DNA of 64,000 nt, taken from NCBI GenBank assembly GCA_021413735.1, contig JAIOPV010000012.1, positions 18,811-82,810 of the forward strand, in the 5' to 3' direction. This document shows positions 1 to 64,000 of this stretch, piece after piece. This stretch comes from Planctomycetota bacterium. Lineage in GTDB: Bacteria > Planctomycetota > Planctomycetia > Gemmatales > Gemmataceae. The notes beneath the pieces were generated by a model that did not search any database, was not told the origin of the DNA, and worked only from the letters and a program-made list of their open reading frames with translations. A program made the position numbers and the translations under genes. Position 1 is the first letter of the stretch. Each line of letters opens with the position of its first letter.

Positions 1-78
1 GCCACCACAACCCGAGAGACAACCGAGCGTCAGGAGAAAGGCTGATACCAGTAACCAGTTCTGGAAGCGTGGGGTCAT
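1..78 (-). CDS. Small lipoprotein, N-terminal part only (runs off left edge)
   Basis: Not in the ORF track. Reading the minus strand from the ATG at 76-78 gives a 26-residue start with a charged N-terminus, a hydrophobic stretch (WLLVSAFLLTLG) and a lipobox LSGC followed by GG, so this is a lipoprotein signal peptide cut by the window edge. It lies 121 bp downstream of the DUF1559 gene on the same strand. The same arrangement, DUF1559 then a small lipoprotein, occurs complete at 24511-25857, which supports the call and suggests the missing part is a short exported beta-rich protein. That last point is inference. Confidence 0.72.
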   Translation of the reverse strand, partial: MTPRFQNWLLVSAFLLTLGCLSGCGG

Positions 79-199
79 GAGTGTACCGATGGGACAAAGT
101 GAGAAGGAATTGACGCCGTTCAGTTCGCGGACGATATCCGCGAACCGAACGGCGGGTCGGTGTCAAGATTGTCACAGCGAACCGTCCCGACGCGCGGGT

Positions 200-1117
200 T
201 CAATAGTCGCCCGACGGAACGGTTCCGATGGCGCGTGTCGTGAGCCGCGCGAGAGTGATGGAGTCGATGCTGAACTTCAGCGAGCGAACGCTCCCGTCGC
301 CCCAAACGAAGTTGACCGAGCCCGTGTGCCAGCTCCCGAAGACCGCGAGTGATTGACCGCCGACGTTGTCGGTTGGTCCGTTGCCCATCGGCCACTCGGC
401 GCCCGCGCCACCGTTCGTGCCGCCAGCGACCCGCATGAACGAATACGCGAAGCCGCCCAGAATCGGGCCGTCGCCGCCGCTGTCCTTGCCGATGTCCACC
501 GTGCGGAGGTGCTTCTCGCCAATCATCAGCGTGGAACTCAGCCCATCGGTCACAGAAGTGAGAGTGGTCTGGCTCTTCCAACCGGTTGGCGTGCCGGACG
601 TGCCGGACGCGACGACGATCATTCCTGCTGCCGAAACGCGACGGTAGGGTGGGTCGTTCCCGTCGGGCCCATCCACGGTGGCGTAGTCGCCGAGTGAGCC
701 ATTCTGTCCGGTCGCGGTGGCATCGTTTTGCGTCGAGAGTTGGCCAGACGACACGCGGCGGCTCGGGCACTGGTAGGCCGGCACCGTCGTCTGGATCGCT
801 GCGCTGGGTTGAGCGGAAACGAGAGCCGTCTGATTGAACTGCGTGTACAAGTTGTTCTGCTCGATGAATGGCAGAATCAGGACCGGCCAGGCGATGTAAC
901 GGTACTCCAGGCGGGCCGGCGGCAACTTCCCGAGCGCGTCGTGATAGTTGTGGACCGCGATGCCGAGCTGCTTCAGGTTGTTCTGGCACTTCATGCGAGC
1001 AGCGGCTTCACGAACCTTTTGGACCGCGGGAAGCAGCAGCCCAATCAGAATGGCGATGATGGCAATCACCACCAACAGTTCAATCAGCGTGAACCCCCGC
1101 TGTTGAGGACGAGACAT
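200..1117 (-). CDS. DUF1559 domain protein with prepilin-type N-terminus
   Basis: About 305 aa from the chosen ATG at 1117, which has CCGGAG about 10 bases upstream; the ORF-track start 23 codons earlier adds a non-typical leader. The protein opens with a type IV prepilin/pseudopilin cleavage motif (RGF, then [14 protein letters not shown]) and a membrane helix, then the DUF1559 signature [20 protein letters not shown] and HNYHD. It ends with the usual G[16 protein letters not shown] block. DUF1559 proteins are hugely expanded in planctomycetes and are thought to be exported pseudopilin-like surface proteins; the precise role is unknown. It follows the DUF1501 gene by 65 bp and precedes a lipoprotein gene, so co-transcription is likely. 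Confidence 0.93.
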
Positions 1118-1182
1118 GAATGGACTCCGGAGAGAACGAGGATGGAGACAAATGGATATCGCGAACTCGATCGGGCGAATAA

Positions 1183-2619
1183 TCAACCTGTCACGAGCCG
1201 CGTAAACGGCTCGCCTTCATTCAGGGTCGGTCGTTCGGGCCTGCCCTTATGTTTGTAAACCAGCTTCATGTGATCCGCGCCGAGCAGGTGCAGCCAGGTC
1301 GCGTGCAGATCGTGTACGTGGAGACGGTCTTCAACAGCGTGCAACCCGAGTTCATCGGTCGCGCCATACGCACGCCCGCCCTTCACCCCGGCGCCGGCCA
1401 TCAGCATCGTGAACCCGTAGGGATTGTGGTCACGCCCGTTGCCCTGCTCAGATTGCGGCGTGCGGCCGAACTCCCCACCCCAGACCACCAGCGTGCTATC
1501 CAGAAGCCCACGCCGTTTCAGGTCCGCGAGCAACCCGGCGACCGGCTTGTCCATGCTCTTGCACAGTGCCGAGTGGTTCTTGTCGAGGTTGGAGTGCGAG
1601 TCCCACTTGCTCCCGGCACCGTGGTAGAGTTGCACGAACCGCACCCCACGTTCGACTAATCGCCGAGCGAGCAGGCACTGCCGGCCGAACGTCTCCGTTT
1701 CCTTCTCGTCGGCGCCGTACAGGCTAAGCGTCTCCGCCGACTCTTTCGACAGATCGACCGCCTCGGGGGCCTCGGCCTGCATTCGGAAGGCCAGCTCATA
1801 GGCGCGGATGCGTGCGTCGAGCTCCGTCTGTTCGGGGCGTGCCTCAGCGTGCCGCTGATTGAGCTTCGCGAGGTAATCGAGCTTCTGCTTCTGGCGGTCG
1901 TCTCCGATCGCGGCCGGCGTGTGCAGGTTCGGGATCGGCTCCTTACCGGCATCCAGTCTCGTGCCCTGGTAAACCGCAGGCATGAAGCCTGCACCCCAGT
2001 TCCGCGGACCATTCACCACGGACGCCGCATTATCTTGCATGACCACGAACGCGGGCAGGTTGGTGTTCTCGGTGCCGAGGCCGTAACTGACCCAGCTGCC
2101 GAGCGACGGCCGGCCCGCGAGGATGCTGCCTGTGTTCATCTGGCAAACGCCGCCCGAGTGGTTGATGCCGTCCATCCAGCACGACCGCACCACGGCGAGA
2201 TCGTCAGCACACGTCGCCATGTGCGGCACCCAATCGGAGAACCACAGTCCGCCCTTGCCGTGCTGCTTGAACGTCCGCTTGCAGCCCATCAGCGGCGCGT
2301 CGTTTTCGCCCATCGCGAGGATGACCGGCTTGAACGTGTTCGGCAGTTTCTGGCCGTGCAGCTTGTTCAGCAGCGGCTTCGGGTCGAACAGGTCGATGTG
2401 GCTCGGCCCCCCTTCCATGAACAGGAAGATGACCGACTTCGCCTTGGCCTTGTGATGGGGTTGCTTGGCCGCGAGCGGGTCTGCTGCCTTGGCTTCCGCA
2501 GCGACCGAATCGTTGCCCAGCAGCCACGACAGCGCAACGCCACCGAACCCGGCACCGCCCTGGATCAGAGCGTCGCGACGAGTGTATGCACGTTCGACGT
2601 GAGGGAGAGATGAACCCAT
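1183..2619 (-). CDS. DUF1501 domain protein (sulfatase-like fold), Tat-exported
   Basis: 478 aa, in the alkaline-phosphatase/sulfatase-like DUF1501 family. The N-terminus carries a twin-arginine-type signal ([16 protein letters not shown]). Family hallmarks visible are [20 protein letters not shown] near residue 65, a central HSGG/MNTGS block, WGGEFGRTP and GRDHNPYGF near the C-terminus, and a final [12 protein letters not shown]. The gene starts only 9 bp after the DUF1549/DUF1553 cytochrome-domain gene ends, the standard planctomycete pair in which both proteins are exported. A role in breakdown of complex (possibly sulfated) polymers is often proposed but not proven. A second, unpaired DUF1501 gene is at 49055-50512. 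Confidence 0.93.
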
Positions 2620-2628
2620 CGCGAAACC

Positions 2629-5070
2629 TCAGTCGATGTAAAGGAACTCGTTCGAATTGAGCAAGGAATGGCAGAAGTCGCTCCAGCCCTTCCGTCGGCT
2701 GTCAGGGGTCACGGCGTTGCGTGCGACTCCGACTTGTTGCTTCAGAAACTCAAGTGCCTCAGCCGCTTCTTCCGTGGTCGGCGAGCGTCCGAACGCACGT
2801 CGATAGGCTTCCGTCACTCCGGCTGGCGCGTTCTTGCCATCGGCTGGCATCACACGAGCCGCAAACGCCTCGGCGCGGGCCAGCGTGCCGTTACCATTCA
2901 TCAGCAGTAGTGCCTGCGTCGGGGTGACGGTGATGTTACGGCGAGCACAACTCGTGATTCCGTCGGCCACGTCGAACGAGGCGATCAGCGGGTCCGGGGA
3001 GTTGCGATGCACGCGGGTGTAGACCGATCGCTGCGGCGTGCTGGCTGGCACGGCCGGGCCGCCCGCGTCGAGCTTCAATTCCCCACTCACGGCCAGCATC
3101 GCGTCACGCACTTGCTCGGCATCGAGCCGTCGCACGGACATCCGCGACAGCAGCCGATTCTCGGGATCCGCGGTCGCTCCCTTCGTGCCGACCGATGCTT
3201 GCCGATAGACCGCAGAGGTAACGATCAGTCGGTGGATGTGCTTCATGCTCCAGCCGTGCTCGACGAACTCGACGGCCAACCAGTCGAGCAACTCGGGGTG
3301 CGACGGCTTCTCGCCGAGCGTGCCGAAGTCGCTCGCGGTGGCGACCAACCCGGACCCGAAGTGCCCCTGCCAGATGCGGTTGACCATCACCCGTGCCGTG
3401 AGGGGATGGTCCTTCTGCGTCAGCCACTCCGCGAGGGCAGCACGTCGGCCAGTTGAATCCCGTCGCGTGTGAATCGCGGGCGGACTCGCGCCAAGAACGA
3501 CCGGGAACGCAGGTTCAACCGCGACGGCTTTCTTGCGGCCACCGGGGATAAGCACCTCGGCCGCGTCCGGCCCGAGATCGCGTGCGATCATCGCCATCGG
3601 GGCGGCGGGTTTCGCGGTGGCATCCAGCTCCTTCTTCAGTGCGTCGTACTCGTCCTTCCGTTTGCCGAGGTGCGCCGGGGCCCGATCGAATTCCAGTTCC
3701 CGTATCTGTCGCATCGCCAGTTCGTAAAGTTGCCGCTCGCCGGGGTTGCGCTCGGCAGCGGGTTTGCGAAGCACGGCCTGGATCTCGGGCGGATACGTGT
3801 TGCCCATGTTTGCCTGGATCTTCGCAACCACCGGGCTGAGTAACGCGGCCATCTTTTCGCGGAGGGTTGCCGTCTTCACTTCCCATGCCGCGAGTTGTGC
3901 CTCGTATTCGGTCTTCGCCGCAGCGGATGGGAACACGGGCTCGTCCACGAAGCGGATGCCCGCGAAGAACGATTGCAGCGAGAAGTAGTCTTTCTGAAGG
4001 ACGGGGTCGAACTTGTGGTCGTGGCAGCGCGCACAGCCCATGCCGAGCGCAAGGAAGGCGTCGGCTGTGACGTCGGTGATGTCGTTCTGGATCGCGGCCC
4101 ACTGACCACGCACGTCCTTCTGGTTGTACTCATACTGCCCGAGGCGGAAGTAGCCGGTCGCGATCAGGGCATTCGGATCGTTCGGATACAGTTCATCCCC
4201 GGCCAGTTGTTCCCGCACGAATCGGTCGTAGCCAATGTCGGCGTTGAATGCTCGGATGACGTAATCACGGTACTTCCAGGCGTGCGGGCGTGCGCCGTCG
4301 GCGCGGTAACCGTCGCTCTCGGCGTACCGAACGACATCGAGCCAGGCCCGCGATTGCCGTTCGCCGTATCGTGGACTGGCGAGCAACCGCTCCACGAGCT
4401 TCTCATAGGCATCGGCCGATCGGTCTTCGACGAACGCCGTCACTTCGGCCGGAGTGGGAGGCAGCCCAGTCAGATCAAAGGTGAGCCTGCGAATCAGCGT
4501 CTCACGGCTGGCTTCCGCGGCGTGCGGCAACTTCTCGGCTTCCAACCGCTGCGCGATGAAGTGATCGATCGGAGTCTTCGCCCAGTTTGCTCCTGCCTTC
4601 GGCAGTTCAGAGCGTGTCGGCTTCTGGAACGCCCACCAGCCGCGGTCGGTGTCGGTGATCTGGCCGGGTTTGCGGGCAGCGTGACCAGTCGCGCTGCCGG
4701 TCGTCGTGGTCTGGCCACCCCAGGTAGCTCCGTCCTTGATCCACTTTGTCAGCACGGCGACCTGTTCGTCGGGCAACTGCTTGCCCGGCGGCATCTTCAG
4801 CCCCTGGTGCTTCAGAGCCTGAACGAATAGGCTCTCGTCGGGCTTACCGAGGACAAGAGCCGGACCGGATTCGCCACCGGTGAGAAGTGCTTCACGGGAA
4901 TCGACACGTAGGCCACCCTTTTGCTTATCCGGTCCGTGGCAGCGGAGGCAGTGTTCGGCCAGGAGAGGACGTACCGACTTCTCGAAATGGTCGTCGGCCC
5001 CGACCACGGGTATGGTCAGCAGTGCGAGAATCGTCGGAGCAATGACAAATGAGCAGACGCCGCGTGGCAT
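2629..5070 (-). CDS. Planctomycete cytochrome C / DUF1549 / DUF1553 protein
   Basis: About 813 aa from ATG 5070, chosen because it places a Sec signal (CSFVIAPTILALLTIPVVGA) at the N-terminus; the ORF track begins 21 codons earlier. Domain order: PSCyt1 with one haem c motif CLRCH (followed by GPDKQKGGLR) near residue 45; DUF1549 (DHFIAQRLEAEKLP, LRRLTFDLTGLPPTPAEV-like block, and a second CxxCH, CARCHDHKFDP); DUF1553 (HPLTARVMVNRIWQGHFG, FVEHGWSMKHIHRLIVTSA). The C-terminal motif NSNEFLYID is typical. Periplasmic or surface redox role is presumed. It is first in the operon with the DUF1501 gene. The missing biological function of the family is the main uncertainty, not the family call. Confidence 0.94.
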   Translation of the reverse strand: MPRGVCSFVIAPTILALLTIPVVGADDHFEKSVRPLLAEHCLRCHGPDKQKGGLRVDSREALLTGGESGPALVLGKPDESLFVQALKHQGLKMPPGKQLPDEQVAVLTKWIKDGATWGGQTTTTGSATGHAARKPGQITDTDRGWWAFQKPTRSELPKAGANWAKTPIDHFIAQRLEAEKLPHAAEASRETLIRRLTFDLTGLPPTPAEVTAFVEDRSADAYEKLVERLLASPRYGERQSRAWLDVVRYAESDGYRADGARPHAWKYRDYVIRAFNADIGYDRFVREQLAGDELYPNDPNALIATGYFRLGQYEYNQKDVRGQWAAIQNDITDVTADAFLALGMGCARCHDHKFDPVLQKDYFSLQSFFAGIRFVDEPVFPSAAAKTEYEAQLAAWEVKTATLREKMAALLSPVVAKIQANMGNTYPPEIQAVLRKPAAERNPGERQLYELAMRQIRELEFDRAPAHLGKRKDEYDALKKELDATAKPAAPMAMIARDLGPDAAEVLIPGGRKKAVAVEPAFPVVLGASPPAIHTRRDSTGRRAALAEWLTQKDHPLTARVMVNRIWQGHFGSGLVATASDFGTLGEKPSHPELLDWLAVEFVEHGWSMKHIHRLIVTSAVYRQASVGTKGATADPENRLLSRMSVRRLDAEQVRDAMLAVSGELKLDAGGPAVPASTPQRSVYTRVHRNSPDPLIASFDVADGITSCARRNITVTPTQALLLMNGNGTLARAEAFAARVMPADGKNAPAGVTEAYRRAFGRSPTTEEAAEALEFLKQQVGVARNAVTPDSRRKGWSDFCHSLLNSNEFLYID

Positions 5071-5329
5071 GCGGACTGCCTTTGGTTTGTGGGGAGAACA
5101 ACCAGCACCCACAGAAAGCCTCGGGAGGCCCAAAGCGCACGCGAGAATCCGAAAAATGTTTCCAAAACTTCAAGAATTGCACAGATTAAGCCATAAACAA
5201 CTGCTCTACATACCTTTACAAAACGACCATCTTTGATGCCGGACGACCCGCACGGTCAAACCCGGGACTTTCTATCGAAGTCACTCGCCACGCGGTAGAG
5301 TAGACCGCACACTCCTTGAGGTAACTCCG

Positions 5330-6205
5330 ATGTCTCTTTCCCGAAGCTTTCTCCTCGCCATCGTCTGCGGATTCACTGCGAGCGCAACGATGGCCACCGA
5401 ACCGGCCCCTGATGTCAAGGTAATGAGCTTCAACATTCGGTATGGAACGGCGAAGGACGGAGAAAACCACTGGGACAAGCGGAAGGAGTTCCTGGCCGAC
5501 ACGGTCAAGGCGTTCGGCCCGGACCTCCTCGGAACGCAGGAGAACCTCGGGTTCCAACGAGACTTCTTGGCCGAGAAGTTGGCCGGGTACGAGGCGTTGG
5601 GCGTCGGCCGGGACGACGGCAAAGAGAAGGGCGAGATGATGGCGGTGTTCTGGCGGAAGGAGAGGTTCGAGAAGACCGACGGGGGGCACTTCTGGCTGAG
5701 TGAAACGCCGAAGGTGGCCGGCAGCAAGAGTTGGGACAGTTCACTTCCCCGGATGGCCACCTGGGTGAAACTCAAGGATAAGAAGGCGGATGGAAAGGCA
5801 GTGCTGTGGGTGAACACGCACTTCGATCACATGGGGAAGGTGTCGCGGGTCGAGGCCGCGAAGCTTCTCCGTTCCCAGATCGCAGCACTCGGCGAGGGGT
5901 GTTCGATCCTCGTGACGGGTGACTTCAACTCCGGCGAGGAAAGCGACCCGTACAAGGCTTTGTTCGGGGTTGGCGGGAAGGATGAATCTCCAGTGGTCGA
6001 TAGCTACCGTGTCGCTCATCCCAAGCGGGAAGACAACGAGGGCACGACGACCCCATTCAAGCCGGGGCCGAGCAAGGGGAGTCGGATCGACTGGATTGGG
6101 GTGTCGCGGGACTGGAAGGTAGTCTCCGCTGAGATCGACCATACCTCACGCGACGGACGAACGCCATCGGATCACTTCCCGATCACGGCGGTGATCCGTC
6201 GGTAG
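5330..6205 (+). CDS. Secreted endonuclease/exonuclease/phosphatase family protein
   Basis: 291 aa with a Sec signal (SFLLAIVCGFTASATMA). Motifs of the Mg-dependent EEP fold are in order: SFNIRYGT, the metal-binding Glu in GTQEN, GVGRDDG, WVNTHFDHMG, LVTGDFNSG and the terminal SDHFPI. The family includes DNases and phosphodiesterases acting on lipids or nucleic acids; the substrate cannot be read from sequence. GAGG sits 8 bases before the ATG. It is alone on the plus strand between two minus-strand clusters, so it probably has its own promoter in the 259-bp gap upstream. Confidence 0.9.
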   Translation: MSLSRSFLLAIVCGFTASATMATEPAPDVKVMSFNIRYGTAKDGENHWDKRKEFLADTVKAFGPDLLGTQENLGFQRDFLAEKLAGYEALGVGRDDGKEKGEMMAVFWRKERFEKTDGGHFWLSETPKVAGSKSWDSSLPRMATWVKLKDKKADGKAVLWVNTHFDHMGKVSRVEAAKLLRSQIAALGEGCSILVTGDFNSGEESDPYKALFGVGGKDESPVVDSYRVAHPKREDNEGTTTPFKPGPSKGSRIDWIGVSRDWKVVSAEIDHTSRDGRTPSDHFPITAVIRR

Positions 6206-6405
6206 CGTCACCAGAGTGAGCGTCTGGGATTTGAAGTGCCAATTATCGCAGCATTGCCACCGCTGCCGGATGACCGAGTCTTCACGACCGAGCTCGAAAT
6301 TGTCGCATTCCTCTTTGGCGACAAGTGCCGTTCTCCCGTCGTACTATCGTTCACCCGCGAGACGATCGGATTCGGTCGAAAGAAGTCACCAGACAACACG
6401 GCCAG

Positions 6406-7419
6406 TTAATTCGTGAGTGAGAGCGTCTCGCCGCCGGCGCGGGTGCCGACTGCCTTCCAGGTGTCCAGCGTAACCGCGTTCGTGACGAACTTCACCGAGC
6501 CATCGGCAAGGACGAGGTTCACACCATTGGTATGTGCACTGCGGGAAGCAAGGTGAATGTTGGTGTTGACGGGATAGCTCATGCAATCCCGGCCCGCGTA
6601 ATTCGGTGGCACAGTATGTGTGTAGTACGCCAGGTAGAGTTGACCCCCGAAGTAACTGAGTCCGGACCCAGAAGAAGTGAGGGTGCTCACGGCAGCGTTG
6701 CAACCCGCAAGCAACGCCGCCGCAGCAGGGGCTTGGGGGTCGTTATTCATTGCGGTATCCGCAGCATTGTTGGGACTTGAAACACTCCATGAACTCCACT
6801 TGGTAATGTCATAAATATCGGAACCTGGTGAAGCACCACGTCGAATCTCTGCGAACAAAGCAGTATTGGTGCTTCCATCGGTAATATCAGTGATCGCGAC
6901 CTTAGTCCCGCCACCAAACATCCCCATTCGGTTGGCCGGCTTACTTAACCCCGATAAGGTGTCAAATCCCCACGCGTGCTGTCCGAGGTTGGCTTGATAG
7001 TTGGTGCGACCGGCCGGACCAGGCACGAGTCCAACTGATGGATCGGATGGGCACAGAAGCAAGGGAATGTCTCCCGCGGACTTCGCGGGAAGGTTGGAAG
7101 CCGCTGAGATAGCTTGCGTTTGGTCAAATTGATTCCAGCGCGGGGTCTGCTCGAGATAAGGCAAGAGGTAGACAAGTGCTGAAGCAGCACCGAAGGTGGA
7201 AGGAGTTATTTGGTGTCCCGAGGGGAACGCCTTTACAACGTCGTGGTAGTTATGGGCCGCAACACCGAGTTGTTTGAGGTTGTTCTGGCACTTCGCGCGG
7301 GACGCGGCTTCACGAACCTTTTGGACGGCTGGAAGCAGCAAGCCAATGAGAACCGCGATGATGGCGATGACGACTAACAACTCAATAAGTGTAAATGCAT
7401 TTAATCGTGGGCGATTCAC
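6406..7419 (-). CDS. DUF1559 domain protein with prepilin-type N-terminus
   Basis: Recognised by [40 protein letters not shown] and HNYHD, with the C-terminal [13 protein letters not shown] block. The ORF-track start at 7530 would place 47 residues before the FTLIE motif. I prefer the GTG at 7417-7419, which gives a short leader (VNRPRLNA) normal for prepilins and has GAGG about nine bases upstream; ATG 7459-7461 is the alternative. About 337 aa. Base composition here and in the next gene is visibly more AT-rich than in the flanking kinase. It lies downstream of the sigma factor, kinase and unknown gene on the same strand. Confidence 0.9.
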
Positions 7420-7556
7420 CACATCAACCTCGATTAGAACCAGATTGAGAGGTCGGGTCATCTTAGCCGAATAGAGCCAAGTGGATTGAGATTTGGAGGA
7501 AATCCTATTGAGAGGGAGCTTCTTCGCCATGCGAAGAAGTTCCCTCGAGCGATCAC

Positions 7557-8252
7557 CTATCCCGGGGGGGTTAAGATGGATGATGCCACCTCGACGTATC
7601 TTGTATCAGTCCCATCGCTTAATACGATTTCATACTCCACATTCTCCCCAGAGGGGCCCGGATTGGTGCCAGGAGAAAACATTGCCCACCAGCCACCATC
7701 TTCAAAGGCCGAATCGATACTCGGTGCGCCACCCAGTGTCACAGTCGGGAGACTCTCCCCAGCCCCATAACACACGAAGCACGATCGCTCGTCCCCTTGA
7801 ATTACGTAGACTGATCCCGAGTCAGGAAAGTCGAAGGTGGGGGGTGCGACTGCGGCTCTTTTTACCGGTGCAGGCCTCGTTACGAGCCACAAACGGTCAA
7901 CGGCCAAATCTATGGGAGCAGCTGAGCTGGCAGTATATGCACTTACAATCAAATTGACTTCAGCTTTCGCATTCGTTCCCATGTTTGTTTGAACTCGCTT
8001 TGTCCATCGAATACGACCTGTCTGTGCGTTTTCTTTTAGCTTGCAATCAGTCTCAGGGGAGCTGGGCCCACCATCGAATAATGGTACGACTTCTACCGTT
8101 ACCCTCTTAATTTGGACATCTGCCCCACCACTCGGATTCGAGTACATCATTTCAACACGACCAAGAGCCTGAAAAGTAGGTCGCAATGCCGTCTTCTCAG
8201 TGTCATGCGAATTTGAAGAAGGAAACCTGACCACCAAATTCTGTTTTGCCAC
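7557..8252 (-). CDS. Unknown protein following Ser/Thr kinase
   Basis: Not recognised. The ORF track starts at 8306 and overlaps the kinase gene; a GTG at 8250-8252 with AGGAG seven bases upstream gives a non-overlapping start 26 bp after the kinase stop and about 231 aa. No signal peptide or membrane helix is evident from that start. The middle has a beta-rich pattern ([27 protein letters not shown]) and the C-terminal half repeats short strands with Gly/Ser/Thr turns. Position suggests co-expression with the kinase. Lower GC than neighbours hints at a younger or less constrained gene. Confidence 0.6.
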
Positions 8253-8277
8253 GAGACACTCCTGGGCTGCGGAATGG

Positions 8278-10395
8278 TTACGGAACAACCGGCTGTGGGG
8301 TGACAACCACCCTCCGAATCGACGCGGCTGAATTGGGGTAAATAATCAAACCGAGTCCGCCCTTCGGAGCAAACTCAGGTCGCATCTTCCGAATTAGTTC
8401 AGACTCAAAGGGGTGTCCTCGGAGCCAGGTGTTTCCACCTAATAGTGTCTCGGGTGATAAATCGGTCTGGGAAAGTGTCATCGTCTTTCCGTTGAGTGTT
8501 GCCCTCACTTCCGTCGGCGTCACTGTCATCTCGTAAGGATGCCAGACACCATTTCTGGGTCCGAGTGCCTTCAACCTCCCACCGCCTTGCTGAATTAACT
8601 CCTGGTGGATCGATGGCGGCCAAGTTTCGTCAGGAAAGACTCGAGCAACGAGCGCCATTTCTGACGTTTGATTCTCAGGGATATGTCGCTTACCGTTCGC
8701 GAAAACGACAAATGGCACCTCGGTAACCGAGTTAAACCTTACATGAGCGAAAAAGTGAATCCCTTTCAGATCGCCGGCATAGACCCGATGACCGACATAC
8801 ATCCCAATAAACCCACCATACCCACCAAGCTCGTGTCGTATCTCGGCTGTCAGCTTATACTTGTCGTTCCGCGTGTCGGGAAGCAACTCAAGCACCCCCA
8901 TGTGGTCCTTCCCAACCATCTCGGCGGAAACCGCTCCATCTTTCTCGAGTTGCATCCTCTGTGATTCTTTGCCGCTCACCCATCGGAACCACTTTGGCCA
9001 GCCCTTCTCGCCGACGAGAGTGACCGGCTTGCCTTTGTCCAGTTCGGCCTCCAACTCCTTCCGCACGTCTTCGGATTCCCCGTTGGGAACAGCCGACACC
9101 GCCTGTCGGGGCATGAGAGCGGCCGTTGCACCAACCAGGGTGCCCATAATCAGAAGCCCCGCCAAAACCCTCGGGGCACGACGACGAACAGCACGGCCAA
9201 CCCACCTCCACCGACTCGGTCGGCGAGCGCCAATACTCTTACCGACAATATAGCTATTGAGTTCTTGATAGAGTTCGTCCGCGTTACGATACCTGTCATT
9301 TTGTGAACATTCAAGGCAGTGCAGACAGATTGTTTCAAGATCGCGTGGAAGCTCCGGGCGAAGCTGCGACGGGGGGACGAACTCTCCCCTTTGCACCATC
9401 TGAAGGAGCCGCGGTTTGGTCTCGGCAACGAACGGCGGCGCGCCCGTGATCGCCTCGTACAGAATCACGCCCAGGGAATACACGTCGGACTGTTCGTTGA
9501 TCTCAGCCGTGCGGCCCGCTGCCTGTTCCGGAGACATATAAGCAGGCGTGCCCATGACCGCCTCGGATGCGGTCAACTGCGGACCGTCCCCGAGCATTCG
9601 TGCCAGCCCGAAATCGACGATCTTCGGCGTCCCACTTCGCGTGAGCAGCACATTCGACGGCTTCAGATCGCGGTGGATCACCCCCTGGGAGTGGGCATAC
9701 GCCACGGCGCTTGCGAGAGAGCGAACTAACTCCGCGGCATCCGCGAAATCCATGATGTCGCGACCGAGTTTCACCGAGAGAGTTTCACCTTCGACGAGTT
9801 CCATCGCCAGGTACGGCTGACCCTCGCTCTCGCCGCTGTCGTAGACCCGCACGATGTTCGGGTGATCGAGCCGGGCAACAGCTTCTCCCTCGACGCGGAA
9901 TCGTTCTTGCGACTGCGACCGTGCGGACGCTCCCGGGTGAATCGTCTTCAGCGCGACCGGCCGCTTTAACCCCTGGTGAACCGCCCGGAAAACGACCCCC
10001 ATCCCGCCGCGTCCGAGGACTTCGAGAACGGTGTATGGGCCGATGTTGCCGAGGCTGGTGACTTCCCACTCCACGCTTATCGCGCCGGAATCACCAAGCG
10101 AACAGGTGTCGTGATTCCAGAGATCGAGTGCCGCGGCTTCGAGCCGGACGTATGCTGGTTGCGATGTCGGCAAGAGGTAGCTGCGGTCGGTGCAGAATCT
10201 GAGGAAATTCGCCTCCAACGAATCGGCCGGAGTGTCGATGAGGTCGCGGAGTGTCGAGATACAACTGGCGCACGTTTCGACGTGTCCTGCGACACGTTCT
10301 GCCTCGGGGCCGCTAACACGACCCGCCTGGAAGGCGAAGAGGGTGCGACGAGCAGGACAAGCCCCGGTCGGCTCATCAACGGGGAGTTGGTTCAT
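8278..10395 (-). CDS. Membrane Ser/Thr protein kinase with zinc-finger N-terminus
   Basis: 705 aa. Residues 30-55 contain HVETCASC, the HxxxCxxC pattern of anti-sigma-type zinc fingers. The kinase domain spans roughly 115-385: LGRGGMGVVFRA (P-loop), VALKTI (Lys), HRDLKPSNVLL (catalytic Asp), KIVDFGLARM (DFG), GTPAYMSPEQA. A basic stretch and one membrane helix (VLAGLLIMGTLVGATAALM) follow near 415-435, and about 250 residues lie outside, with jelly-roll/LamG-like character (GGYGGFIGMYVGHRVY). The ECF sigma gene ends 22 bp upstream, so this is a sigma/kinase pair of the kind common in Gemmata; the zinc finger may let the kinase act on the sigma factor (inference). Confidence 0.92.
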   Translation of the reverse strand: MNQLPVDEPTGACPARRTLFAFQAGRVSGPEAERVAGHVETCASCISTLRDLIDTPADSLEANFLRFCTDRSYLLPTSQPAYVRLEAAALDLWNHDTCSLGDSGAISVEWEVTSLGNIGPYTVLEVLGRGGMGVVFRAVHQGLKRPVALKTIHPGASARSQSQERFRVEGEAVARLDHPNIVRVYDSGESEGQPYLAMELVEGETLSVKLGRDIMDFADAAELVRSLASAVAYAHSQGVIHRDLKPSNVLLTRSGTPKIVDFGLARMLGDGPQLTASEAVMGTPAYMSPEQAAGRTAEINEQSDVYSLGVILYEAITGAPPFVAETKPRLLQMVQRGEFVPPSQLRPELPRDLETICLHCLECSQNDRYRNADELYQELNSYIVGKSIGARRPSRWRWVGRAVRRRAPRVLAGLLIMGTLVGATAALMPRQAVSAVPNGESEDVRKELEAELDKGKPVTLVGEKGWPKWFRWVSGKESQRMQLEKDGAVSAEMVGKDHMGVLELLPDTRNDKYKLTAEIRHELGGYGGFIGMYVGHRVYAGDLKGIHFFAHVRFNSVTEVPFVVFANGKRHIPENQTSEMALVARVFPDETWPPSIHQELIQQGGGRLKALGPRNGVWHPYEMTVTPTEVRATLNGKTMTLSQTDLSPETLLGGNTWLRGHPFESELIRKMRPEFAPKGGLGLIIYPNSAASIRRVVVTPQPVVP

Positions 10396-10417
10396 GTAAT
10401 CGGTTCCGGTGGAGAGG

Positions 10418-11032
10418 TCATTCCGGACGCGGTTCGAGCAACTCGGCGTATTCTTCCCGCAGTCGACGCAGAACGCGGGACTTGATCAGGTAAACCGCGT
10501 TCACGGACATCCCCAGATCGGCAGCCACCGCGACGGGGTCTTGTTTGTCGATGACAACTCGCAAAAACGCATTTCGGGTTTCTTCCTTGTGCTCAGCGAG
10601 AACGAGGTCGAGCGCTCTGCGGTAGAGGATTCGCTCTTCTTCGGGATCGGGGCCATCGCCGACTTGCGGCTCGACGGCGATGCTCTCCAAAAGGCCGCCA
10701 GTATCGCCGCCCGCACCGGGTGCCTTCGTTCGAGCCCACAGGAAGTCGCGAACCTTGTTCCGTGTAATCACTCGCAGCCAACCGCGGAAGCTCCCGTCGC
10801 CTTCGCGTTGGAACTGACCGATCGCCGCAAGAACAGCCCGAAAAACATCTTGCCCCACGTCGGCCGCGTCTGCCGTTTGGAGACCACACCGCCGGCACCA
10901 GTGGTAGATAAGTGGGCTGTAAAGCCGGACGAAGGTATTCCACGCCGACGACTCACCTGCCCGCACTCGTTCGAGCCAGGTGGAGGAGGTGTTTTCGATC
11001 TGCCCATTATCTTCAACGGGCTCGTCTGTCAC
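10418..11032 (-). CDS. ECF-type RNA polymerase sigma factor
   Basis: 204 aa from a GTG start with GGAG seven bases upstream. Region 2: WNTFVRLYSPLIYHWCRR, then DVGQDVFRAV and GSFRGWLRVITRNKVRDFL, the usual sigma2 core helices. Region 4: NAFLRVVIDKQDPVAVAADLG followed by MSVNAVYLIKSRVLRRLREEY, a helix-turn-helix. The two domains are joined by a 40-residue linker. Directly upstream of the kinase gene, so it probably controls or is controlled by it. The upstream region is unusually AT-rich and has a palindrome at 11127-11145, a plausible autoregulatory or promoter site. Confidence 0.93.
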   Translation of the reverse strand: MTDEPVEDNGQIENTSSTWLERVRAGESSAWNTFVRLYSPLIYHWCRRCGLQTADAADVGQDVFRAVLAAIGQFQREGDGSFRGWLRVITRNKVRDFLWARTKAPGAGGDTGGLLESIAVEPQVGDGPDPEEERILYRRALDLVLAEHKEETRNAFLRVVIDKQDPVAVAADLGMSVNAVYLIKSRVLRRLREEYAELLEPRPE

Positions 11033-11082
11033 GATCGACTCCGAAATCGGAACAAATCTCCAAGATCGATTGTCTCCGGATG

Positions 11083-11112
11083 TTGACAGGCGGTCCAGAG
11101 AAAAGATATATA
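11083..11112 (+). promoter_or_regulatory. Promoter-like hexamers
   Basis: TTGACA at 11083-11088 and TATATA at 11107-11112 are 18 bases apart, on the plus strand. No intact plus-strand gene lies downstream; it reads antisense into the integrase remnant. It may be a leftover of the mobile element or act on an unseen RNA. Confidence 0.3.
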
Positions 11113-11126
11113 GTGATAGTATAGGT

Positions 11127-11145
11127 GTAAATATATTATATTTAC
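11127..11145. promoter_or_regulatory. AT-rich 9-1-9 palindrome upstream of sigma factor
   Basis: A perfect inverted repeat (GTAAATATA, one base, TATATTTAC) in a strongly AT-rich patch of a GC-rich genome. It lies about 95 bp before the sigma factor start on that gene's upstream side and touches the stop codon of the integrase remnant. It could be an operator for the sigma/kinase operon or belong to the decayed element. Confidence 0.4.
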
Positions 11146-11520
11146 CTGATGATCCAAGCAGGACCGCAATCCGGTTTCGTCTTCACCATCTGGTCACGGA
11201 CGACCGCAAGGGTCCGCGGACCAAACTCCTTGGCGGGCGTGTGGCCGTCCGGTCGCGCATTGGCGGAGGCAGCGACGACTTCGTGGATCGTGACATCGGG
11301 GGAAGCGTCCGGCGAAGTGCAGACGGCGAGCACGGCCGCCGAACTGGGTGGTGGGGCGAGTTCCGCAGTGATGCAGCGGTACTCGGCTTTGCTCTTGGGT
11401 GTGTTGTGCTTGCCCAGGTAGATAAGCTTGGCGGGTTTTGCCGACCAGAATACGGATGTCGGCTTGTTCGCTGGGCTTGTGGTGTTGAGATGCAGGGATG
11501 GGATTCTTCTGTCGCGGCAT
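11142..11520 (-). pseudogene. Decayed tyrosine-type site-specific integrase, N-terminal remnant
   Basis: Two minus-strand frames must be joined. Frame one from ATG 11520 reads PIPASQHHKPSEQADIRI, then GKTRQAYL; one base later, near 11420, the sense continues in another frame as LGKHNTPKSKAEYRCITAEL and on to GHTPAKEFGPRTLAVVRDQM before a stop at 11142. From memory, HHKPSGQA, AEYxRxIAEW and GHTPAxxFGPLxLxxVR are the N-terminal blocks of Gemmataceae integrases. The core-binding segment is shortened and the whole catalytic domain (R-H-R-Y) is missing, so this is a frameshifted, deleted remnant. It sits 112 bp from the 3' end of tRNA-Gly in the same orientation, the normal position for an integrase of a tRNA-targeting element. 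Confidence 0.68.
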
Positions 11521-11632
11521 CGGGTGTCTTCGGATGTGGCGTAAGACTACGCCGTTTCGTGACATTCCCGACCGCTCTCCGGGCCACCCGGAGGTAAGCG
11601 TAACCGCTTCGGCCGCAAGGCTTTAGATCAAG

Positions 11633-11704
11633 AGCGGGTGATGGGACTTGAACCCACGACAACCTCGTTGGCAACGAGGTACTCTACCACTGAGTTACAC
11701 CCGC
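11633..11704 (-). tRNA. tRNA-Gly(GCC)
   Basis: The minus strand folds as a full cloverleaf: 7-bp acceptor GCGGGTG/CACCCGC, D-arm with AGTGGTAGAGT, anticodon stem CCTCG/CGAGG with loop TTGCCAA (anticodon GCC), and T-arm GTGGG-TTCAAGT-CCCAT. Discriminator base is T and CCA is not encoded. It carries an integrase remnant just past its 3' end. Confidence 0.95.
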
Positions 11705-11919
11705 AAACGTTACCTGACTCACGCAATTTAGATGGCTCGGGCCACACCTTCAAGGGAGATTTTCCCCTACACGCCAGGAATGCCAAAATCTCCCCATGAA
11801 GTTGTCGGCAGCACCCCCCAAACCAGGCAATTGGGGAAAGGGGTATGGCCAGCCGAGAGAATCGGATGGTGCCCGAACATCGACTATCAGTTCCAACTCG
11901 AATTCTTCCACGGTTTCGA

Positions 11920-12579
11920 TCACCACTTCACGGTGAGTTGCTGCAACTCCTTCACGGCGGAAGCGATTCCTTGTTTCGCTCCAAACACGGCGGTGCCGGC
12001 CACGAACACATTCGCTCCGGCCTTGGACGCAAGCGGAATCGTTGCGTCGTCGATGCCGCCATCCACTTCGATCTCGCACGCCGGGTTGTGCTTCTGCACC
12101 AGTGCCCGTAACTCCGCGATCCGTGCCGTGCTTTCGGGGATGTACGCCTGCCCGCCGAAGCCGGGGAACACGGTCATGCACAACGCCAGGTCGATATCGC
12201 GAAGAAACGGCTCGATCTTGGCGACCGCCATGTCCGGGTTGAACGCGAGTCCGACCTTCTTGCCGAGGCCACGGCGAATATGTTCGATGATGGCTCGTGG
12301 GTCTGGGTGAACTTCAAGGTGAACGATGAGCGTGTCGGCTCCGGCTTTGACGAATCCATCAAGGAATTTCCCAGGATCTTGGACCATCAAGTGAACTTCG
12401 AGCGGTAACTTCGTGACGGGCCGAAGCCCCTTCACGACCACGGCCCCCATGCTGAGATTGGGGACGAAGTGGCCATCCATCACATCGACGTGAATTCGGT
12501 TGACACCGGCGGCTTCGACTTCACGGACCAACTCGCCAAGGCGTGAAAAGTCAGCCGCGAGGATGGATGGTGCAATCAT
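11920..12579 (-). CDS. rpe: Ribulose-phosphate 3-epimerase
   Basis: About 219 aa from ATG 12579, the normal family length; the ORF-track start 31 codons earlier is discarded because the TIM-barrel begins MIAPSILAADFSRLG. Motifs present: HVDVMDGHFVPNLSMG (metal ligands and first catalytic Asp), EVHLMVQDP, MTVFPGFGGQAYIPES and EVDGGID with the second catalytic Asp. It interconverts ribulose 5-phosphate and xylulose 5-phosphate in the pentose phosphate pathway, in the cytosol. Divergent from the CapA-like gene, with 167 bp between the two starts. Confidence 0.96.
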   Translation of the reverse strand: MIAPSILAADFSRLGELVREVEAAGVNRIHVDVMDGHFVPNLSMGAVVVKGLRPVTKLPLEVHLMVQDPGKFLDGFVKAGADTLIVHLEVHPDPRAIIEHIRRGLGKKVGLAFNPDMAVAKIEPFLRDIDLALCMTVFPGFGGQAYIPESTARIAELRALVQKHNPACEIEVDGGIDDATIPLASKAGANVFVAGTAVFGAKQGIASAVKELQQLTVKW

Positions 12580-12701
12580 GTTGGTTTCACGTTTGGGGGC
12601 AGCGTTTCGGGTGTGAGTCAGTTTCCGGCTTCGCAGTGCGTTTGCCAAGGGGTAGGGGCTGCTCTGCCGCAAGCGGTGGAACCCAATTCCCCGCTTCCCC
12701 G

Positions 12702-12707
12702 TATAAT
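12702..12707 (+). promoter_or_regulatory. Possible -10 box (TATAAT) of the CapA-like gene
   Basis: An exact TATAAT lies 39 bp before the ATG at 12747 in an otherwise GC-rich gap. No good -35 hexamer is visible at 16-18 bp, so this is tentative. Confidence 0.35.
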
Positions 12708-12746
12708 TCTCTGCTCACCCGAACTACGCTCCGGAACTCACGGCCA

Positions 12747-14060
12747 ATGCCTGACCGTTTCCCAAATCGATACACGCCCGAAAAACGCCTTCCCCTGTGG
12801 CAACAATTACGGGTCGAGAATCTGTCGTTCCGGCAAGCCGCGCTCAACGTTATCTCATACATCCGCAAGTCGATCCACAAGAAGTACACGGCCCCCAAAG
12901 AAGTCTTGCTGCACTTCGCAATTCAGCGGCAAATCTTCCAGCACCTGATGAAGCAGCCCAAAGATCCAGGCTCCACCAGGCTCGGGCTTGTCGGCGACAT
13001 CATGTGGATTCGCGACGGCTGGGATAACTTCCTCGATTCCGGTGTCCTCGATTACCTGAACGCCCACGATGCGGTCGTCGGGAACCTCGAATCCGTGATC
13101 TCGACACGATTCAAAGTGCCGAGCCTGTTTCCCGATTACTTCACGTACAATTCGCATCCGAATCTCGTGAAGGCATTCCGCCGTCCGGATGGGCGCAGCA
13201 CATTCTCGGCGTTGTCGCTGGCGAACAACCACGCTCTCGACCGTGGTGAAATCGGTGCCCGCGACACGCAAGATTTACTCAACGAACTTGGCATTCCGCA
13301 CTCGGGCATCGTCTTCGGACAGGACGAGAAGCCGTACACGACGTTCGAGGTGAACGGCATCAAGGTCGGCTTCTACGCGGTGGCATGGGGGTTGAACTCG
13401 TTCGTTTCGCCAAATCTGAACGTTCGGATGCACTCGCTGCCGACAGGGGTGTTTGAACCGGCCGCTCCGGTCGATCTCGTGGAGATTCGCAAAGTTCTCG
13501 CGGACATGGCAGCGGACGGATGCGAGTTCCGAATCGTGTCGCTGCACTGGGGTTACGAGTTCGAGTATTACCCGTGCCCTGGCGTGATGCGGGTGGGCCA
13601 TCAGGTCGTGCGAGCCGGAGCTGATCTCGTTCTCGGAACGCACCCGCACGTTCAGCAACCGTGCGAGACTCTTTTCGTGAACGGCTACGAAAACAGGCTT
13701 CCGGAACCGATCCGCGAACTCGCCGAGTATCACTCCACGCTGACCGCCGAGGGTCCGCAACGGAAAGCGATGATTGCTTACTCGATGGGCAACCTTGCCA
13801 CGACGATGTTCACCTTCGAGTGCAAGATCGGCTGGATTCTGAGTCTTCGGCTATTCCGCGACAGCAGTGGCCGCATCGACTGGAACCCCGATGCTTCGGC
13901 GTTTGTCGTGAACGTGCCCAGGTTTGGCCGCAAACGCGAACGTCGGCTCTTGATGCTCGACGACTACCGCAAGCAGTCGTTGAAACACCGTCGCGTTCCG
14001 CCGTGGGAGGAAACGTACTTTGCGTTCCTCGAAAAGCATGTTGGAGCCGGTCTGGAATAA
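12747..14060 (+). CDS. CapA-family metallophosphatase-like protein (PGA_cap)
   Basis: About 437 aa from ATG 12747; the ORF track's 68-codon extension overlaps the start of rpe and is Arg/Cys-rich non-genuine sequence. PGA_cap motifs: LVGDIMW, VGNLESVIS, ALSLANNHALDRG, IVSLHWGYEFEYYP, LVLGTHPHVQQP and YSMGNL, all expected metal-binding or active-site blocks. The family is named for poly-gamma-glutamate capsule synthesis but most members outside Bacilli are uncharacterised. There is no signal peptide or membrane anchor, unlike classical CapA, and no other capsule gene nearby, so a capsule role should not be assumed. Confidence 0.85.
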   Translation: MPDRFPNRYTPEKRLPLWQQLRVENLSFRQAALNVISYIRKSIHKKYTAPKEVLLHFAIQRQIFQHLMKQPKDPGSTRLGLVGDIMWIRDGWDNFLDSGVLDYLNAHDAVVGNLESVISTRFKVPSLFPDYFTYNSHPNLVKAFRRPDGRSTFSALSLANNHALDRGEIGARDTQDLLNELGIPHSGIVFGQDEKPYTTFEVNGIKVGFYAVAWGLNSFVSPNLNVRMHSLPTGVFEPAAPVDLVEIRKVLADMAADGCEFRIVSLHWGYEFEYYPCPGVMRVGHQVVRAGADLVLGTHPHVQQPCETLFVNGYENRLPEPIRELAEYHSTLTAEGPQRKAMIAYSMGNLATTMFTFECKIGWILSLRLFRDSSGRIDWNPDASAFVVNVPRFGRKRERRLLMLDDYRKQSLKHRRVPPWEETYFAFLEKHVGAGLE

Positions 14061-14074
14061 AGTCCCGAGTCGTT

Positions 14075-14127
14075 TTCGCCGCTTGCGGCGTAGCGGTGGC
14101 AATTAGCGCGACGCCGCAAGCGGCGAA
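14075..14127. repeat. 17-bp perfect inverted repeat (GCCGCTTGCGGCGT family)
   Basis: Arms 14075-14091 and 14111-14127 are exact reverse complements around a 19-base spacer. It lies just after the CapA-like stop and before the Mpo1-like gene. The core GCCGCTTGCGGCGT recurs at 18243-18304 and 21285-21383, so this is a dispersed repeat that may also end transcripts. Confidence 0.85.
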
Positions 14128-14142
14128 GTCAGAGAACGCACA

Positions 14143-14478
14143 ATGCCAAGATTTCCGATCGCTCGCAAGCTGCTCAGGTTCGCCGGTCGCGCACGCCGCA
14201 ACTGGCTGACCCGGCACCAGAACACGTTCAACTTCTGGATTCACATGCTCGGCATCCCGCTGGCCTTCGCGGGCATTCCCCTTCTGTTCATCGCGGATTG
14301 GGAGTGGGGCGTCGGAGTGATCATTGCCGGGTATCTACTCCAATGGATCGGGCACCGCGTCGAAGGGAACGATGTCGGTGAATTGATCCCGCTGAAACGT
14401 CTCCTCGGATTGCCGGTCGTTGCGATCGCGCCGCAATATGCCGCCGCTCGCTCCTTGCCCATTCCCCCAGCAACTTGA
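14143..14478 (+). CDS. Mpo1-like (DUF962) membrane protein
   Basis: 111 aa. It shows the Mpo1/DUF962 pattern HQNTFNFWIHMLGIPL, two hydrophobic helices (LAFAGIPLLFIA and GVGVIIAGYLLQWIG) and the conserved QWIGHRVEGNDVG with histidines that in yeast Mpo1 bind iron for alpha-oxidation of 2-hydroxy fatty acids. Bacterial members are mostly uncharacterised; a lipid dioxygenase role is inference from the yeast protein. Short for the family, and the last 15 residues are Ala/Pro-rich. Possibly co-transcribed with the CapA-like gene, though a palindrome separates them. Confidence 0.78.
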   Translation: MPRFPIARKLLRFAGRARRNWLTRHQNTFNFWIHMLGIPLAFAGIPLLFIADWEWGVGVIIAGYLLQWIGHRVEGNDVGELIPLKRLLGLPVVAIAPQYAAARSLPIPPAT

Positions 14479-14644
14479 GCCATTCCTGCCAGTTCGCCCA
14501 AAACCTCAACCACATCGCCGGAAAAGTCGATTCAATCGACAACTCAGGTAAATTCCATCACGTTCGCGAGTCGATGGGTGAAGAGCAGCCCTTTCGGAGT
14601 CGGGGGACTTCATGGGGCAACGCGGTCCGGGACGGGGGGACGCG

Positions 14645-17014
14645 ATGAGTCGCAAGCGGTGGGTTAAACGGATTCTTGCTGGGTTGCTCGCCATCGGCTC
14701 GGCCGGTGGATGCAAGCAACGCGTGTTCATGGAACCGGCGGACTACAAAGATGCTGTGATGAACGCGCTTCCGCGCGGCCTCGAATCGGACCCGCATAGC
14801 ACCCTCACACCCGACAAGGTGGATCGTGTTACCCAGGAGAAAGGGCCAGGTGACGTGCTCGACACGACCCGGCCCCCTCGGATGGTCACGTTGCAGGAAT
14901 GCATCGCGATCGCCTTGGAGCAGGGTAACACCGGGTCACAAACTCCGACGAACTTCGGCTTCAAGACCGAATCCATCGAGACCCAGAACGGCCGAACCAT
15001 CGGCGGTTCCGACTCGATCAAGGTCTTCGCGGTCGATCCGGCCATCTCGGCGGTGAGCCTGGAACGGTCGTTGTCGAAGTTCGACGCTCGGTGGGTGAAC
15101 AGTCTCACCTGGCAGAAATTCGACCAGCCAACCGCGGCACAGTTCTTGTCATTCCAGAACTCCCGCGATGTTGCGAACCTCACGACCACGCTGGCTAAGC
15201 CGTTGCCCACCGGTGGTGTCAGTGCGATCACGTTCAGCACCGATTACCAGAAGTTCACCAGCAACTCTGGCTCGGGGTTCGTGAATCCGAACTATACGCC
15301 GCGAGTGCAGTTCACCTTCGAGCAACCGTTGTGGCGTTTGTTCGGCGTCGAGGCTAACCAACTCGCGGGAAGCCATCCGGGCAGCCAGTTGCTCAACCTC
15401 CAGCCCAGCGGTGGAGCTGGCACGGAAGGTATCCTGATTAGCCGCATCCGGGTCGATCAGGCGAAGGCAGATTTCGACGTCAAAGTGAACTACCTGCTGG
15501 TGAATATCGAGACTGCGTACTGGAATTTGTATGCCGCGTACTACAACTTGTACGCCCAGGAAGAAGGCATGCGGCAGGCGTTCGAGGGCTACCGATTCAT
15601 CCAGATTCGAGTGGAAACCGGGAACCAACCGCCGCAGGACGCTTATCAGGCTCGTGCTCAGTTCGAGCGATTCCGCCGACAGGTGTATCAGGCTCGCGGA
15701 CAGGTTCTGGAATCGGAACGACAAATTCGCGGCATGATGGGGCTGCGAAGCGACGACGGCTTCCGGCTCATCCCGATCGACAAGCCGAACGAGGCACCGT
15801 TCCGTCCGGATTTCTACGAGGCCGCAAACGAGGCACTCTCGAACCGTCCGGAACTTCTCGAAGCCCGAGAAACGGTGAAGTTCAATCAGTTGAACGTTCA
15901 GCTTCAGAAGAACCTTCGCCGGCCTGACCTGCGATTGGTTAGCCAGTACGACATTGCCGGGCTGGGAACCCGCCTCGACGGAAGCGAAACCCTCGCGGGG
16001 GGTGTTCCTGGGAACGCACTGTCGAGCTTCACGAGCAACAACTTCAATAGCTGGACCGTCGGCTTCCGTCTGGATATGCCGCTCGGGTTCCGCGACGCGA
16101 ACGGCCTCGTCCGGGATTCGCAACTGAACCTGGCTCGAAGCTACTTCCAGCTTCGCGATGCCGAGATGAAGGCTCTCGAATACCTCGTGCAGCAGTATCG
16201 CCGCGTGATTCAGGCGCACGCGGAAATCGGGCCAGCCCGCGAAGAACGGAAGGCATTGCAGATCTACCTCGGGAAGATCAAGGAGTTGATCGACATCGGA
16301 CGGTGGGATGCGAACTCCTATCAGCAGTACCTGACCGTTCAGCGTGACCTGGCAACTTCGATTGCGAACGAGTTCCGGGCGATCGCGGATTACAACTCCG
16401 CGCTGGCAGCGATGGAACTCGCGAAGGGCACGATTCAGCAGTACAACAAGGTCTCGGTGAATGAGGGGCCGCTTCCGCCTTGGGCGCAGAAGAAGGCTGC
16501 GGACCACATCCGAGAGCGAACCGAGTCGGCGTTGAAACTGCGAGAGCGGGATTGCTCGCCAGAACCGGCTGGTCCGGGCGTGATCGGCAGCACCCCAATC
16601 GCGCCGCCGGGTGGAACGCCGTTGATCGGCAACATCACGCTGCCGCCGTTCGCTGAGCAACGCGCTCCGCTGCCGGATGCCCTGCCAACGCCGCTACCAC
16701 TCGATCCGAAGAAGGTAGCGCCAAGCCTGCCGAGCGGTATCGGGATGAGCGCACAACCGCCCGCGACAACGCGGCTGACGCAACCGGCCCCGCAGTTCCC
16801 GAACCCGACGTTTGTTGGCAACGGGGATCCGGCTGGCGTGTTCTTCCAGCCTGTGGGAACAGCCTCGTTCGCACCGCGGACTCCGGCTGCATCGGCGATT
16901 TCGACAGAGACGAAGCCGTCACCGGCTCCGCCAGCCCCGCCGCTGCCGACGCCATTCCCAGCGGGAGGCGGTTCCGTTCCACTGCCGGTTCCGCCACTTG
17001 GTTCAGCACCGTAA
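14645..17014 (+). CDS. TolC-family outer-membrane efflux-like lipoprotein
   Basis: About 789 aa. ATG 14645 is preferred (11 codons inside the ORF) because it directly starts a lipoprotein signal, SRKRWVKRILAGLLAIGSAGGC. The central part has TolC/OEP features: long amphipathic, Gln/Glu/Arg-rich helices (ETAYWNLYAAYYNLYAQEEG, YQARAQFERFRRQVYQARGQ), the ALSNRPELLEAR block and the second repeat ending MELAKGTIQQYN. The last 150 residues are Pro/Gly-rich and low complexity, so the protein is much longer than the usual 450-500 aa. No inner-membrane pump or adaptor is adjacent, so its export partner is unknown. A strong intrinsic terminator follows. Confidence 0.88.
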   Translation: MSRKRWVKRILAGLLAIGSAGGCKQRVFMEPADYKDAVMNALPRGLESDPHSTLTPDKVDRVTQEKGPGDVLDTTRPPRMVTLQECIAIALEQGNTGSQTPTNFGFKTESIETQNGRTIGGSDSIKVFAVDPAISAVSLERSLSKFDARWVNSLTWQKFDQPTAAQFLSFQNSRDVANLTTTLAKPLPTGGVSAITFSTDYQKFTSNSGSGFVNPNYTPRVQFTFEQPLWRLFGVEANQLAGSHPGSQLLNLQPSGGAGTEGILISRIRVDQAKADFDVKVNYLLVNIETAYWNLYAAYYNLYAQEEGMRQAFEGYRFIQIRVETGNQPPQDAYQARAQFERFRRQVYQARGQVLESERQIRGMMGLRSDDGFRLIPIDKPNEAPFRPDFYEAANEALSNRPELLEARETVKFNQLNVQLQKNLRRPDLRLVSQYDIAGLGTRLDGSETLAGGVPGNALSSFTSNNFNSWTVGFRLDMPLGFRDANGLVRDSQLNLARSYFQLRDAEMKALEYLVQQYRRVIQAHAEIGPAREERKALQIYLGKIKELIDIGRWDANSYQQYLTVQRDLATSIANEFRAIADYNSALAAMELAKGTIQQYNKVSVNEGPLPPWAQKKAADHIRERTESALKLRERDCSPEPAGPGVIGSTPIAPPGGTPLIGNITLPPFAEQRAPLPDALPTPLPLDPKKVAPSLPSGIGMSAQPPATTRLTQPAPQFPNPTFVGNGDPAGVFFQPVGTASFAPRTPAASAISTETKPSPAPPAPPLPTPFPAGGGSVPLPVPPLGSAP

Positions 17015-17040
17015 ATACCTTGAGAAATCGATGTTGATGA

Positions 17041-17067
17041 ACGGAGGACATCAGTCCTCCGTTTTTT
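17041..17067 (+). terminator. Intrinsic terminator after TolC-like gene
   Basis: Nine-bp stem ACGGAGGAC/GTCCTCCGT with a 4-base loop (ATCA), followed directly by a T-run. Located 26 bp after the TolC-like stop codon. Confidence 0.9.
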
Positions 17068-17257
17068 CATTTGAGGCGATTGCGAAGCAGCAGGCGGCGT
17101 GAATTGTGACGGCACTTGCGGCTTCGCAGGCACCCATCATTGCAAACCGGCATAGACACGGCTGGAAAAAGTGCGTTAGCATATTAAGTGACCTCTCAAA
17201 CCGCAAGGACGCGGTCACGTCCTTTTGTCGGAATTCTTTTCCTCGGAGGGCATTCAA

Positions 17258-18235
17258 ATGCCCATCACCCGCACACTCTTCCTGGCCGCTCCCATCTCGT
17301 TGACCCTCGCCGCGCTGTTCGCTCCATTCCACGGAATTGCTGCGAACGCTGCACCAGACCGCACCCCGCCCGAACCGGCACGGATTGCCACCGGACTCGA
17401 CGTTGAAGTGAAATGCGTCGATGAAAGCTCGCTCAAGTTGAAACTCCTCGACGAGAAACTCGAACTTGTCACCAAGTACGGGTTCCTTCAGATCGCCGTC
17501 GGTGACATCCGCCGAATCGAGTTCGCGCATCGTTGCCCAGCCGATGTCGCAGAGAAGATCGCACTTGCGATTTCCAAGCTCGGTCACTCGGATTTCCAGA
17601 TCCGCGAGCAGGCAACCACGGAACTCAAGAACCACCGCGAACGGTCGTATCCGTTCCTGCTGAGGTCGCTTAAGAACGACGACCCCGAAGTGAGTCGCCG
17701 AGCAGACGAAGCGTTGAAATTCATTCAGGCGAAGGTGCCCGCCCAGCTTCTGGAGGCACGCGATAACGACGTCGTTTTCACCGAAGACTCGAAGTTCACG
17801 GGGAAACTGACCGCTCAGAGCGTTCGTGTTCTCACAGGAATGTTCGGGGAGCAAACGCTGAAGTTGGCTGATTTGCGTTCGTTGCGAACCGGTGCGGGTA
17901 TCGCTTCGGATGAGTTCGCGAACGCCGTGGCGGCTCCCGCGACGCTGGCGACGTACCAGCAGCAGTTCGGCAAGGAACTCGTGTTCACGCTGACGGGGCA
18001 CACGCCCGCGAACGGTCAGCAGGCGACTGTTTGGGGCACGGATGTCTACACGCTCGACTCGAATCTCGCGGCAGCGGCCGTTCACGCTGGGCTTGCGAAA
18101 CCAGGCGAGGTGGTGGCTGTGCGGGTGCGGGTGGTTCAGTCGCCGGCCCAGTACACGGCGAGTTCGCGCAACGGCGTGAATTCGAACGCCTACGGGAACT
18201 TTGCTTCTGGTGCGTTCGAGTTCGTGAAGCGATGA
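17258..18235 (+). CDS. Secreted protein with C-terminal LCCL domain
   Basis: About 325 aa from ATG 17258, with GGAGG upstream and a Sec signal (FLAAPISLTLAALFAPFHGIAANA). The N-terminal half has an SH3-like beta segment (LDVEVKCVDESSLKLKLLDE) and a HEAT-like stretch (IREQATTELKNHRERSYPFL, then DPEVSRRADEALKFI). The C-terminus matches an LCCL domain: VWGTDVYTLDSNLAAAAVHAG and the terminal YGNFASGAFEF. LCCL domains are best known in eukaryotic extracellular proteins but occur in planctomycetes. The usual LCCL cysteines are missing here, so the fold may rely on other contacts. Function unknown; likely extracytoplasmic. Confidence 0.8.
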   Translation: MPITRTLFLAAPISLTLAALFAPFHGIAANAAPDRTPPEPARIATGLDVEVKCVDESSLKLKLLDEKLELVTKYGFLQIAVGDIRRIEFAHRCPADVAEKIALAISKLGHSDFQIREQATTELKNHRERSYPFLLRSLKNDDPEVSRRADEALKFIQAKVPAQLLEARDNDVVFTEDSKFTGKLTAQSVRVLTGMFGEQTLKLADLRSLRTGAGIASDEFANAVAAPATLATYQQQFGKELVFTLTGHTPANGQQATVWGTDVYTLDSNLAAAAVHAGLAKPGEVVAVRVRVVQSPAQYTASSRNGVNSNAYGNFASGAFEFVKR

Positions 18236-18242
18236 AGAGAAG

Positions 18243-18304
18243 TTTCTTCGCCACTTGCGGCGTAGCGCTCACAATGGAGCGCTACGCCGCAAGTGGCGAA
18301 GAAA
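18243..18304. terminator. 28-bp perfect palindrome between convergent genes
   Basis: Arms 18243-18270 and 18277-18304 are exact reverse complements with a 6-base loop and TTTCTTC/GAAGAAA ends. It lies between the LCCL gene (plus) and the hydroxyacid dehydrogenase gene (minus), so it can end transcription both ways. It shares the CTTGCGGCGT core with the repeats at 14075 and 21285. Confidence 0.85.
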
Positions 18305-18318
18305 AGTAACAATTGCTC

Positions 18319-19317
18319 TTACCCTTTCCGGCGGCGGGTGGCCGCCACGTCTGGGTTCACCCAGTTCGGGAGCGGTTCGCCCTTAACGCCAGCGACGAGG
18401 TTGTTCGCGCACAACCTCGCCATTGCGTTGCGTGTGTCGATCGTCGCGCTTGCGATGTGCGGAGCGATGACGCAGTTCGCCAACTGATACAACTCGTGTT
18501 CTGGCGGCAGCGGCTCGGGTTCCGTGACATCCAACCCCGCCGCGAAGATCGTTCCGTTGCGAAGTGCCTCAGCGAGTGCGGGCTGATCTACGAGCGGCCC
18601 CCGCGACGTGTTCACGAACACCGCCGTCCGCTTCATTTTCTTGAACTGCGTCGCACTGAATAGCCCCTTCGTCGAAGGGTTCAGGTCGGCGTGAACCGAC
18701 ACGAAATCACTCTGTGCGAGCAGATCATCGAGTTCCAGACGCTTCGCGCCGAGTTCCTTCTCGGCCTCCACGCTTGGCGACCGCTTCGTGTAAAGCACCT
18801 TCATGCCCCAGCCATGATGAAGGCGTTTCGCGGTGGCGAAGCCGATGCGCCCCATGCCGACGATTCCGAGCGTGCGGCCCGCGAGATCCTGCCCCAACCA
18901 GCCGAGTGGTTCCCACGTCAACCAGCGACCAGCCTTCGCGTCGGCAGCACTTTCTGCGATTCGTCTGGCGGCGTTCAACAACAGCGTCACGGCAATGTCG
19001 GCGGTTGCGTCCGTGAGAACGCCAGGCGTGTTTCCGACGCAGACCCCACGCTGCGTACACGCGGGCACATCCACGTTGTTGTAGCCGACCGCGAAGTTGC
19101 TCACGACCTTTAGCCGTGGGGCGGCATCGAGCAACGCACCATCGACGCGATCCGTGAGCAGCGACACGAGGCCATCGCAATCCTTCACGCGATCACGCAG
19201 CACGTCGGCAGAGGGCGGCAACTGATTCGGCCACACATCGACGTCGCACACAGCGGAGATCGCATTCAAACCCTCGTCGGGGATGCGACGGGCGACGAAG
19301 ACCTTTGGACGCGACAT
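18319..19317 (-). CDS. D-2-hydroxyacid dehydrogenase (glyoxylate/hydroxypyruvate reductase type)
   Basis: About 332 aa from ATG 19317. Rossmann motif LGIVGMGRIGFATAKRL near residue 150; catalytic triad Arg in FVNTSRGPLVDQPAL, Glu in DVTEPEPLPPEH and His in IAPHIASATIDTRNAM. The sequence VARRIPDEGLNAI at the start resembles glyoxylate reductases/D-glycerate dehydrogenases. It reduces glyoxylate or hydroxypyruvate with NAD(P)H. A glycerate kinase lies 7 kb away at 25988, a possible partner in a glycolate/glycerate route. Convergent with the LCCL gene. Confidence 0.92.
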   Translation of the reverse strand: MSRPKVFVARRIPDEGLNAISAVCDVDVWPNQLPPSADVLRDRVKDCDGLVSLLTDRVDGALLDAAPRLKVVSNFAVGYNNVDVPACTQRGVCVGNTPGVLTDATADIAVTLLLNAARRIAESAADAKAGRWLTWEPLGWLGQDLAGRTLGIVGMGRIGFATAKRLHHGWGMKVLYTKRSPSVEAEKELGAKRLELDDLLAQSDFVSVHADLNPSTKGLFSATQFKKMKRTAVFVNTSRGPLVDQPALAEALRNGTIFAAGLDVTEPEPLPPEHELYQLANCVIAPHIASATIDTRNAMARLCANNLVAGVKGEPLPNWVNPDVAATRRRKG

Positions 19318-19377
19318 AGTTACACCGGTGGAATGGGGGTTCAGTGAGTTTAGAAGTCGCGCCCGCAACGTGAAGCG

Positions 19378-19396
19378 GTCGCCCCAACGGGGCGAC
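19378..19396. repeat. Short GTCGCCCC hairpin
   Basis: Perfect 8-bp arms GTCGCCCC/GGGGCGAC with loop AAC, in the divergent gap between the dehydrogenase and the OstA-like gene. A close variant is at 48296-48322, suggesting a small dispersed palindrome family. Confidence 0.6.
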
Positions 19397-19538
19397 GCCG
19401 CACGGTTGGGAAAGTGGCGCAGACACGGGGAGCGGCGACGGCTATCTAACTTCCGGTTTCGCAGCGGGGAGCGTCCCCGCGGGATCGGATGCCCGCGGTT
19501 TCCCCCGGCTAATCCCCCAGGTACGGAGACCCCACACC

Positions 19539-20576
19539 ATGTTGTTGTCCCGATGGAAGATGATGGCCGGCGTGCTCGGCGTGACGCTCGGCGGTCTGGC
19601 TGCCGTGGCCGGTCAATGCCCGAAGATGGATTCGTCGAAGACCAGCCGCCACCAGGCTAACCTGCCGCCCGACATCGAACTCCCAAAGCCTTCCAACACG
19701 CCACCGGCTGGCAATCCCAGCACGAAGCCAGCCATCCCGCCGGCTCCTGTGGTTCCCACGCCTGGGCTGCCGTCGCTTCCCACAGTGGAATTGCCACCGG
19801 CACCACCTGCAACTCAGTTGCCCGACCTCCCGAAGGCCACCGAAAAGGCTCCGTCGCCGCCAACAACGCCACCCATGGCAACGCCGACGCCACCTGCAAC
19901 GTTGCCAGCGGTTCCAGCTTCACCGGTGATTCCGGCGAGCGGAACCGACGTCAAGCCGTTACTGCCGCCGCCTGTGCCTTCGGAGCCGATGGCTAAACCG
20001 ACGCCACCCGTGGCAACGCCAACGCCACCGTCGAGCTACACAGAGGTTCCTCCGCCTGTTACCGAGACGAAGCCAACGCCGCCGAAACCGAGCGTTCCCT
20101 CGTTCACGCCACCGGCTAATCCGGCTATCGACCCACCCCCGAGTGATCCGGTGGTTGAGCCGTCGCCACGGAAGAGTCCGAAGCCAGAAGTGTACGATGC
20201 TCCGAAGGCCAACCTCGCTACCAAGTACCGCATTCTGCTGCGGGTCGGCGAAGGCGAACCGACCTTCGAGGTGAAGTTCGGCGACGATCTCGTGCTGAAG
20301 GTCATCTGCGAGAAGATCGACATCAAGTCGCCCGAGAAGGGTGCTGCGGGGCTGTCGGCCGTGAAGGCCAGCGGAAAAGTGCGGTTCGTGGGCTTCGGTG
20401 CGGAAGGAACGTGCGAAGAGCTATCGTTCCTCGCAGGCACCGGCGAAGTCAGCATGGCCGGCGCTGTGAAGATTCAGGTGAAGGACAAGCTCGGCCGCAT
20501 CGAGTCTGAACTCTCGACCGAGACGATGAAGTACAAGATTGATCCGTCCGCGGTGCTCACTGGCGGGAAGCCGTAA
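19539..20576 (+). CDS. Pro-rich exported protein with OstA/LptA-like C-terminus
   Basis: 345 aa. The N-terminus has a hydrophobic segment (MMAGVLGVTLGGLAAVAGQC) that could be a lipoprotein signal with VAGQC as lipobox. About residues 35-220 are Pro/Thr/Ala-rich low-complexity linker with PPATP-like repeats. The last 125 residues are folded: YRILLRVGEGEPTFEVKFGD, then alternating beta strands (ASGKVRFVGFGAEG, SMAGAVKIQVKD, LSTETMKYKID) that resemble the beta-jellyroll of OstA/LptA-type proteins. The linker suggests reach across the periplasm. Function unknown; the domain match is by pattern only. Confidence 0.7.
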   Translation: MLLSRWKMMAGVLGVTLGGLAAVAGQCPKMDSSKTSRHQANLPPDIELPKPSNTPPAGNPSTKPAIPPAPVVPTPGLPSLPTVELPPAPPATQLPDLPKATEKAPSPPTTPPMATPTPPATLPAVPASPVIPASGTDVKPLLPPPVPSEPMAKPTPPVATPTPPSSYTEVPPPVTETKPTPPKPSVPSFTPPANPAIDPPPSDPVVEPSPRKSPKPEVYDAPKANLATKYRILLRVGEGEPTFEVKFGDDLVLKVICEKIDIKSPEKGAAGLSAVKASGKVRFVGFGAEGTCEELSFLAGTGEVSMAGAVKIQVKDKLGRIESELSTETMKYKIDPSAVLTGGKP

Positions 20577-20602
20577 AAAGTTGAAAGCGTGTGCAGTTTT
20601 GG

Positions 20603-20630
20603 CGAGCGGGGGACTTGTGTTCCCCGCTCG
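20603..20630 (+). terminator. Terminator-like hairpin after OstA-like gene
   Basis: Stem CGAGCGGGGGAC/GTTCCCCGCTCG (one G-T pair) with a 4-base loop, 26 bp after the stop codon, followed by TTGTACAT rather than a long T-run. Confidence 0.65.
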
Positions 20631-20754
20631 TTGTACATATCAACATCGAAAAGCAGCACGGCCACATCTTCGGCGCTGTTTCCGCCCGGCACAGCATGTG
20701 CTAAAGTCGCTAATGATTCCCGTGTGGCATTCACACCGGGTTGAGGGATCATCC

Positions 20755-21273
20755 ATGAATTTTAACCAGATCCTCGATACCGTCGTGACGTGGTGTTCCG
20801 CCAATATGCCAATCGTGATCGGCATTGGGGTCGGCTTGGTCATTATGATCGTGGTGATCGCTTCTGGGCGGCGACGTGGGTTGGGCAGTGGCAAGTTCGC
20901 TTCCGCCGGCACGAATTCGCTGCTGGCCGAGAAAGCAGCTAACTGGGCGCCGCCCGAGCAGTCCTACGCCGATCGCCGGACAGCGATTCGTCGCGAAGGG
21001 CCGCCGGTTCGCGTCCTCCTGGCATCGCCGACGTTTCGCAACGGAGTTGGTGAAGGCTACGTTCTCGATCGCTCGACGGGTGGTTTACGCATCGCGATTG
21101 CGGATGCCGTCGCGCCCGGAAGTGTGTTGCAGGTGCGAGCCGTGAACGCGCCGGACAATGTGGGATTCGTCACGATTCTGGTGCGGAGTTGTCGCCCGAG
21201 CAACGACTTCTACGAACTCGGATGCGAGTTCGAGGCGACGCCCCCGTGGAGCGTATTGCTGCTGTTCGGATGA
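20755..21273 (+). CDS. Membrane-anchored PilZ domain protein
   Basis: About 172 aa from ATG 20755; the ORF-track start lies inside the previous gene. One N-terminal membrane helix (MPIVIGIGVGLVIMIVVIA) is followed by a short linker and a PilZ domain with DRRTAIRREGPPVRVLL, the key YVLDRSTGGLRI (DxSxxG) and FYELGCEFE. PilZ domains bind cyclic di-GMP through an RxxxR and DxSxxG pair; RRTAIR can supply the arginines. A role as membrane-localised c-di-GMP effector is a family-based inference. No GGDEF/EAL gene is in the window. Confidence 0.85.
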   Translation: MNFNQILDTVVTWCSANMPIVIGIGVGLVIMIVVIASGRRRGLGSGKFASAGTNSLLAEKAANWAPPEQSYADRRTAIRREGPPVRVLLASPTFRNGVGEGYVLDRSTGGLRIAIADAVAPGSVLQVRAVNAPDNVGFVTILVRSCRPSNDFYELGCEFEATPPWSVLLLFG

Positions 21274-21284
21274 TTGGGGAACAG

Positions 21285-21383
21285 GTTTTTGCCGCTTGCG
21301 GCGTTGCACAAGTGACAAGTGCAACGCCGCAAGCGGCAAAAACTCACGTGACAAGTGCAACGCCGCAAGCGGCAAAAACTCAC
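21285..21383. repeat. Palindrome with exact 36-bp tandem duplication
   Basis: A 25-base arm at 21285-21309 (core GCCGCTTGCGGCGT) can pair with either of two identical reverse-complement arms at 21319-21343 and 21355-21379. The segment 21312-21347 is repeated exactly at 21348-21383. It fills the gap between the convergent PilZ and acyltransferase genes and the second copy runs over the acyltransferase stop codon. Confidence 0.9.
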
Positions 21384-22159
21384 GCCGCCCGTTGAGTCGT
21401 TTCCGCACTCTTCATTGCTCGCACTTCTTCGAGAATCGACCCGTTCATTTCCTGTTCCAACTCGCGACCCATCCGACACACCATCCGACCATCCAGAATG
21501 CGGTGATCGAACATCACGCGGAAGGTCAGCGAACCGTCGTCCTCGAATGCATCGTAGAAGATCGTGAACGTCCAAGGTGTCAGCAGCGACAACGCGACGC
21601 CACCCATTCCGGCGGTCAAACTGATGCCGAGGTTGCCGAGGAACTTCGCACGTAGTTTTGGCATCCAGTTCATCACCAGCGACCAGAACCCACGACGCAG
21701 GAACAACGGCATTCGTGCCAGCCGCAGGGCGTTCTGGAACGCTGAGATTTCCTCGATGGGCTTCTCTTTGAACTTGCGAATTTGTGCGTCGATCTCAGTC
21801 AGCGACATCTTTTCGGGCGAATGCAGCCTCGCGAGGAACAACCCAGGTTCGCCGTGATAATCGCGTTCGACCACAACGCTGACGATGTTCTCGTTGTACT
21901 CGTACATCCGGTGCCACGGTCGTGTCAGGAAAACTCGGCGGGCTTCCGGGTGTTTTGCCGTGACCGTCGCCAAAGCTTTGACGAACATCGCAAGCCAGCT
22001 CGGTCGGGGCGTGGCTGCTTTGCGAGCCTCGACGACCTTCGCGAGTTGCATTGTGCGTTCGCCGGGGATCAGCGGGATCTGCCGGCTGATGTGGAGAAGG
22101 TCGCTGACCATCCGGCGTGGCGCGGAAAGTGGTATCGAGCGACCGCTCACGGATTTCAT
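21380..22159 (-). CDS. Stand-alone E2-type (2-oxoacid dehydrogenase) acyltransferase-like protein
   Basis: 259 aa with GAGG before the ATG. It corresponds to the catalytic domain only of dihydrolipoyl acyltransferases: the active-site block FDHRILDGRMVCRM (HxxxDG) near residue 220 is clear. There is no lipoyl domain or E1/E3-binding domain, so it is not a normal E2 subunit. The chloramphenicol-acetyltransferase-like fold suggests it moves an acyl group from CoA or a carrier. The P450 gene ends 59 bp upstream on the same strand, so the two may modify the same compound. The tail overlaps the 36-bp tandem repeat. Confidence 0.82.
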   Translation of the reverse strand: MKSVSGRSIPLSAPRRMVSDLLHISRQIPLIPGERTMQLAKVVEARKAATPRPSWLAMFVKALATVTAKHPEARRVFLTRPWHRMYEYNENIVSVVVERDYHGEPGLFLARLHSPEKMSLTEIDAQIRKFKEKPIEEISAFQNALRLARMPLFLRRGFWSLVMNWMPKLRAKFLGNLGISLTAGMGGVALSLLTPWTFTIFYDAFEDDGSLTFRVMFDHRILDGRMVCRMGRELEQEMNGSILEEVRAMKSAETTQRAA

Positions 22160-22218
22160 GCGTGAACCTCGTGTTGCAGGCGAACGCGAGTAGATTCTCC
22201 GCGTTCGCCCGATCCGAA

Positions 22219-23670
22219 TTACGCCGCGATGCGAACACGCTTCGCAGGCTCGGGATGGTCGATTTCCACCATATCGCGGATGTTACCGGTGATCGGCGAT
22301 TTGTGTAAATCCCGATCCTGCCGCGACAATGTCACCGGAATGCCGTTCAACGGCCCGAGCGAAATTCCCATCTTTCGATCGACTTGCGACTGCGGCACAA
22401 CGTTGATCTTCCATCGTGGCAAGATCTTCGAGATCGCGATCTTGATCACGCATTGTGCCAGCGAAGACCCAAGGCACGTTCGCGGGCCGGCACCAAAGGG
22501 CAGGAACTCCGACGGCGACGGCTTGATCGTTTCCCAGCGTGCCGGATCGAACCGCTCTGGGTTCTGGTAAATCTCGGCCATGTGGTGCGTCATGTAATGG
22601 CTGAAGATCACTCGCGTCTTCTTCTTGATCTCGTAGCGACCGAACGCACCATCACGCGACGCGAGCCGACGACTGTACGGCACCGCAGGCAACAGTCGCG
22701 TGCTTTCTTTCATGACGCGGGCCAGCATCGGTGCCGCATCGAGCTTGTCGTAGCTCGGATTCGGCCCAAGTGCCTGCAGTTCGTCGAGCACGTCTTGCTG
22801 TGCCTGTGGGAACTGCGATAGCAGAAACAGCGTCCATGTCAGCGTGTTGCCGGTCGTCTCGTAGGCGACCAAGAACAGAATCAACGCATGGCCGACGAGC
22901 AGTTCAACCGGCACTTCTTTATCATCGATCGTGCGGAACCGCAGCAACGCCGAGAGCGCGTCGTTGCCATGCACTCCCTGAGCGCGACGCTTACGCATCA
23001 GATCGAGGAACTTGCGTTCCAGACGGTTCGCGTCCTGAATCATGCGGTTGTACGGCGTGAACGGGATATTGAATGGGAACGCCCGCACCCACGGCGAGAA
23101 GGTCTGGAACATCCAGTGTTCCATGCCTTCGTGAAGTGATTCGGTCGCGGCACTATCATCGAGGCCGTATAGCAGATCGCGCACGACGTTCCACACGAGC
23201 AGGTGCATGTCGCGGTGCATATTCCGCGTCTGGCCGGGTTGCCACGAACTGAGGGCATTCTCGGCGTGCTTGTTGATCGAGTGCTGATGCAGTTCCATCA
23301 TCGACCGCTGGAACACGGGCAGCAGTTGGTGCCGCATCCGTTTGTGTTCCGCTTCGTTCAGCGAGAAGATGCTTTGTCGCAGACGGTGCTGTGAGGTGTT
23401 TTTGCCGCCTGGCAGCACGAACGGCCGCGAGTGGAACAGATCGGTTTCTTGGTGAAGTGGACGATTATACTCCGGCCCGATGGCGAGGAGCATGGTGCCC
23501 ATACTATTCTGGAAGCGTGTGAGATCGCCGTACTTGGCGCGAAGACCGTTCATGTACACGACGGGATCGCGGTCGAACTTCACTTGTTCCCAGATGCCGC
23601 CGACGATGGACATCCGCTTGGGACCGGGAATCGCGGATGTGGGCAGCAGGGCGACCGAAGAATCGTCCAT
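22219..23670 (-). CDS. Cytochrome P450
   Basis: 483 aa. I-helix HALILFLVAYETTGNTLTW, K-helix ExxR in KESTRLLP, and the haem-binding loop FGAGPRTCLGSSLAQ with the proximal Cys are all present, so it should be active. There is no N-terminal membrane anchor, so it is a soluble bacterial form needing external electron partners; no ferredoxin or reductase is in the window. It is the first gene of a likely two-gene unit with the E2-type acyltransferase. The substrate cannot be inferred; lipids or a secondary metabolite are possible. Confidence 0.95.
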   Translation of the reverse strand: MDDSSVALLPTSAIPGPKRMSIVGGIWEQVKFDRDPVVYMNGLRAKYGDLTRFQNSMGTMLLAIGPEYNRPLHQETDLFHSRPFVLPGGKNTSQHRLRQSIFSLNEAEHKRMRHQLLPVFQRSMMELHQHSINKHAENALSSWQPGQTRNMHRDMHLLVWNVVRDLLYGLDDSAATESLHEGMEHWMFQTFSPWVRAFPFNIPFTPYNRMIQDANRLERKFLDLMRKRRAQGVHGNDALSALLRFRTIDDKEVPVELLVGHALILFLVAYETTGNTLTWTLFLLSQFPQAQQDVLDELQALGPNPSYDKLDAAPMLARVMKESTRLLPAVPYSRRLASRDGAFGRYEIKKKTRVIFSHYMTHHMAEIYQNPERFDPARWETIKPSPSEFLPFGAGPRTCLGSSLAQCVIKIAISKILPRWKINVVPQSQVDRKMGISLGPLNGIPVTLSRQDRDLHKSPITGNIRDMVEIDHPEPAKRVRIAA

Positions 23671-23836
23671 TGTCGATACGCTCCGTGGGCGATGTCACCA
23701 CAACCGGAAGAATCGACATAGACCCGTTGCAAGATGAGTTTTTCCCCTGAGAACAGAAGAAGGCAAGGATTAACCACAAAGGCACAAAGAACACCCAAAA
23801 TTGAGAGCATGATTATTGATTTTTGCTCATCTCAAC

Positions 23837-24445
23837 TCATCTGTGGCTCACGGCTTTGCCTTTCCTCGCCTTGATCGCTGCCACCAAATCGGCCGACGTG
23901 CGAATCACAGCGTCGAAGTCGGTGTAGCAGCAGCCAACCGTGCCCGGTTCGTGCGAGTCGCTGTTGCCGAGTTGAGCGTACTGCGGATTCTTCGCCAGCA
24001 GATTCGCCGCCATTCGTCGCAACTCCGAATCCATGTTATTCGACATCACTTCAATGCCATCAAGCTCCGCGTTCTGATCGCGAACCAGTTTCTCGAACGG
24101 TTGGTTCCAGCGATTGGGGTGTGCCGCAACACAAGCGCCGCCCTGCTTGTGAACCTCACGAGTCAGCTCCCCCCATGAAATGCCTCGCGGCAATGCGAAC
24201 GGGTTCGTCAGGCCATAACAGAGCATGTCGCCGCCGCGTCCCGTGACCTCGATGCCGCCCAGGATCACGAGCCCAGGTTGCGCGGCTCGCAGTTCTTCGA
24301 GTTCTTCCTCAGGCCACATGTAGTCGTGTTCGGTAATGACGATGCCATCGAGTCCGGCAGCCACGGCAGCCTTGATTAACTCGAACGGATCACTCATTGC
24401 GTCGTGCGAGTGCCGACGGGTATGCATGTGCAGATCGAACTTCAT
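23837..24445 (-). CDS. PHP-domain phosphoesterase
   Basis: 202 aa. The four PHP motifs are in order: DLHMHTRRHSHDAM (HxH metal ligands), GIVITEHDYMW, GIEVTG, AAHPNRW and a final NSDSH. Such small stand-alone PHP proteins hydrolyse phosphomonoesters or nucleotides with two or three metal ions; specific substrate unknown. It lies 65 bp after the small lipoprotein gene, separated by a hairpin, on the same strand. Confidence 0.9.
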   Translation of the reverse strand: MKFDLHMHTRRHSHDAMSDPFELIKAAVAAGLDGIVITEHDYMWPEEELEELRAAQPGLVILGGIEVTGRGGDMLCYGLTNPFALPRGISWGELTREVHKQGGACVAAHPNRWNQPFEKLVRDQNAELDGIEVMSNNMDSELRRMAANLLAKNPQYAQLGNSDSHEPGTVGCCYTDFDAVIRTSADLVAAIKARKGKAVSHR

Positions 24446-24464
24446 CTTCGGCCTCGAAACGCGG

Positions 24465-24490
24465 AACGCCCCGGCACGAGCCAGGGCGTT
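24465..24490 (-). terminator. Possible terminator between lipoprotein and PHP genes
   Basis: Stem AACGCCC/GGGCGTT with inner GG/CC pairing, located just after the lipoprotein stop on the minus strand. No good T-run follows on that strand, so termination strength is uncertain. Confidence 0.4.
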
Positions 24491-24510
24491 GTTATTCTAT
24501 TCGCGAGTAG

Positions 24511-24897
24511 TCACTTCTTCTGCGGCAACGCAACCTCGTAAACGTTGTCGTCGTTCGGGAGAACCTCAAACGTCAAACTCGTCTTGGCGTTGTACTCAGC
24601 CGGAATCGTGTTCTCCCACGTTTCCTGATTCATCACCTTGTCGAAGCCCTTGCTCCGCTGCGAGTAAATATGGATTTGCTTGACCCCTGGCGTGATCCGC
24701 AGTTCAAATTGCCCGTCCTTGATCTTCGAAGTCGCCGGTTGCGTTTGTCCGTCAATCGCCACGAAATTGACCTGACCCAACGGAATCGGGACACCCTTCC
24801 ACGAGATTGTACCGGTGACACGGTAGGCCTTCGGCTCGGGTTGCCCGCAGCCCGTGAGAACGACCGCGAGAACCACGAGGGAAAACAAACGAAGCAT
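24511..24897 (-). CDS. Small lipoprotein following a DUF1559 gene
   Basis: 128 aa. Lipoprotein signal LRLFSLVVLAVVLTGCG with lipobox LTGC. The mature part is a small beta-sandwich: YRVTGTISWKGVPIPLGQVNF and FELRITPGVKQIHIYS look like a carboxypeptidase-regulatory/transthyretin-like domain, the usual partner of DUF1559 proteins. Only 9 bp separate it from the DUF1559 stop, so they are co-transcribed. Probably an envelope protein; function unknown. Confidence 0.88.
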   Translation of the reverse strand: MLRLFSLVVLAVVLTGCGQPEPKAYRVTGTISWKGVPIPLGQVNFVAIDGQTQPATSKIKDGQFELRITPGVKQIHIYSQRSKGFDKVMNQETWENTIPAEYNAKTSLTFEVLPNDDNVYEVALPQKK

Positions 24898-24906
24898 TTC
24901 CCCGCC

Positions 24907-25857
24907 TCACCAAGTTCCAGGAGGTTCACCACCGTTGCGGCTCCCGAGCGCCTTGTAGGTGGCTGGGGTAATGCCGTTGGAGACAAACCGGGCCGATCCG
25001 TCCGCGAAGGTCAGATTCACACCCCCCACGTGATAGCTTCTCGCCAGAACGAAGATGTTCGTTGCGGCGTAGATGCACGGTGCATTCGCTTGTGGGTTGG
25101 CGGTGTTGCACCAGTCGAAGACGTCGGGGATTGGTGTGTTAGGCGGGTGCAGCGTACTGAACGAAACGCCGCTGTGGGCGGGGTTGTAGTAGCGGCCGCG
25201 AATGTCGTGGGCACCTTTGTCGGGAACCAGGATGAGTTCGCTCACCAACCCGGTGTTCGAGGTTCCGTCTGTGATGTCGGTAATCCGAGTTTTCGAGACC
25301 GCGTACATCACTCCGTCGAGGTTCGCGCTGGTCGCTGCGCTACTATCATTGAAGTAACCACTGCTTGCGCAGGTCACGAAGTTCCCCGAGAAGCCCTGTG
25401 ACGTTGGACTGCCGCCTCCGCCCCAGAAGTTGACGATCTTGGGTCCGATCGGGTCCGAGGGACACATCAGCGTCGGGATGACCGTATCGTAGCCCACGAA
25501 ATTCAATGCGGACTGCCCAGCAGTTTGCATGAATGTGTCGAATCGCGAGTAAAGTGCTCCTTGCTCGATGTAAGGCAGGACGTCTTGGCCCCAGCTCCGG
25601 CGGTCCTGGTACCCCGTGTACGGGGCGGGAGTAGAACCTGTGCCGTCGATATAGTTGTACGTTGCGTGAGGGAAGTATCCTTTTGCGTCGTGGTGACCGT
25701 GCAGCCCGATGGCGATCTGCCGCATGTTGCTGCTGCATTTCATGCGAGCGGCGGATTCACGAACCTTCTGAACTGCGGGTAGGAGAAGCCCAATCAGGAT
25801 CGCGATGATCGCAATCACGACTAATAACTCAATAAGTGTAAACCCTCGACGCTTCAT
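24907..25857 (-). CDS. DUF1559 domain protein with prepilin-type N-terminus
   Basis: 316 aa. It begins [19 protein letters not shown], the shortest and cleanest prepilin leader of the four copies here, then [20 protein letters not shown]. The body includes [26 protein letters not shown] and the C-terminal block [19 protein letters not shown] with the conserved His and DGS. It forms an operon with the small lipoprotein downstream. Expected to be exported and perhaps assembled or anchored like a pseudopilin; this is family-level inference. Confidence 0.94.
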
Positions 25858-25987
25858 GGTGGGCTCCTGAGCGCAATACGATCTGATTTATATGAACCGT
25901 TGAATTGCATCGAACGCTTGAACGATACCGGTTGGCTTCATGGAATGCAATCAATTTGCTCATCCGTTCCTCATGTTCCGGTGATTC

Positions 25988-27304
25988 ATGACCCTTCCTT
26001 CGGACCCCCGGGATCACGCACTTGCCACCTGGTGGGCGGGTGTCGATGCCGTTCGCCCCGAACCCCTCGTTCAAACTGCGATCGCAGCGAGCGAGGCGAT
26101 CCGTTCCGCGCGTCGAGTGCTGGTCGTTGGAGCCGGGAAAGCTGGGCCAGGAATGGCCGTCGGGCTTGAAGCCGCGCTCGCGGGTCAACTCGATCGCGTT
26201 GAGGGATTGGTGAATGTGCCAGCAGGGATGACCGCACCGCTGAAACGCATCCGTTTGCACGCGGCCCGACCGCAGGGCGTGAACGAACCAACCGCTGAAG
26301 GAGTCGCGGGTGCGGAAGAGATGCTGCGATTGCTCGCCTCAGCCGGTCCGGATGATGTAGCTGTGTGTCTGCTTTCTGGGGGCGGTTCCGCTCTGCTTCC
26401 GGCACCGGCCGAAGGCGTCACGCTCGCCGACAAACTCGCGGTCACGAAACTCCTGCACCGCTCCGGGGCGACCATCGACGAGATGAATTGCGTTCGCAAG
26501 CATCTTTCCCGCGTGAAGGGCGGTCGGTTGGCGGAGGCGTTTCGCGGCAAGCTCCTTGCTTCGCTCATCATCTCCGATGTCGTTGGTGATCCGCTCGACG
26601 TAATCGCGTCTGGGCCAACGTCCCCCGACCCCACGACATTCGCCGAGGCTCGTGCCGTGTTGGAGCGGTATGGGCTGCTGGGTACTTCACCGGTCGCGGT
26701 TGTGCGGCATCTCGAACGCGGCGGTGCGGGAGACATTTCCGAGACGCCGAAGACAGTTCCCGCGAATGTGATGAACCGCGTCATTGGAAGCAATCGCGTG
26801 GCGCTCGACGCGGTACGACGCAAGGCCGAGGCGCTTGGGTATCGCGTTCTCAATCTGGGCGCGTTCGTCGAAGGTGAAACGCGGCAGGTCGCTACAGCGA
26901 TTGCTGGAGTTGTGCGAAGTATCAGGCAGGATGACGTTCCGGTTGCTGCCCCCGCATGCATCCTCGTCGGCGGGGAAACAACGGTTACCCTTGGCGAGAA
27001 CCCGGGGAAGGGAGGGCGGAATCAGGAGTTCGTTCTGGCAATGCTCACGAAACTCGGCCGATTGGGTCTGGACGGCGTGACCATTCTCAGCGGCGGCACC
27101 GATGGCGAGGATGGCCCGACCGACGCTGCCGGTGCGATCGCCGATGGGAACACCGCGTCCGTTCTGTGCGAACAGGGTATCTCAGCCGAGGATTTCCTGC
27201 GTCGGCACAACGCTTACGAGTTGTTCGCCCGTTGCGATGGGCTTCTGAGGACTGGCCTCACAGGAACGAACGTCATGGATGTGCGAGTGATCCTGATTCG
27301 CTGA
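25988..27304 (+). CDS. Glycerate 2-kinase (GckA/MOFRL type)
   Basis: 438 aa, typical length. N-terminal glycerate kinase domain: VLVVGAGKAGPGMA, VCLLSGGGSALLPAP, NCVRKHLSRVKGGRLAE and LIISDVVGDPLDVIASGPTSPD. C-terminal MOFRL domain: LVGGETTVTLGENPGKGGRN, ILSGGTDGEDGPTDAAGA and LTGTNVMDVRVILI. The enzyme phosphorylates D-glycerate to 2-phosphoglycerate. It could work with the hydroxyacid dehydrogenase at 18319 but the genes are not adjacent. Downstream is a long non-coding region. Confidence 0.95.
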   Translation: MTLPSDPRDHALATWWAGVDAVRPEPLVQTAIAASEAIRSARRVLVVGAGKAGPGMAVGLEAALAGQLDRVEGLVNVPAGMTAPLKRIRLHAARPQGVNEPTAEGVAGAEEMLRLLASAGPDDVAVCLLSGGGSALLPAPAEGVTLADKLAVTKLLHRSGATIDEMNCVRKHLSRVKGGRLAEAFRGKLLASLIISDVVGDPLDVIASGPTSPDPTTFAEARAVLERYGLLGTSPVAVVRHLERGGAGDISETPKTVPANVMNRVIGSNRVALDAVRRKAEALGYRVLNLGAFVEGETRQVATAIAGVVRSIRQDDVPVAAPACILVGGETTVTLGENPGKGGRNQEFVLAMLTKLGRLGLDGVTILSGGTDGEDGPTDAAGAIADGNTASVLCEQGISAEDFLRRHNAYELFARCDGLLRTGLTGTNVMDVRVILIR

Positions 27305-27405
27305 GTGTGAAGTTTTTTCATCTTTCGGCAGGGTTGGTTGTAAAAGCTACCTGTCGGGAGAGTACTTCATGCCCAATTTTTCCTATTGACGGGAAATGGC
27401 GTCCT

Positions 27406-27427
27406 GCTGGGTCGGTGTCCGACCAGC
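27406..27427. promoter_or_regulatory. Dyad upstream of sigma-54 promoter
   Basis: GGTCGG and CCGACC arms around TGT, extended outward by GCTG/AGC. Its centre is about 60 bp before the predicted start site, so it could be an enhancer-protein site for the sigma-54 promoter, or a terminator-like hairpin for the glycerate kinase transcript. Confidence 0.35.
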
Positions 27428-27445
27428 GTGGCAGCAAAACGACCT

Positions 27446-27463
27446 CTGGCACGGCTGTTGCTA
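27446..27463 (+). promoter_or_regulatory. Consensus sigma-54 (RpoN) promoter
   Basis: CTGGCACGGCTGTTGCTA matches every position of the published YTGGCACG-N4-TTGCW consensus, with the GG and GC dinucleotides correctly 12 bases apart. Predicted transcription start is about 27473. No ORF starts close behind it; the next gene begins 490 bp later, which is why a non-coding RNA or long leader is suspected. Confidence 0.7.
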
Positions 27464-27472
27464 TATCTTGTT

Positions 27473-27640
27473 TCGTTCTCAACCGGTGCTGAAGTGAGAA
27501 GTCACAGGGGCCGGATGGAGAAGAGGCACGGTGCGGACCGGAACCCGCACCGAGGGCCGGTCGGCAGCGAGTGAATCGGGAAGAGGTGCGGATGAACCGT
27601 GCCCAACCGATAAACTTGTCGCCGACCGGTCTTTGTCATT
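27473..27640 (+). ncRNA. Candidate structured RNA from the sigma-54 promoter
   Basis: Helices can be drawn as a hairpin GGTGCGG/CCGCACC (27530-27551), an enclosing pairing GGCACGG (27525) with CCGTGCC (27597), and GCCGGTCGGC (27556) with GCCGACCGGT (27621). The last two cross each other, so they form either a pseudoknot or alternative folds; the final helix is followed by CTTTGTCATTTCTG, a weak terminator tail. It does not match RNase P, tmRNA, SRP or 6S RNA cores. A 19-codon ORF starting at 27515 is also possible. Inference only. Confidence 0.33.
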
Positions 27641-27657
27641 TCTGTAGCCTTCAGCGA

Positions 27658-27728
27658 CCCAGCCTGCTGATGCAGGCGGTTCGCCGGAAATCCCGGTGTT
27701 GTCGAACCACCTGCGTCAGCAGGCTGGG
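27658..27728. repeat. 26-bp inverted repeat
   Basis: Arms 27658-27683 and 27703-27728 begin CCCAGCCTGCTGA and pair at all 26 positions if two G-T pairs are allowed, with a 19-base loop. Size and form resemble the other gene-end palindromes of this window; it may end the upstream RNA. Confidence 0.8.
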
Positions 27729-27963
27729 TTGTTGAACAAGGCAACCCGCCTTACCAAACACGCACCCGCCGCGCCCGGGATTTTTTCGTCGCGGCAATCT
27801 CGTATTGACCCGCTACGGCATGTCGGTATGTTCCGCCCTCCAAACAAGAAACTCAGACGCGGCCATCAGGCAACCGATTCGGGGGAATCGCTGCCGGTAT
27901 CCGCAATCGCCGTTCCTGCGTCTGCCATCTCGGCGACTCAGGAGGGTAGAGAAAGGGATCGCC

Positions 27964-29961
27964 ATGAACCGGGCGTGGATCGCAGCGGCCGGGCTGAACC
28001 GGCGAAAATTCCTGGCCTTGTCTGCCGCCGTTGGGCTGGCTGGACTCGGCAGCGGATGCAAAGGGCCGGAAGCCGAGAAGCTGAAGGAAGCGCAGGGGCG
28101 GTCGCAGATCGGCGAGGATCCGGCGGACCTCGACGCCGCCACGACCATCGGCAGCAAGACCACCATCGGCAACACCGAATCCATCGTCGTGAGCGGTGTC
28201 GGTTTGGTGTACGGCTTGCCTGGAACCGGGAGCAGTGCTCCGCCCGGCGGCTGGCGCATGATGCTTGAGGAGAGCCTCAAGCGAATGCCGAATATGTCGA
28301 ACATCAAGCAGATGCTCGATGACCCGGGCAAAACGACATCTCTCGTTCTGGTATCGGCGTTGGTTCTGCCGGGGGCACGCAAGGGCGACCTCATCGACGT
28401 GCAGATTTCGCTGCCCGATGAGAGCAAGACGACGAGCCTCAAGGGCGGCAAACTGCTGCTGTGCGAACTGCACAACACCGACACCACCGGCAACTTGAAG
28501 TCGTTGGTTCAGGAAGGCAAGACGGCCGCTCCCAGCGGGGAACTCCGCAAGGGCGATCGTTGGGCCATCGCGGAAGGTCCGGTTCTCGCGGGTCAGTTCA
28601 TTCCTGGAAACGGGAAGGGCACCGTCGAGACGGATGCCGACGGTCAACCGCTGTTCAAGGTCGGCAAGATCTGGGGTGGTGGGAAGGTCACGAAGGCCCG
28701 TCAGTATTTCATCCTGATTAACTCGGGTAGCCAAAGCCCGCAGATGGCGGCTTCGCTCGCGGAACGGCTCAACAGCACATTCCACGCGACCTCCGAGCCG
28801 AACCTCAAAGTGGCCGACGCCAAGGATCGCCAGTTGATCCTGTTGAACGTGCCGATGGCGTATCGCAACAACCACTACCGGTTCTTACTCGTCGCGCGAC
28901 AAGTGCCTGTCCTCCCGGCGAACAACGACAGCCTTTATCGCAAGAAACTGGAGGAAGAACTGCTCGAACCGTCCACGGCTCTCGTCGCGGCGGTCAAGCT
29001 CGAAGCGTTGGGTTCGTCGAGCATGCGGGCGTTGCGTGTCGGGTTGGAAAGCCCGTCGCCGTGGGTTCGCTTCGCGGCAGGGGAAGCGCTGACGTACCTC
29101 GGTCAGACCGATGGTGCGGTGGAACTCGCGAAGTTGGCCGAAGACCATCCTGCTCTTCGCGCTCCGGCTCTGAAGGCACTCGCCTCGATGGACGATGCGG
29201 CCTGCACCGATCGCCTCGTGGAACTGACCGCGAACAACGATCCGACGCTTCGTTATGGTGCGTTCCTCGCGCTACGAATGGCGGACGAGAACAACGCCGT
29301 GGCTCGCGGAATGCTCGTGAACAACTCGTTCTGGCTGCACCAACTCGCACCGAGCAGTTCGTCCATGATTCACCTGACGACGGATCACCGTTGCGAGGTG
29401 GTACTGTTCGGCGATGCTCCGAAACTTCGCGGACCGTTCACGCTGCCGGTGGGAACTGAGTTCACGGTGAGCGTGTCGGCCAGCGGAAACGAGGCGACGG
29501 TCACTCGCATCGTGAAGGTGAAGCACGATCTGGAGGATAAGAAGCTGACTTGCAAGCCGACGCTGGCGGATGTGCTTGTGAAGATTGGTCAGCTTGGCGG
29601 CACCTACTCGGAAGCGGTTGAGTTGATCCGTCGTGCGGATCGTGGTCAGGTGTTGTCGGCAGCGGTGGTGATCGACGCAGTTCCGGCTGAGTTGAACATT
29701 CGGCAGCTCGCGAGTTTCGCACGAAACGATCCGACGCTGACCCGTGCGAATGTCGAGATTGCTCGGGCGGGTGTGGTTCGACCAGACCTCGATGTGTCTG
29801 GTTTCGATCTGCCGGCGACGACCAGCGACACGGCTCCTGCGGTTGTTGCGACGCCACCGCGTCCGCCGTTGAACCGTGAGCCTGGCCGCATCTTTGGCTC
29901 GAAGCGTCATGAAGCGCCTGCGATTGATCCTGGCGTGGTGCCCGCGACTGGAGATCAGTAG
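27964..29961 (+). CDS. FlgI-like domain plus HEAT repeats, exported lipoprotein
   Basis: About 665 aa from ATG 27964. The N-terminus combines twin-arginine features (LNRRKFLALSAAVGLAG) with a lipobox-like GLGSGC. Residues 60-330 resemble FlgI, the flagellar P-ring protein: VVSGVGLVYGLPGTGS, LVSALVLPGARKGDLIDVQI and TTSLKGGKLLLCEL. A HEAT-repeat region follows (GLESPSPWVRFAAGEALTYL, APALKALASMDDAACTDRL), then a C-terminal domain and a Pro-rich tail. No flagellar gene is nearby, so this looks like a FlgI fold reused as an envelope ring or scaffold. The sigma-54 promoter 490 bp upstream may drive it through a long leader. Confidence 0.8.
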   Translation: MNRAWIAAAGLNRRKFLALSAAVGLAGLGSGCKGPEAEKLKEAQGRSQIGEDPADLDAATTIGSKTTIGNTESIVVSGVGLVYGLPGTGSSAPPGGWRMMLEESLKRMPNMSNIKQMLDDPGKTTSLVLVSALVLPGARKGDLIDVQISLPDESKTTSLKGGKLLLCELHNTDTTGNLKSLVQEGKTAAPSGELRKGDRWAIAEGPVLAGQFIPGNGKGTVETDADGQPLFKVGKIWGGGKVTKARQYFILINSGSQSPQMAASLAERLNSTFHATSEPNLKVADAKDRQLILLNVPMAYRNNHYRFLLVARQVPVLPANNDSLYRKKLEEELLEPSTALVAAVKLEALGSSSMRALRVGLESPSPWVRFAAGEALTYLGQTDGAVELAKLAEDHPALRAPALKALASMDDAACTDRLVELTANNDPTLRYGAFLALRMADENNAVARGMLVNNSFWLHQLAPSSSSMIHLTTDHRCEVVLFGDAPKLRGPFTLPVGTEFTVSVSASGNEATVTRIVKVKHDLEDKKLTCKPTLADVLVKIGQLGGTYSEAVELIRRADRGQVLSAAVVIDAVPAELNIRQLASFARNDPTLTRANVEIARAGVVRPDLDVSGFDLPATTSDTAPAVVATPPRPPLNREPGRIFGSKRHEAPAIDPGVVPATGDQ

Positions 29962-29980
29962 TTGCGGGAATGAGAAAGAG

Positions 29981-30120
29981 AATCGGGCACGGGCAGAGGC
30001 ACGGGCACGGGCACGGAAAAGACGGGAATACGGGGAAAACCGGAGATCGCTCCGCTTCCTTATCTCCCGTCTTCTCTTGTCTGTGCCCGTGCCCGTGCCC
30101 CTGCCCGTGCCCGATTTTTT
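29981..30120. repeat. Long imperfect palindrome of GGGCAC hexamers, likely terminator
   Basis: Left arm (about 29981-30034) is rich in CGGGCAC units and the right arm (about 30062-30120) is its near complement, GTGCCCGTGCCC, ending in a T-run. It fills the space between the FlgI-like gene and smc and would form a hairpin of about 45 bp. The hexamer makes slippage and copy-number change likely. Confidence 0.75.
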
Positions 30121-30170
30121 CCCCCTCTTCCCGTGCCTTTGTCTTCCGAACTTGAATCCCGAATCTTGCC

Positions 30171-33100
30171 ATGCTGAAACGTCTCGAACTCGTCGGTTTC
30201 AAATCGTTCGCAGACAAAACCCGTTTCGATTTCTCGCCGGGGATCACGGGCGTCGTCGGTCCAAACGGTTCCGGCAAATCTAACGTCGTTGATGCTGTCC
30301 GCTGGATTCTCGGCGAGCAATCGGCCAAGTCGCTGCGTGGCGGCGAAATGGCCGACGTCATCTTCAACGGATCGAGCAGTCGCAAGAGCCTCGGCCTCGC
30401 CGAAGTCACGGTCGTATTCGATAACGTGCGCCGGTTGCTGTCCGTGGATGCCGACGAAGTGCAACTCACACGCCGTGTGTACCGCGACGGCACCGGCGAA
30501 TATCTCGTCAACGGGCAGATGGCCCGCCTCAAAGACTTCAAAGAAATCTTCCTCGGTAGCGGTGCCGGCTCCGGTGGTTACACCATCATCGCGCAGGGTC
30601 GCGTCGATGAACTGCTTCAATCCTCGACCAAGGACCGCCGCGAAATCTTCGACGAAGCCGCTGGCATCAGTCGCTTCAAGGCGAAGAAGAAGGAAACGCT
30701 CGGCAAACTGGCTCACGTCGAACTGAATCTCACGAGGTCGCGGGATCGCCTCGAATCGCTCGATTCGCAACTTCGTACGCTGCGAATGCAGGCCGCGAAA
30801 GCTCAGAAATTCAAGGAGCATTCGGACCGCCTGCGTGAACTGCGGGTTGGGCTTGGGGTGCGAGAGTACACTGAGTTCTCGGCGTCATTGGAAGCGGAAC
30901 AGCGAATCCTGGCCGAGTTTCAGGCAGATGTTTCTGGTGCAAATCAACGAACCGGCGAACTCGAGCATTCTCTGCGTGAACTCGACCGCGAAGTGACTCG
31001 CGGTGAGGACGGGCTGCGCTATCAGGAAGGCCGGCTCGCCGACGCCAAGCAACAAATCGCTGGTTTCGAGACGACCCTTCGACATGAAGGCTCGGCCGCG
31101 GCGGGTTACGAGGCCGAGTTGCTGACGGTCGGCCGTCAGCGAGCGGACATCGGTTACCGCATGCGAGCGCTGGAAGCCGACACGGCTCGCGCAACTGCCG
31201 AAGCAACCGCAACCGAGGCTCGCCTCAATGAGGAGCAAGCGGCAGCGACAGCCGCAGCGGAAACCCTGGCAGCAGCAACGCAGCGAGTGATTGACCTCGA
31301 TCAGCAAACAACCGCCGACCACGAACGGCAGTACGATCTCGTTCGTCAGATGGCGACGGCGCAGTCAACAGCGGCCGCAACTCTGAAGCAGGTCGAAGGA
31401 TTTCAGAAAGAGTACACGCGAAAGCTTGCCGAGATCGAGCAGAACACGGCTCGTCGTGCGACTCTCGCAACCGCACTCGACGGGCTTTCTCGCGCCGATG
31501 ATGATGTGCAGCAACGCCTCGGAAGCGCCCGCGACCGGCTCGTCACGGTGCGTGCGAATCGCAACGATCTCACCGAGCGTGCGGGTCGCGTTCAGGCATC
31601 GCTCGAAGGTCTGCGGGTTCGACAAGGCGACCTCAGTGGTCGCGTCGGAATTCTCGAAGAGTTGGAGCGTTCGCTCGATGGGCTTGGTGCTGGCGTGCGG
31701 TCAGTGTTCAACCGCTTGAACGTGCTACCGGGTGTGATCGGTTTGGTCGCCGATCTGCTGACCGTGCCGCACGAGATTTCCTCAGTCGTTGAACTCGCGC
31801 TCGGCGACGCGGCACAGCGGTTCGTCGTACAGTCGTCCGCAGCGGTGGATGAGATTGTTGCCGCGGTGGGTGAAGTGCCGGGCCGTGTCGGGTTCATTCC
31901 CCTCCTGGCGAGTGTTGGCACTGAGTCGTCGGGCGCGGGGACGCTTGCCGAGTACGTCTCGTGCGAGCGTGCCGCGCTTCCGGCTCAACTTCTCGGGAAC
32001 GTCCTGCTCGCAGATTCGCTAGCCGATGCGCGACGGCTCGCCCTGATTTATCCGGGCTATCGTGTTGTTGCTCGCACGGGCGAACTGCTCGAACCGGATG
32101 GCACTCTGAGCGTTGGTCCACCAAAGGCCGAGGCGGGGTTGGTTTCGCGAAAGAGCGAACTACGGGAGCTTCGCGATCAGTTCCGTGCTCTCACCGAACA
32201 GGTGGCGGTAACCGAGGTCGAACTTGCGAAGTTGCGTCGGCAAGCGGATGCGGCTGAGGGCATGCTTGAGGGCATCGAATCCGAGATCGAACTGCTTTCT
32301 GGCGCAGCCGGCGACCTGCTTCAGAAGATCGCGCGGCAGCGGCAAGAGGTCGTAAATCTCGATGACAGCCTCGACATCGCCCGGCAAGAGTCGCGTTACC
32401 TCGAACAACAAGTGCAGCAGGGCGAGGCTGCGTGGGTCGCTGAGAAAATGCAGGCCGAGCAGGCCGAGCGAGCCGCCGAGGAACTAAAGGCAAAGCTTGC
32501 CGAGTTGGTGATCGCAGCACGAGAAGCGGAAGCCGCGAAGAACGCCGCACAGCAGGCCGATACGAACGCTCAGGTTGCGTTGAGTCGCGCCACGGCTGAC
32601 CGCGACCGTGCCCGTGAGCGGGTGACGCAGTTCGAGGTTGAGCTTCGTAAGCGCAAGATCGAAGCCACGGATCGCCGATCGGCACATCACACCGCAACCG
32701 TGCGTCTCACGGAGTGCGTGCTTGCGATGCTTCGCGCGTCTGCGGGACAAGCCGATGCTTACCGCGAGAAGGAACACCGCGAACGGCTCGCCGGTGAACT
32801 TGCTGCGAAAGCTGCGGTCGATCGCACGAGCCGGGAGCAGGTTCGCGACGAACTACAGGCACTCCGCACAGGCTGGCAATCGAAGCAAAGCCAGGCCCAC
32901 GCGAAGGAACTCGCCGTCCAGAATTTGCAGACTCGCCGTGACGCCGTCGCCGCCCGCATTCGCGAAGACTACGCCATCGAATTGGCGGACTTGGCGAGCA
33001 GCGACCATGAGATCACCAGTGAATCGCCAACGGAAAACCTGACTCCCGCCGAAGTGCAGCACGAGATCGAAGACCTCCGCAAGAAGCTAACGCGGCTTGG

Positions 33101-33731
33101 CTCCGTGAACATGGAAGCTCTCGAAGAACTCACTCGCGTCGAGACGGAATTCACCACGCTTCGCTCGCAACACGAAGACCTCGCCGCGGCCCGAAAGTCG
33201 CTTCAAGACGTGATCGACGCCATCAACGGCGACAGTCGAAAACTGTTCACCGACACGCTCGCCGCGATCCGCGGGTACTTTCAGGAATTGTTCCGCAAGC
33301 TCTTCGGCGGTGGGCAAGCAGACATCATCCTCGAAGACGAATCGGATGTGCTGGAATCGGGAATCGAGATCACGGCGAGGCCGCCCGGCAAGGAGCTGCG
33401 TTCGCTGTCGCTGCTCTCCGGTGGCGAAAAGACCATGACGGCCATCGCACTCTTGCTCGCGATCTTCCGCAACAAACCGAGCCCGTTTTGCATCCTCGAC
33501 GAAGTGGACGCAGCACTCGACGAAGCGAACACGCAACGCCTCGCGAACGTGCTTGGCGAGTTCCTGGATCGCAGTCAGTTCATCGTCGTTACGCACAAGA
33601 AGCGGACGATGGCTGCGGCGGATCGCCTCTGGGGAGTGACCATGCAAGAGAGCGGCATCAGTCGGTTGTTGCCGATGAAGTTCGAGGACTGGCCCGACGA
33701 GGAACAGGCGGCCGAGGTGCAGGCGGCGTAA
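30171..33731 (+). CDS. smc: Chromosome segregation protein SMC
   Basis: 1186 aa, full family length. N-terminal ATPase half with Walker A GPNGSGKSNVVDAVRWILGE; coiled coil to about residue 500; hinge roughly 505-660 (GAGVRSVFNRLNVLPGVIG, VELALGDAAQRFVV); second coiled coil; C-terminal signature LSLLSGGEKTMTAIALLLAI and Walker B FCILDEVDAALDEANTQRL. With ScpA/ScpB, not in this window, SMC compacts and segregates chromosomes. It stands alone, behind a large palindrome that isolates it from the FlgI-like gene. Confidence 0.97.
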   Translation: MLKRLELVGFKSFADKTRFDFSPGITGVVGPNGSGKSNVVDAVRWILGEQSAKSLRGGEMADVIFNGSSSRKSLGLAEVTVVFDNVRRLLSVDADEVQLTRRVYRDGTGEYLVNGQMARLKDFKEIFLGSGAGSGGYTIIAQGRVDELLQSSTKDRREIFDEAAGISRFKAKKKETLGKLAHVELNLTRSRDRLESLDSQLRTLRMQAAKAQKFKEHSDRLRELRVGLGVREYTEFSASLEAEQRILAEFQADVSGANQRTGELEHSLRELDREVTRGEDGLRYQEGRLADAKQQIAGFETTLRHEGSAAAGYEAELLTVGRQRADIGYRMRALEADTARATAEATATEARLNEEQAAATAAAETLAAATQRVIDLDQQTTADHERQYDLVRQMATAQSTAAATLKQVEGFQKEYTRKLAEIEQNTARRATLATALDGLSRADDDVQQRLGSARDRLVTVRANRNDLTERAGRVQASLEGLRVRQGDLSGRVGILEELERSLDGLGAGVRSVFNRLNVLPGVIGLVADLLTVPHEISSVVELALGDAAQRFVVQSSAAVDEIVAAVGEVPGRVGFIPLLASVGTESSGAGTLAEYVSCERAALPAQLLGNVLLADSLADARRLALIYPGYRVVARTGELLEPDGTLSVGPPKAEAGLVSRKSELRELRDQFRALTEQVAVTEVELAKLRRQADAAEGMLEGIESEIELLSGAAGDLLQKIARQRQEVVNLDDSLDIARQESRYLEQQVQQGEAAWVAEKMQAEQAERAAEELKAKLAELVIAAREAEAAKNAAQQADTNAQVALSRATADRDRARERVTQFEVELRKRKIEATDRRSAHHTATVRLTECVLAMLRASAGQADAYREKEHRERLAGELAAKAAVDRTSREQVRDELQALRTGWQSKQSQAHAKELAVQNLQTRRDAVAARIREDYAIELADLASSDHEITSESPTENLTPAEVQHEIEDLRKKLTRLGSVNMEALEELTRVETEFTTLRSQHEDLAAARKSLQDVIDAINGDSRKLFTDTLAAIRGYFQELFRKLFGGGQADIILEDESDVLESGIEITARPPGKELRSLSLLSGGEKTMTAIALLLAIFRNKPSPFCILDEVDAALDEANTQRLANVLGEFLDRSQFIVVTHKKRTMAAADRLWGVTMQESGISRLLPMKFEDWPDEEQAAEVQAA

Positions 33732-33803
33732 TGAAACGTCGCAGTGCCAGAACGCGGCTGATAGAACAGTCGTCGCAGAGATTCATTCACCAAGGAGACG
33801 ACA

Positions 33804-34271
33804 ATGGGCGACCGTGAAAAGAAACTCGAAGCTGCGGGCTATCCGCTCGACCGTGGACCGAAGGAAGGGCCGGTGATTGATCTGCTCTCGATCCTCGGCG
33901 ACACGCTCTACGCTTCGGGCCAGGTGCCGAACGACAACGGCGTGCTGACCAGCAAGGGGAAGGTGCCGTCGCAGGTGTCGGTCGAGGATGCGACGAAGGC
34001 AGCGGCTCTGTGCGCTGCGAACATCCTCCGGGCGATCATCTCGAAGCTCGGTTCGCTCGACCGCATCGAACGAGTGGTTCGCGTGACGGGCTACGTGAAC
34101 ACCGATCCGGATTTCAGCGAGTGCCATCTGGTCATCAACGGCGCGACGAACTTGCTGAAGGAAGTCTTCGGCCAGGAAGCTGGCCGCCACGCCCGCACGG
34201 CGCTCGGCATGGGCCAGCTTCCGCTGGGAACGAGCGTTGAGGTCGAAGCGATCTTCCAGTTGAAGAAGTGA
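33804..34271 (+). CDS. RidA/YjgF-family protein
   Basis: 155 aa with AAGGAG nine bases before the ATG. Family features: LYASGQVPNDNG, KAAALCAANILRAIIS, RIERVVRVTGYVNTDPDF (with the Arg that in RidA contacts the carboxylate) and the C-terminal GTSVEVEAIFQL. It is longer at the N-terminus than E. coli RidA and matches the XynA-like/RidA-related subgroup. Active RidA enzymes deaminate reactive imines from PLP enzymes; two PLP enzymes of sulfur metabolism lie 2-4 kb downstream. Probably co-oriented with smc by chance. Confidence 0.9.
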   Translation: MGDREKKLEAAGYPLDRGPKEGPVIDLLSILGDTLYASGQVPNDNGVLTSKGKVPSQVSVEDATKAAALCAANILRAIISKLGSLDRIERVVRVTGYVNTDPDFSECHLVINGATNLLKEVFGQEAGRHARTALGMGQLPLGTSVEVEAIFQLKK

Positions 34272-34281
34272 ACAGGTTAAG

Positions 34282-35802
34282 TCACGGTTGCTTCCCGTCG
34301 GCCAGCTTTTCCAGCGTGGCCTTGGGCAGCAACCGACCGTTCAACACAACAGCATGAACCTTGCGGATGTTCTTGATGTCGTCGAGCGGGTTCGCATCCA
34401 ACAACACGAGATCGGCGAGTTTGCCACGTTCGACGGTGCCGAGATCCTTCAGCTTGTCGAGATACTCCGCAGGGTTGCGGGTCGCGGCTCGGAGTGCCTC
34501 GGCTGGCGTCAGACCGGCCTGGACGAGCAGTTCCAGTTCGTCGTGAACGCCCGAGCCTGGAAAGCAGAACGGCACGGGTGTGTCGGTGCCCGTAAGCATC
34601 GGCACACCAGCTTTGTGCATCGCCTTCACCAATCGAAGATGCCCCTCGAAGAGCAATTTTTGCTGTTCGATGTCATTGTCACTCAGCCAGATTCCGAGGA
34701 TCGGGAACTTCTTCTCTTTCACCTTCACCGCAACTTCGGCCCCGAAGACTCGCACCTTAATAGCCTCTTGCGCGTTCGTAGCCATCCACGCGAACCGCAT
34801 TCGTGGCGGGAGCGTTTTCTTCCGGGGATCATCGGTGAACTTCGGATCGTTGAGTGACGCCCACACGCGGCGAGTCACGAGCGTCGGAACCTGCCATGTC
34901 CCGTTCTTCACGAACTTCTTGAAGAGCGCATCGGCTGTCGGTTCGTCGTAGCTGTCGAGTGCTTTTACCTGAATCCGCCAGGCTGCCGCCGCGTCGAGCG
35001 TGTCCTTCACCATTGCGCCCGATTCCATCAGGCCGATCAATTCCTTCCGCAACTGGTCTTCTTGTTTCGAGCAACCGAGCACGACGCCATAGAGATGTTC
35101 CATCGACTTCTGCCCGCGATCGGAGGCATCGGCAGCACGAACAGCGTGCGGAACGTGCCCGCTCACGGCGAGCTTGCGCGGACCACGTGCGGCTTCTTCG
35201 AGGATGGCGAAGTATGCGTCTGGCTTCAGGAACGGATAGACCTTGATGAAATCTTCGCCATCGGTTCGCATCTTTGCGACAGCGGCACGTCCTTCGTCTG
35301 GCGTTCGGATGGGGATTGCGCTTCCCGGTATCACTGGCGCTGTTCCGTTCAGTCCATCCAGCATCCGCATTGTCGCGACAATCCGCGGGCCGACCATTCG
35401 GCCAGACTCAATCTCCTTTTGCCAGTCGTGCGCGGGCGGGGAAGGGAAGCCCGGCACTCCCTGTCGGCTGAACATATGACGCACACCAGTCACGCCATTC
35501 GCGACGAACTGCGGCAGAAATTCCTTCTCCAGGTGAACGTGCATGTCCCACAGACCGGGGATCATGAACTTCCCATCCGCCTTAATTTGCTTGGCGCCCT
35601 CAGGGATCGTGACGCGACCGGTCTTCCCGATCTCGGTGATGCGATCACCCGTGATGAGCACGGTCATGTCGGCTTGCGGCGCGGCTCCGGTGCCGTCAAT
35701 GATCGTGACGCCCGTGATCGCTAGCGGGGCAGCCGGGTCTTTGGGCTGCGCTGCCACGACCGCTGGAAACAGCAGGAGAAGTGCGGACGCGAATGTCTTC
35801 AT
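34282..35802 (-). CDS. Secreted amidohydrolase-family protein
   Basis: About 506 aa from ATG 35802, where a Sec signal (FASALLLLFPAVVAAQP) begins; the upstream ORF extension is repeat sequence. Metal-dependent hydrolase motifs: WDMHVHLEK (HxH), AVSGHVPHAVRAAD and MEHLYGV supplying further His, and MLTGTDTPVPF with the catalytic Asp. The N- and C-terminal strands (ITGVTIIDGTG, GKLADLVLLDANPLDDI) are the usual composite beta-sandwich. The prolidase/imidazolonepropionase-like group includes exported peptidases and lactamases; substrate unknown. It ends 10 bp from the convergent RidA gene. Confidence 0.88.
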   Translation of the reverse strand: MKTFASALLLLFPAVVAAQPKDPAAPLAITGVTIIDGTGAAPQADMTVLITGDRITEIGKTGRVTIPEGAKQIKADGKFMIPGLWDMHVHLEKEFLPQFVANGVTGVRHMFSRQGVPGFPSPPAHDWQKEIESGRMVGPRIVATMRMLDGLNGTAPVIPGSAIPIRTPDEGRAAVAKMRTDGEDFIKVYPFLKPDAYFAILEEAARGPRKLAVSGHVPHAVRAADASDRGQKSMEHLYGVVLGCSKQEDQLRKELIGLMESGAMVKDTLDAAAAWRIQVKALDSYDEPTADALFKKFVKNGTWQVPTLVTRRVWASLNDPKFTDDPRKKTLPPRMRFAWMATNAQEAIKVRVFGAEVAVKVKEKKFPILGIWLSDNDIEQQKLLFEGHLRLVKAMHKAGVPMLTGTDTPVPFCFPGSGVHDELELLVQAGLTPAEALRAATRNPAEYLDKLKDLGTVERGKLADLVLLDANPLDDIKNIRKVHAVVLNGRLLPKATLEKLADGKQP

Positions 35803-35827
35803 GACGGCTACCCTGGAGAGTGAGGCT

Positions 35828-35901
35828 GGGCCGCCACGGAGGGCGGCCCCTACAAGAGAAACCGCCTTGGTTTGTAGGGGCCCCGCCCTCCGTGGCGGCC
35901 C
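35828..35901. repeat. Near-perfect 28/30-bp inverted repeat
   Basis: Arms start GGGCCGCCACGGAGGGCGG and end CCCCTACAA; the right arm differs by two extra bases. It lies between the gamma-lyase stop and the amidohydrolase start, both on the minus strand, so it may end the transsulfuration transcript. Belongs to the gene-end palindrome class. Confidence 0.85.
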
Positions 35902-35908
35902 TTGCCTC

Positions 35909-37075
35909 TTAACCACCCGCTACGAGGGCCCGTTCCAAGTCTGCGCGAAGGTCGGCAACATCCTCAATGCCGACGCTCAGGCGAATCAACCCGTCGTCCA
36001 CGCCGCGAGCCTCACGCACTTCCTTCGGAATGCTCGCGTGCGTCATCGTCGTGGGATGGCACACCAGCGACTCCACGCCGCCAAGACTTTCCGCGAGGCT
36101 GAACAGCTTCGTTCGCGTCAGGAATTGCTTCGCTGCCGGGATGCCGCCTTTCAGCTTCAACGAGATCATGCCACCGAAGTTCCGCATCTGCTTCGCTGCG
36201 ACCGCGTGCCCCGGATGATCGGACAAACCTGGATAGTAGACCTTCGCCACAGAAGGATGCTTCGTCAGCCAGTTCGCCAGTGACACTGCGTTGTCACAGT
36301 GCCGATCCATCCGGATGGCCAGCGTTTTCAGGCCACGCAGCACAAGATACGAGTCGAACGGTCCCGGCACGCCACCGGCCGCGTTCTGGTAGAACTTGAT
36401 CGGGTCCATCAGTTCCTTTGGCCCAACGATGCAACCGCCGACGACATCGGAGTGACCGCCAAGGTACTTCGTCGTGCTGTGAACGACGAGATCGGCCCCG
36501 AGCTTGAGCGGCTGCTGAAGGTACGGCGACGCGAAGGTGTTATCGACCGCGAACTTCGCTCCGTGTTTGTGGGCGACCGCTGCGATGGCCGCGATGTCCA
36601 GGATTTGCAGCAGCGGATTCGTCGGCGTTTCGATCCACACGAGTTTCGTCTTCGGCGACATGATCGCTTCGAAGCCGGCTGGGCTTGGGTCGTCGGTGTA
36701 GCGTGCGGTCAGACCCCATGGCTTGAACACCTTGTCGAGCAGTCGGAAGGTGCCGCCGTACAGATCCGCAGATGCGACCACTTCATCGCCCGGACGCAGC
36801 AAAGCCGCGAACACCGCCGTGGTTGCCGCGAGTCCGGATGCGAAGGCCAGTCCGCGTTCACCTTCTTCGAGAGCGGCGAGAGCGGTTTCGAGCGCTGTGC
36901 GAGTGGGGTTGCCGCTGCGGCTGTATTCGTAGCCTTTGTGATCGCCGGGTGCTGCCTGTGTGTATGTGCTGGTCGCATAGATCGGCACGACGGTCGCGCC
37001 GGTGGTGGGGTCGGCGTCCTGCCCCGCGTGGATCGCTCTCGTGCTGAATCCGGGTTTGGATGGCAGTTCTGCCAT
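35909..37075 (-). CDS. Cystathionine gamma-lyase/synthase family PLP enzyme
   Basis: About 388 aa. ATG 37075 is chosen over 37081 because AGGAGG is eight bases from it. Cys/Met-metabolism PLP motifs: STRAIHAGQDADPTTGA, YEYSRSGNPTRTALE, and the Schiff-base lysine in HSTTKYLGGHSD. The terminal IRLSVGIEDVADLRADLERA is standard. It follows the cystathionine beta-synthase gene by 57 bp on the same strand, so it most likely cleaves cystathionine to cysteine (reverse transsulfuration) rather than making it. Gamma-synthase activity cannot be excluded from sequence. Confidence 0.92.
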   Translation of the reverse strand: MAELPSKPGFSTRAIHAGQDADPTTGATVVPIYATSTYTQAAPGDHKGYEYSRSGNPTRTALETALAALEEGERGLAFASGLAATTAVFAALLRPGDEVVASADLYGGTFRLLDKVFKPWGLTARYTDDPSPAGFEAIMSPKTKLVWIETPTNPLLQILDIAAIAAVAHKHGAKFAVDNTFASPYLQQPLKLGADLVVHSTTKYLGGHSDVVGGCIVGPKELMDPIKFYQNAAGGVPGPFDSYLVLRGLKTLAIRMDRHCDNAVSLANWLTKHPSVAKVYYPGLSDHPGHAVAAKQMRNFGGMISLKLKGGIPAAKQFLTRTKLFSLAESLGGVESLVCHPTTMTHASIPKEVREARGVDDGLIRLSVGIEDVADLRADLERALVAGG

Positions 37076-37132
37076 GAACATTTCCTCCTGTTATGGAATG
37101 CGGCTGCGCGAAGCCTCCTCGGTGACACCAGT

Positions 37133-38482
37133 CTACTTCACGCGGGCCTTGTCCCAATAGTGGATCAGGTCGATGCGAGTCACGATATCCACAACCTTGC
37201 CTTCGCTCGTTGCCAGCACGCCGGTGTAACCTGCCAACAACAAACGATACGATTCGTCCAGATGCGTGTGAACGTCCATCACCGGCAGCGGGCGACCCAT
37301 CACTTCGCTGATCGCCACCTGCGTCGGGTCTTTGCCGTCGTGCAAGATACGAGCCAGCGACACCTCCTGGACACTACCCACCGGTCGACCGCCTTCCATC
37401 ACGGGAAGCTGTGAGATGCCGGTCGCTTCCATCAGTTGAATCGCCTGCTCGGCGTTCGCGTCGGGGGCAATGTGAACGAGTTTGCGTTCACCACGTTTCT
37501 TCAGCAGATCGCCGACCGAATGCGCTGGCGGTTCCGCGAAACTCAGCTTGTTCGTCGAGAGCCAGTTGTCGTCGAAGAACTTGCTCAGGTAGTTGCGGCC
37601 GGTGTCGCAGCCGAGCGCGACCACAAGATGCCCTGAACCCAACCTCCGAGCGTAACGCAAAGCCGCCGCGACGTTCGTGCCGGTGCTGCCACCGAGCAGC
37701 ATCCCTTCACGACGAGCCAACTCGCGGGCCACATGAAACGACTCTGCATCGCTCACTCGCTCCCAGTCATCCACGTACTCGCTCGTGAAGGTCTTCGGCA
37801 CGAAGTCTTCACCGATGCCTTCGACTTTCCACGGCTTCGGTGAGCCGCCCGACAGAATCGAGCCTTCTGGATCAGCACCGACAACCTTGATGTTTGGGTT
37901 GCGTTCCTTCAGGTACTTCCCGACGCCGCTGACGGTGCCTCCCGTGCCGACGCCTGCCACGAACACCGTGATCTTGCCGCGTGTCTGATCCCAGATTTCG
38001 GGACCGGTCGTGCGGTAATGGCACTCGGGGTTTGAGAGGTTCGTGAACTGATTTGGTCGCCACGCTCCGGGGATCTCTCGCGAAAGTCGATCCGCGACGC
38101 CGTTGTAGCTGTCCGGTGAATCGGGCGCGACGGCGGTTTGTGTGATGACCACTTCGGCCCCGTAGGCTTTCAGCAGGGCGATCTTCTCGTTCGACATTTT
38201 GTCGGGCAGCACGAAGATGCAGCGGTAGCCCTTCACGGCCGCGACCATCGCCAGCCCGACGCCCGTGTTGCCGGCGGTCGCTTCGATGATGGTGCCGCCC
38301 GCACGGAGAAGCCCCTTCTGCTCGGCTTCCGCGATCATCGCCATCGCCACGCGATCCTTGACGCTGCCGCCCGGATTCTGCGACTCGACCTTGATCGCCA
38401 CCTTTGCCTGAAGCCCACCGGTTACGCGGTTTAACAGCACAAGCGGCGTATGACCAACTGCTTCGAGGATGTTGTCGAGCAT
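37133..38482 (-). CDS. Cystathionine beta-synthase with C-terminal CBS domains
   Basis: 449 aa from ATG 38482 (CCGGAG upstream). The ORF track's 622-aa version includes 173 spurious N-terminal residues. PLP-synthase core: LDNILEAVGHTPLVLLNRV, Schiff-base Lys in NPGGSVKDRVAMAM, EATAGNTGVGLAMVAA, and phosphate loop VGTGGTVSGVGKYL. The C-terminal 120 residues hold a CBS pair (VHIAPDANAEQAIQLMEATG, GYTGVLATSEGKVVDIVTR), the regulatory module found in full-length CBS. It condenses homocysteine and serine to cystathionine. Operon with the gamma-lyase. Confidence 0.93.
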   Translation of the reverse strand: MLDNILEAVGHTPLVLLNRVTGGLQAKVAIKVESQNPGGSVKDRVAMAMIAEAEQKGLLRAGGTIIEATAGNTGVGLAMVAAVKGYRCIFVLPDKMSNEKIALLKAYGAEVVITQTAVAPDSPDSYNGVADRLSREIPGAWRPNQFTNLSNPECHYRTTGPEIWDQTRGKITVFVAGVGTGGTVSGVGKYLKERNPNIKVVGADPEGSILSGGSPKPWKVEGIGEDFVPKTFTSEYVDDWERVSDAESFHVARELARREGMLLGGSTGTNVAAALRYARRLGSGHLVVALGCDTGRNYLSKFFDDNWLSTNKLSFAEPPAHSVGDLLKKRGERKLVHIAPDANAEQAIQLMEATGISQLPVMEGGRPVGSVQEVSLARILHDGKDPTQVAISEVMGRPLPVMDVHTHLDESYRLLLAGYTGVLATSEGKVVDIVTRIDLIHYWDKARVK

Positions 38483-38698
38483 CAGCAGGCTCCGGAGAGT
38501 GGTTGATGCTGTATTGTCCGCATGGTGGGTGTGTCTGGACAAGGCGAGATCGCCATGAACTGGAACCGGTGAATGTCGCGTTGAACCAGCATTTCGGGAA
38601 AAGCACCAATTATCTGCCCGGAGTAGTGGCGTCACGGCGTTCCGTCTTCTACGTCTCCTACAGAGGCCAAACCCTTCTCTGCTGTCGTTACGTGATCC

Positions 38699-39673
38699 AT
38701 GAGTTTGCCGAGCCAGACGGTCGCTCTGTTGCAGGCCGCACGGGATCTCGTGAAGAGTCTCCCGGCCGATGCTGTATTGCTGCTCACCGAAACGTCGGTG
38801 GACTGGGACGAGCTCACCCGCATGTTGACGGGCTGTAAGTTGTTCGTCGCTGCGGAGAACCCGGCGCTCACGAAGACTCTCCGCGAACGCGACGAGTGGA
38901 CGGTGATCGACCTCGACCCCGAGCAGGTGCCGACGCAAGAGCGAATGAATTCGGCACTGCTGAAGGCGGTGTCGGAGAACCAGCTTCAACCGGGGGCGCA
39001 CATTGTCGCGCTTTACAACGGTATCGCCAGCTCAGACGCCGACGCCCCGGAACCGGTCGATAGCCTCAGCATCATTCACCTGGGCGAACACCTCGAACGA
39101 ATGACGGCCCAAGACCTCCGGGTGCTCGGCGATGCCGCTCCGATTGATGTGCTGCGAGCGGTGGTCGATCTCGCGACCGAGATTGGCCGCGAGGGCCGAG
39201 AAGGGCAACCGGTGGGAACCGTCCTCGTGGTCGGCGACACGCGGAAAGTGCTGAGCATGTCACGGTTCCAGAACTACAACCCGTTTCGCGGATACAGCCG
39301 AGCCGAACGCGACATTCGCAACCGCGATGTGCGTGAGCAGATCAAGGAGATCGCGAAACTCGACGGGGCAATTCTCATCGGACGAGATGGCATCGCCGAG
39401 GCGGCTTGTCTTCACCTGAACCCGCGGGTGGAAGGCGTCAGTCTGCGGAAGGGCTTCGGCAGCCGACACATGGCCGCGGCCGGGATCAGCAAGGCAACGG
39501 CTGCCGTGGCGTTCGCGGTGAGTCAGTCGTCGGGGTCGGTGCGGGTGTTTCAGCGGGGCGACGAAGTGCTGCACATCGAACCGCTTGCGAGGCCGCACGT
39601 CTGGCAGCCGTTCAAGCTCGAAGCACAGGAACCGCCGGAGAACCCAGGTATCGCCAACGGCGACGCCGAGTAG
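38699..39673 (+). CDS. Diadenylate cyclase (DAC/DisA_N) domain protein
   Basis: 324 aa. About residues 165-300 fit the DAC domain: KLDGAILIGRDGIAEAACLH contains the DGA motif and GFGSRHMAAAGISKATAAVA the RHR-like motif, then VSQSSGSVRVFQRGD. The second arginine of RHR is Met here. The N-terminal 160 residues form another alpha/beta domain (VLLLTETSVDWDELTRML) of unknown role, and there are no membrane helices, unlike CdaA, and no HhH region, unlike DisA. If active it would make c-di-AMP from ATP. It is divergent from cystathionine beta-synthase. Confidence 0.82.
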   Translation: MSLPSQTVALLQAARDLVKSLPADAVLLLTETSVDWDELTRMLTGCKLFVAAENPALTKTLRERDEWTVIDLDPEQVPTQERMNSALLKAVSENQLQPGAHIVALYNGIASSDADAPEPVDSLSIIHLGEHLERMTAQDLRVLGDAAPIDVLRAVVDLATEIGREGREGQPVGTVLVVGDTRKVLSMSRFQNYNPFRGYSRAERDIRNRDVREQIKEIAKLDGAILIGRDGIAEAACLHLNPRVEGVSLRKGFGSRHMAAAGISKATAAVAFAVSQSSGSVRVFQRGDEVLHIEPLARPHVWQPFKLEAQEPPENPGIANGDAE

Positions 39674-39676
39674 CGA

Positions 39677-40294
39677 TCAGTTCCGACCTTTGCCTCGGAG
39701 CGTGCGATTTTCGGTCAGCACGAGATCCATGTACACATCGTGCGACGACACGGGAATCTCGTCGAAGATCTGGCAGTCGAACGCCATTCCCACGAGTTGA
39801 GCGTCTCGGCGAGCGTTGGCCAGTAAGCGATCGTAGTAGCCCTTGCCCTGCCCCATGCGGCCGCCGTGCGGGTCGAACGCGGTGCCGGGCACCATCACCA
39901 AGTCGAGTTCCTCCGCCTGAATCAACTTCGTCGGAAGCAGACGCAACTCAGCATTCGGCTCCAGAATCTTGTACGCTCCTTCGACCAACTCGCTCATGTC
40001 TTCGAGCAGGAAAAGTTCGAGCGTGTTCGTTTCCACGATGCACCACGGCACCACGACTCGCTTGCGGTGTGTGAGGGCTTGCGGAAGCGTGTGCCTCGTT
40101 CGGACTTCGCTGCCCGCATCGACGTACCACATCACCGTTTTCGCGTCGGCATACGCGGGCAACGCGGTGAACTTATCGCAGATCAGCCGGCTCACCTCGT
40201 CCTTGTTCTTCTGGGCGACTCGGTTCTTCCGGGCCTGCTCGCGAATGGCGGCTTTGCGTGATTGCGGGTCATTCGGAACGGTCGGTTCGGGCAT
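39677..40294 (-). CDS. 5-formyltetrahydrofolate cyclo-ligase
   Basis: About 205 aa from ATG 40294. N-terminal RKAAIREQARKNR helix, VVPWCIVETNTLELFLL substrate region, VMVPGTAFDPHGGRMGQGKG and YYDRLLA, the ATP/folate-binding signature. It converts 5-formyl-THF to 5,10-methenyl-THF in the cytosol. It meets the DAC gene tail to tail with only 3 bp between stop codons. Upstream is a 129-bp divergent gap shared with the SWIM gene. Confidence 0.92.
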   Translation of the reverse strand: MPEPTVPNDPQSRKAAIREQARKNRVAQKNKDEVSRLICDKFTALPAYADAKTVMWYVDAGSEVRTRHTLPQALTHRKRVVVPWCIVETNTLELFLLEDMSELVEGAYKILEPNAELRLLPTKLIQAEELDLVMVPGTAFDPHGGRMGQGKGYYDRLLANARRDAQLVGMAFDCQIFDEIPVSSHDVYMDLVLTENRTLRGKGRN

Positions 40295-40371
40295 GCGTGG
40301 ACTCCAATTCGGGATACGCAAAATGTACCGTTTAGATGCCCTACGGACATCCAGAATGAACGCCCGTTGAG

Positions 40372-40377
40372 TATAAT
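40372..40377 (+). promoter_or_regulatory. Possible -10 box (TATAAT) of the SWIM gene
   Basis: Exact TATAAT 46 bp upstream of the proposed GTG start; the -35 region is not clear. Confidence 0.35.
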
Positions 40378-40423
40378 TCACTTACTCAAAACCAACCAAT
40401 CCCAATCGCAAAAGGAGCGAGCC

Positions 40424-40777
40424 GTGGCCGCTACGCCTGCGTCTTCGTTCACCCTCATCACCATGATGCTACCGGGACCGGATCGCAAGCGAGTTCCGAG
40501 CCCATACCACTTTCGGGTGACGTACCGAAACCCGAATACGGGCGAGCCAGGCTGCGTCGCAACCTGGGAAGTGCGAGGCGGTCGCGACGAGTACCAGATT
40601 TCACTGGAACGCAGCGACGCAGCCGAGATGATCTGGCACTGCACCTGCCCCGATGCGGTGTATCACGCCGAGTATCGGCACCATTGCGGGTGCAAGCACG
40701 TTCAGGGTTTGAAGCAAATCTACGAGACGCTTGGCAACCAGCCCGCGCGGCGTCAACCCGCACGAGCCGTTGCGTGA
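40424..40777 (+). CDS. Small SWIM-type zinc-finger protein
   Basis: 117 aa from GTG 40424, chosen because AGGAG lies eight bases before it and upstream in-frame sequence covers the divergent gene's start. The body is a small beta domain (YHFRVTYRNPNTGEPGCVAT, DEYQISLERS) ending in CTCPDAVYHAEYRHH, CGCKHV, which fits the SWIM pattern CxC...CxH for one zinc. SWIM domains bind DNA or proteins. No fused helicase or transposase is present, so this is a stand-alone SWIM protein. Function unknown. It ends 10 bp from carB, tail to tail. Confidence 0.75.
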   Translation: MAATPASSFTLITMMLPGPDRKRVPSPYHFRVTYRNPNTGEPGCVATWEVRGGRDEYQISLERSDAAEMIWHCTCPDAVYHAEYRHHCGCKHVQGLKQIYETLGNQPARRQPARAVA

Positions 40778-40787
40778 TCGGTGAGCG

Positions 40788-43700
40788 TTAAACCGACGTT
40801 GGGAACCGATCCTGGAGCGCGACGACCGTCAATTCGCGTTCCTTCAGCGCTCGACACGCCTCTGCTGCGGCCTGGGCTGCCGACAACGTCGTGATGCACG
40901 TCACGCGATTCGCAACCGCCTCTGCTCGAATCTTCCCTTCGTCGCTCGAACTGCCGCGACCGCTCGGCGTGTTGATGATGAGCGCCACCTGACCATTCTT
41001 CATGAAGTCGATCAGATTCGGTCGCCCCTCGGCAATCTTCGGCACTTCCTCCACCTTCACGCCATTCTGAACGAGTACGCGAGCGGTACCGCGAGTCGCG
41101 ATCAGCCGGAAACCCATATCGGCGAATGTGCGGGCAATCGGCACCACCGCTAACTTGTCACGTTCGGCGACCGAGATGAACACCGTTCCCGACGACGGCA
41201 GCGGCGCACTCGCGGCCATCTGCGACTTCGCGAACGCCATCGGCATCGAGTCGTCAATGCCCATCACTTCGCCCGTCGACTTCATTTCCGGCCCGAGGAT
41301 GATGTCCACGCCGGGGAACTTGTTGAACGGGAACACGCTCTCCTTGATCGAGTAGTGTTTCGGTACGACCTCATCCTTCACGTTCAGTTCGTCGAGCGTC
41401 TTGCCAACCATCACGAGCGCCGCGAGGCGTGCCAGCGGAACACCCGTCGCCTTCGACACGAACGGAATCGTGCGGCTCGCTCGTGGGTTCGCTTCGAGGA
41501 TGTAAACGTCTTGTGTGCCGTCGGCCTTCGGAGCCAGCACCGCGAACTGAATGTTCATCAACCCCTTCACGTTCAACGCGGTTGCCAGCTTGCGAGCCTG
41601 AACCTTGATGTCTTCCACGACCGCCGATTGCAGCGAGTGCGGCGGAATCACGCACGCTGAGTCGCCGGAGTGAATGCCGGCCTCTTCGATGTGCTGCATG
41701 ACGCCACCGATCACCGTGCGGTGGCCGTCGCTGAGGCAATCGACATCGACCTCCGTCGCATTCTCCAAGAACTGGTCGATGAGCACGGGTCGTTGCGGCG
41801 ACAGATCAGGCTCGACGCGGGTCATGTACGCGGTGAGTTCTTCCTCGGTGTACACGATCTTCATGTCGCGACCGCCGAGCACGAAACTCGGTCGTACCAG
41901 AATCGGAAAGCCGATTCGTCGCGCGACTCGCAACGCCTCGGCACGTTCGACGGCGGTGCCGTTCGCGGGTTGCTTCAGTCCAAGTTCCGTGATGAGCTTG
42001 GCGAACTTGCCGCGATCCTCAGCGACTTCGATGTTATCGACGCTCGTGCCGATGATCGGAACGCCGTTGATTTCCAGGGCTTTTGCGAGGTTTAGCGGGG
42101 TCTGGCCGCCGAACTGAACGATCGTTCCTTCCGGCTTCATACGGTCGTGGATGTTGAGCACGTCTTCGACCGTCAGCGGCTCGAAGAACAGGTGATCCGA
42201 TGTGTCGTAGTCGGTGCTGACCGTCTCCGGGTTCGAGTTCACCATGATGACTTCGTAACCCGCCGCACGCAGGGCGAACGCCGCTTGCACGCAGCAGTAG
42301 TCGAACTCGATCCCCTGGCCGATGCGGTTAGGGCCACCGCCAAGGATCATGATGCGTGGCTTGCCCGTAGACGGACGAACCTCATCCTCCCCGCGACCGA
42401 TCACTGACGACTGAGAACTGACAACTCCCCGTTCGTAGGTGCTGTAGTAGTACGGCGTGAACGCCTCGAACTCGGCGGCGCAAGTGTCCACGCTCTTGAA
42501 CACCGCTTCGATGCCGAACTCCTTGCGGACACGGCGAACGTCGGTTTCGGAGCAGTCCCACAGGAACGCAAGTTGACGATCCACGAAGCCGTTTTGCTTC
42601 GCCTTCAGGATCAGTTCTGGAGAAGCCTTCTCAAGCGAACCGCACTCGCGAAGTTCGTCTTCCATCTTCACAAGATCGTGAATCGCGTGCAGAAACCACG
42701 GGTCGATCTTCGTGCGAGCGAAGATATCCTCAACGCTCATGCCTTCCTTGAATGCGTAGCGAATGTACCAGATCCGCTCCGAATTCGGGGTCGCGAGCTT
42801 GTACGTGATTTCTTCGTGCGGCGGCTGGCGCGTCGTTCCCCAGCGGTCGCGCTTGTCGCAACCGAGGCCGAAGCGACCGACTTCCAACCCTCGCAGCGCC
42901 TTCTGAAGCGACTCCTTGAAAGTCCGGCCGATCGCCATCGTTTCGCCGACCGACTTCATTTGCGTGGTCAGCACCGGGTTCGCTTCGGGGAACTTCTCGA
43001 ACGCGAACCTCGGCACCTTCGTCACGACATAGTCAATGGTCGGCTCGAAGCACGCAGACAGGAACTGCCCGCCGGTCTTCTTCTCTCCCCCCATTCCCCG
43101 TGGCGTGGTGATGTCGTTGCTCAACTCGTCGAGCGTGAAACCGACTGCCAACTTCGCGGCGATCTTCGCGATGGGGAAACCCGTGGCCTTCGACGCCAGC
43201 GCCGAGGAGCGGCTGACACGCGGGTTCATCTCGATCACGATCATCCGCCCATCGACCGGGTTTGTCGCGAACTGGATGTTGCTGCCGCCCGTTTCGACGC
43301 CGATCTCGCGAATGATGATCTTCGCGGCGTCACGCATTCGCTGGTATTCCTTGTCACTCAGGGTCTGCGTCGGCGCCACCGTGATGCTGTCGCCGGTGTG
43401 AACGCCCATCGGGTCGAGGTTCTCGATCGAACACACGATGATGACGTTGTCGGCCTTGTCGCGCACCACTTCCAGTTCGTATTCCTTCCAGCCGATCACG
43501 GACTCTTCGACAAGCACTTCACCCACTGGAGAGAGGTCGATCCCCTTCGTGATGATCTCGATGAACTCTTCACGGTTGTACGCGATGCCGCCTCCGCTGC
43601 CACCCATCGTGAAACTCGGCCGCAACACGCAGGGTAATCCCACCTGCGTGAGGGCGTCCAACGCCTCTGCCAGCGACCGCACGACGAGCGATTTCGGCAC

Positions 43701-44126
43701 ACCAAGGCCGATCTTAACCATTGCGTCCTTGAACTTCTGGCGATCCTCGGCCTTGTCGATGACGTCGGCCTTCGCGCCGATCATCTCGACGCCGTACTTC
43801 TCCAGAACCTTGTGCTTCACAAGGTCCATCGCGGTGTTGAGGGCCGTTTGACCGCCGAGCGTTGGCAGCAGGGCGTCGGGCCGTTCCTTCGCGATGATCT
43901 TCTCGACGACCTGCCAGGTGATTGGCTCGATATAAGTGCGATCTGCCGTTTCGGGGTCGGTCATGATCGTCGCCGGGTTGGAATTCACCAGGACGACCGA
44001 ATACCCCTCCTCGCGGAGCGCTTTGCACGCCTGGGTTCCGGAATAGTCGAATTCACACGCTTGCCCGATGATAATGGGTCCGGACCCGATGAGCAGGATT
44101 TTCTTGATGTCGGTTCGCTTCGGCAT
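40788..44126 (-). CDS. carB: Carbamoyl-phosphate synthase large subunit
   Basis: About 1112 aa from ATG 44126. Two homologous halves, each an ATP-grasp synthetase: first starts [20 protein letters not shown], second [20 protein letters not shown]; both show the [18 protein letters not shown]-type loops, and the C-terminal MGS-like allosteric domain is present ([16 protein letters not shown] to NTPSGRGSS). It makes carbamoyl phosphate for pyrimidines and arginine with CarA, which is not in the window. The linker joining the halves holds an extra stretch encoded by a heptamer repeat (see 42403). Confidence 0.97.
42403..42430. repeat. Heptamer microrepeat inside carB
   Basis: On the plus strand ACTGACG, ACTGAGA, ACTGACA follow without gaps, then ACTC. 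In carB it encodes the Ser/Val-rich part of the linker between the two synthetase halves. Similar CAGTNNT heptamers are known as intergenic microsatellites in bacteria; inside an essential gene they are unexpected. Confidence 0.75.
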
Positions 44127-44278
44127 AGTCGTTTCGTGAGCTAGTACAGACTCGGGGCAGCGCAAACTCCGAGTAACTTATGAACGGTGGCCGCTGCCAC
44201 CAAGGGTCCGGCGAATACTGGAAGTCGCAAGGGGATCGGGTAGCATGTCGCAGTGCGCCCTACCCGGAGAATCCAACC

Positions 44279-45175
44279 ATGTTTCGGCAACTCGTCACTC
44301 TCACCGTTCTCGTCGCGATGACTGTTGGATGTTCCAAGGGCGACATGCCCAGTGGTGATCCGAACAACCCCGGACCGGTCGAGGTAACCGATCCGAATGC
44401 GACTTACACCATCAAACTCCGGGACCAACAGACCGGCGACAAAACCGACATCGTGAAAACACGCAGCGGTTCCATGAGCGCGACGACCGCCAACGCGACG
44501 ACGACCGTGAAAGAAAAATCGAAGTTCGAGTACACCGAAAGTGTGATTGAAACGGCTCCCGGCGAGCCGCGACCCACGAAGGTGAGCCGCGCTTACAAGG
44601 TCGCCGAGAAGGCCGATCAGAAGGGCGACATGCACAACCTTTCCTACGCCGCAAAGACGGTGACCATCGAGAAGTACGCAAAGGGCTACAAGATCACTGC
44701 CGACGGGAAATCCTTGCCCGTTCAGGAACAGGTCGAACTGGGTGACGATATCGCGGGTGGCCGCGGAAACTTCGACGGGATGCTTCCGAAATCGGCTGTT
44801 AAGGTTGGCGAGGAATGGACGGTTGACATCGCGGCAGTCAAGGGAATCTCGGGGAAGATGCCGTTCGAGTACCACAAGGAAAAGAGCAAGATCACGGGCA
44901 AACTGGTCCGTGCGTACAAGAAGGACGGTCAGCAGTGGGGTGTGATCGACTGGAAGATCGCGTTGGTCTTCGACACGCACGCCCCGAACGGATCGCCGAT
45001 CCGAGGCTCGCTGCCTTCCCAGATGATTTACGACACCGTGATTGATGGGTCAGCTCGGGCCGGCACGCTCAAGATCACGATGAACGGCAGCATCGACCAT
45101 CGCGACGCTCTCGGTCACGAGGTGAAGATGACGATTGAGGGAGTGCAGGAGCAAACCTTCACGCCCGTGAAGTAA
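44279..45175 (+). CDS. Secreted lipoprotein, first of three tandem paralogues
   Basis: About 298 aa from ATG 44279; lipoprotein signal FRQLVTLTVLVAMTVGCSKG with lipobox TVGC. The mature protein repeats a layout shared with the next two genes: a beta-rich N-terminal part with Thr/Lys-rich strands, ITADGKSLPVQEQ, a central LPKSAVKVGEEWTVD, then KLVRAYKKDGQQWGVIDWK and a C-terminal strand set. No known family recognised. Likely cell-surface or periplasmic. It is divergent from carB with 152 bp between starts. Confidence 0.75.
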   Translation: MFRQLVTLTVLVAMTVGCSKGDMPSGDPNNPGPVEVTDPNATYTIKLRDQQTGDKTDIVKTRSGSMSATTANATTTVKEKSKFEYTESVIETAPGEPRPTKVSRAYKVAEKADQKGDMHNLSYAAKTVTIEKYAKGYKITADGKSLPVQEQVELGDDIAGGRGNFDGMLPKSAVKVGEEWTVDIAAVKGISGKMPFEYHKEKSKITGKLVRAYKKDGQQWGVIDWKIALVFDTHAPNGSPIRGSLPSQMIYDTVIDGSARAGTLKITMNGSIDHRDALGHEVKMTIEGVQEQTFTPVK

Positions 45176-45215
45176 CGGTTCCGATATCCGGTTCACTCAG
45201 TTTGGAGAATCGCCC

Positions 45216-46082
45216 ATGCGACAGTTCGGATTCGCGGCAATCGTGGTTGGCCTGTTGGCGGTTTCCGCCTCCGGTCAAGAAGCGGTGACGATCAAGATTT
45301 CACGCGTCAAGTCTGGCGATCGCGTGAAGATCACCAAGACTGAAACAGATTCGGAGTCCACGACGTTCGGGGTAGCCGGAAAAGAAGAGGCGAAGTCGGA
45401 AAACAAGTCGAAGTCGATGGTGTACGTGGATGAGATCATCGTTGCGGCCGAGAAAAAAGGCCCGGCGATCAAATTGATTCGCACTTACGAGAAGTACGAG
45501 AACTCAACACCCGAACCTGGCATGTCTGCCCCGCCCTTGAAGGTCGCCATTCAGATCGAAAAGAAGGACAACAAGTACACGTACACCGTGGATGGCAAGC
45601 CAGTCGAGAAAGAGGTCGCGGCGTTACTCGATACCGAGTTTATGAAGCCGATATCTGATGTCGATGACGAAGACCTGTTGCCAAAGGGGCCGATCAAGCC
45701 CGGCGAAACGTGGAAGCCCAACACCGCCAAACTGCTCAAGGATCTCGCAGGGGATGGGAAGCTCCTCACCGACGAAGAGAAGTCGACGATTGTCTGCAAA
45801 CTCGTGAGCGCGACGAAGAAGAATGACAAGCAATACGGCGTCATCGAGCTCAAGGTTGACCTGGCGGTGAAAGCGATCGGGGGCAAGAAAGAGATTCTTA
45901 TCAAGTCAGGCAAGATGACGTTCACCATGACCGGTAACGTTTGCCTTGATGGAACCGATCCGTCGGAGACCTCCACGGACGAGATGAGTTTCGTGATGGA
46001 AGCGGTAGTGAACGACATTCCCTTCAAGTTCGTGGCGAAGGGGACGAAGAAGGAAACGAGGGAACTGCTGCCGAAGAAGTAA
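45216..46082 (+). CDS. Secreted protein, second of three tandem paralogues
   Basis: 288 aa with GGAG eight bases upstream. Sec signal RQFGFAAIVVGLLAVSASGQ. Shares with its neighbour at 46127 the start MRQFGFA, the segment RTYEKYE, VDGKPVEKEV versus DDKPLDGP, the LLPKGPIKPGETWK core and the C-terminal ELLPKK. Central core LLPxGxxKPGxxW is also in the first paralogue. Rich in Lys/Glu/Thr, beta-type. Unknown function. Forty bp after the lipoprotein gene, so an operon is likely. Confidence 0.78.
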   Translation: MRQFGFAAIVVGLLAVSASGQEAVTIKISRVKSGDRVKITKTETDSESTTFGVAGKEEAKSENKSKSMVYVDEIIVAAEKKGPAIKLIRTYEKYENSTPEPGMSAPPLKVAIQIEKKDNKYTYTVDGKPVEKEVAALLDTEFMKPISDVDDEDLLPKGPIKPGETWKPNTAKLLKDLAGDGKLLTDEEKSTIVCKLVSATKKNDKQYGVIELKVDLAVKAIGGKKEILIKSGKMTFTMTGNVCLDGTDPSETSTDEMSFVMEAVVNDIPFKFVAKGTKKETRELLPKK

Positions 46083-46126
46083 TGTGAGTCGAAAACGTCC
46101 GATCATTCCACGTTCGGGAGATGGCA

Positions 46127-46996
46127 ATGCGACAGTTCGGATTCGCAGGGATTGTGGTTGGGTTGTTGGCCATGTCCGCTGTCGGGCAAGAGGCTGTCAC
46201 GATCAAGGTTGGCAAACCTGCCGCCAGCGATCGCGTCAAAGTGACCAAGAACGAGAAGATGAACTCGAAAGTCAACTTCTCGGTTGCAGGTAAAGCCGAA
46301 ACCAAGGAGGACACGGAATCCAAGGTGATCGTGTACACCGACGAAATCATCACGGCAACCGAAGGAGCGGGAAAGCCAGTCAAGTTGAAGCGCACATACG
46401 AAAAGTATGAGGTGACAAAAGGTGGGAAGGATCTCGGCGGGCCACCGCTGAACACCGTCATTCTGATCGAGAAGAAAGACGGCAAGTTCACGTTCACCGT
46501 TGACGACAAACCACTCGATGGCCCGTTCGCCACGAAGCTCTCGGCCGAGTTCGACCGCAGTGCAGGCAGCCCAACCGTCGAGCAGCTACTTCCTGGCAAA
46601 CCGGTCAAACCCGGCGACACCTGGAAGATTGACGTCTCGAAGCTGCCGGGTCTGACTGGCGGCCAGGCAGGGATGGTCATCGACGCGGACACGAGCGAAC
46701 TGACCGGGAAGTTAGTGAAGACGTACCAGAAGGGCGGCAAGCAGTACGGGACTCTGGAGTTCACGGGTCAGATCGGGATCAAGAGCCTCGGAGAGAAGTC
46801 GCCGTTGAAGCTGAAGGCGGGGGCCAAGATGGGGCTGAAGATGGTAGCGGATGCGTGCATCGATGGAACGGACCCATCCGGGAAGATGACCGGAACGCTC
46901 TCGATCAAGATGGAAGGCGACGGCGGCGGGATTAGCCTGAGCATCACCGCCGACGGCACCATCGGCTCAAGCGACGAGTTGCTGCCAAAGAAGTGA
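46127..46996 (+). CDS. Secreted protein, third of three tandem paralogues
   Basis: About 289 aa. ATG 46127 is chosen over 46121 because the GGGAG box directly abuts the earlier ATG and the paralogue also starts MRQFGF. Sec signal then GQEAVTIKVG. Closest to the second gene (MRQFGFAG, VVGLLAMSA, TIKV, RTYEKYE, KPVKPGDTWKID, DELLPKK), so this pair arose by a recent tandem duplication. A G-rich hairpin with partial T-run follows. Unknown function. Confidence 0.78.
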   Translation: MRQFGFAGIVVGLLAMSAVGQEAVTIKVGKPAASDRVKVTKNEKMNSKVNFSVAGKAETKEDTESKVIVYTDEIITATEGAGKPVKLKRTYEKYEVTKGGKDLGGPPLNTVILIEKKDGKFTFTVDDKPLDGPFATKLSAEFDRSAGSPTVEQLLPGKPVKPGDTWKIDVSKLPGLTGGQAGMVIDADTSELTGKLVKTYQKGGKQYGTLEFTGQIGIKSLGEKSPLKLKAGAKMGLKMVADACIDGTDPSGKMTGTLSIKMEGDGGGISLSITADGTIGSSDELLPKK

Positions 46997-47019
46997 GATC
47001 GATCCGAATTGTCGCAACG

Positions 47020-47045
47020 CAACCCTCGGAAACCGGGGGTTGTTT
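47020..47045 (+). terminator. Probable intrinsic terminator after the paralogue cluster
   Basis: Stem AACCCTCGG/CCGGGGGTT with a 3-base loop (AAA), then GTTTCGTT. Lies 23 bp past the last paralogue stop and before the riboswitch promoter region. Confidence 0.7.
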
Positions 47046-47079
47046 CGTTGAGCCGCTCACGGCTTCGCAGAGCCACGTG

Positions 47080-47107
47080 ATTGCCAGGTGAGGGTAAAGT
47101 GATAAGG
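47080..47107 (+). promoter_or_regulatory. Candidate promoter of the cobalamin-riboswitch transcript
   Basis: TTGCCA at 47080-47085 and TAAGGT at 47102-47107 with a 16-base spacer, placing transcription start near 47114, immediately at the riboswitch. Confidence 0.4.
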
Positions 47108-47111
47108 TAAT

Positions 47112-47290
47112 GCCCGACGGGTGTTCGCGTGGTGATTCCGCCACATGAACCGAAGAGGGAAGCCGGTGAGAATCCGGCGCAGGGCCGCTGCTGTGTTCGG
47201 TCAGAGTCCGGGCAAAACGCCACTGCGGGAAACCGTGGGAAGGCCGCTCGACTCGTAAAGAACCGAGAGTCAGAAGACCTGCCCGTCGCA
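47112..47290 (+). ncRNA. Cobalamin riboswitch
   Basis: The conserved core reads in order GAGGGAAGCCGGTGAGAATC, CCGGCGCAGGGCCGCTGCTG, GCCACTGCGGGAAACCGTGG, GGAAGGC and the B12 box AGAGTCAGAAGACCTGCC. These match the class-defining stretches GGGAA-CCGGTG-A-TCCGG, GCCACTG...TGGGAAGGC and GAGCCAGGAGACCTGCC. A helix GTTC/GAAC enclosing GTGG/CCAC precedes the core. The first gene downstream is a DUF1559 protein at 47468, then an SGNH hydrolase, neither a known cobalamin gene. It should lower expression when cobalamin binds; this is the usual mode, not shown here. Confidence 0.93.
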
Positions 47291-47293
47291 TTC

Positions 47294-47327
47294 CGCGGCA
47301 TCTGAGTGAATGAAAACTCGGATGTCG
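47294..47327 (+). promoter_or_regulatory. Hairpin after riboswitch, possible expression platform
   Basis: Thirteen-bp stem (two G-T pairs) with an 8-base loop, four bases after the B12 box. No T-run follows, so an anti-terminator/terminator switch is not obvious; it might instead control RNA access for Rho or translation. Confidence 0.5.
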
Positions 47328-47467
47328 CTTGTCGTTCGGGGCCTCGGTTCCAGGCTTCCGGGCGGGCCGGTTATGTCCCGCGCTGCAAGTCGCAGCCACC
47401 GCCCCGTTCCGTTCCTGGATTGCGCCCCGACTCGTCCGCCCGACCCGGCGGACAGGAGCGAAGTCCA

Positions 47468-48283
47468 ATGGTCCGTTCTCTTCGAGTGCTTCCCCCACGC
47501 CAAGCCTTCACGCTGATCGAACTGCTGGTTGTCATCGCGATCATCGCGGTGCTGATCGGGCTGCTGTTGCCTGCCGTGCAAAAGGTGCGAATGGCCGCGG
47601 CTCGGGCGAAGGGTCAGAGCAACCTCAAGCAACTCGCCCTCTCGTTGCACAACTACGAGTCTGCGCAACAGAAGTTCCCGCCGCACACGGACTCTTCCGC
47701 AGCGTGGCCGAATGCGAAGAACTGGTTTGGGTCGAGCGTGAGCAATACTTCCGCACCTTACAACGTCCTGTCGGTTGACCCGACTGCTGGGATTCTGACG
47801 CCGTACTACGAGAACAATGTGCGGGTGAACAACTGCCCGATGTTCGATGCCTATCCCATCAGCAAGATCTATAGCGGCCTGACGGCGGGCTACGCTTACA
47901 ACCGCCACATCTCGAACGAACCCGCGTGGCCGAATCCAATCACCGGCAAGCGATTCGGAGACTTCCAGGCCACGTCGGCGACGGTTGCGTTCGCGGAAGT
48001 AGTTCAACTTCAGAGCAACGGCACTCTTCAGGAACCACTCGGGGGTTACTTTGGTTCGCCGTATGTCGCGAGCAAAGCCATTACGTCCTCGGCGGTGACT
48101 GCATCTCAGTTTCGGTTTGCGGGTGTCTGCAATGTCGCGTTCCTGGATGGCCACGTTGAAACCCGCACGCCGGTTGATTTGCCGTCGATTGCACCGTTTA
48201 CCCAGGCGACTTGGGACACGGCGAAGACGAAGTATTCGCTTGGATTTCTGACAAGCAATGCGACCGAGTACACTGGACAGTGA
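47468..48283 (+). CDS. DUF1559 protein under a cobalamin riboswitch
   Basis: About 271 aa from ATG 47468; the ORF track's upstream 54 codons lie in the riboswitch leader. Prepilin motif [19 protein letters not shown], then [20 protein letters not shown] and LHNYES. It is shorter than the other copies, has a Tyr/Asn-rich middle ([20 protein letters not shown]) and a C-terminal [13 protein letters not shown] with the typical DGHV. It is the only one of the four with a cobalamin riboswitch ahead, suggesting a surface role linked to vitamin B12, for example scavenging. That is inference. SGNH hydrolase gene follows 56 bp later. Confidence 0.9.
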
Positions 48284-48295
48284 TTCGCTCGCTTG

Positions 48296-48322
48296 GCGTC
48301 GCCCCTCCAAGTGGGGTGACGC
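48296..48322. repeat. GCGTCGCCCC hairpin before SGNH hydrolase
   Basis: Ten-bp stem with one G-T pair and a 7-base loop between the DUF1559 stop and the SGNH start codon. Variant of the hairpin at 19378. It may reduce read-through from the riboswitch gene. Confidence 0.6.
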
Positions 48323-48339
48323 ATTCAAGGGGTTGTCCG

Positions 48340-48969
48340 ATGAGCCACGTCGTTCTGCTCGGCGATTCGATCTTCGATAACGAAGCCTACGTTCCGGATC
48401 GCCCGGCGGTGATCGATCAGGTTCGGCGTGGCCTTCCTCCTAGCTGGAACGCAACACTTGTTGCCGTGGATGGACACGTCATCGAGGACATCGAGAGGCA
48501 GTTGAAGCAGGTGCCGCAAACCGCGACGCATTTCGTGATAAGCGTCGGTGGGAACAACGCGTTGCAGGCGAGCCTGTTACTGAACGACCCGGCCAGCACT
48601 GTCGGCGATGCACTCGCCCAACTGGCTGCTGAGGCAGACAAGTTTCGTGCGGTGTATGTCGAGATGCTACGTGGGGTGTTGGAACTCGGGAAGCCGACGT
48701 GTATCTGCACGATTTACGACGCAGTTCCAGTGATCGGACCAGCGGAACGAGCCGCACTCGCGGGCTTCAACGACATCATCACGCGAGCCGCGAATCTCGT
48801 CGGGCTTCCGCTGATTGACCTGCGAGTGATCTGCAACCACCCCGATGATTACTCGCCGTTGTCGCCGATTGAGCCGTCGGTGGTCGGCGGAGCGAAGATC
48901 GCCGACGCGATCTGTCGGATGCTTGCGGGCCACGACTTCACCGCAGACCGTTGCACGGTCTGGGTGTAA
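48340..48969 (+). CDS. SGNH/GDSL-type hydrolase
   Basis: About 209 aa from ATG 48340 with AAGGGG upstream. Block I VVLLGDSIFDNEAYV holds the GDS nucleophile Ser; block III is VISVGGNNAL with the Gly-Asn oxyanion residues. The usual C-terminal DxxH is hard to place; D in ICNHPDDYSPLSPIEPS is a candidate. No signal peptide, so intracellular esterase/lipase-like. Same direction as the riboswitch-controlled DUF1559 gene but separated by a hairpin, so shared control is possible, not certain. Confidence 0.82.
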   Translation: MSHVVLLGDSIFDNEAYVPDRPAVIDQVRRGLPPSWNATLVAVDGHVIEDIERQLKQVPQTATHFVISVGGNNALQASLLLNDPASTVGDALAQLAAEADKFRAVYVEMLRGVLELGKPTCICTIYDAVPVIGPAERAALAGFNDIITRAANLVGLPLIDLRVICNHPDDYSPLSPIEPSVVGGAKIADAICRMLAGHDFTADRCTVWV

Positions 48970-49054
48970 TAATTGGTGCTGGAATGAGGTGATGTTGTCT
49001 TTTCTCTGTGGAGCGCGGGTGGTTCGCTGGCGAGCGGTCCACGGAGGGAACCAA

Positions 49055-50512
49055 TCACGCCAAGATGTCTTTCACGACGGTGCCGGCCACGTCGGTCAGA
49101 CGGAAGTCGCGGCCGTTGTAGCGATACGTCAGCTTCTTGTGGTCGAGCCCCATCAGGTGAAGCACGGTCGCGTGGAAGTCGTTGACGCTCACGCGATTCT
49201 CTTCTGCCTTGAAGCCGATCTCATCCGACGCCCCGTAGCTGACGCCGCCCTTCACGCCGCCGCCGGCCATCCAGTACGTGATTGCGTGTGGGTTGTGGTC
49301 ACGCCCCGCGTTCCCCTTCTGCACGATCGGCAACCGACCGAACTCGCCGCCCCAGATTACGAGCGTGTCGTCGAGCAAACCGCGACGGCTCAGGTCTTCG
49401 AGCAACCCCGCGATCGGCTGATCCGTTTCCTGTGCGAACCCGCCGTGGTTCTTCGCGATGTTGTTGTGGCCGTCCCAACTCAGATCGTTCTCCATGCCGC
49501 CGCTGTAAATCTGCACGAAGCGAACGCCGCGTTCCACGAGCCGACGCGCGATGAGGCACTGCTTCGCGAAGTGTGTCGCCTTCGGATTGTCGAGGCCGTA
49601 CAGCTTCTTGGTTTCTTGCGTTTCCTTGTTGAGATCGAGCGCATCCGGAGCGGCCATCTGCATCCGATACGCCAGCTCGAATGTCTCGACGCGAGCCGTG
49701 AGTTCCGGTTCGTTGGGAGTCTTCGCGGCACCTTGCTTGTTCAACTTCGCGAGCAGATCGAGTTGCTGACGCTGCCGGTCGGCGGTGAGGTCGGTTGGCC
49801 GTGTGAGGTTCTCGATCGGTTCGCCCTGCGGCTTGAATGCGGTGCCCTGGTAGACTGTCGGCAGGAACCCCGCACCCCAGTTCAGCGAGTGACCTTTCGG
49901 GATGCCGCGACCGAGCGTGTCGTACATGACGCAGAACGCGGGCAGGCTCTGCGACTCGGTGCCGAGGCCATACGTGACCCAACTGCCGACGCACGGGAAG
50001 CCCATGCGAGCCATGCCGGTATTCATCTTGAAGAGCGCCGGCGAGTGGTTGTTCGAGTCGCTCCACAGCGAATGGATGAACGCCATCTTGTCGACGTGCT
50101 TCGCCATGTGCGGGAAGATTTCCGACACCATTTTGCCGCACTGTCCGTGCTTCGCCCACTTGAACGGCGACTTCATCAGCGGCCCGACCTGCCCTGTGAA
50201 GAAGCCTGTGTTCGGGTCGAAGCCTTTGAGTTCTTGGCCGTCCTTCTTTTCGAGTTCGGGCTTGTAATCCCAGGTGTCAACCTGCGACGGCCCGCCGTTC
50301 ATGAACAGCCAGATGACTCGCTTGGCCTTCGCGGGGAAGTGCGGTTCGTGCGGCGTGAGCGGCCCCGGCGTGACGGTAGTTTTCGGTTCGTCGGCACGGA
50401 GTAGGTCGGCGAGCGCGAGCATGCCGAAGCCACCGCCGGCGCGGCTCAGGAACTCACGACGGGAGTTGTAGGCAGCTTCTGGCGACGCGAACCAGCGTGG
50501 GAAGTCGAGCAT
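49055..50512 (-). CDS. DUF1501 domain protein without adjacent cytochrome partner
   Basis: 485 aa. Tat-like signal (NSRREFLSRAGGGFGMLAL). Family blocks match the copy at 1183: RVIWLFMNGGPSQVDTWDYK, NNHSPALFKMNTGMARMG, VIWGGEFGRLPIVQ, GRDHNPHAITYWMAGGGVKG and HDFHATVLHLMG-like FNDFHATVLHLMGLDHKKLT. Unlike that copy no DUF1549/DUF1553 gene lies upstream within the 440-bp gap or beyond, so its partner must be elsewhere. Exported; role unknown. Confidence 0.92.
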   Translation of the reverse strand: MLDFPRWFASPEAAYNSRREFLSRAGGGFGMLALADLLRADEPKTTVTPGPLTPHEPHFPAKAKRVIWLFMNGGPSQVDTWDYKPELEKKDGQELKGFDPNTGFFTGQVGPLMKSPFKWAKHGQCGKMVSEIFPHMAKHVDKMAFIHSLWSDSNNHSPALFKMNTGMARMGFPCVGSWVTYGLGTESQSLPAFCVMYDTLGRGIPKGHSLNWGAGFLPTVYQGTAFKPQGEPIENLTRPTDLTADRQRQQLDLLAKLNKQGAAKTPNEPELTARVETFELAYRMQMAAPDALDLNKETQETKKLYGLDNPKATHFAKQCLIARRLVERGVRFVQIYSGGMENDLSWDGHNNIAKNHGGFAQETDQPIAGLLEDLSRRGLLDDTLVIWGGEFGRLPIVQKGNAGRDHNPHAITYWMAGGGVKGGVSYGASDEIGFKAEENRVSVNDFHATVLHLMGLDHKKLTYRYNGRDFRLTDVAGTVVKDILA

Positions 50513-50982
50513 GAGGAGATCCGGTTGTCGTTTTCGTGGCGGGAGCGGACGCTTGCTGTGGGCAACGGCGGTTCAATGAAGATTAACCCGCAGAGGCGGC
50601 GACAGCAAGCGCGTGAGATTCGCCACCTCGTCCCGGAGTCAACGCTTCACGAGAGTCAAACGTGAAACTCGCTGCAATTTGATTCCGGACGACTTCCCCA
50701 CCCCACGTCCGGAAACAACCGTTTCAGACCCGGAATCACCATTTCAGGTCCGGAACCATCCACTCTCGTCCGGAAGAAACTCTATCAGAACGACGCTGTT
50801 CGCCGCATCCCACGAGAAACAAATCACTTGCGAATTTCGACCGCAATTCATGCCACACAGAACCGCCGAGCTCACTCCGGAATCAAGTAATACCCTTTGC
50901 CACCGCCCCAATCGTAGCGCATGGAACTGATAGTCACTTCACGCCGCCACTCTTGGCGGCAGCGTATTTTCAGGTCGCCGCA
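50513..50982. other. 470-bp intergenic gap with phased CCGGAA array
   Basis: No credible gene. It separates two divergent genes. The notable content is a CCGGAA repeat array at 50683-50775 (separate entry). Nothing else recognised apart from a possible long leader for the plus-strand gene. Confidence 0.7.
50683..50775. repeat. Helically phased (G)TCCGGAA repeats
   Basis: TTCCGGAC at 50683 is inverted relative to four direct copies starting at 50707 (GTCCGGAA), 50728 (ACCCGGAA), 50748 (GTCCGGAA) and 50768 (GTCCGGAA). Spacings are 21, 20 and 20 bp, close to two DNA turns, and a TTTCA element recurs before two of them. This resembles an array of sites for a dimeric DNA-binding protein. Confidence 0.65.
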
Positions 50983-51456
50983 ATGCTTAACATCACCCCA
51001 GAAGTGGAGGCGATCCTCCAGTTCGCCGCGAAGCTCCGTGCCGAAGGCTCGTCTTGGAACGCTGTCGCTCGCGCCGTTGACTACGACGCCGATGACCTCG
51101 AACAACTCTGCAAAGATGCTGGAAAGGTCTACCAACTACTCTACTCGAAAGCGAGGCGAGCGGTCGTGCGCGAAAGCCTGGCCGAATCCATGTTCACGCT
51201 GCGGCGGTTGCTTCGAGAAGGGAACGCTCGCGAATCCCGACACGCCGCCGAGTGCCTCGCTCGCATCAGCATGACATTCGTTCGGCACCGGCAACGCAGT
51301 AAGGCCAACGAGCCGAAACCCGATCCGCGTCTCGAAGGATTGCGTGAGGAAGATATTGAGTTGGTGAAGTGGCTATCCACGAAAACCGACGAGGAGATTG
51401 CTGAGTTCGCCCAAAGGCGAACTCAGCCACCCACACTACCCGAAGCAGAAAAGTAG
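50983..51456 (+). CDS. Unknown helical protein, possibly DNA-binding
   Basis: About 157 aa from ATG 50983 (the ORF-track start is a TTG ten codons earlier). No family recognised. The N-terminal 60 residues, EAILQFAAKLRAEGSSWNAV and ARAVDYDADDLEQLCKD, look like a helix-turn-helix of the kind seen in small phage or resolvase-like regulators; the middle is Arg-rich (ARRAVVRESLAESMFTLRRL). Near-absence of beta propensity throughout. The phased repeat array 200-300 bp upstream could be its own operator (inference). Confidence 0.62.
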   Translation: MLNITPEVEAILQFAAKLRAEGSSWNAVARAVDYDADDLEQLCKDAGKVYQLLYSKARRAVVRESLAESMFTLRRLLREGNARESRHAAECLARISMTFVRHRQRSKANEPKPDPRLEGLREEDIELVKWLSTKTDEEIAEFAQRRTQPPTLPEAEK

Positions 51457-51515
51457 GTCAGGCTTTCGAGCCTGACTCCGAAGGCCGAAGGGTCAGGCTC
51501 GAAAGCCTGACCTAC
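51453..51515. repeat. 24-bp perfect inverted repeat between convergent genes
   Basis: Arms 51453-51476 and 51492-51515 are exact reverse complements with a 15-base spacer; each arm is itself nearly palindromic (GTCAGGCT..AGCCTGAC). The left arm overlaps the stop of the upstream gene. Likely bidirectional terminator and dispersed repeat. Confidence 0.85.
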
Positions 51516-51535
51516 AACTGAGTTGCAAGAGACCA

Positions 51536-51841
51536 CTAGAGCTTTACGACTTTCGTGTGTTCGTCGAGCGAAATGCTGCTCAGTTCGCCGTTCGGCTTCG
51601 TGAACCGAACAACCGGAACCACGAGATCGTCTTCCTTCACTCGCTCAGTCGTGATGCCAGTTTCGAGATACGCAATCGCGCGGAACTCGCCGTCAGCGGT
51701 GGCGTCCCACTTCTTGCCGCCGACCCGTACCCGCTGCGTGATACGAATCTTGTCGCCGGGCTTGAGGCTCCGGAGCAAGTCCACCTGAGCTGGTTCGAGT
51801 CGGCGTGTCGGAAGCACGATCTTCGCGGGTTCGGCGCTCAC
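51536..51841 (-). CDS. Small unknown protein translationally coupled to ilvN
   Basis: 101 aa from a GTG that overlaps the ilvN stop as GTGA, so the two are translated together. The sequence is a compact beta domain: LKPGDKIRITQRVRVGGKKW, FRAIAYLETGITTERV and DLVVPVVRFTKPNGELSSIS. No signal peptide or known motif. Coupling suggests a cytosolic protein co-expressed with branched-chain amino acid regulation, but it could be unrelated. Confidence 0.75.
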   Translation of the reverse strand: MSAEPAKIVLPTRRLEPAQVDLLRSLKPGDKIRITQRVRVGGKKWDATADGEFRAIAYLETGITTERVKEDDLVVPVVRFTKPNGELSSISLDEHTKVVKL

Positions 51842-52344
51842 GTTCCTTCCTCCGCGACGGTCGGCTTCGCATCGCCGCGAACCATCGCAATCCGTCCGGT
51901 GCGTGCCAGTTCGAGGATGCCATAAGGCCGCATCAGCTCGATAAACGCTTCGACTTTCCCTTCCGTTCCGCTGATCTCGATCATCACATTCTTGTGCTGA
52001 ATGTCCACGACGCGACCACGGAAGCTCTCGGTGAGCTGGAAAATCTCGGCTCGCTGCGTGGAGTTGCTGCTCACCTTGATGAGCATGAGATCCCGCTCCA
52101 CGAAGTTCTCCGAGCTGATGTCGTCGACTCGAACAACCGTGACGATCTTGTCGAGTTGCTTGCGTACCTGATCGAGTACGTTGTCATCCCCGTGGACGAC
52201 GAAGGTCATCCGCGAAAGGTCGTGGTGTTCGGTTTCGCCGACGGCGAGGCTATCAATGTTGAAGCCACGACTCGCAAGCATGTTCGAGACGTGTGCGAGA
52301 ACGCCAGGGCGGTTCTGCACCAGAGCGGAAAGCACGTGCCGCAT
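51838..52344 (-). CDS. ilvN: Acetolactate synthase small (regulatory) subunit
   Basis: 168 aa. N-terminal ACT domain MRHVLSALVQNRPGVLAHVS with SRGFNIDSLAVG, the valine-binding region, and the C-terminal domain starting ERDLMLIKVSS with EISGTEGKVEAFIELMRPYG. It binds the catalytic subunit (IlvB/IlvI) and mediates feedback control by valine. The large subunit is not in the window, which is unusual since they often pair. Divergent from glgX with 221 bp between starts. Confidence 0.95.
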   Translation of the reverse strand: MRHVLSALVQNRPGVLAHVSNMLASRGFNIDSLAVGETEHHDLSRMTFVVHGDDNVLDQVRKQLDKIVTVVRVDDISSENFVERDLMLIKVSSNSTQRAEIFQLTESFRGRVVDIQHKNVMIEISGTEGKVEAFIELMRPYGILELARTGRIAMVRGDAKPTVAEEGT

Positions 52345-52565
52345 CGGAAATTCGACTCACAGTGAGAGAACGGGACCACACATGATATAGCGGCGCAACG
52401 GCTTAATGGCGAGCGGAGCTTCCAAGGTTCACGCTGCCGGTGGCACGGCTTTTTCCAGCAACGGAAGGCCACAAACTCGAATGATCCCTCTCGAACGTCT
52501 TGCTTCACAGTGCCAACCACTCATATCTTGAACTGCAATTTGCCCAGATTATCGGGACGCCCCAA

Positions 52566-54830
52566 ATGCACACGTTCGTCACCGGTCGTGGCCGGCCCAT
52601 GCCTCTCGGCACCACTGCAGCCCCCGATGGTCACAACTTCGCGCTCCTCTGCCGACACGGAACTCGCGTCACACTCGTCATCCTCCCCGAAGACGGCGGC
52701 AAAAAGCCGCTCGCCGAATTTCAGCTCGACCCAAAACGCAACCGCACTGGCGACCACTGGCACATCCGCGTCGCCGGGTTACCCGAGACGTTCTGTTACG
52801 GCTGGCGTGTCGATGGCCCCCGTGGTCCAGGCACGCGGTTCGACCCCACTCGCCTACTGCTCGACCCGGCGGGCACCGAGCTTTCTGGCGGAGCGGTGTG
52901 GGCTGGCACCTGCGAAACCGACCCGCAGCGAACGAGCCGACGCAGCCTCTACTACCGCGGGCCGCACTACAACTGGGACGACGACGCACCACCGCTGACG
53001 CAACTCGAAGACAGCATCATCTACGAAGTTCATATCCGCGGCTTCACTTGCGACCCTTCGAGCGGCGTCGAACATCCCGGCACATATCGCGGCATGATCG
53101 AAAAGATTCCGTATCTGAAGTGGCTTGGAGTCACGGCCGTCGAGTTGATGCCGGTGTTCGAGTTCGATGAGTGCGACTGCCCGTTCGCGAACCCCGACAC
53201 GGGCGAGAAACTCGTCAACTTCTGGGGCTACAACCCGGTCGCGTTCGCTTCCGCCAAGTCCAGTTTCGCCGCTACCGGAAAGACCCACGGACAGAATCAT
53301 GAGTTCCGCGATCTCGTGAAAGCGATGCACGCCGCCGGCATCGAAGTGATCCTCGATGTCGTGTTCAACCACACTGGCGAAGGCGACGACCGTGGCCGTA
53401 CGTTCTCATTCCGCGGCCTCGACAACGAACTGTACTATCTACTCGACGACGGCGGGAAGTACCTGAACTACACGGGTTGCGGCAACACGGTGAACTGCAA
53501 CCACCCCGTCGTTCGCGACCTCATCATGACGTGCCTGCGCTACTGGGTCGGCGATCTGCACGTCGACGGGTTCCGCTTCGACCTTGCAAGCATTCTTGGT
53601 CGTGACCGTCGTGGGAACGTGATGGTCGAGCCCCCGGTGATCGAGAGCATCACGGAAGACGGCGTGCTTGCCGACACGAAGTTGATTGCGGAACCGTGGG
53701 ACGCAGCGGGGTTGTATCAGGTCGGTGGGTTCCCGTTCGGTCGACGGTGGAGCGAGTGGAACGGCAAGTATCGCGACGACGTTCGGCGATTCTGGAAAGG
53801 CGACAGCGGCATCGTCGGCTTCCTTGCATCGCGAATTAGTGGCAGTGCGGACCTCTACCAGGGAAGCGGTCGGTTGCCGAGGCATTCGGTGAACTTCGTG
53901 ACGTGCCACGACGGTTTCACGCTGAACGATCTGGTGAGTTACAACGACAAACACAACCACGCGAATGGCGAGAACAACAACGACGGCTCGAACGACAACC
54001 ATTCGTGGAACTGCGGTGAGGAAGGCGTGACGACCGACGCCGAAGTAGTGGCGCTCCGGCAGCGTCAGGGGAAGAACATGATGACGACTCTGATGCTGAG
54101 TCAGGGGGTGCCGATGCTGCTTGCTGGCGACGAGTTCATGCGAACGCAGCAGGGGAACAACAACGCGTGGTGCCAGGATAACGAGATATCGTGGGTGGAC
54201 TGGAAGCTCGCGGAAGAGAACAAGGATTTCCTGCGGTTCGTGCGTGAGTTGATCTGGCTGCGACGCCGACATCCGGTGTTGCGTCGTCGTCGCTTCTTCG
54301 CGGGGGAGTTCAAACCAGCCGAAGCAGCTCTTTTCCGTGCGACGACTGATGTGGGCGGGAAAGCAGTTGGTCCGTTCCCCTCGACGGGTCCTGTTCGTCC
54401 AGCAGATGCGGGACTCGCGCCAGATGCGAACGGTCGAAACGTTGCGAATCCCGTTGCGGCAGGTTCCAACGTGCCGCCGCCTCCGGGACTCGCCGACATT
54501 CACTGGCACGGTGTCGAGCCGTTCCGACCGGACTTCAACTATGGCTCGCGGTCGCTGGCGTTCACGCTCGACGGTCGGTTCACGAGTCGCGAACACGACC
54601 CGGATTACCACATCGACGCGGATTTCTACGTCGCGATGAATGCGTGGCGAGAACCGTTGGAGTTCCGGATTCCGCCGTCACCGACGCGGCGGGCGTGGCG
54701 TCGGCTGATCGACACGAGTTTGCCGAGTCCGGATGACATCGTTGCGGAAGGTGAAGGCCCGGTCGTGGCCGCTGGCGAAGTGTATAAGCTGGCACCGTTC
54801 GCGACGCTCGTGCTGATGACGCAGGTGTGA
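52566..54830 (+). CDS. glgX: Glycogen debranching enzyme (GlgX/isoamylase type)
   Basis: About 754 aa from ATG 52566. N-terminal CBM48-like domain (RPMPLGTTAAPDGHNFALLC, GYGWRVDGP-like). GH13 core: EVILDVVFNHTGEG, nucleophile Asp in VDGFRFDLASIL, acid/base Glu in TKLIAEPWDAAG and FVTCHDGFTLNDLVSYNDKH. It hydrolyses alpha-1,6 branches of glycogen or limit dextrin. An Ala/Pro-rich insert of about 45 residues near residue 600 (FPSTGPVRPADAGLAPDANG) is a low-complexity addition not normal for GlgX. Confidence 0.95.
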   Translation: MHTFVTGRGRPMPLGTTAAPDGHNFALLCRHGTRVTLVILPEDGGKKPLAEFQLDPKRNRTGDHWHIRVAGLPETFCYGWRVDGPRGPGTRFDPTRLLLDPAGTELSGGAVWAGTCETDPQRTSRRSLYYRGPHYNWDDDAPPLTQLEDSIIYEVHIRGFTCDPSSGVEHPGTYRGMIEKIPYLKWLGVTAVELMPVFEFDECDCPFANPDTGEKLVNFWGYNPVAFASAKSSFAATGKTHGQNHEFRDLVKAMHAAGIEVILDVVFNHTGEGDDRGRTFSFRGLDNELYYLLDDGGKYLNYTGCGNTVNCNHPVVRDLIMTCLRYWVGDLHVDGFRFDLASILGRDRRGNVMVEPPVIESITEDGVLADTKLIAEPWDAAGLYQVGGFPFGRRWSEWNGKYRDDVRRFWKGDSGIVGFLASRISGSADLYQGSGRLPRHSVNFVTCHDGFTLNDLVSYNDKHNHANGENNNDGSNDNHSWNCGEEGVTTDAEVVALRQRQGKNMMTTLMLSQGVPMLLAGDEFMRTQQGNNNAWCQDNEISWVDWKLAEENKDFLRFVRELIWLRRRHPVLRRRRFFAGEFKPAEAALFRATTDVGGKAVGPFPSTGPVRPADAGLAPDANGRNVANPVAAGSNVPPPPGLADIHWHGVEPFRPDFNYGSRSLAFTLDGRFTSREHDPDYHIDADFYVAMNAWREPLEFRIPPSPTRRAWRRLIDTSLPSPDDIVAEGEGPVVAAGEVYKLAPFATLVLMTQV

Positions 54831-54843
54831 TTCAACAACGAAG

Positions 54844-54908
54844 TTTAGCGGTCGCCGCAACGCGGCGACTGGCGATAGAACTGTCGCCGCGTTGCAGCTA
54901 CCGCTAAA
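54844..54908. repeat. 26-bp imperfect inverted repeat between convergent genes
   Basis: Arms start TTTAGCGGT and end ...GCAACGCGGCGAC with a short mismatched stretch; 13-base spacer. Placed between glgX and the oxidoreductase gene. Likely a bidirectional terminator. Confidence 0.8.
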
Positions 54909-54921
54909 CAGTCTTGGTCGG

Positions 54922-56106
54922 TCACTTCCGAAGTTTCGCGTGGCGGAACGGCAGCCAGTGGCCGTTCTGCTTGCTGCTCTCCACGGATTGCGTGATGAAC
55001 AGCATTCCTTCCACGCCGTCGTAGATGTTCGGGTACACGGTGTTCATCGTCTCGAACTTTTCGCCCGCGACTCGCTTCGCAATCGCATCGTAGGTGGCGG
55101 TGTAGATGTTCGCGAACGCTTCAAGATAGCCTTCTGGATGTCCGGCCGGAATGCGAGTAGCTCCTCCCGCCGCAGCGCCAAGCCCGGCACCGGCTCGCGT
55201 GTAAATTCGGTGCGGTTCGCCGTTCTTCCGCACGATCATCTGGTTCGGGTTCTCCTGGTGCCATTCCAGCGACGCCTTCGTGCCGTCAACCTCGATGATG
55301 ACATCGTTCTCGCGGCCGTGGCTGATCTGGCTCGCGGTCACGGTGCCGAGCGCCCCGTTCTCGAACCGCACGAGAGCGGTGCCGTAGTCGTCGAGAGCGC
55401 GACCGGGCTCGAACGTCGCCAGCACGCACGAGATTTCTTTCGGCAACAGCCCGGTGATGTAGCGGCCGAGGTTGTAAGCGTGTGTGCCGATGTCGCCGAA
55501 GCAACCCGCGATACCCGACTGCTTCGGATCGGTGCGCCACTTGGCTTGCTTCTGGTCGCTGCTTTCGAGCCGAGTGCGGAGCCAGCCCTGGATGTAGCGC
55601 GAGCGAATGGCGTTGATCTCGCCGAGTTCGCCGTTGAGCACCATCTCGCGGGCTTGGCGAACGAGCGGGTGCCCGGTGTAGTTGTGCGACACGGCGAACA
55701 CGACGCCCGACTTCTCGACGACTTTCAGCAGCTCCTCGGCCTGTGCGAGGTCGAATGTCATGGGCTTGTCGCAGACGACGTTGAAGCCCGCTTCGACGAA
55801 CGTCTTGGCGATCTCGAAGTGCGTGTGGTTCGGCGTGGCGACGCTGACGAAATCGACGGGATCGGGTCGCTTCTTCTCGGCTTCGGCCATCTCTTTGAAG
55901 CTGGTGTAAGCGCGATCGGCGGGAATGTCGTAATCGGGAGCGCTTGCTTTGGCCTTGGCGGCGTCACTCGACAGTGCTCCTGCGACGAGAGCAGCCCGAT
56001 TATCCATGACGGCGGCGGTAGCGTGGACGCGACCGATGAAGGCACCTTGACCGCCTCCGATGAGGCCCATGCGAAGTTTGCGATTGAGAGAACCGTTGGT
56101 CGGCAC
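54922..56106 (-). CDS. Gfo/Idh/MocA-family oxidoreductase
   Basis: About 394 aa. A GTG at 56104-56106 with AGGGAG eight bases upstream is preferred; the ORF-track start 60 codons earlier overlaps the 114-aa gene. Rossmann fold MGLIGGGQGAFIGRVHATAA, FVSVATPNHTHFEIAKTFVE, VVCDKPMTFDLAQAEELL, and C-terminal alpha/beta domain with GCFGDIGTHAYNLGRYITG. NAD(P)-dependent sugar or inositol dehydrogenase type; substrate unknown. No other sugar gene is linked. Confidence 0.9.
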   Translation of the reverse strand: MPTNGSLNRKLRMGLIGGGQGAFIGRVHATAAVMDNRAALVAGALSSDAAKAKASAPDYDIPADRAYTSFKEMAEAEKKRPDPVDFVSVATPNHTHFEIAKTFVEAGFNVVCDKPMTFDLAQAEELLKVVEKSGVVFAVSHNYTGHPLVRQAREMVLNGELGEINAIRSRYIQGWLRTRLESSDQKQAKWRTDPKQSGIAGCFGDIGTHAYNLGRYITGLLPKEISCVLATFEPGRALDDYGTALVRFENGALGTVTASQISHGRENDVIIEVDGTKASLEWHQENPNQMIVRKNGEPHRIYTRAGAGLGAAAGGATRIPAGHPEGYLEAFANIYTATYDAIAKRVAGEKFETMNTVYPNIYDGVEGMLFITQSVESSKQNGHWLPFRHAKLRK

Positions 56107-56185
56107 TGGTGAGACTCCCTGGGAGAATGGAACGGGTAGCGTGCCGAGATTGTAAGGCCGACAGAGATGTGCGGCGAGCGCGCGT

Positions 56186-56530
56186 TTACCCGAAGTCATA
56201 TTCCCATTCGTCGGGGTTTGTCTCCTTGAACGCCTGGATGATCTCCGCGATACGTTCAGCGATCCAATCGTAGCCTTCCCTTGCAACGACCACTTCAGCG
56301 AGGAGCGAGAGTTCCTTCACGATGTCGGGAATCAGTTCGGGTGGAACGTGGGTGAACGCACCGCCTTCAAAGTCGGGAACGTAAATCAGCCCAATCTGAT
56401 TGCAAAGCGGAATCCACACGTCTCGAAAACTTCCTGATGTTGAAATGGGAACGTGGCGGTATTCACCAGTAAGGCGGTTCGTGAGACCCATCGAAACCGT
56501 CATCGCGATTTCCTCAGTCGGATAACTCAC
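56186..56530 (-). CDS. Unknown small protein coupled to Uma2 gene
   Basis: 114 aa from a GTG that overlaps the Uma2-type gene's stop codon as GTGA, so translation is coupled. Mixed alpha/beta with a C-terminal helix IAERIAEIIQAFKETNPDEW. No family recognised and no DNA-binding or nuclease motif. Gene order, nuclease-fold gene first then a small coupled gene, invites a toxin/antitoxin guess but nothing in the sequence proves it. Confidence 0.65.
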   Translation of the reverse strand: MSYPTEEIAMTVSMGLTNRLTGEYRHVPISTSGSFRDVWIPLCNQIGLIYVPDFEGGAFTHVPPELIPDIVKELSLLAEVVVAREGYDWIAERIAEIIQAFKETNPDEWEYDFG

Positions 56531-57291
56531 GGTTGCCCCTTCGCCTTAGCCAACTCCTCGCGGAGTTTCGCAATCTCGGCCTCGGCCGCAGTTGCCCGAG
56601 CCTCAGCTGCTTTGGCCTTCTTCTCGGCTGCCTTTCGTGCGGTCCTTTCCTCGTCGCGTTGTTCGCGGGCTGCATCACGTTCAATCAACAAATCACCCGG
56701 AAGCGGCAATAACTCCCCACGGAACCAGAATCGCAGCCACTCGCCGAGCAAGCCGGCTTCAAGTTCCAACTCGGGGATTGCGTATCGCCCTGCTGCGTTC
56801 GGCGATGCTGCGGCGTAACCGTTCTCACCGAGCCGAAAGAGCGTCACCTCCTCATTGTCTGGGTAGAAGACGAGGTAATAGGGAACCTTCAGTTCCTCTT
56901 CGTACTTCTCGTAGTTGTCGTCGTAGTCCTTCCGCTCGCTGTGCTTCGAGACGTATTCCAAAACCAGCAACGGGCGGGCCGACTGCTCCTCCAGGCTGAA
57001 GTTCGTGAGCGAGACAATTGGCTGAGGATGGATCACAACGAAGTTATCCGGCACAACCTTGCAGAGCTTCTTTCGCTTCCCCCGGCGGTACTGGATCAGC
57101 AGTTCGTTGAAGCACTGCACTTCTGGCCGCTTCGCATGAATCACGTCGAAGCTCTCCAACGTGATTTTTCGCTGCGTGGCCTGTGGCATTGCTTCCATGA
57201 AATGCTCCGGCCGGAGGGAACGCATGTACTTCCGAGCCTCTGCTTCGTAGAAGGCGGTCAACTCGGGATTGGTGCCAGCCGTCGGTTCCAT
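56527..57291 (-). CDS. Uma2-family putative restriction-endonuclease-like protein
   Basis: About 254 aa from ATG 57291. Features of the PD-(D/E)xK-like Uma2 (DUF820) family: RPEVQCFNELLIQYRRGKRK, KVVPDNFVVIHPQPIV, RPLLVLEYVSKHSERKD with the catalytic-type Glu, and VPYYLVFYPDNEEVTLFRL. The last 55 residues are an Ala/Glu/Lys-rich coiled coil (EKKAKAAEARATAAEAEIAK). Uma2 proteins are massively multiplied in cyanobacteria and planctomycetes; their function is unknown. It is co-translated with the 114-aa protein. Confidence 0.85.
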   Translation of the reverse strand: MEPTAGTNPELTAFYEAEARKYMRSLRPEHFMEAMPQATQRKITLESFDVIHAKRPEVQCFNELLIQYRRGKRKKLCKVVPDNFVVIHPQPIVSLTNFSLEEQSARPLLVLEYVSKHSERKDYDDNYEKYEEELKVPYYLVFYPDNEEVTLFRLGENGYAAASPNAAGRYAIPELELEAGLLGEWLRFWFRGELLPLPGDLLIERDAAREQRDEERTARKAAEKKAKAAEARATAAEAEIAKLREELAKAKGQP

Positions 57292-57568
57292 TTCGTGATC
57301 TCCTGAGCGGGAACTGGTCCGCATTCTACCCTCGTGACGTCTCTCGGCGGAAGCCGATCCCATCACAGCTTACCCAGGCGGAACCCCTTCGCGGACCGGC
57401 CGCTATTCCCCCTGCGCTCCACACGGAGCGCGCAGCCCACACTGTTTTGTAATTTTGACTCAAGCTCGATGTTGTCCATGCGTTTCCTGACAGAGAATAC
57501 ATTCGTGAGCTGGGACCGGGCGAGTCGTATCAGTCATTCGGCCGCCACCCTAGACCGCGAGGTCGAAC

Positions 57569-58480
57569 ATGAGCCAGCATCAAATGAATACCCCGCACAC
57601 TTCCCGCAAACGACTGCCGTTCGCCATCCCGCTCGCCTTCACCACGGCGCTCGGCATCGGCATCGCCACGCGGTTCGCACCCGCTGCGACCCCCTCAGCC
57701 GACCACGCTCGCGAGCCATTCGCCGAGTCTGAAAGCCAACCCGCGACCTTGATCTCAGCCGAGACGCCAAGGGTCGTCATCAGCGATGTGGTGCTCGCCC
57801 GCACCGCTCTGACTGCTCTCGACGCCGATCCGGATCTGCGTGGCGTGAACGTCGTCGTCAGCATCGTGGACCGCGTCGCGGTCATCGGTGGCCCGGTTAG
57901 CGGTCAACGACAATCGAAGCGAGTCGAAGAGATCGTGCGATCGATTCCGGGCATCGTCGAAGTGCGAAACACCTGCTTCGTGTCGGCTGGCCCCGATCCG
58001 TTGCTCAATACAGTTGCCGACAAGATGGTCTCGTCGCTTCCGCCACGGCCCGCGATGTACGATCTTCCGGGTGTGCTGACGGGAACGGTTGGGCCGTCTG
58101 CTCCGAACGCGGGGACTGGAGCGTCAAGCTCGCTGATGGCGTCTGCCGATCCGGCGAGCACCGTGGTTGTTCGCAAGCCAACGGCGGAGTCGGGCGTGCT
58201 TGGCGGGCCAGTCAGCCCCGCAACTCCTTCGCCGATTGTGGTGGGTTCGTCGCCAGTACCGGGAACGCTGACCGCGAACCGTGCCGATGTGCTTGCGATG
58301 GCCGACAACGTGCGGAAGACGGATGCTCGCTTCACTCGGCTGACGGTCGAGATTCGCGCTGGAATGTTGGTGATCTCTGGTTCCGCCCCGCTGGCTGCCG
58401 ACGCCTGGGATTACGCTGAGAAGCTGCGAGGCGTTCCCGGAGTGTCGCGAGTGGTGGTCGGCACTGTCTCCGGGAAGTGA
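57569..58480 (+). CDS. Secreted protein with two BON-like domains
   Basis: 303 aa. GAGG six bases before ATG; N-terminal membrane/signal segment FAIPLAFTTALGIGIATRF. First BON-like region about 75-130 (ARTALTALDADPDLRGVNVV, IVEVRNTCFV), Pro/Ser/Thr-rich middle, second at 235-300 (RADVLAMADNVRKTDARFTR, GVPGVSRVVVGTVSG). BON domains bind membranes or polymers and stabilise the envelope. The low-complexity middle acts as a linker. A terminator follows the stop. Confidence 0.82.
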   Translation: MSQHQMNTPHTSRKRLPFAIPLAFTTALGIGIATRFAPAATPSADHAREPFAESESQPATLISAETPRVVISDVVLARTALTALDADPDLRGVNVVVSIVDRVAVIGGPVSGQRQSKRVEEIVRSIPGIVEVRNTCFVSAGPDPLLNTVADKMVSSLPPRPAMYDLPGVLTGTVGPSAPNAGTGASSSLMASADPASTVVVRKPTAESGVLGGPVSPATPSPIVVGSSPVPGTLTANRADVLAMADNVRKTDARFTRLTVEIRAGMLVISGSAPLAADAWDYAEKLRGVPGVSRVVVGTVSGK

Positions 58481-58502
58481 GATTATCTTCAGCAACTCAG
58501 AG

Positions 58503-58530
58503 AACCCGGCGACAACGCCGGGTTTCTTCG
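58503..58530 (+). terminator. Intrinsic terminator after BON gene
   Basis: Nine-bp stem AACCCGGCG/CGCCGGGTT with a 4-base loop (ACAA), followed by TCTTCGTTTC, 22 bp past the stop. Confidence 0.75.
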
Positions 58531-58622
58531 TTTCGCCGTTTCTCCTGCTTTTGTCTTCAAATCTGTGTAATCTGTGTAATCTGCGGATCACTCTTCTTTG
58601 CACCCCACCCACCGGGCCGCAC

Positions 58623-61600
58623 ATGCGCCGTCATCACCTTGTCGCCCTCATCGTTCTCGGATCACTTGTCGCGATTGGAACAGCGGGTTTACGCCCGCCG
58701 CTCGCCCCAGCCGATCACCCAATCCCTGAGCCGTTCAAGCAAGCGCCGCCGAGCAAGTTCGAGTGTCGTTTCGCTGAAACTCCCATCACCATCGACGGCA
58801 CCGCCGACGAAGCCGCGTGGAAGAATGCCGAGACCATCGACGCCTTCCATCTTGCGTGGCTCGGCGACAAGGCCCGAATGGGCCGCACCCGCACCACCGC
58901 GAAACTGATGTGGGATCGCGACAACCTGTACTTCTTCGCGGATATGGAAGATAGCGATTTGTTCGCTGACATCACCGAACACGACGGAATGTTATGGCTC
59001 AACGACGTGTTCGAGCTGTTCTTCCGACCCGACGACGAGAAGACCGGGTACTACGAGTTCCAGGTGAACGCCGCCGGCGCGAAGTTCGACGCCTTCTACC
59101 CGAAATACGACGTCGAGAAGATCGTCGAGAACTACAAGAAGGGCAAGTTCAACATCGACGCCAAGGTGAAACTGCGGGGCACGCTGCGAACCAAGGCCGA
59201 CGCGAAACGCGACGAGCCCACGAAGGGTTGGAGCGTTGAGGGTCGCATTCCGTGGACCGACTTCGCTCGAACCGGTGGCCGCCCCGTTGTCGGCGAGACG
59301 TGGAAGATGAACCTCTGCCGATTCGACTACAACAAGGACTGGAAAGACCCCGAATTGTCGTGCGTCGCCCCCATCGTGAAGAAGAAGATCGGGCCGTTCT
59401 TCCACCAGAGCGAGGATTACGCCAGCATCAAGTTCGTCGAAGCCGACCCGAAGAGTTACGGCATCGACAAACGCGATCCGCTCACCACTTCAACCGTCGT
59501 TGGCTTTCCTGATCCGCCGCCAGCGTTCAAAGCGGTCAGGGCACTGCCCGAGTACAAGGCCGAGTTCCCGATTCAGTTGGTACGCATTCCAGGCAGCAGC
59601 GATGCACTGCTCATCACGCAACCGCGAAGTTACGGGCCAACCGCGGTCTCGACCTTTCCTCTCAAGGCGGACGTGAAGCCCACGGATGCCGTGAAACTGT
59701 TCGACACGCCCGACGGTGGCACGGCATACGACATCGCATTCCATCCGAAGTTCAGCGAGAACGGTTTCGTGTACATCGGCTGGAACGGCAAGCCCGAGGA
59801 CAAGAACGAGGCCAAGGAAGAGAAGGACAAGCCGAAGAAAGGCAAACGCTGCCACATCACGCGGTACACGATGACGACGAAGCCGCCGTTCACGATCGAC
59901 ACGACGACCGCGAAAACGATCATCGAGTGGGCATCCGACGGCCACAACGGATGTGCGATCTGCTTCGACAACGACGGTTTGATGTACGTCACCAGCGGCG
60001 ACGGCACTTCCGATTCCGACACGAACGTGACCGGACAACGCACCGATTTGCTGCTCGCGAAGATCCTCCGCATCGACGTGGATCGCCCTGCCGAGGGTAA
60101 AGCGTACAGCGTGCCGAAGGACAATCCGTATGTGGACGACAAGCGATTCGTGCCGGAAACGTGGGCTTACGGGCTTCGCAATCCGTGGCGAATCACGTTC
60201 GACGCGAAGAGCAAGCAGCTCTGGCTCGGTCAGAACGGGCAAGACTTGTGGGAGTACGCTCACCTCGTGAAGAAGGGCGACAACTACGGATGGAGCGTCA
60301 CGGAAGGCAGTCATCCGTTTTACCCCGAACGCAAAGCGGGCCCGACGCCGATCATCAAGCCGACGGTGGAACATCATCACTCGGAAGCGCGGTCGCTCAC
60401 CGGCGGCATCGTGTACCACGGCGACAAACTCCCCGGTCTGAAGGGGGCCTACATCTACGGGGACTACAGCACCGGTCACATTTGGGCGGTGAAGCATGAC
60501 GGCAAGGCGATCGAATGGCACAAGAAGATCGCCATCACGACGCTGAAGATCACGGCGTTCTCGCTCGACAAGGACGGCGAGTTGCTGATCTGCCATCACA
60601 GCGGCAAGGACGACGGCGGCTTCTTCACGCTGGCACCGAACACCGAGAAAGCCGACGTGAACTTCCCGAAGAAGCTCTCCGACAGCGGCCTCTTCGACTC
60701 CGTGAAGGATCACAAGATGAAGGGCAGCGTGATTCCGTATTCCGTGAACGCATCGTTCTGGTCGGATGGCATGCACAAGGAACGGTTCATCGCGTTGCCG
60801 CCTGGCGAGGGCATCGAGATGACCGGTTCACGCGGCTGGAAGTTCCCAGACAAGACGGTGCTTGTGAAGAGCTTCGCACTCGACACCAAGGAAGGCGACC
60901 CAACTTCACGCAAGTGGGTCGAAACGCGATTCCTGACGAAGCAAACCGGCGAATGGTACGGCTACACCTACCTGTGGAACGATGCCGGCACCGACGCCAC
61001 ACTCATTGACGCGGCCGGCATGGACAAGGAATTCACGGTGAAGACAGCCGACGGCGAACGCAAGCAAGTCTGGCACTATCCGAGTCGCGCCGAGTGCATG
61101 GTTTGCCATAGCCGAGCACAGAACTACGTTCTCGGATTGTGCGAACTTCAGATGAACAAGACGCACGTTTACCCGAGCGGCCGGAGCAACAACCAGATCC
61201 GCGAATTCGAGCACCTCGGTATGTTCAAGACGGACTGGTATGCCGAGGTGAAGGGCCGCATTCCGGAAGACGCGAAGCCGCAGGAAGGACAGCGTGCCCC
61301 GAAGCGGGGAACGTTCCTGTCGAAGCCCTCGACTGCGTACAAGGCCGCTCTCGTGGACCCGTTCGACAAGTCGCAGAAGTTGGAGGCGCGTGCGAAGTCG
61401 TGGCTGCACGCGAACTGTTCGTCGTGTCACGTCGAGGCTGGTGGCGGCAATGCACTCATGGAGTTGGAGTTCGCGACGGCGCTCGACAAGATGCGGGTCG
61501 TGAACGTGGATCCGGTTCACACGAGGTTCGACTTGAAGGACGCGAAGTTGTTGGTGCCTGGCGCTCCGGAAAAGAGCCTGCTCGTTCACCGCATCGGGCT

Positions 61601-61697
61601 GCGCGGACCCGGCCAGATGCCGCCGATGTCGTCGAATCGCATCGACGAAGCCGGCTTAGCCCTGATGCGTGAATGGGTGAAGTCGATGGAGAAGTAA
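58623..61697 (+). CDS. Secreted CBM9-like / PQQ glucose-sorbosone dehydrogenase-like / dihaem cytochrome fusion
   Basis: About 1024 aa from ATG 58623 with a Sec signal (HHLVALIVLGSLVAIGTAG). Domain order: carbohydrate-binding family 9-like region about 45-265 (FAETPITIDGTADEAAWKNA); PQQ-type beta-propeller about 300-640 (CAICFDNDGLMYVTSGDGTS, WAYGLRNPWRITFDAKSKQL, GDNYGWSVTEGSHPF); C-terminal dihaem region with CMVCHSR near residue 830 and CSSCHVE near 940. It likely oxidises sugars outside the cell and passes electrons to c-type haem. Fusions of this kind are common in planctomycetes. Lactonase gene follows 92 bp later, consistent with lactone products. Confidence 0.88.
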   Translation: MRRHHLVALIVLGSLVAIGTAGLRPPLAPADHPIPEPFKQAPPSKFECRFAETPITIDGTADEAAWKNAETIDAFHLAWLGDKARMGRTRTTAKLMWDRDNLYFFADMEDSDLFADITEHDGMLWLNDVFELFFRPDDEKTGYYEFQVNAAGAKFDAFYPKYDVEKIVENYKKGKFNIDAKVKLRGTLRTKADAKRDEPTKGWSVEGRIPWTDFARTGGRPVVGETWKMNLCRFDYNKDWKDPELSCVAPIVKKKIGPFFHQSEDYASIKFVEADPKSYGIDKRDPLTTSTVVGFPDPPPAFKAVRALPEYKAEFPIQLVRIPGSSDALLITQPRSYGPTAVSTFPLKADVKPTDAVKLFDTPDGGTAYDIAFHPKFSENGFVYIGWNGKPEDKNEAKEEKDKPKKGKRCHITRYTMTTKPPFTIDTTTAKTIIEWASDGHNGCAICFDNDGLMYVTSGDGTSDSDTNVTGQRTDLLLAKILRIDVDRPAEGKAYSVPKDNPYVDDKRFVPETWAYGLRNPWRITFDAKSKQLWLGQNGQDLWEYAHLVKKGDNYGWSVTEGSHPFYPERKAGPTPIIKPTVEHHHSEARSLTGGIVYHGDKLPGLKGAYIYGDYSTGHIWAVKHDGKAIEWHKKIAITTLKITAFSLDKDGELLICHHSGKDDGGFFTLAPNTEKADVNFPKKLSDSGLFDSVKDHKMKGSVIPYSVNASFWSDGMHKERFIALPPGEGIEMTGSRGWKFPDKTVLVKSFALDTKEGDPTSRKWVETRFLTKQTGEWYGYTYLWNDAGTDATLIDAAGMDKEFTVKTADGERKQVWHYPSRAECMVCHSRAQNYVLGLCELQMNKTHVYPSGRSNNQIREFEHLGMFKTDWYAEVKGRIPEDAKPQEGQRAPKRGTFLSKPSTAYKAALVDPFDKSQKLEARAKSWLHANCSSCHVEAGGGNALMELEFATALDKMRVVNVDPVHTRFDLKDAKLLVPGAPEKSLLVHRIGLRGPGQMPPMSSNRIDEAGLALMREWVKSMEK

Positions 61698-61789
61698 CGA
61701 GCGTTGCACTGCCACCGTCTTCACCTAACCCGATTCAGAACCGGGAAGTATCGGATGACCGATCTTCCCGCACACCGAGGAGTTCTCCA

Positions 61790-62932
61790 ATGACACTTTC
61801 CAGACGGATTTCGATTTTCGCTCTGGCCGCACTCGGCATGATCGCTGCCACTGCCACGACGTCTGCGAAGGAACCGCTCGTCTTCATCACCGCGTTCGCA
61901 CCCGGCGAGCAGGGCGGCATCCACGCGTACGAGTTCGACACGAAACTGGGTAAGCTCAAGCAAATCCACCGCACCGCGGGTGCCGAGAACCCATTCTTCC
62001 TGGCACTGTCCCCGAACAAGAAATTCCTGTATTCGATCCACGCGAAACAGTTCGGTGGGAAGGAAAACGAGCAGGTCGCGGCTTACGAGGTGGTTGGCCG
62101 GACCGGTGAGTTGAAACTGCTCAACCGTCAGTCAGCCGAAGGCACGGCGGCGTGCTACCTGGACGTCGACAAGACGGGCAAGGCCGTGCTGGTGGCGAAC
62201 TACAGTTCGGGCAGCGTAGCCTCGTTGCCAGTCAAGGAGGACGGTTCTCTCGGCGAGCATGCGTCGTTCTTCAAACACGCCGGCTCCAGCGTGAACCCCA
62301 AGCGGCAGAAGGAGCCGCACGCGCACTGCATCGTCGTCAGTCCGGATAACCAGTACGCCTACGCCGCTGATCTGGGGTTGGATCAGATTCTCTGCTACAA
62401 GATCGACCCGGCCACGGCGAAGCTGACTCCGAATAAGACACCGTTCTCGAAATCGCCCGCTGGTGCTGGACCTCGGCACCTCACCTTCCACCCCAACGGC
62501 AAGCGAGTCTACGTCATCAACGAGTTGCTGAACTCTGTCAGCGTGTTCGACTACGACCCGGAATCGGGCTCGCTGACCGAGAAGCAGACGATCTCAACAC
62601 TCCCGAGCGACTTCAAGGGCACCAGCTACTGCGCAGATCTGAAGATCACCCCGGACGGGCGGTTCCTGTATGGGACGAACCGTGGACACGACAGCATCGC
62701 GGCCTACAGCATCGGGGATGACGGGAAGTTGACGCTCGTGGCCATCGAGCCGAGCCTGGGGAAAGGGCCACAGAATCTGGCGATCACGCCTGGTGGCGAG
62801 TGGCTGATCTGCGCGAATATGCCAGGGAAGAACGTGGCCGTTTTCAAGATCGACGCGAAGAGTGGGCAGTTGAAGTCGGCTGGCGAACCGATCAGCCAGC
62901 CAAGCCCATCTTGCATCATGCTGTTGCCATAA
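61790..62932 (+). CDS. Secreted 6-phosphogluconolactonase-type (lactonase) beta-propeller
   Basis: About 380 aa from ATG 61790 with GAGGAG upstream and a Sec signal (ISIFALAALGMIAATATTSA). Seven-bladed propeller motifs: FFLALSPNKKFLYSIHA, KEPHAHCIVVSPDNQYAYAA, GAGPRHLTFHPNGKRVYVIN and PDGRFLYGTNRGHDSIAAYS. It resembles YbhE-type lactonases. The signal peptide argues against the cytosolic pentose-phosphate role and for hydrolysis of aldonolactones outside the cytoplasm, fitting the PQQ dehydrogenase-like gene directly upstream. Confidence 0.9.
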   Translation: MTLSRRISIFALAALGMIAATATTSAKEPLVFITAFAPGEQGGIHAYEFDTKLGKLKQIHRTAGAENPFFLALSPNKKFLYSIHAKQFGGKENEQVAAYEVVGRTGELKLLNRQSAEGTAACYLDVDKTGKAVLVANYSSGSVASLPVKEDGSLGEHASFFKHAGSSVNPKRQKEPHAHCIVVSPDNQYAYAADLGLDQILCYKIDPATAKLTPNKTPFSKSPAGAGPRHLTFHPNGKRVYVINELLNSVSVFDYDPESGSLTEKQTISTLPSDFKGTSYCADLKITPDGRFLYGTNRGHDSIAAYSIGDDGKLTLVAIEPSLGKGPQNLAITPGGEWLICANMPGKNVAVFKIDAKSGQLKSAGEPISQPSPSCIMLLP

Positions 62933-62962
62933 GCGGCAGTGTGGACCATAGAGGAAGGCTGC

Positions 62963-63799
62963 TCAACGGGCACCAATTACCTTCGCCATCCCGGCCGCGA
63001 ATCGCTCGCCCAGTTCGATCTGACTCGCGGCATCGAAATGCGTTCCCATGTCGCTCGTTTTTAACTTGTCGGCCGAGACAAAGAACACGCCCTTCACTTT
63101 CTCGGCCGTCGCTTTCTGTGCCGTTCGGATCGTGTCCCGCTTGCCGTTGTCGTACACCTCACCGATTCCGAAGGGCAAATCCGGCAACTCCAGGTCAGTC
63201 CGCACGCGAGCGATGAATGCGGTGAGCATCTTCTCGTACTCCTCGGCAGTCAGGCTCGCGTCGCTTTCACCTTGATGCCAGATCATTCCGCGAACGGTGT
63301 ATGTGTGACCCTTGTCTTTCAGTTCCTTCAGCGATTTCTTCGTGTAATCCAGGAACGCCGGGTAGAGCCGATCCTTGACCTCCGGGTTCCAGTCTTTCGC
63401 CAGACTGGTCCCGCCCTCTGTGTATTTGATGAGCGCGACCTTCTTGTCTTTGAGTCGGTCTGCCATGCTTCTGCCGAACGACACCTCGGGGCCGAACGTA
63501 CCGCTGGGGAGTTTCGTGGGTCGATTCTTGCCCGGTGCCACGCTCCAACCCGGCTGAAGCGGTTGGAAACTGTCACTGCTGAGGATCGGCCCACGGAGCT
63601 TTGAGCAGGAATACGTGATTCGCACGTCGTCCTGAGGCTTGGCCCACTTGGCGAGCGGGCCGGTCAGATCAGCCGCTTGCCCGCGACCGTCGCAGTTCGA
63701 CTGGCCAGCAACGAGAAACACCTCGTAGTGGTCACCCCGTACCGGAGCAGCAGAGCCGACCACAATGACCGCACACAGAACCGCCCACGTTGTTCGCAT
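62963..63799 (-). CDS. Secreted sialate O-acetylesterase-like (SASA) esterase
   Basis: About 278 aa from ATG 63799; Sec signal TWAVLCAVIVVGSAAPVRG. SGNH-type esterase of the SASA family: EVFLVAGQSNCDGRGQ (nucleophile Ser in GQSN) and RGMIWHQGESDASLT (WHQGE block III), with a C-terminal MGTHFDAASQIELGERFA supplying Asp/His. It removes O-acetyl groups from sugars or plant/bacterial polysaccharides; exact substrate unknown. It converges with the lactonase gene. Confidence 0.92.
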   Translation of the reverse strand: MRTTWAVLCAVIVVGSAAPVRGDHYEVFLVAGQSNCDGRGQAADLTGPLAKWAKPQDDVRITYSCSKLRGPILSSDSFQPLQPGWSVAPGKNRPTKLPSGTFGPEVSFGRSMADRLKDKKVALIKYTEGGTSLAKDWNPEVKDRLYPAFLDYTKKSLKELKDKGHTYTVRGMIWHQGESDASLTAEEYEKMLTAFIARVRTDLELPDLPFGIGEVYDNGKRDTIRTAQKATAEKVKGVFFVSADKLKTSDMGTHFDAASQIELGERFAAGMAKVIGAR

Positions 63800-63920
63800 G
63801 ATTCGCTTCTCCAGAGTTGGCAAGTGACCCGAAGGATAACCGATCCGATTGCAGTTCGCATCCCGCGACTACTGAGAGGCGCGCAAAGAATGTTAAACTT
63901 TTGGACGTGTACAATGGTGC

Positions 63921-64000
63921 ATGGAGACCCCAGAAGTTTCCTCCAGCAACTGGCGAGAATGGCGACGGTTGCGGGCCTGGTCACTTAAACAGCAAGGCTG
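63921..64000 (+). CDS. Start of a probable IS630-type transposase (cut by right edge)
   Basis: Not in the ORF track. The ATG at 63921 opens a 26-codon frame to the window end: METPEVSSSN, then WREWRRLRAWSLKQQG. From memory, planctomycete IS630-family transposases begin with WREGRRRRAWELHQQGW and a helix-turn-helix, so this is likely one. Terminal repeats cannot be judged here. If real, an insertion sequence starts close to position 63880-63920. Confidence 0.5.
   Translation, partial: METPEVSSSNWREWRRLRAWSLKQQG

Follow-up and report, generated by a model that had tools for sequence, protein, structure and literature searches.

The window analysed in this study is a stretch of 64,000 nucleotides (G000:C162:18811-82810) from a 9.8-Mb draft genome, and the features considered here lie on its plus strand. 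A gene at 25988-27304 encodes a glycerate kinase with DUF4147 and MOFRL domains, as assigned by Pfam. It is followed by a palindromic box of the TTGTA-N5-TACAA type, TGTAAAAGCTAC (27339-27350), a further box, TTTTTCCTATTGAC (27377-27390), a sigma-54-type promoter (27447-27462), and a predicted structured small RNA (27473-27634). The start of the RNA was placed 12 nt after the C of the -12 element, i.e., at 27473, and its end falls inside a T-rich stretch (27630-27642), which gives a size of approximately 160 nt. The only ORFs that cover this RNA in the window are short, overlap one another, and have no evident meaning. A FlgI-like ORF that starts at TTG 27805 or ATG 27964 lies 0.3 to 0.5 kb downstream on the same strand and has its own sigma-70-like site (27805-27832). 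The product of 27964-29961 consists of a FlgI-like domain followed by HEAT repeats, with an N-terminus that appears lipoprotein- or Tat-like by eye (NRRKFL...GLGSGC), and it is possibly something other than a flagellar P-ring protein. Between the RNA and this gene is a near-perfect palindrome with arms of approximately 38 bp (27650-27736), which lies outside the RNA. The palindrome is a dispersed, REP/MITE-like repeat, with approximately 10 further loci in this genome and many in G002, G003, and G004.

The string CTGGCACGGCTGTTGCT is located at 27446-27462 of the window, and its bases 27447-27462, TGGCACGGCTGTTGCT, form a canonical sigma-54 -24/-12 site identical to TGGCACG-N4-TTGCT. Taken in isolation, this match is at chance level and unremarkable: the window contains 10 sigma-54-like sites with up to two mismatches (10.8 expected), and the exact pattern TGGCAC-N5-TTGCW occurs 16 times in the whole genome, compared with 25 times for the reversed control pattern. 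The verdict on the promoter therefore had to rest on relatives. A GG-N10-GC site is found 41 to 84 bp ahead of the RNA core in all 33 members of the family described below, although the covariance models for the RNA were built without the promoter on purpose. The site takes the form T/C-GGCACG-N4-TTGC, in which GG, A, and GC are invariant and the N4 spacer varies freely. The best site scores 11 to 14 in the members, and a score of 11 is reached by 1.0% of control stretches from the same loci. We took the promoter as real on the basis of its conservation at the 33 homologous loci; an earlier note on this DNA, which had described the site as an exact sigma-54 consensus and proposed a comparative alignment with covariation analysis in Gemmataceae, was right about the promoter, and the alignment revealed covariation in two hairpins as well (P3 and P4; see below). 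One rpoN gene is present in each of the 20 genomes searched, and matches to Sigma54_activat are numerous in each genome, with 29 in that of the window.

A DNA search of 59 related genomes found positions 27336-27642 retained in two genomes of the same genus (82% and 76% identity) and partly conserved in several more. A covariance model of the RNA part only (R1) detected a single copy in almost all genomes of the genus, as well as copies in other genera of the family, and a second model (R2), run over 398 genomes of the class, gave matches in 35 genomes. When each match was judged together with its flanks, credible copies remained in 32 genomes, all of them Gemmataceae, in nine genera and with a single copy each; none was found outside Gemmataceae in the 398 genomes. 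Within the genus, the RNA is present in 18 of 19 genomes, and the nineteenth genome is 68% complete. Scanning GTDB species genomes for an exact pattern identified carriers that include Gemmata sp. IIL30 and Limnoglobus roseus PX52, together with the contig L084. The 33 members used throughout are the 32 Gemmataceae genomes and L084, which is a weak member with neither an upstream box nor a fold excess. Matches in G348, G070, and G092 were set aside. The model matches L079, L080, and L122 (G348), as well as the pattern matches L089 (Paracoccus) and L100 (Billgrantia), have no promoter and were taken as chance. L125 and L126 (G070 and G092) were not counted, since they comprise only GAAGAGGC and a terminator with a CCGGAACC loop, with no sigma-54 site. 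In these two other genera of Gemmataceae (L125, approximately 1501-1560; L126, minus strand, approximately 1501-1604), GAAGAGGC followed by the CCGGAACC-loop hairpin serves as the terminator of a trypsin/PDZ-like gene, an arrangement that reflects either coincidence or a second use of this module.

The RNA has no match above the gathering threshold in Rfam 15. At E values up to 5, the low-E matches are microRNA precursors, and these fall on the palindrome at 27650-27736. No match to the RNA was found in plasmids. The literature search, with partial coverage of subscription papers and motif lists, returned no paper on a sigma-54 small RNA in Planctomycetota, and the RNA may have been described earlier without a name. 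The earlier statement that this RNA is undescribed is thus borne out as far as tested. By these tests, the RNA is a putative new family of a known kind, the sigma-54-driven sRNAs, to which GlmY, Qrr, and CrcZ belong.

The folds of most members share a common plan of P1, a linker, P3, and P4. P1 (27476-27522) is a stem-loop of UUCUC..CCGG paired with CCGG..GAGAA that encloses a small inner hairpin, and its 3' side carries the conserved GGGGCYGG; the variants CCAG/CUGG and CCGG/CUGG in relatives still pair. The linker GAAGAGGCA (27520-27528), which has the form GAAGAGGC in nearly all members, is near-invariant and partly single-stranded and is a candidate pairing or protein-binding site. P3 (27529-27552) is a hairpin of 8 bp in the window copy with the loop CCGGAA at 27538-27543. 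The loop is near-invariant, and each of pair positions 3 to 8 takes four to six standard pair types over the 33 members. P4 (27553-27633) is a long terminator-like stem, formed between 27553-27565 and 27621-27633, with an optional internal module (hairpin 27585-27603). Its strands are GCCGGTCGGC/GCCGACCGGT in the window copy and covary in relatives; in many members the stem is CCGGUCGG/CCGACCGG, followed by a T-rich stretch, and the internal module is present or absent. The T-run after P4 in many relatives is terminator-like, and a terminator scan of the window copy found no consensus terminator, the T stretch being interrupted (TCTTTGTCATTT).

Among the class-ii members (n = 13), 95.5% of the cells are paired, and 16 pairs are changed on both sides. 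Sliding the partners against each other reduced pairing to 34 to 48%, and the covariation score of 0.384 in these members (0.189 in shuffles) was reached by none of 500 shuffles. The folding energies of the members are below those of shuffles (median z = -4.4). In the window, 27472-27740 has a minimum free energy of -163 kcal/mol (z = -11.3), part of which is due to the separate palindrome; the RNA alone has a z of -6.7. From this comparison of sequences, the 160-nt stretch is almost certainly a conserved structured RNA. The earlier note had also drawn helices that cross each other. Its GCCGGTCGGC/GCCGACCGGT helix and the hairpin after GGCA are those that covary, whereas the crossing helix GGCACGG/CCGTGCC, which can be drawn in the window because one arm of P3 resembles one arm of the inner hairpin, is without support. 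The copy in G013 has GGCACGG unchanged but can no longer form the crossing helix, and its inner hairpin GGUGCGG/CCGUGCC loses one base per side and stays fully paired; in the class-ii members, the crossing strand is absent. The suggested pseudoknot was therefore discarded.

The palindromic box is 108 bp ahead of the promoter and is likely the site of an activator, i.e., an enhancer-binding protein. A TGTAA-N4-TAC box, mostly TTGTAAAAGCTACA or TTGTAATTCCTACA and palindromic, is located 66 to 112 bp ahead of the promoter in 32 of the 33 members and in 0.9% of control stretches, a contrast that is flattering since the pattern was picked after the loci had been inspected. When 20 genomes were searched for this box and a sigma-54 site at the right spacing, the combination was found at the RNA locus in 12 genomes and at other promoters only as two unrelated lone matches (L105 and L115). 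This spacing is the layout of an activator site, and the box is likely an enhancer that appears to be exclusive to the RNA locus. The locus thus has the predicted anatomy of an enhancer-activated sigma-54 promoter, at which binding of the activator is presumed. The TTTTTCCTATTGAC box, between the activator site and the promoter, occurs approximately 62 to 74 bp ahead of the promoter in 19 of the 33 homologues, which comprise most members of the genus and two others; it may bind a second regulator or a bending protein.

The activator was sought by ortholog sharing, and of several groups of enhancer-binding proteins common to the RNA-bearing genomes tested, none was singled out. An FHA-GAF-AAA+ group (L243 in G025, L249 in G004, L264 in G017, and L274 in G099) is common to four RNA-bearing genomes and has no close match in G087, which lacks the RNA; in G025, the gene lies 9 kb from the RNA. 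We regard this group as a candidate activator, a lead and no more. The nitrogen or stress regulation suggested in the earlier note may apply to the activator of this promoter.

The glycerate kinase gene is the usual upstream neighbor of the RNA and is found on the same strand at 27 of the 33 loci. Downstream genes differ among the loci, and in many members of the genus the next gene is convergent, with a product that, reading the sequence by eye, we take to resemble neutral ceramidases. The RNA appears to be a unit of its own that accompanies the kinase gene, probably through simple inheritance. The synteny also suits a sigma-54 transcript that acts in cis, e.g., by shaping the 3' end of the glycerate kinase mRNA or altering its stability. 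However, the RNA is kept at six loci that have no kinase in the flank examined, the gap between kinase and RNA is 0.3 to 0.7 kb at several loci, the complement of the linker is not found on the plus strand of 16 loci, and the gene order may simply be inherited; action in cis is accordingly improbable. Less probable still is the leader proposed in the earlier note, which had offered a small RNA or a structured leader of the FlgI-like gene as options. A long, riboswitch-like 5' leader fits the window, where that gene follows on the same strand, but no FlgI-like homologue was found near the RNA at 15 other loci, and in many relatives the next gene is convergent; in the window, the dispersed palindrome lies between the RNA and the gene, and a sigma-70-like site is present at 27805. 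What holds of that proposal is a non-coding structured RNA, with the small-RNA option.

A conserved stretch of this kind could also be a gene for a small protein or a DNA element of which the structure is a by-product. Nothing specific favors either; the variation tracks base pairing and not codons, length changes do not come in threes, and the members have no evident start codon or frame in common, so we give this reading very little credence. A sponge for the CsrA protein that resembles CsrB/RsmZ, with GGA motifs in loops, was attractive, as these genomes encode CsrA and no Hfq was found in them, and the CCGGAA hexaloop of P3 contains GGA in all members. On the other hand, the GGA count is close to that of shuffles (164 and 158.8, respectively), and A-N-GGA is depleted over the 33 members, with 10 occurrences against 29.9 expected and higher counts in 100 of 100 shuffles. 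The single conserved loop GGA has C in place of A two positions ahead, and a sponge thus seems a poor explanation. The RNA is similar to CsrB/RsmZ in the presence of CsrA in its host genomes and of GGA in one conserved loop, and it differs from them in that repeated A-N-GGA motifs are absent.

We consider it probable that the locus encodes a stand-alone, trans-acting regulatory sRNA of approximately 160 nt expressed from an enhancer-activated sigma-54 promoter, in which transcription, dependence on the activator, action in trans, and a partner are what we infer from the conserved architecture. An enhancer-binding protein on the TTGTA-N5-TACAA box approximately 110 bp upstream would loop onto sigma-54 RNA polymerase at 27447-27462 and, in response to its own signal, would fire transcription at approximately 27473, which would stop downstream of P4. 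Once folded, the RNA would act in trans by offering the linker GAAGAGGC, beside the rigid P3 hairpin with its CCGGAA loop, to one partner. If the mode of action is pairing, the targets would be mRNAs with GCCUCUUC-like sites. The complement of the linker, GCCTCTTC, was not found on the plus strand in the 16 loci searched, possibly owing to codon bias. Of the two modes, mRNA pairing that needs no Hfq is about as likely as recognition by a dedicated RNA-binding protein. Some of the conservation may stem from a function at the DNA level.

Hfq was found in none of the 20 genomes searched, including that of the window, with control genomes positive, and an Hfq-type sRNA is therefore unlikely. Each of these genomes has two to six copies of CsrA, and the window's genome and its 19 relatives thus show an unusual balance of RNA-binding regulators. 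A bolder and rather doubtful version of the trans-acting sRNA would have a dedicated enhancer-binding protein of Gemmataceae with this RNA as its single output, and an RNA that acts free of Hfq through a new RNA-protein module composed of the GAAGAGGC linker and the CCGGAA hexaloop hairpin. If true, this would be a post-transcriptional system with its own RNA-binding protein in Planctomycetota.

The Qrr RNAs work with Hfq, and CrcZ sequesters Hfq/Crc. The Gemmataceae RNA differs from the former in being single copy, with no match in Rfam and no Hfq found, and from CrcZ/CrcY in that Hfq was not found in the 20 genomes searched. Qrr sRNAs are the output of the sigma-54 activator LuxO in Vibrio (PMC10162802), and the Gemmataceae RNA would likewise be the output of a sigma-54 activator. 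CrcZ and CrcY are sigma-54-linked regulatory sRNAs of Pseudomonas and Azotobacter (PMC6292655); the predicted sigma-54 link is shared, and titration of a protein is one possible mode for the Gemmataceae RNA. GlmY/GlmZ of enterobacteria are sRNAs with a sigma-54 promoter preceded by activator sites, the activator being QseF/GlrR (PMC6075780, PMC7073468). The Gemmataceae RNA resembles them as a structured stand-alone sRNA with a sigma-54 promoter and predicted upstream activator sites, whereas it has no Rfam similarity to them, comes from genomes in which no Hfq was found, and belongs to another phylum. The Rhodopirellula-1 motif was listed as a candidate structured RNA in Planctomycetes and Proteobacteria (PMC2864571); the present RNA differs from it in distribution, with no credible copy outside Gemmataceae among the 398 genomes of the class.

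The RNA family is ready for databases and offers an entry point to post-transcriptional gene regulation in Gemmata-type bacteria, which apparently lack Hfq, as well as a handle on the signal sensed by at least one of the many enhancer-binding proteins in these bacteria. The window also contains a cobalamin riboswitch at 47102-47300 (103.5 bits).

Follow-up and report, generated by a model that had tools for sequence, protein, structure and literature searches.

The phased CCGGAA boxes that separate a DUF1501 gene from the gene for a 157-aa protein are, with high confidence, the core of an old, immobile and non-autonomous element of about 282 bp, which resembles a miniature inverted-repeat element (MITE) and has spread through its genome by transposition. 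Copies of the element are dispersed, near-identical and have no internal gene, the full-length ones carry terminal inverted repeats (TIRs) and 9-bp target-site duplications (TSDs), most orthologous sites in a relative are empty, and the number of boxes varies while the boxes themselves are near-invariant. The window, by which we mean the whole stretch of 64,000 nucleotides that was analysed, corresponds to positions 18811–82810 of contig C162 in G000, a draft genome of 9.8 Mb in 293 contigs.

Direct reading and a script place one inverted TTCCGG and four direct CCGGAA boxes exactly where the initial annotation had seen a phased array (Table 1), with box starts 26 bp and then 21, 20 and 20 bp apart. 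CCGGAA is their common core, within GTCCGGAA in three of the boxes and CCCGGAA in the second, and a further CCGGAA, the closing box of Table 1, lies beyond the interval that had been annotated (50683–50775). The 20–21-bp period is slightly less than two full helical turns, so that the 61 bp covered by three steps leave a drift of about 70 degrees. Chains of at least three boxes at 19–22 bp were absent from all 200 windows simulated with a dinucleotide-Markov model of the window.

The copy in the window aligns over its full length with two full-length copies, L156 and L145, and its ends were set by this homology, at −67 from TTCCGG and +127 from the last box. Its terminal repeats are off consensus at 15 of 38 positions as against 0 of 36 in its six boxes, and its own TSD is no longer recognizable. 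The decay of the repeats and the loss of the duplication mark this copy as old and immobile, and the array is, as judged from its sequence, the middle of such a MITE-like copy. Within left arms (window 50645–50660 and related ones) GAGTCAA, which is TTGACT on the other strand, is found 23 nt from the leader box, or TTGACA 33 nt from it, and these two classes differ by one helical turn. A sigma-70 promoter fused to the array was considered for the TTGAC found past the leader on the strand that faces the gene, at 23 nt in 21 copies and at 33 nt in 6, and was rejected, as no consistent −10 box was seen by eye and TTGAC is part of the left arm of the element.

Table 1. Anatomy of the element copy in the window and its two flanking genes (window coordinates)
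Feature	Position	Strand	Remarks
DUF1501 gene	49055–50512	−	gene start lies towards the leader, 170 bp from TTCCGG; Pfam PF07394, E 2.4e-159
Whole MITE-like element, '107' subfamily, decayed full-length (by homology)	50616–50897	+	282 bp, the length of L145 and L156; end-to-end homology with full-length copies bearing TIRs and 9-bp TSDs
Left terminal inverted repeat, decayed	50616–50638	+	9 of 23 positions differ from consensus GGGTGTGCCACCGGTTTGCGGAG
Left arm	50639–50682	+	GAGTCAA-type motifs (TTGACT on the other strand)
Inverted box TTCCGG, opens the leader	50683–50688	−	invariant in 59 aligned copies (alignment anchored on TTCCGG)
Leader ACGACTTCCCCACCCCACGT	50689–50708	+	fixed 20 bp, inverted box to first direct box; leader pattern with 131 genome matches, 0 in control
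Box 1, CCGGAA	50709–50714	+	
Box 2, CCGGAA	50730–50735	+	
Box 3, CCGGAA	50750–50755	+	
Box 4, CCGGAA, last box, followed by GAAACTCTATCAGAA	50770–50775	+	
Right module, 107 subfamily, includes CTTGCGA	50776–50876	+	81% identity to L145; family without significant RNA fold
Closing box CCGGAA, inner edge of the right terminal repeat	50877–50882	+	
Right terminal repeat, decayed	50883–50897	+	6 of 15 positions differ
157-aa protein gene	50983–51456	+	85 bp beyond the element; no Pfam hit; weak PHROG hit, E 0.053

When the whole genome was searched, as the initial annotation had suggested, the three-box pattern CCGGAA-N13..17-CCGGAA-N13..17-CCGGAA gave 203 matches and the 32-bp leader pattern, from the inverted box to the first direct box, gave 131, with none for either pattern in the reversed control. 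The window array therefore belongs to a large dispersed family present at more than 130 places in G000, and these counts, with the simulations, dispose of random occurrence as an account of the spacing. The anatomy of the family, drawn from 106 arrays of G000 and 6 of the relative G008 (n = 112), begins with an inverted TTCCGG, followed by a leader of fixed length (consensus n-C-n-A-c-t-t-c-CC-c-ACCCC-a-C-g-t), usually 3 to 9 direct CCGGAA boxes, and GAAAC-tat-ATCAGAA; just two boxes are present in 9 of the 112. Internal boxes are spaced by 21 bp in 123 cases, 20 bp in 54 and 19 or 18 bp in five cases each, and the last spacing is 19 bp in 83 of the 112 arrays. The repeated unit has the consensus CCGGAACCATCATTTCAGGC (20 bp) or CCGGAACCAACCATTTCAGAC (21 bp). 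Spacer identity is 59% between neighbouring units of one array and 54% between units of different arrays, a slight excess, and the L110 array contains five identical units. Some arrays, such as L110, are clearly recent tandem expansions, and part of the even spacing is thus inherited by duplication and not selected for helical phase.

To the right of the array the modules come in alternative discrete lengths of 88, 107, 117 and 122 bp, measured from the last box to the next closing CCGGAA, and because they end in such a box some copies are chained as array-module-array. The whole has a modularity like that of the streptococcal BOX elements, with fixed ends and a variable count of tandem central units. 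A variant subfamily is represented by L166 (contig C22 of G000, near 29883), with CCGGAATCG units, a CCGGAATGACTTTTATTAGAAC tail and a partly duplicated left part; it resembles older-looking G008 copies (L111).

All-against-all comparison of the copies with 1.5-kb flanks showed that homology stops within about 70 bp to the left and 130–170 bp to the right of the core, a longer match being seen only between L070 and L079. The ends of the 107 subfamily are inverted repeats (GGGTGTGCCAC..GATTCCGGAG / CTCCGGAATCAAGTGGCACACCC), with the paired repeat present in six copies; the idea that every copy has TIRs was rejected, as only this subfamily passed. Exact 9-bp TSDs flank L093 (AGCGGTCGC), L145 (TCTTCCTTT) and L156 (CACGGGGTT), in each case at −67 relative to the leader box and +128 relative to the last box; L098 matches at 8 of 9 positions, as does L152 by eye if its end is read one base further in. 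Full-length elements measure 261/262 or 281/282 bp, that is, they are one unit apart. Most subfamilies other than 107 have no recognizable TSD, and their members would thus be old, truncated or spread in another way.

Comparison of syntenic sites in G000 and G008 adds the empty sites expected of an inserted sequence. The element is missing from G008 at L081 (intergenic distance 356 bp in G000 versus 98 bp), L148 (361 versus 114 bp) and L152 (383 versus 115 bp), and also at L129 and L096. The insertion at L133(−) is common to the two genomes, and the family therefore predates their split; in G008 this copy has decayed to TTCCaG, CaGGAA and CtGGAA with the last box intact, so that three of the four compared boxes are lost. 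No gene lies inside the element and no version bearing an open reading frame was found. By its sequence, then, the element has the marks of a MITE, being short, non-coding and multi-copy, with TIRs, TSDs and empty orthologous sites, except that no parent was found.

The search for a parent covered the PF01609, PF00872 and PF13808 loci of the 293-contig draft, among which no transposase with a matching terminal repeat was found. There was no IS256-type (PF00872) match in G000, neither the DDE_Tnp_1 loci (PF01609, 14 matches) nor the ISAs1-type loci (PF13808) had a matching repeat pair, and no transposase accompanied the loci that carry only the TIR or six further TIR-like or module-like loci. 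The terminal repeats of ISAs1 and other DDE transposases differ, and these were rejected as parents; intact ISAs1 elements of G000 and its relatives have other ends (CAGGG-type). At L310 (contig C123 of G000, near 40267) a stretch of 11 bp identical to the terminal repeat lies about 600 bp beyond a broken ISAs1-type gene; this is possibly a chance match, and we treat it as a lead only. The broken gene at L310 is followed by a sequence that reads like a group II intron fragment.

The family has a narrow distribution. Among 59 relatives, clear family arrays were seen only in G008, and the exact leader occurred in one other species of the 84,980 searched, Planctomycetaceae bacterium DS2.012 (PNLP01). 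A viral source was rejected, as the exact leader was not found in 2.9 million viral contigs. Pattern matches in G049, G047, G025 and other relatives have a different unit sequence and seem unrelated or coincidental. The planctomycete genome G049 carries an unrelated tandem array of 21–22-bp CCGGAATATCGAAAAACCCTCC units (G049:C1:44463-44642). We found no literature on miniature inverted-repeat elements in Gemmata.

The boxes are conserved far beyond the rest of the element. To avoid choosing copies by their boxes, we collected them with the right module of L145 alone as the query and kept the 13 long matches. In these, 2 of 330 box positions depart from CCGGAA/TTCCGG, where a box was counted only if it had at most one mismatch and boxes lost outright, as in the truncated copy C89, lie outside the 330. 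In the same 13 copies the right module has 176 mismatches in 1261 positions (14%; Fisher 2e-16 for boxes versus right module), the left arm 73 in 432 and the interior of the leader 13 in 220. In C126 and C71 the left ends are eroded and every array box is intact. The initial annotation had read the boxes as protein-binding sites, and that part is likely to be correct, given that they are near-invariant among neighbours 14–17% diverged and that RNA structure found no support; the accompanying idea of a regulator array particular to this locus, or of an iteron cluster, gives way to one of more than 130 dispersed MITE-like copies with TIRs and 9-bp TSDs.

The best hint to the nature of the putative binding sites comes from their orientation. 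Boxes in the left half (TTCCGG) are oriented like the left terminal repeat and boxes in the right half (CCGGAA) like the right one; each terminal repeat, too, ends in a box. This suggests that the boxes are internal copies of a site bound by the transposase or by an accessory protein. A mechanism based on subterminal binding sites is on these grounds the simplest. Each CCGGAA would be a half-site for a DNA-binding protein, and the boxes, few on the left and several in tandem on the right, would serve as subterminal sites either for an accessory protein or for the transposase of a parent that is missing or has escaped recognition. When bound at a spacing of about two turns, this protein could form a cooperative filament that pairs the element ends, and array length would shift through tandem duplication or deletion of the 20–21-bp unit. 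Selection before insertion, in that only elements with good boxes transpose, would explain much of the box conservation. After insertion, the box cluster may go on binding a host protein upstream of promoters. Counted against the transposon reading is that box conservation and the orientation bias described below exceed what a purely parasitic repeat needs once inserted.

With one exception (L080), all G000 arrays with called neighbours are intergenic, and divergent, tandem and convergent gaps hold arrays in roughly the proportions in which they occur among all long gaps of the loci examined. Where the flanking genes run in tandem, the leader is directed at the gene start in 47 cases and points the opposite way in 17 (p = 2e-4), with genes called by a simple hexamer caller that may be wrong in single cases. 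The adjacent genes are diverse and include rplC, rplM, rplU, frr, metK, leuA, bioB, clpS and DUF1501, as named from their protein sequences, with a Pfam check for the DUF1501 gene of the window. At rplM the array is present in G000 only and not in G008, and is placed immediately upstream of a stretch that looks like a promoter and is conserved in both genomes.

These data give some room to a different account of the boxes, which we consider doubtful but possible, namely that transposition dispersed the elements and that the phased boxes now serve a DNA-binding protein of the host as upstream sites at many promoters, with selection keeping the boxes while the rest decays. The unchanged boxes of the window copy beside its decayed terminal repeats, the intact array boxes of C126 and C71, the bias of the leader towards gene starts and the placement at rplM all speak for it, and the intact boxes of old copies, the rplM placement and the orientation bias together leave exaptation as promoter-upstream protein-binding sites possible but unproven. 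Against it, the downstream genes are of every kind, from ribosomal proteins to MetK, LeuA, BioB, ClpS and DUF1501, and show no visible common function, the G008 copy at L133 has lost most of its compared boxes, the divergence of some copies may predate their insertion, an insertion preference could produce the orientation bias, and no DNA-binding protein has been identified for the boxes. It is improbable, in our judgement, that a transposon family seeded one lineage with more than 130 helically phased operator arrays that a host DNA-binding protein then took over as control sites of housekeeping and other genes, in a network that would have arisen after, or been kept only in, this species.

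The 157-aa protein, which was tried as an array-binding factor, was rejected for this role, as those loci of its paralogues that were retrieved have no array and nothing links the protein to the array. Judged by sequence matches, it is a member of an unannotated, lineage-restricted paralogue family, with four copies in G000, five in G008, eight matches in G013, further ones in G014 and weaker ones elsewhere in the genus. Between its gene and the convergent downstream gene lies a long near-perfect palindrome (GGTCAGGCTTTCGAGCCTGAC...GTCAGGCTCGAAAGCCTGACC, window 51455–51530), by its look a two-way terminator or a repetitive palindrome, with ten similar arms in the 0.98 Mb examined. Elsewhere in the window, a Cobalamin riboswitch (47102–47300, + strand; Rfam RF00174, 103.5 bits) directly precedes an open reading frame at 47306–48283 that is prepilin-type-like, with an N-methylation motif, an unusual partner for a B12 riboswitch.

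That the boxes form an ordinary regulon operator array, arisen in place at each promoter, as the initial annotation had it, is now very improbable. The regular 20–21-bp spacing, the near-invariant hexamers and the upstream position would fit such an array, but the roughly 280 bp of common sequence in the 107 subfamily far exceed the information needed to specify some 130 sites in 10 Mb, and the TSDs and empty orthologous sites show insertion. Conservation in close relatives, the lack of which was to count against a regulatory array, was for the most part not found: at most of the orthologous sites that were checked, the nearest relatives have either no array or a decayed one, clear arrays occur in G008 alone of the 59 relatives, and they are not conserved upstream of orthologous genes. 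A structured non-coding RNA, riboswitch-like and with the boxes as paired stems, is scarcely credible; TTCCGG and CCGGAA are complementary and the array stretch has a modestly low folding energy (mean z −1.7 on one strand and −0.9 on the other), but neither the right module nor the left arm folds better than shuffled sequence (mean z −0.2 to −0.4) and Rfam has no match to the element even at E values up to 5. Iterons of a replication origin or partition site, which direct repeats at about two-turn spacing resemble, can be set aside almost entirely, as more than 130 copies are scattered over the contigs and no origin or partition gene lies beside the window copy.

The MITE-like element shares its working principle, and that only, with certain transposons. 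Tn7, Mu and Tn5053/Tn402 have repeated transposase-binding sites of about 20 bp near their ends, in asymmetric numbers on left and right, as the planctomycete element has; their duplications are of 5 bp and their ends mostly begin with TGT, whereas here the duplication is of 9 bp and GGG is found. Like MITEs, the element is short, has no coding capacity and combines terminal inverted repeats and target-site duplications with a high copy number; unlike them, it contains a phased array of boxes that resemble its terminal repeats, no parent insertion sequence was found for it, and it is not highly folded. BOX elements have longer units, of about 45 bp, in contrast to the 19–21-bp units with an almost invariant CCGGAA seen here. 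In anatomy, with no relation in sequence expected, the pneumococcal BOX is the closest system, being non-autonomous and intergenic with fixed ends and variable tandem central units (PMC3049150). BOX elements of Streptococcus pneumoniae and S. suis are dispersed between genes, have fixed left and right modules around these units and are regarded as non-autonomous mobile elements (PMC3049150). They differ in having a predicted RNA fold and in being enriched between convergent genes (PMC3049150), whereas the planctomycete element has no RNA fold and lies mostly upstream of genes.

The family thus offers a clear case of a small bacterial repeat in which the inner, putative protein-binding boxes stay intact while the ends decay, and it is set apart from described MITEs by two features, the phased internal boxes that resemble its terminal repeats and the one-sided placement upstream of genes. 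It also carries a warning, since what looks at a single promoter like a striking array for a regulator may turn out to be a mobile repeat. With more than 130 natural replicates in one genome, the family lends itself to a direct test of the old question whether repeats of this kind are mere junk or come to serve as regulatory sites.
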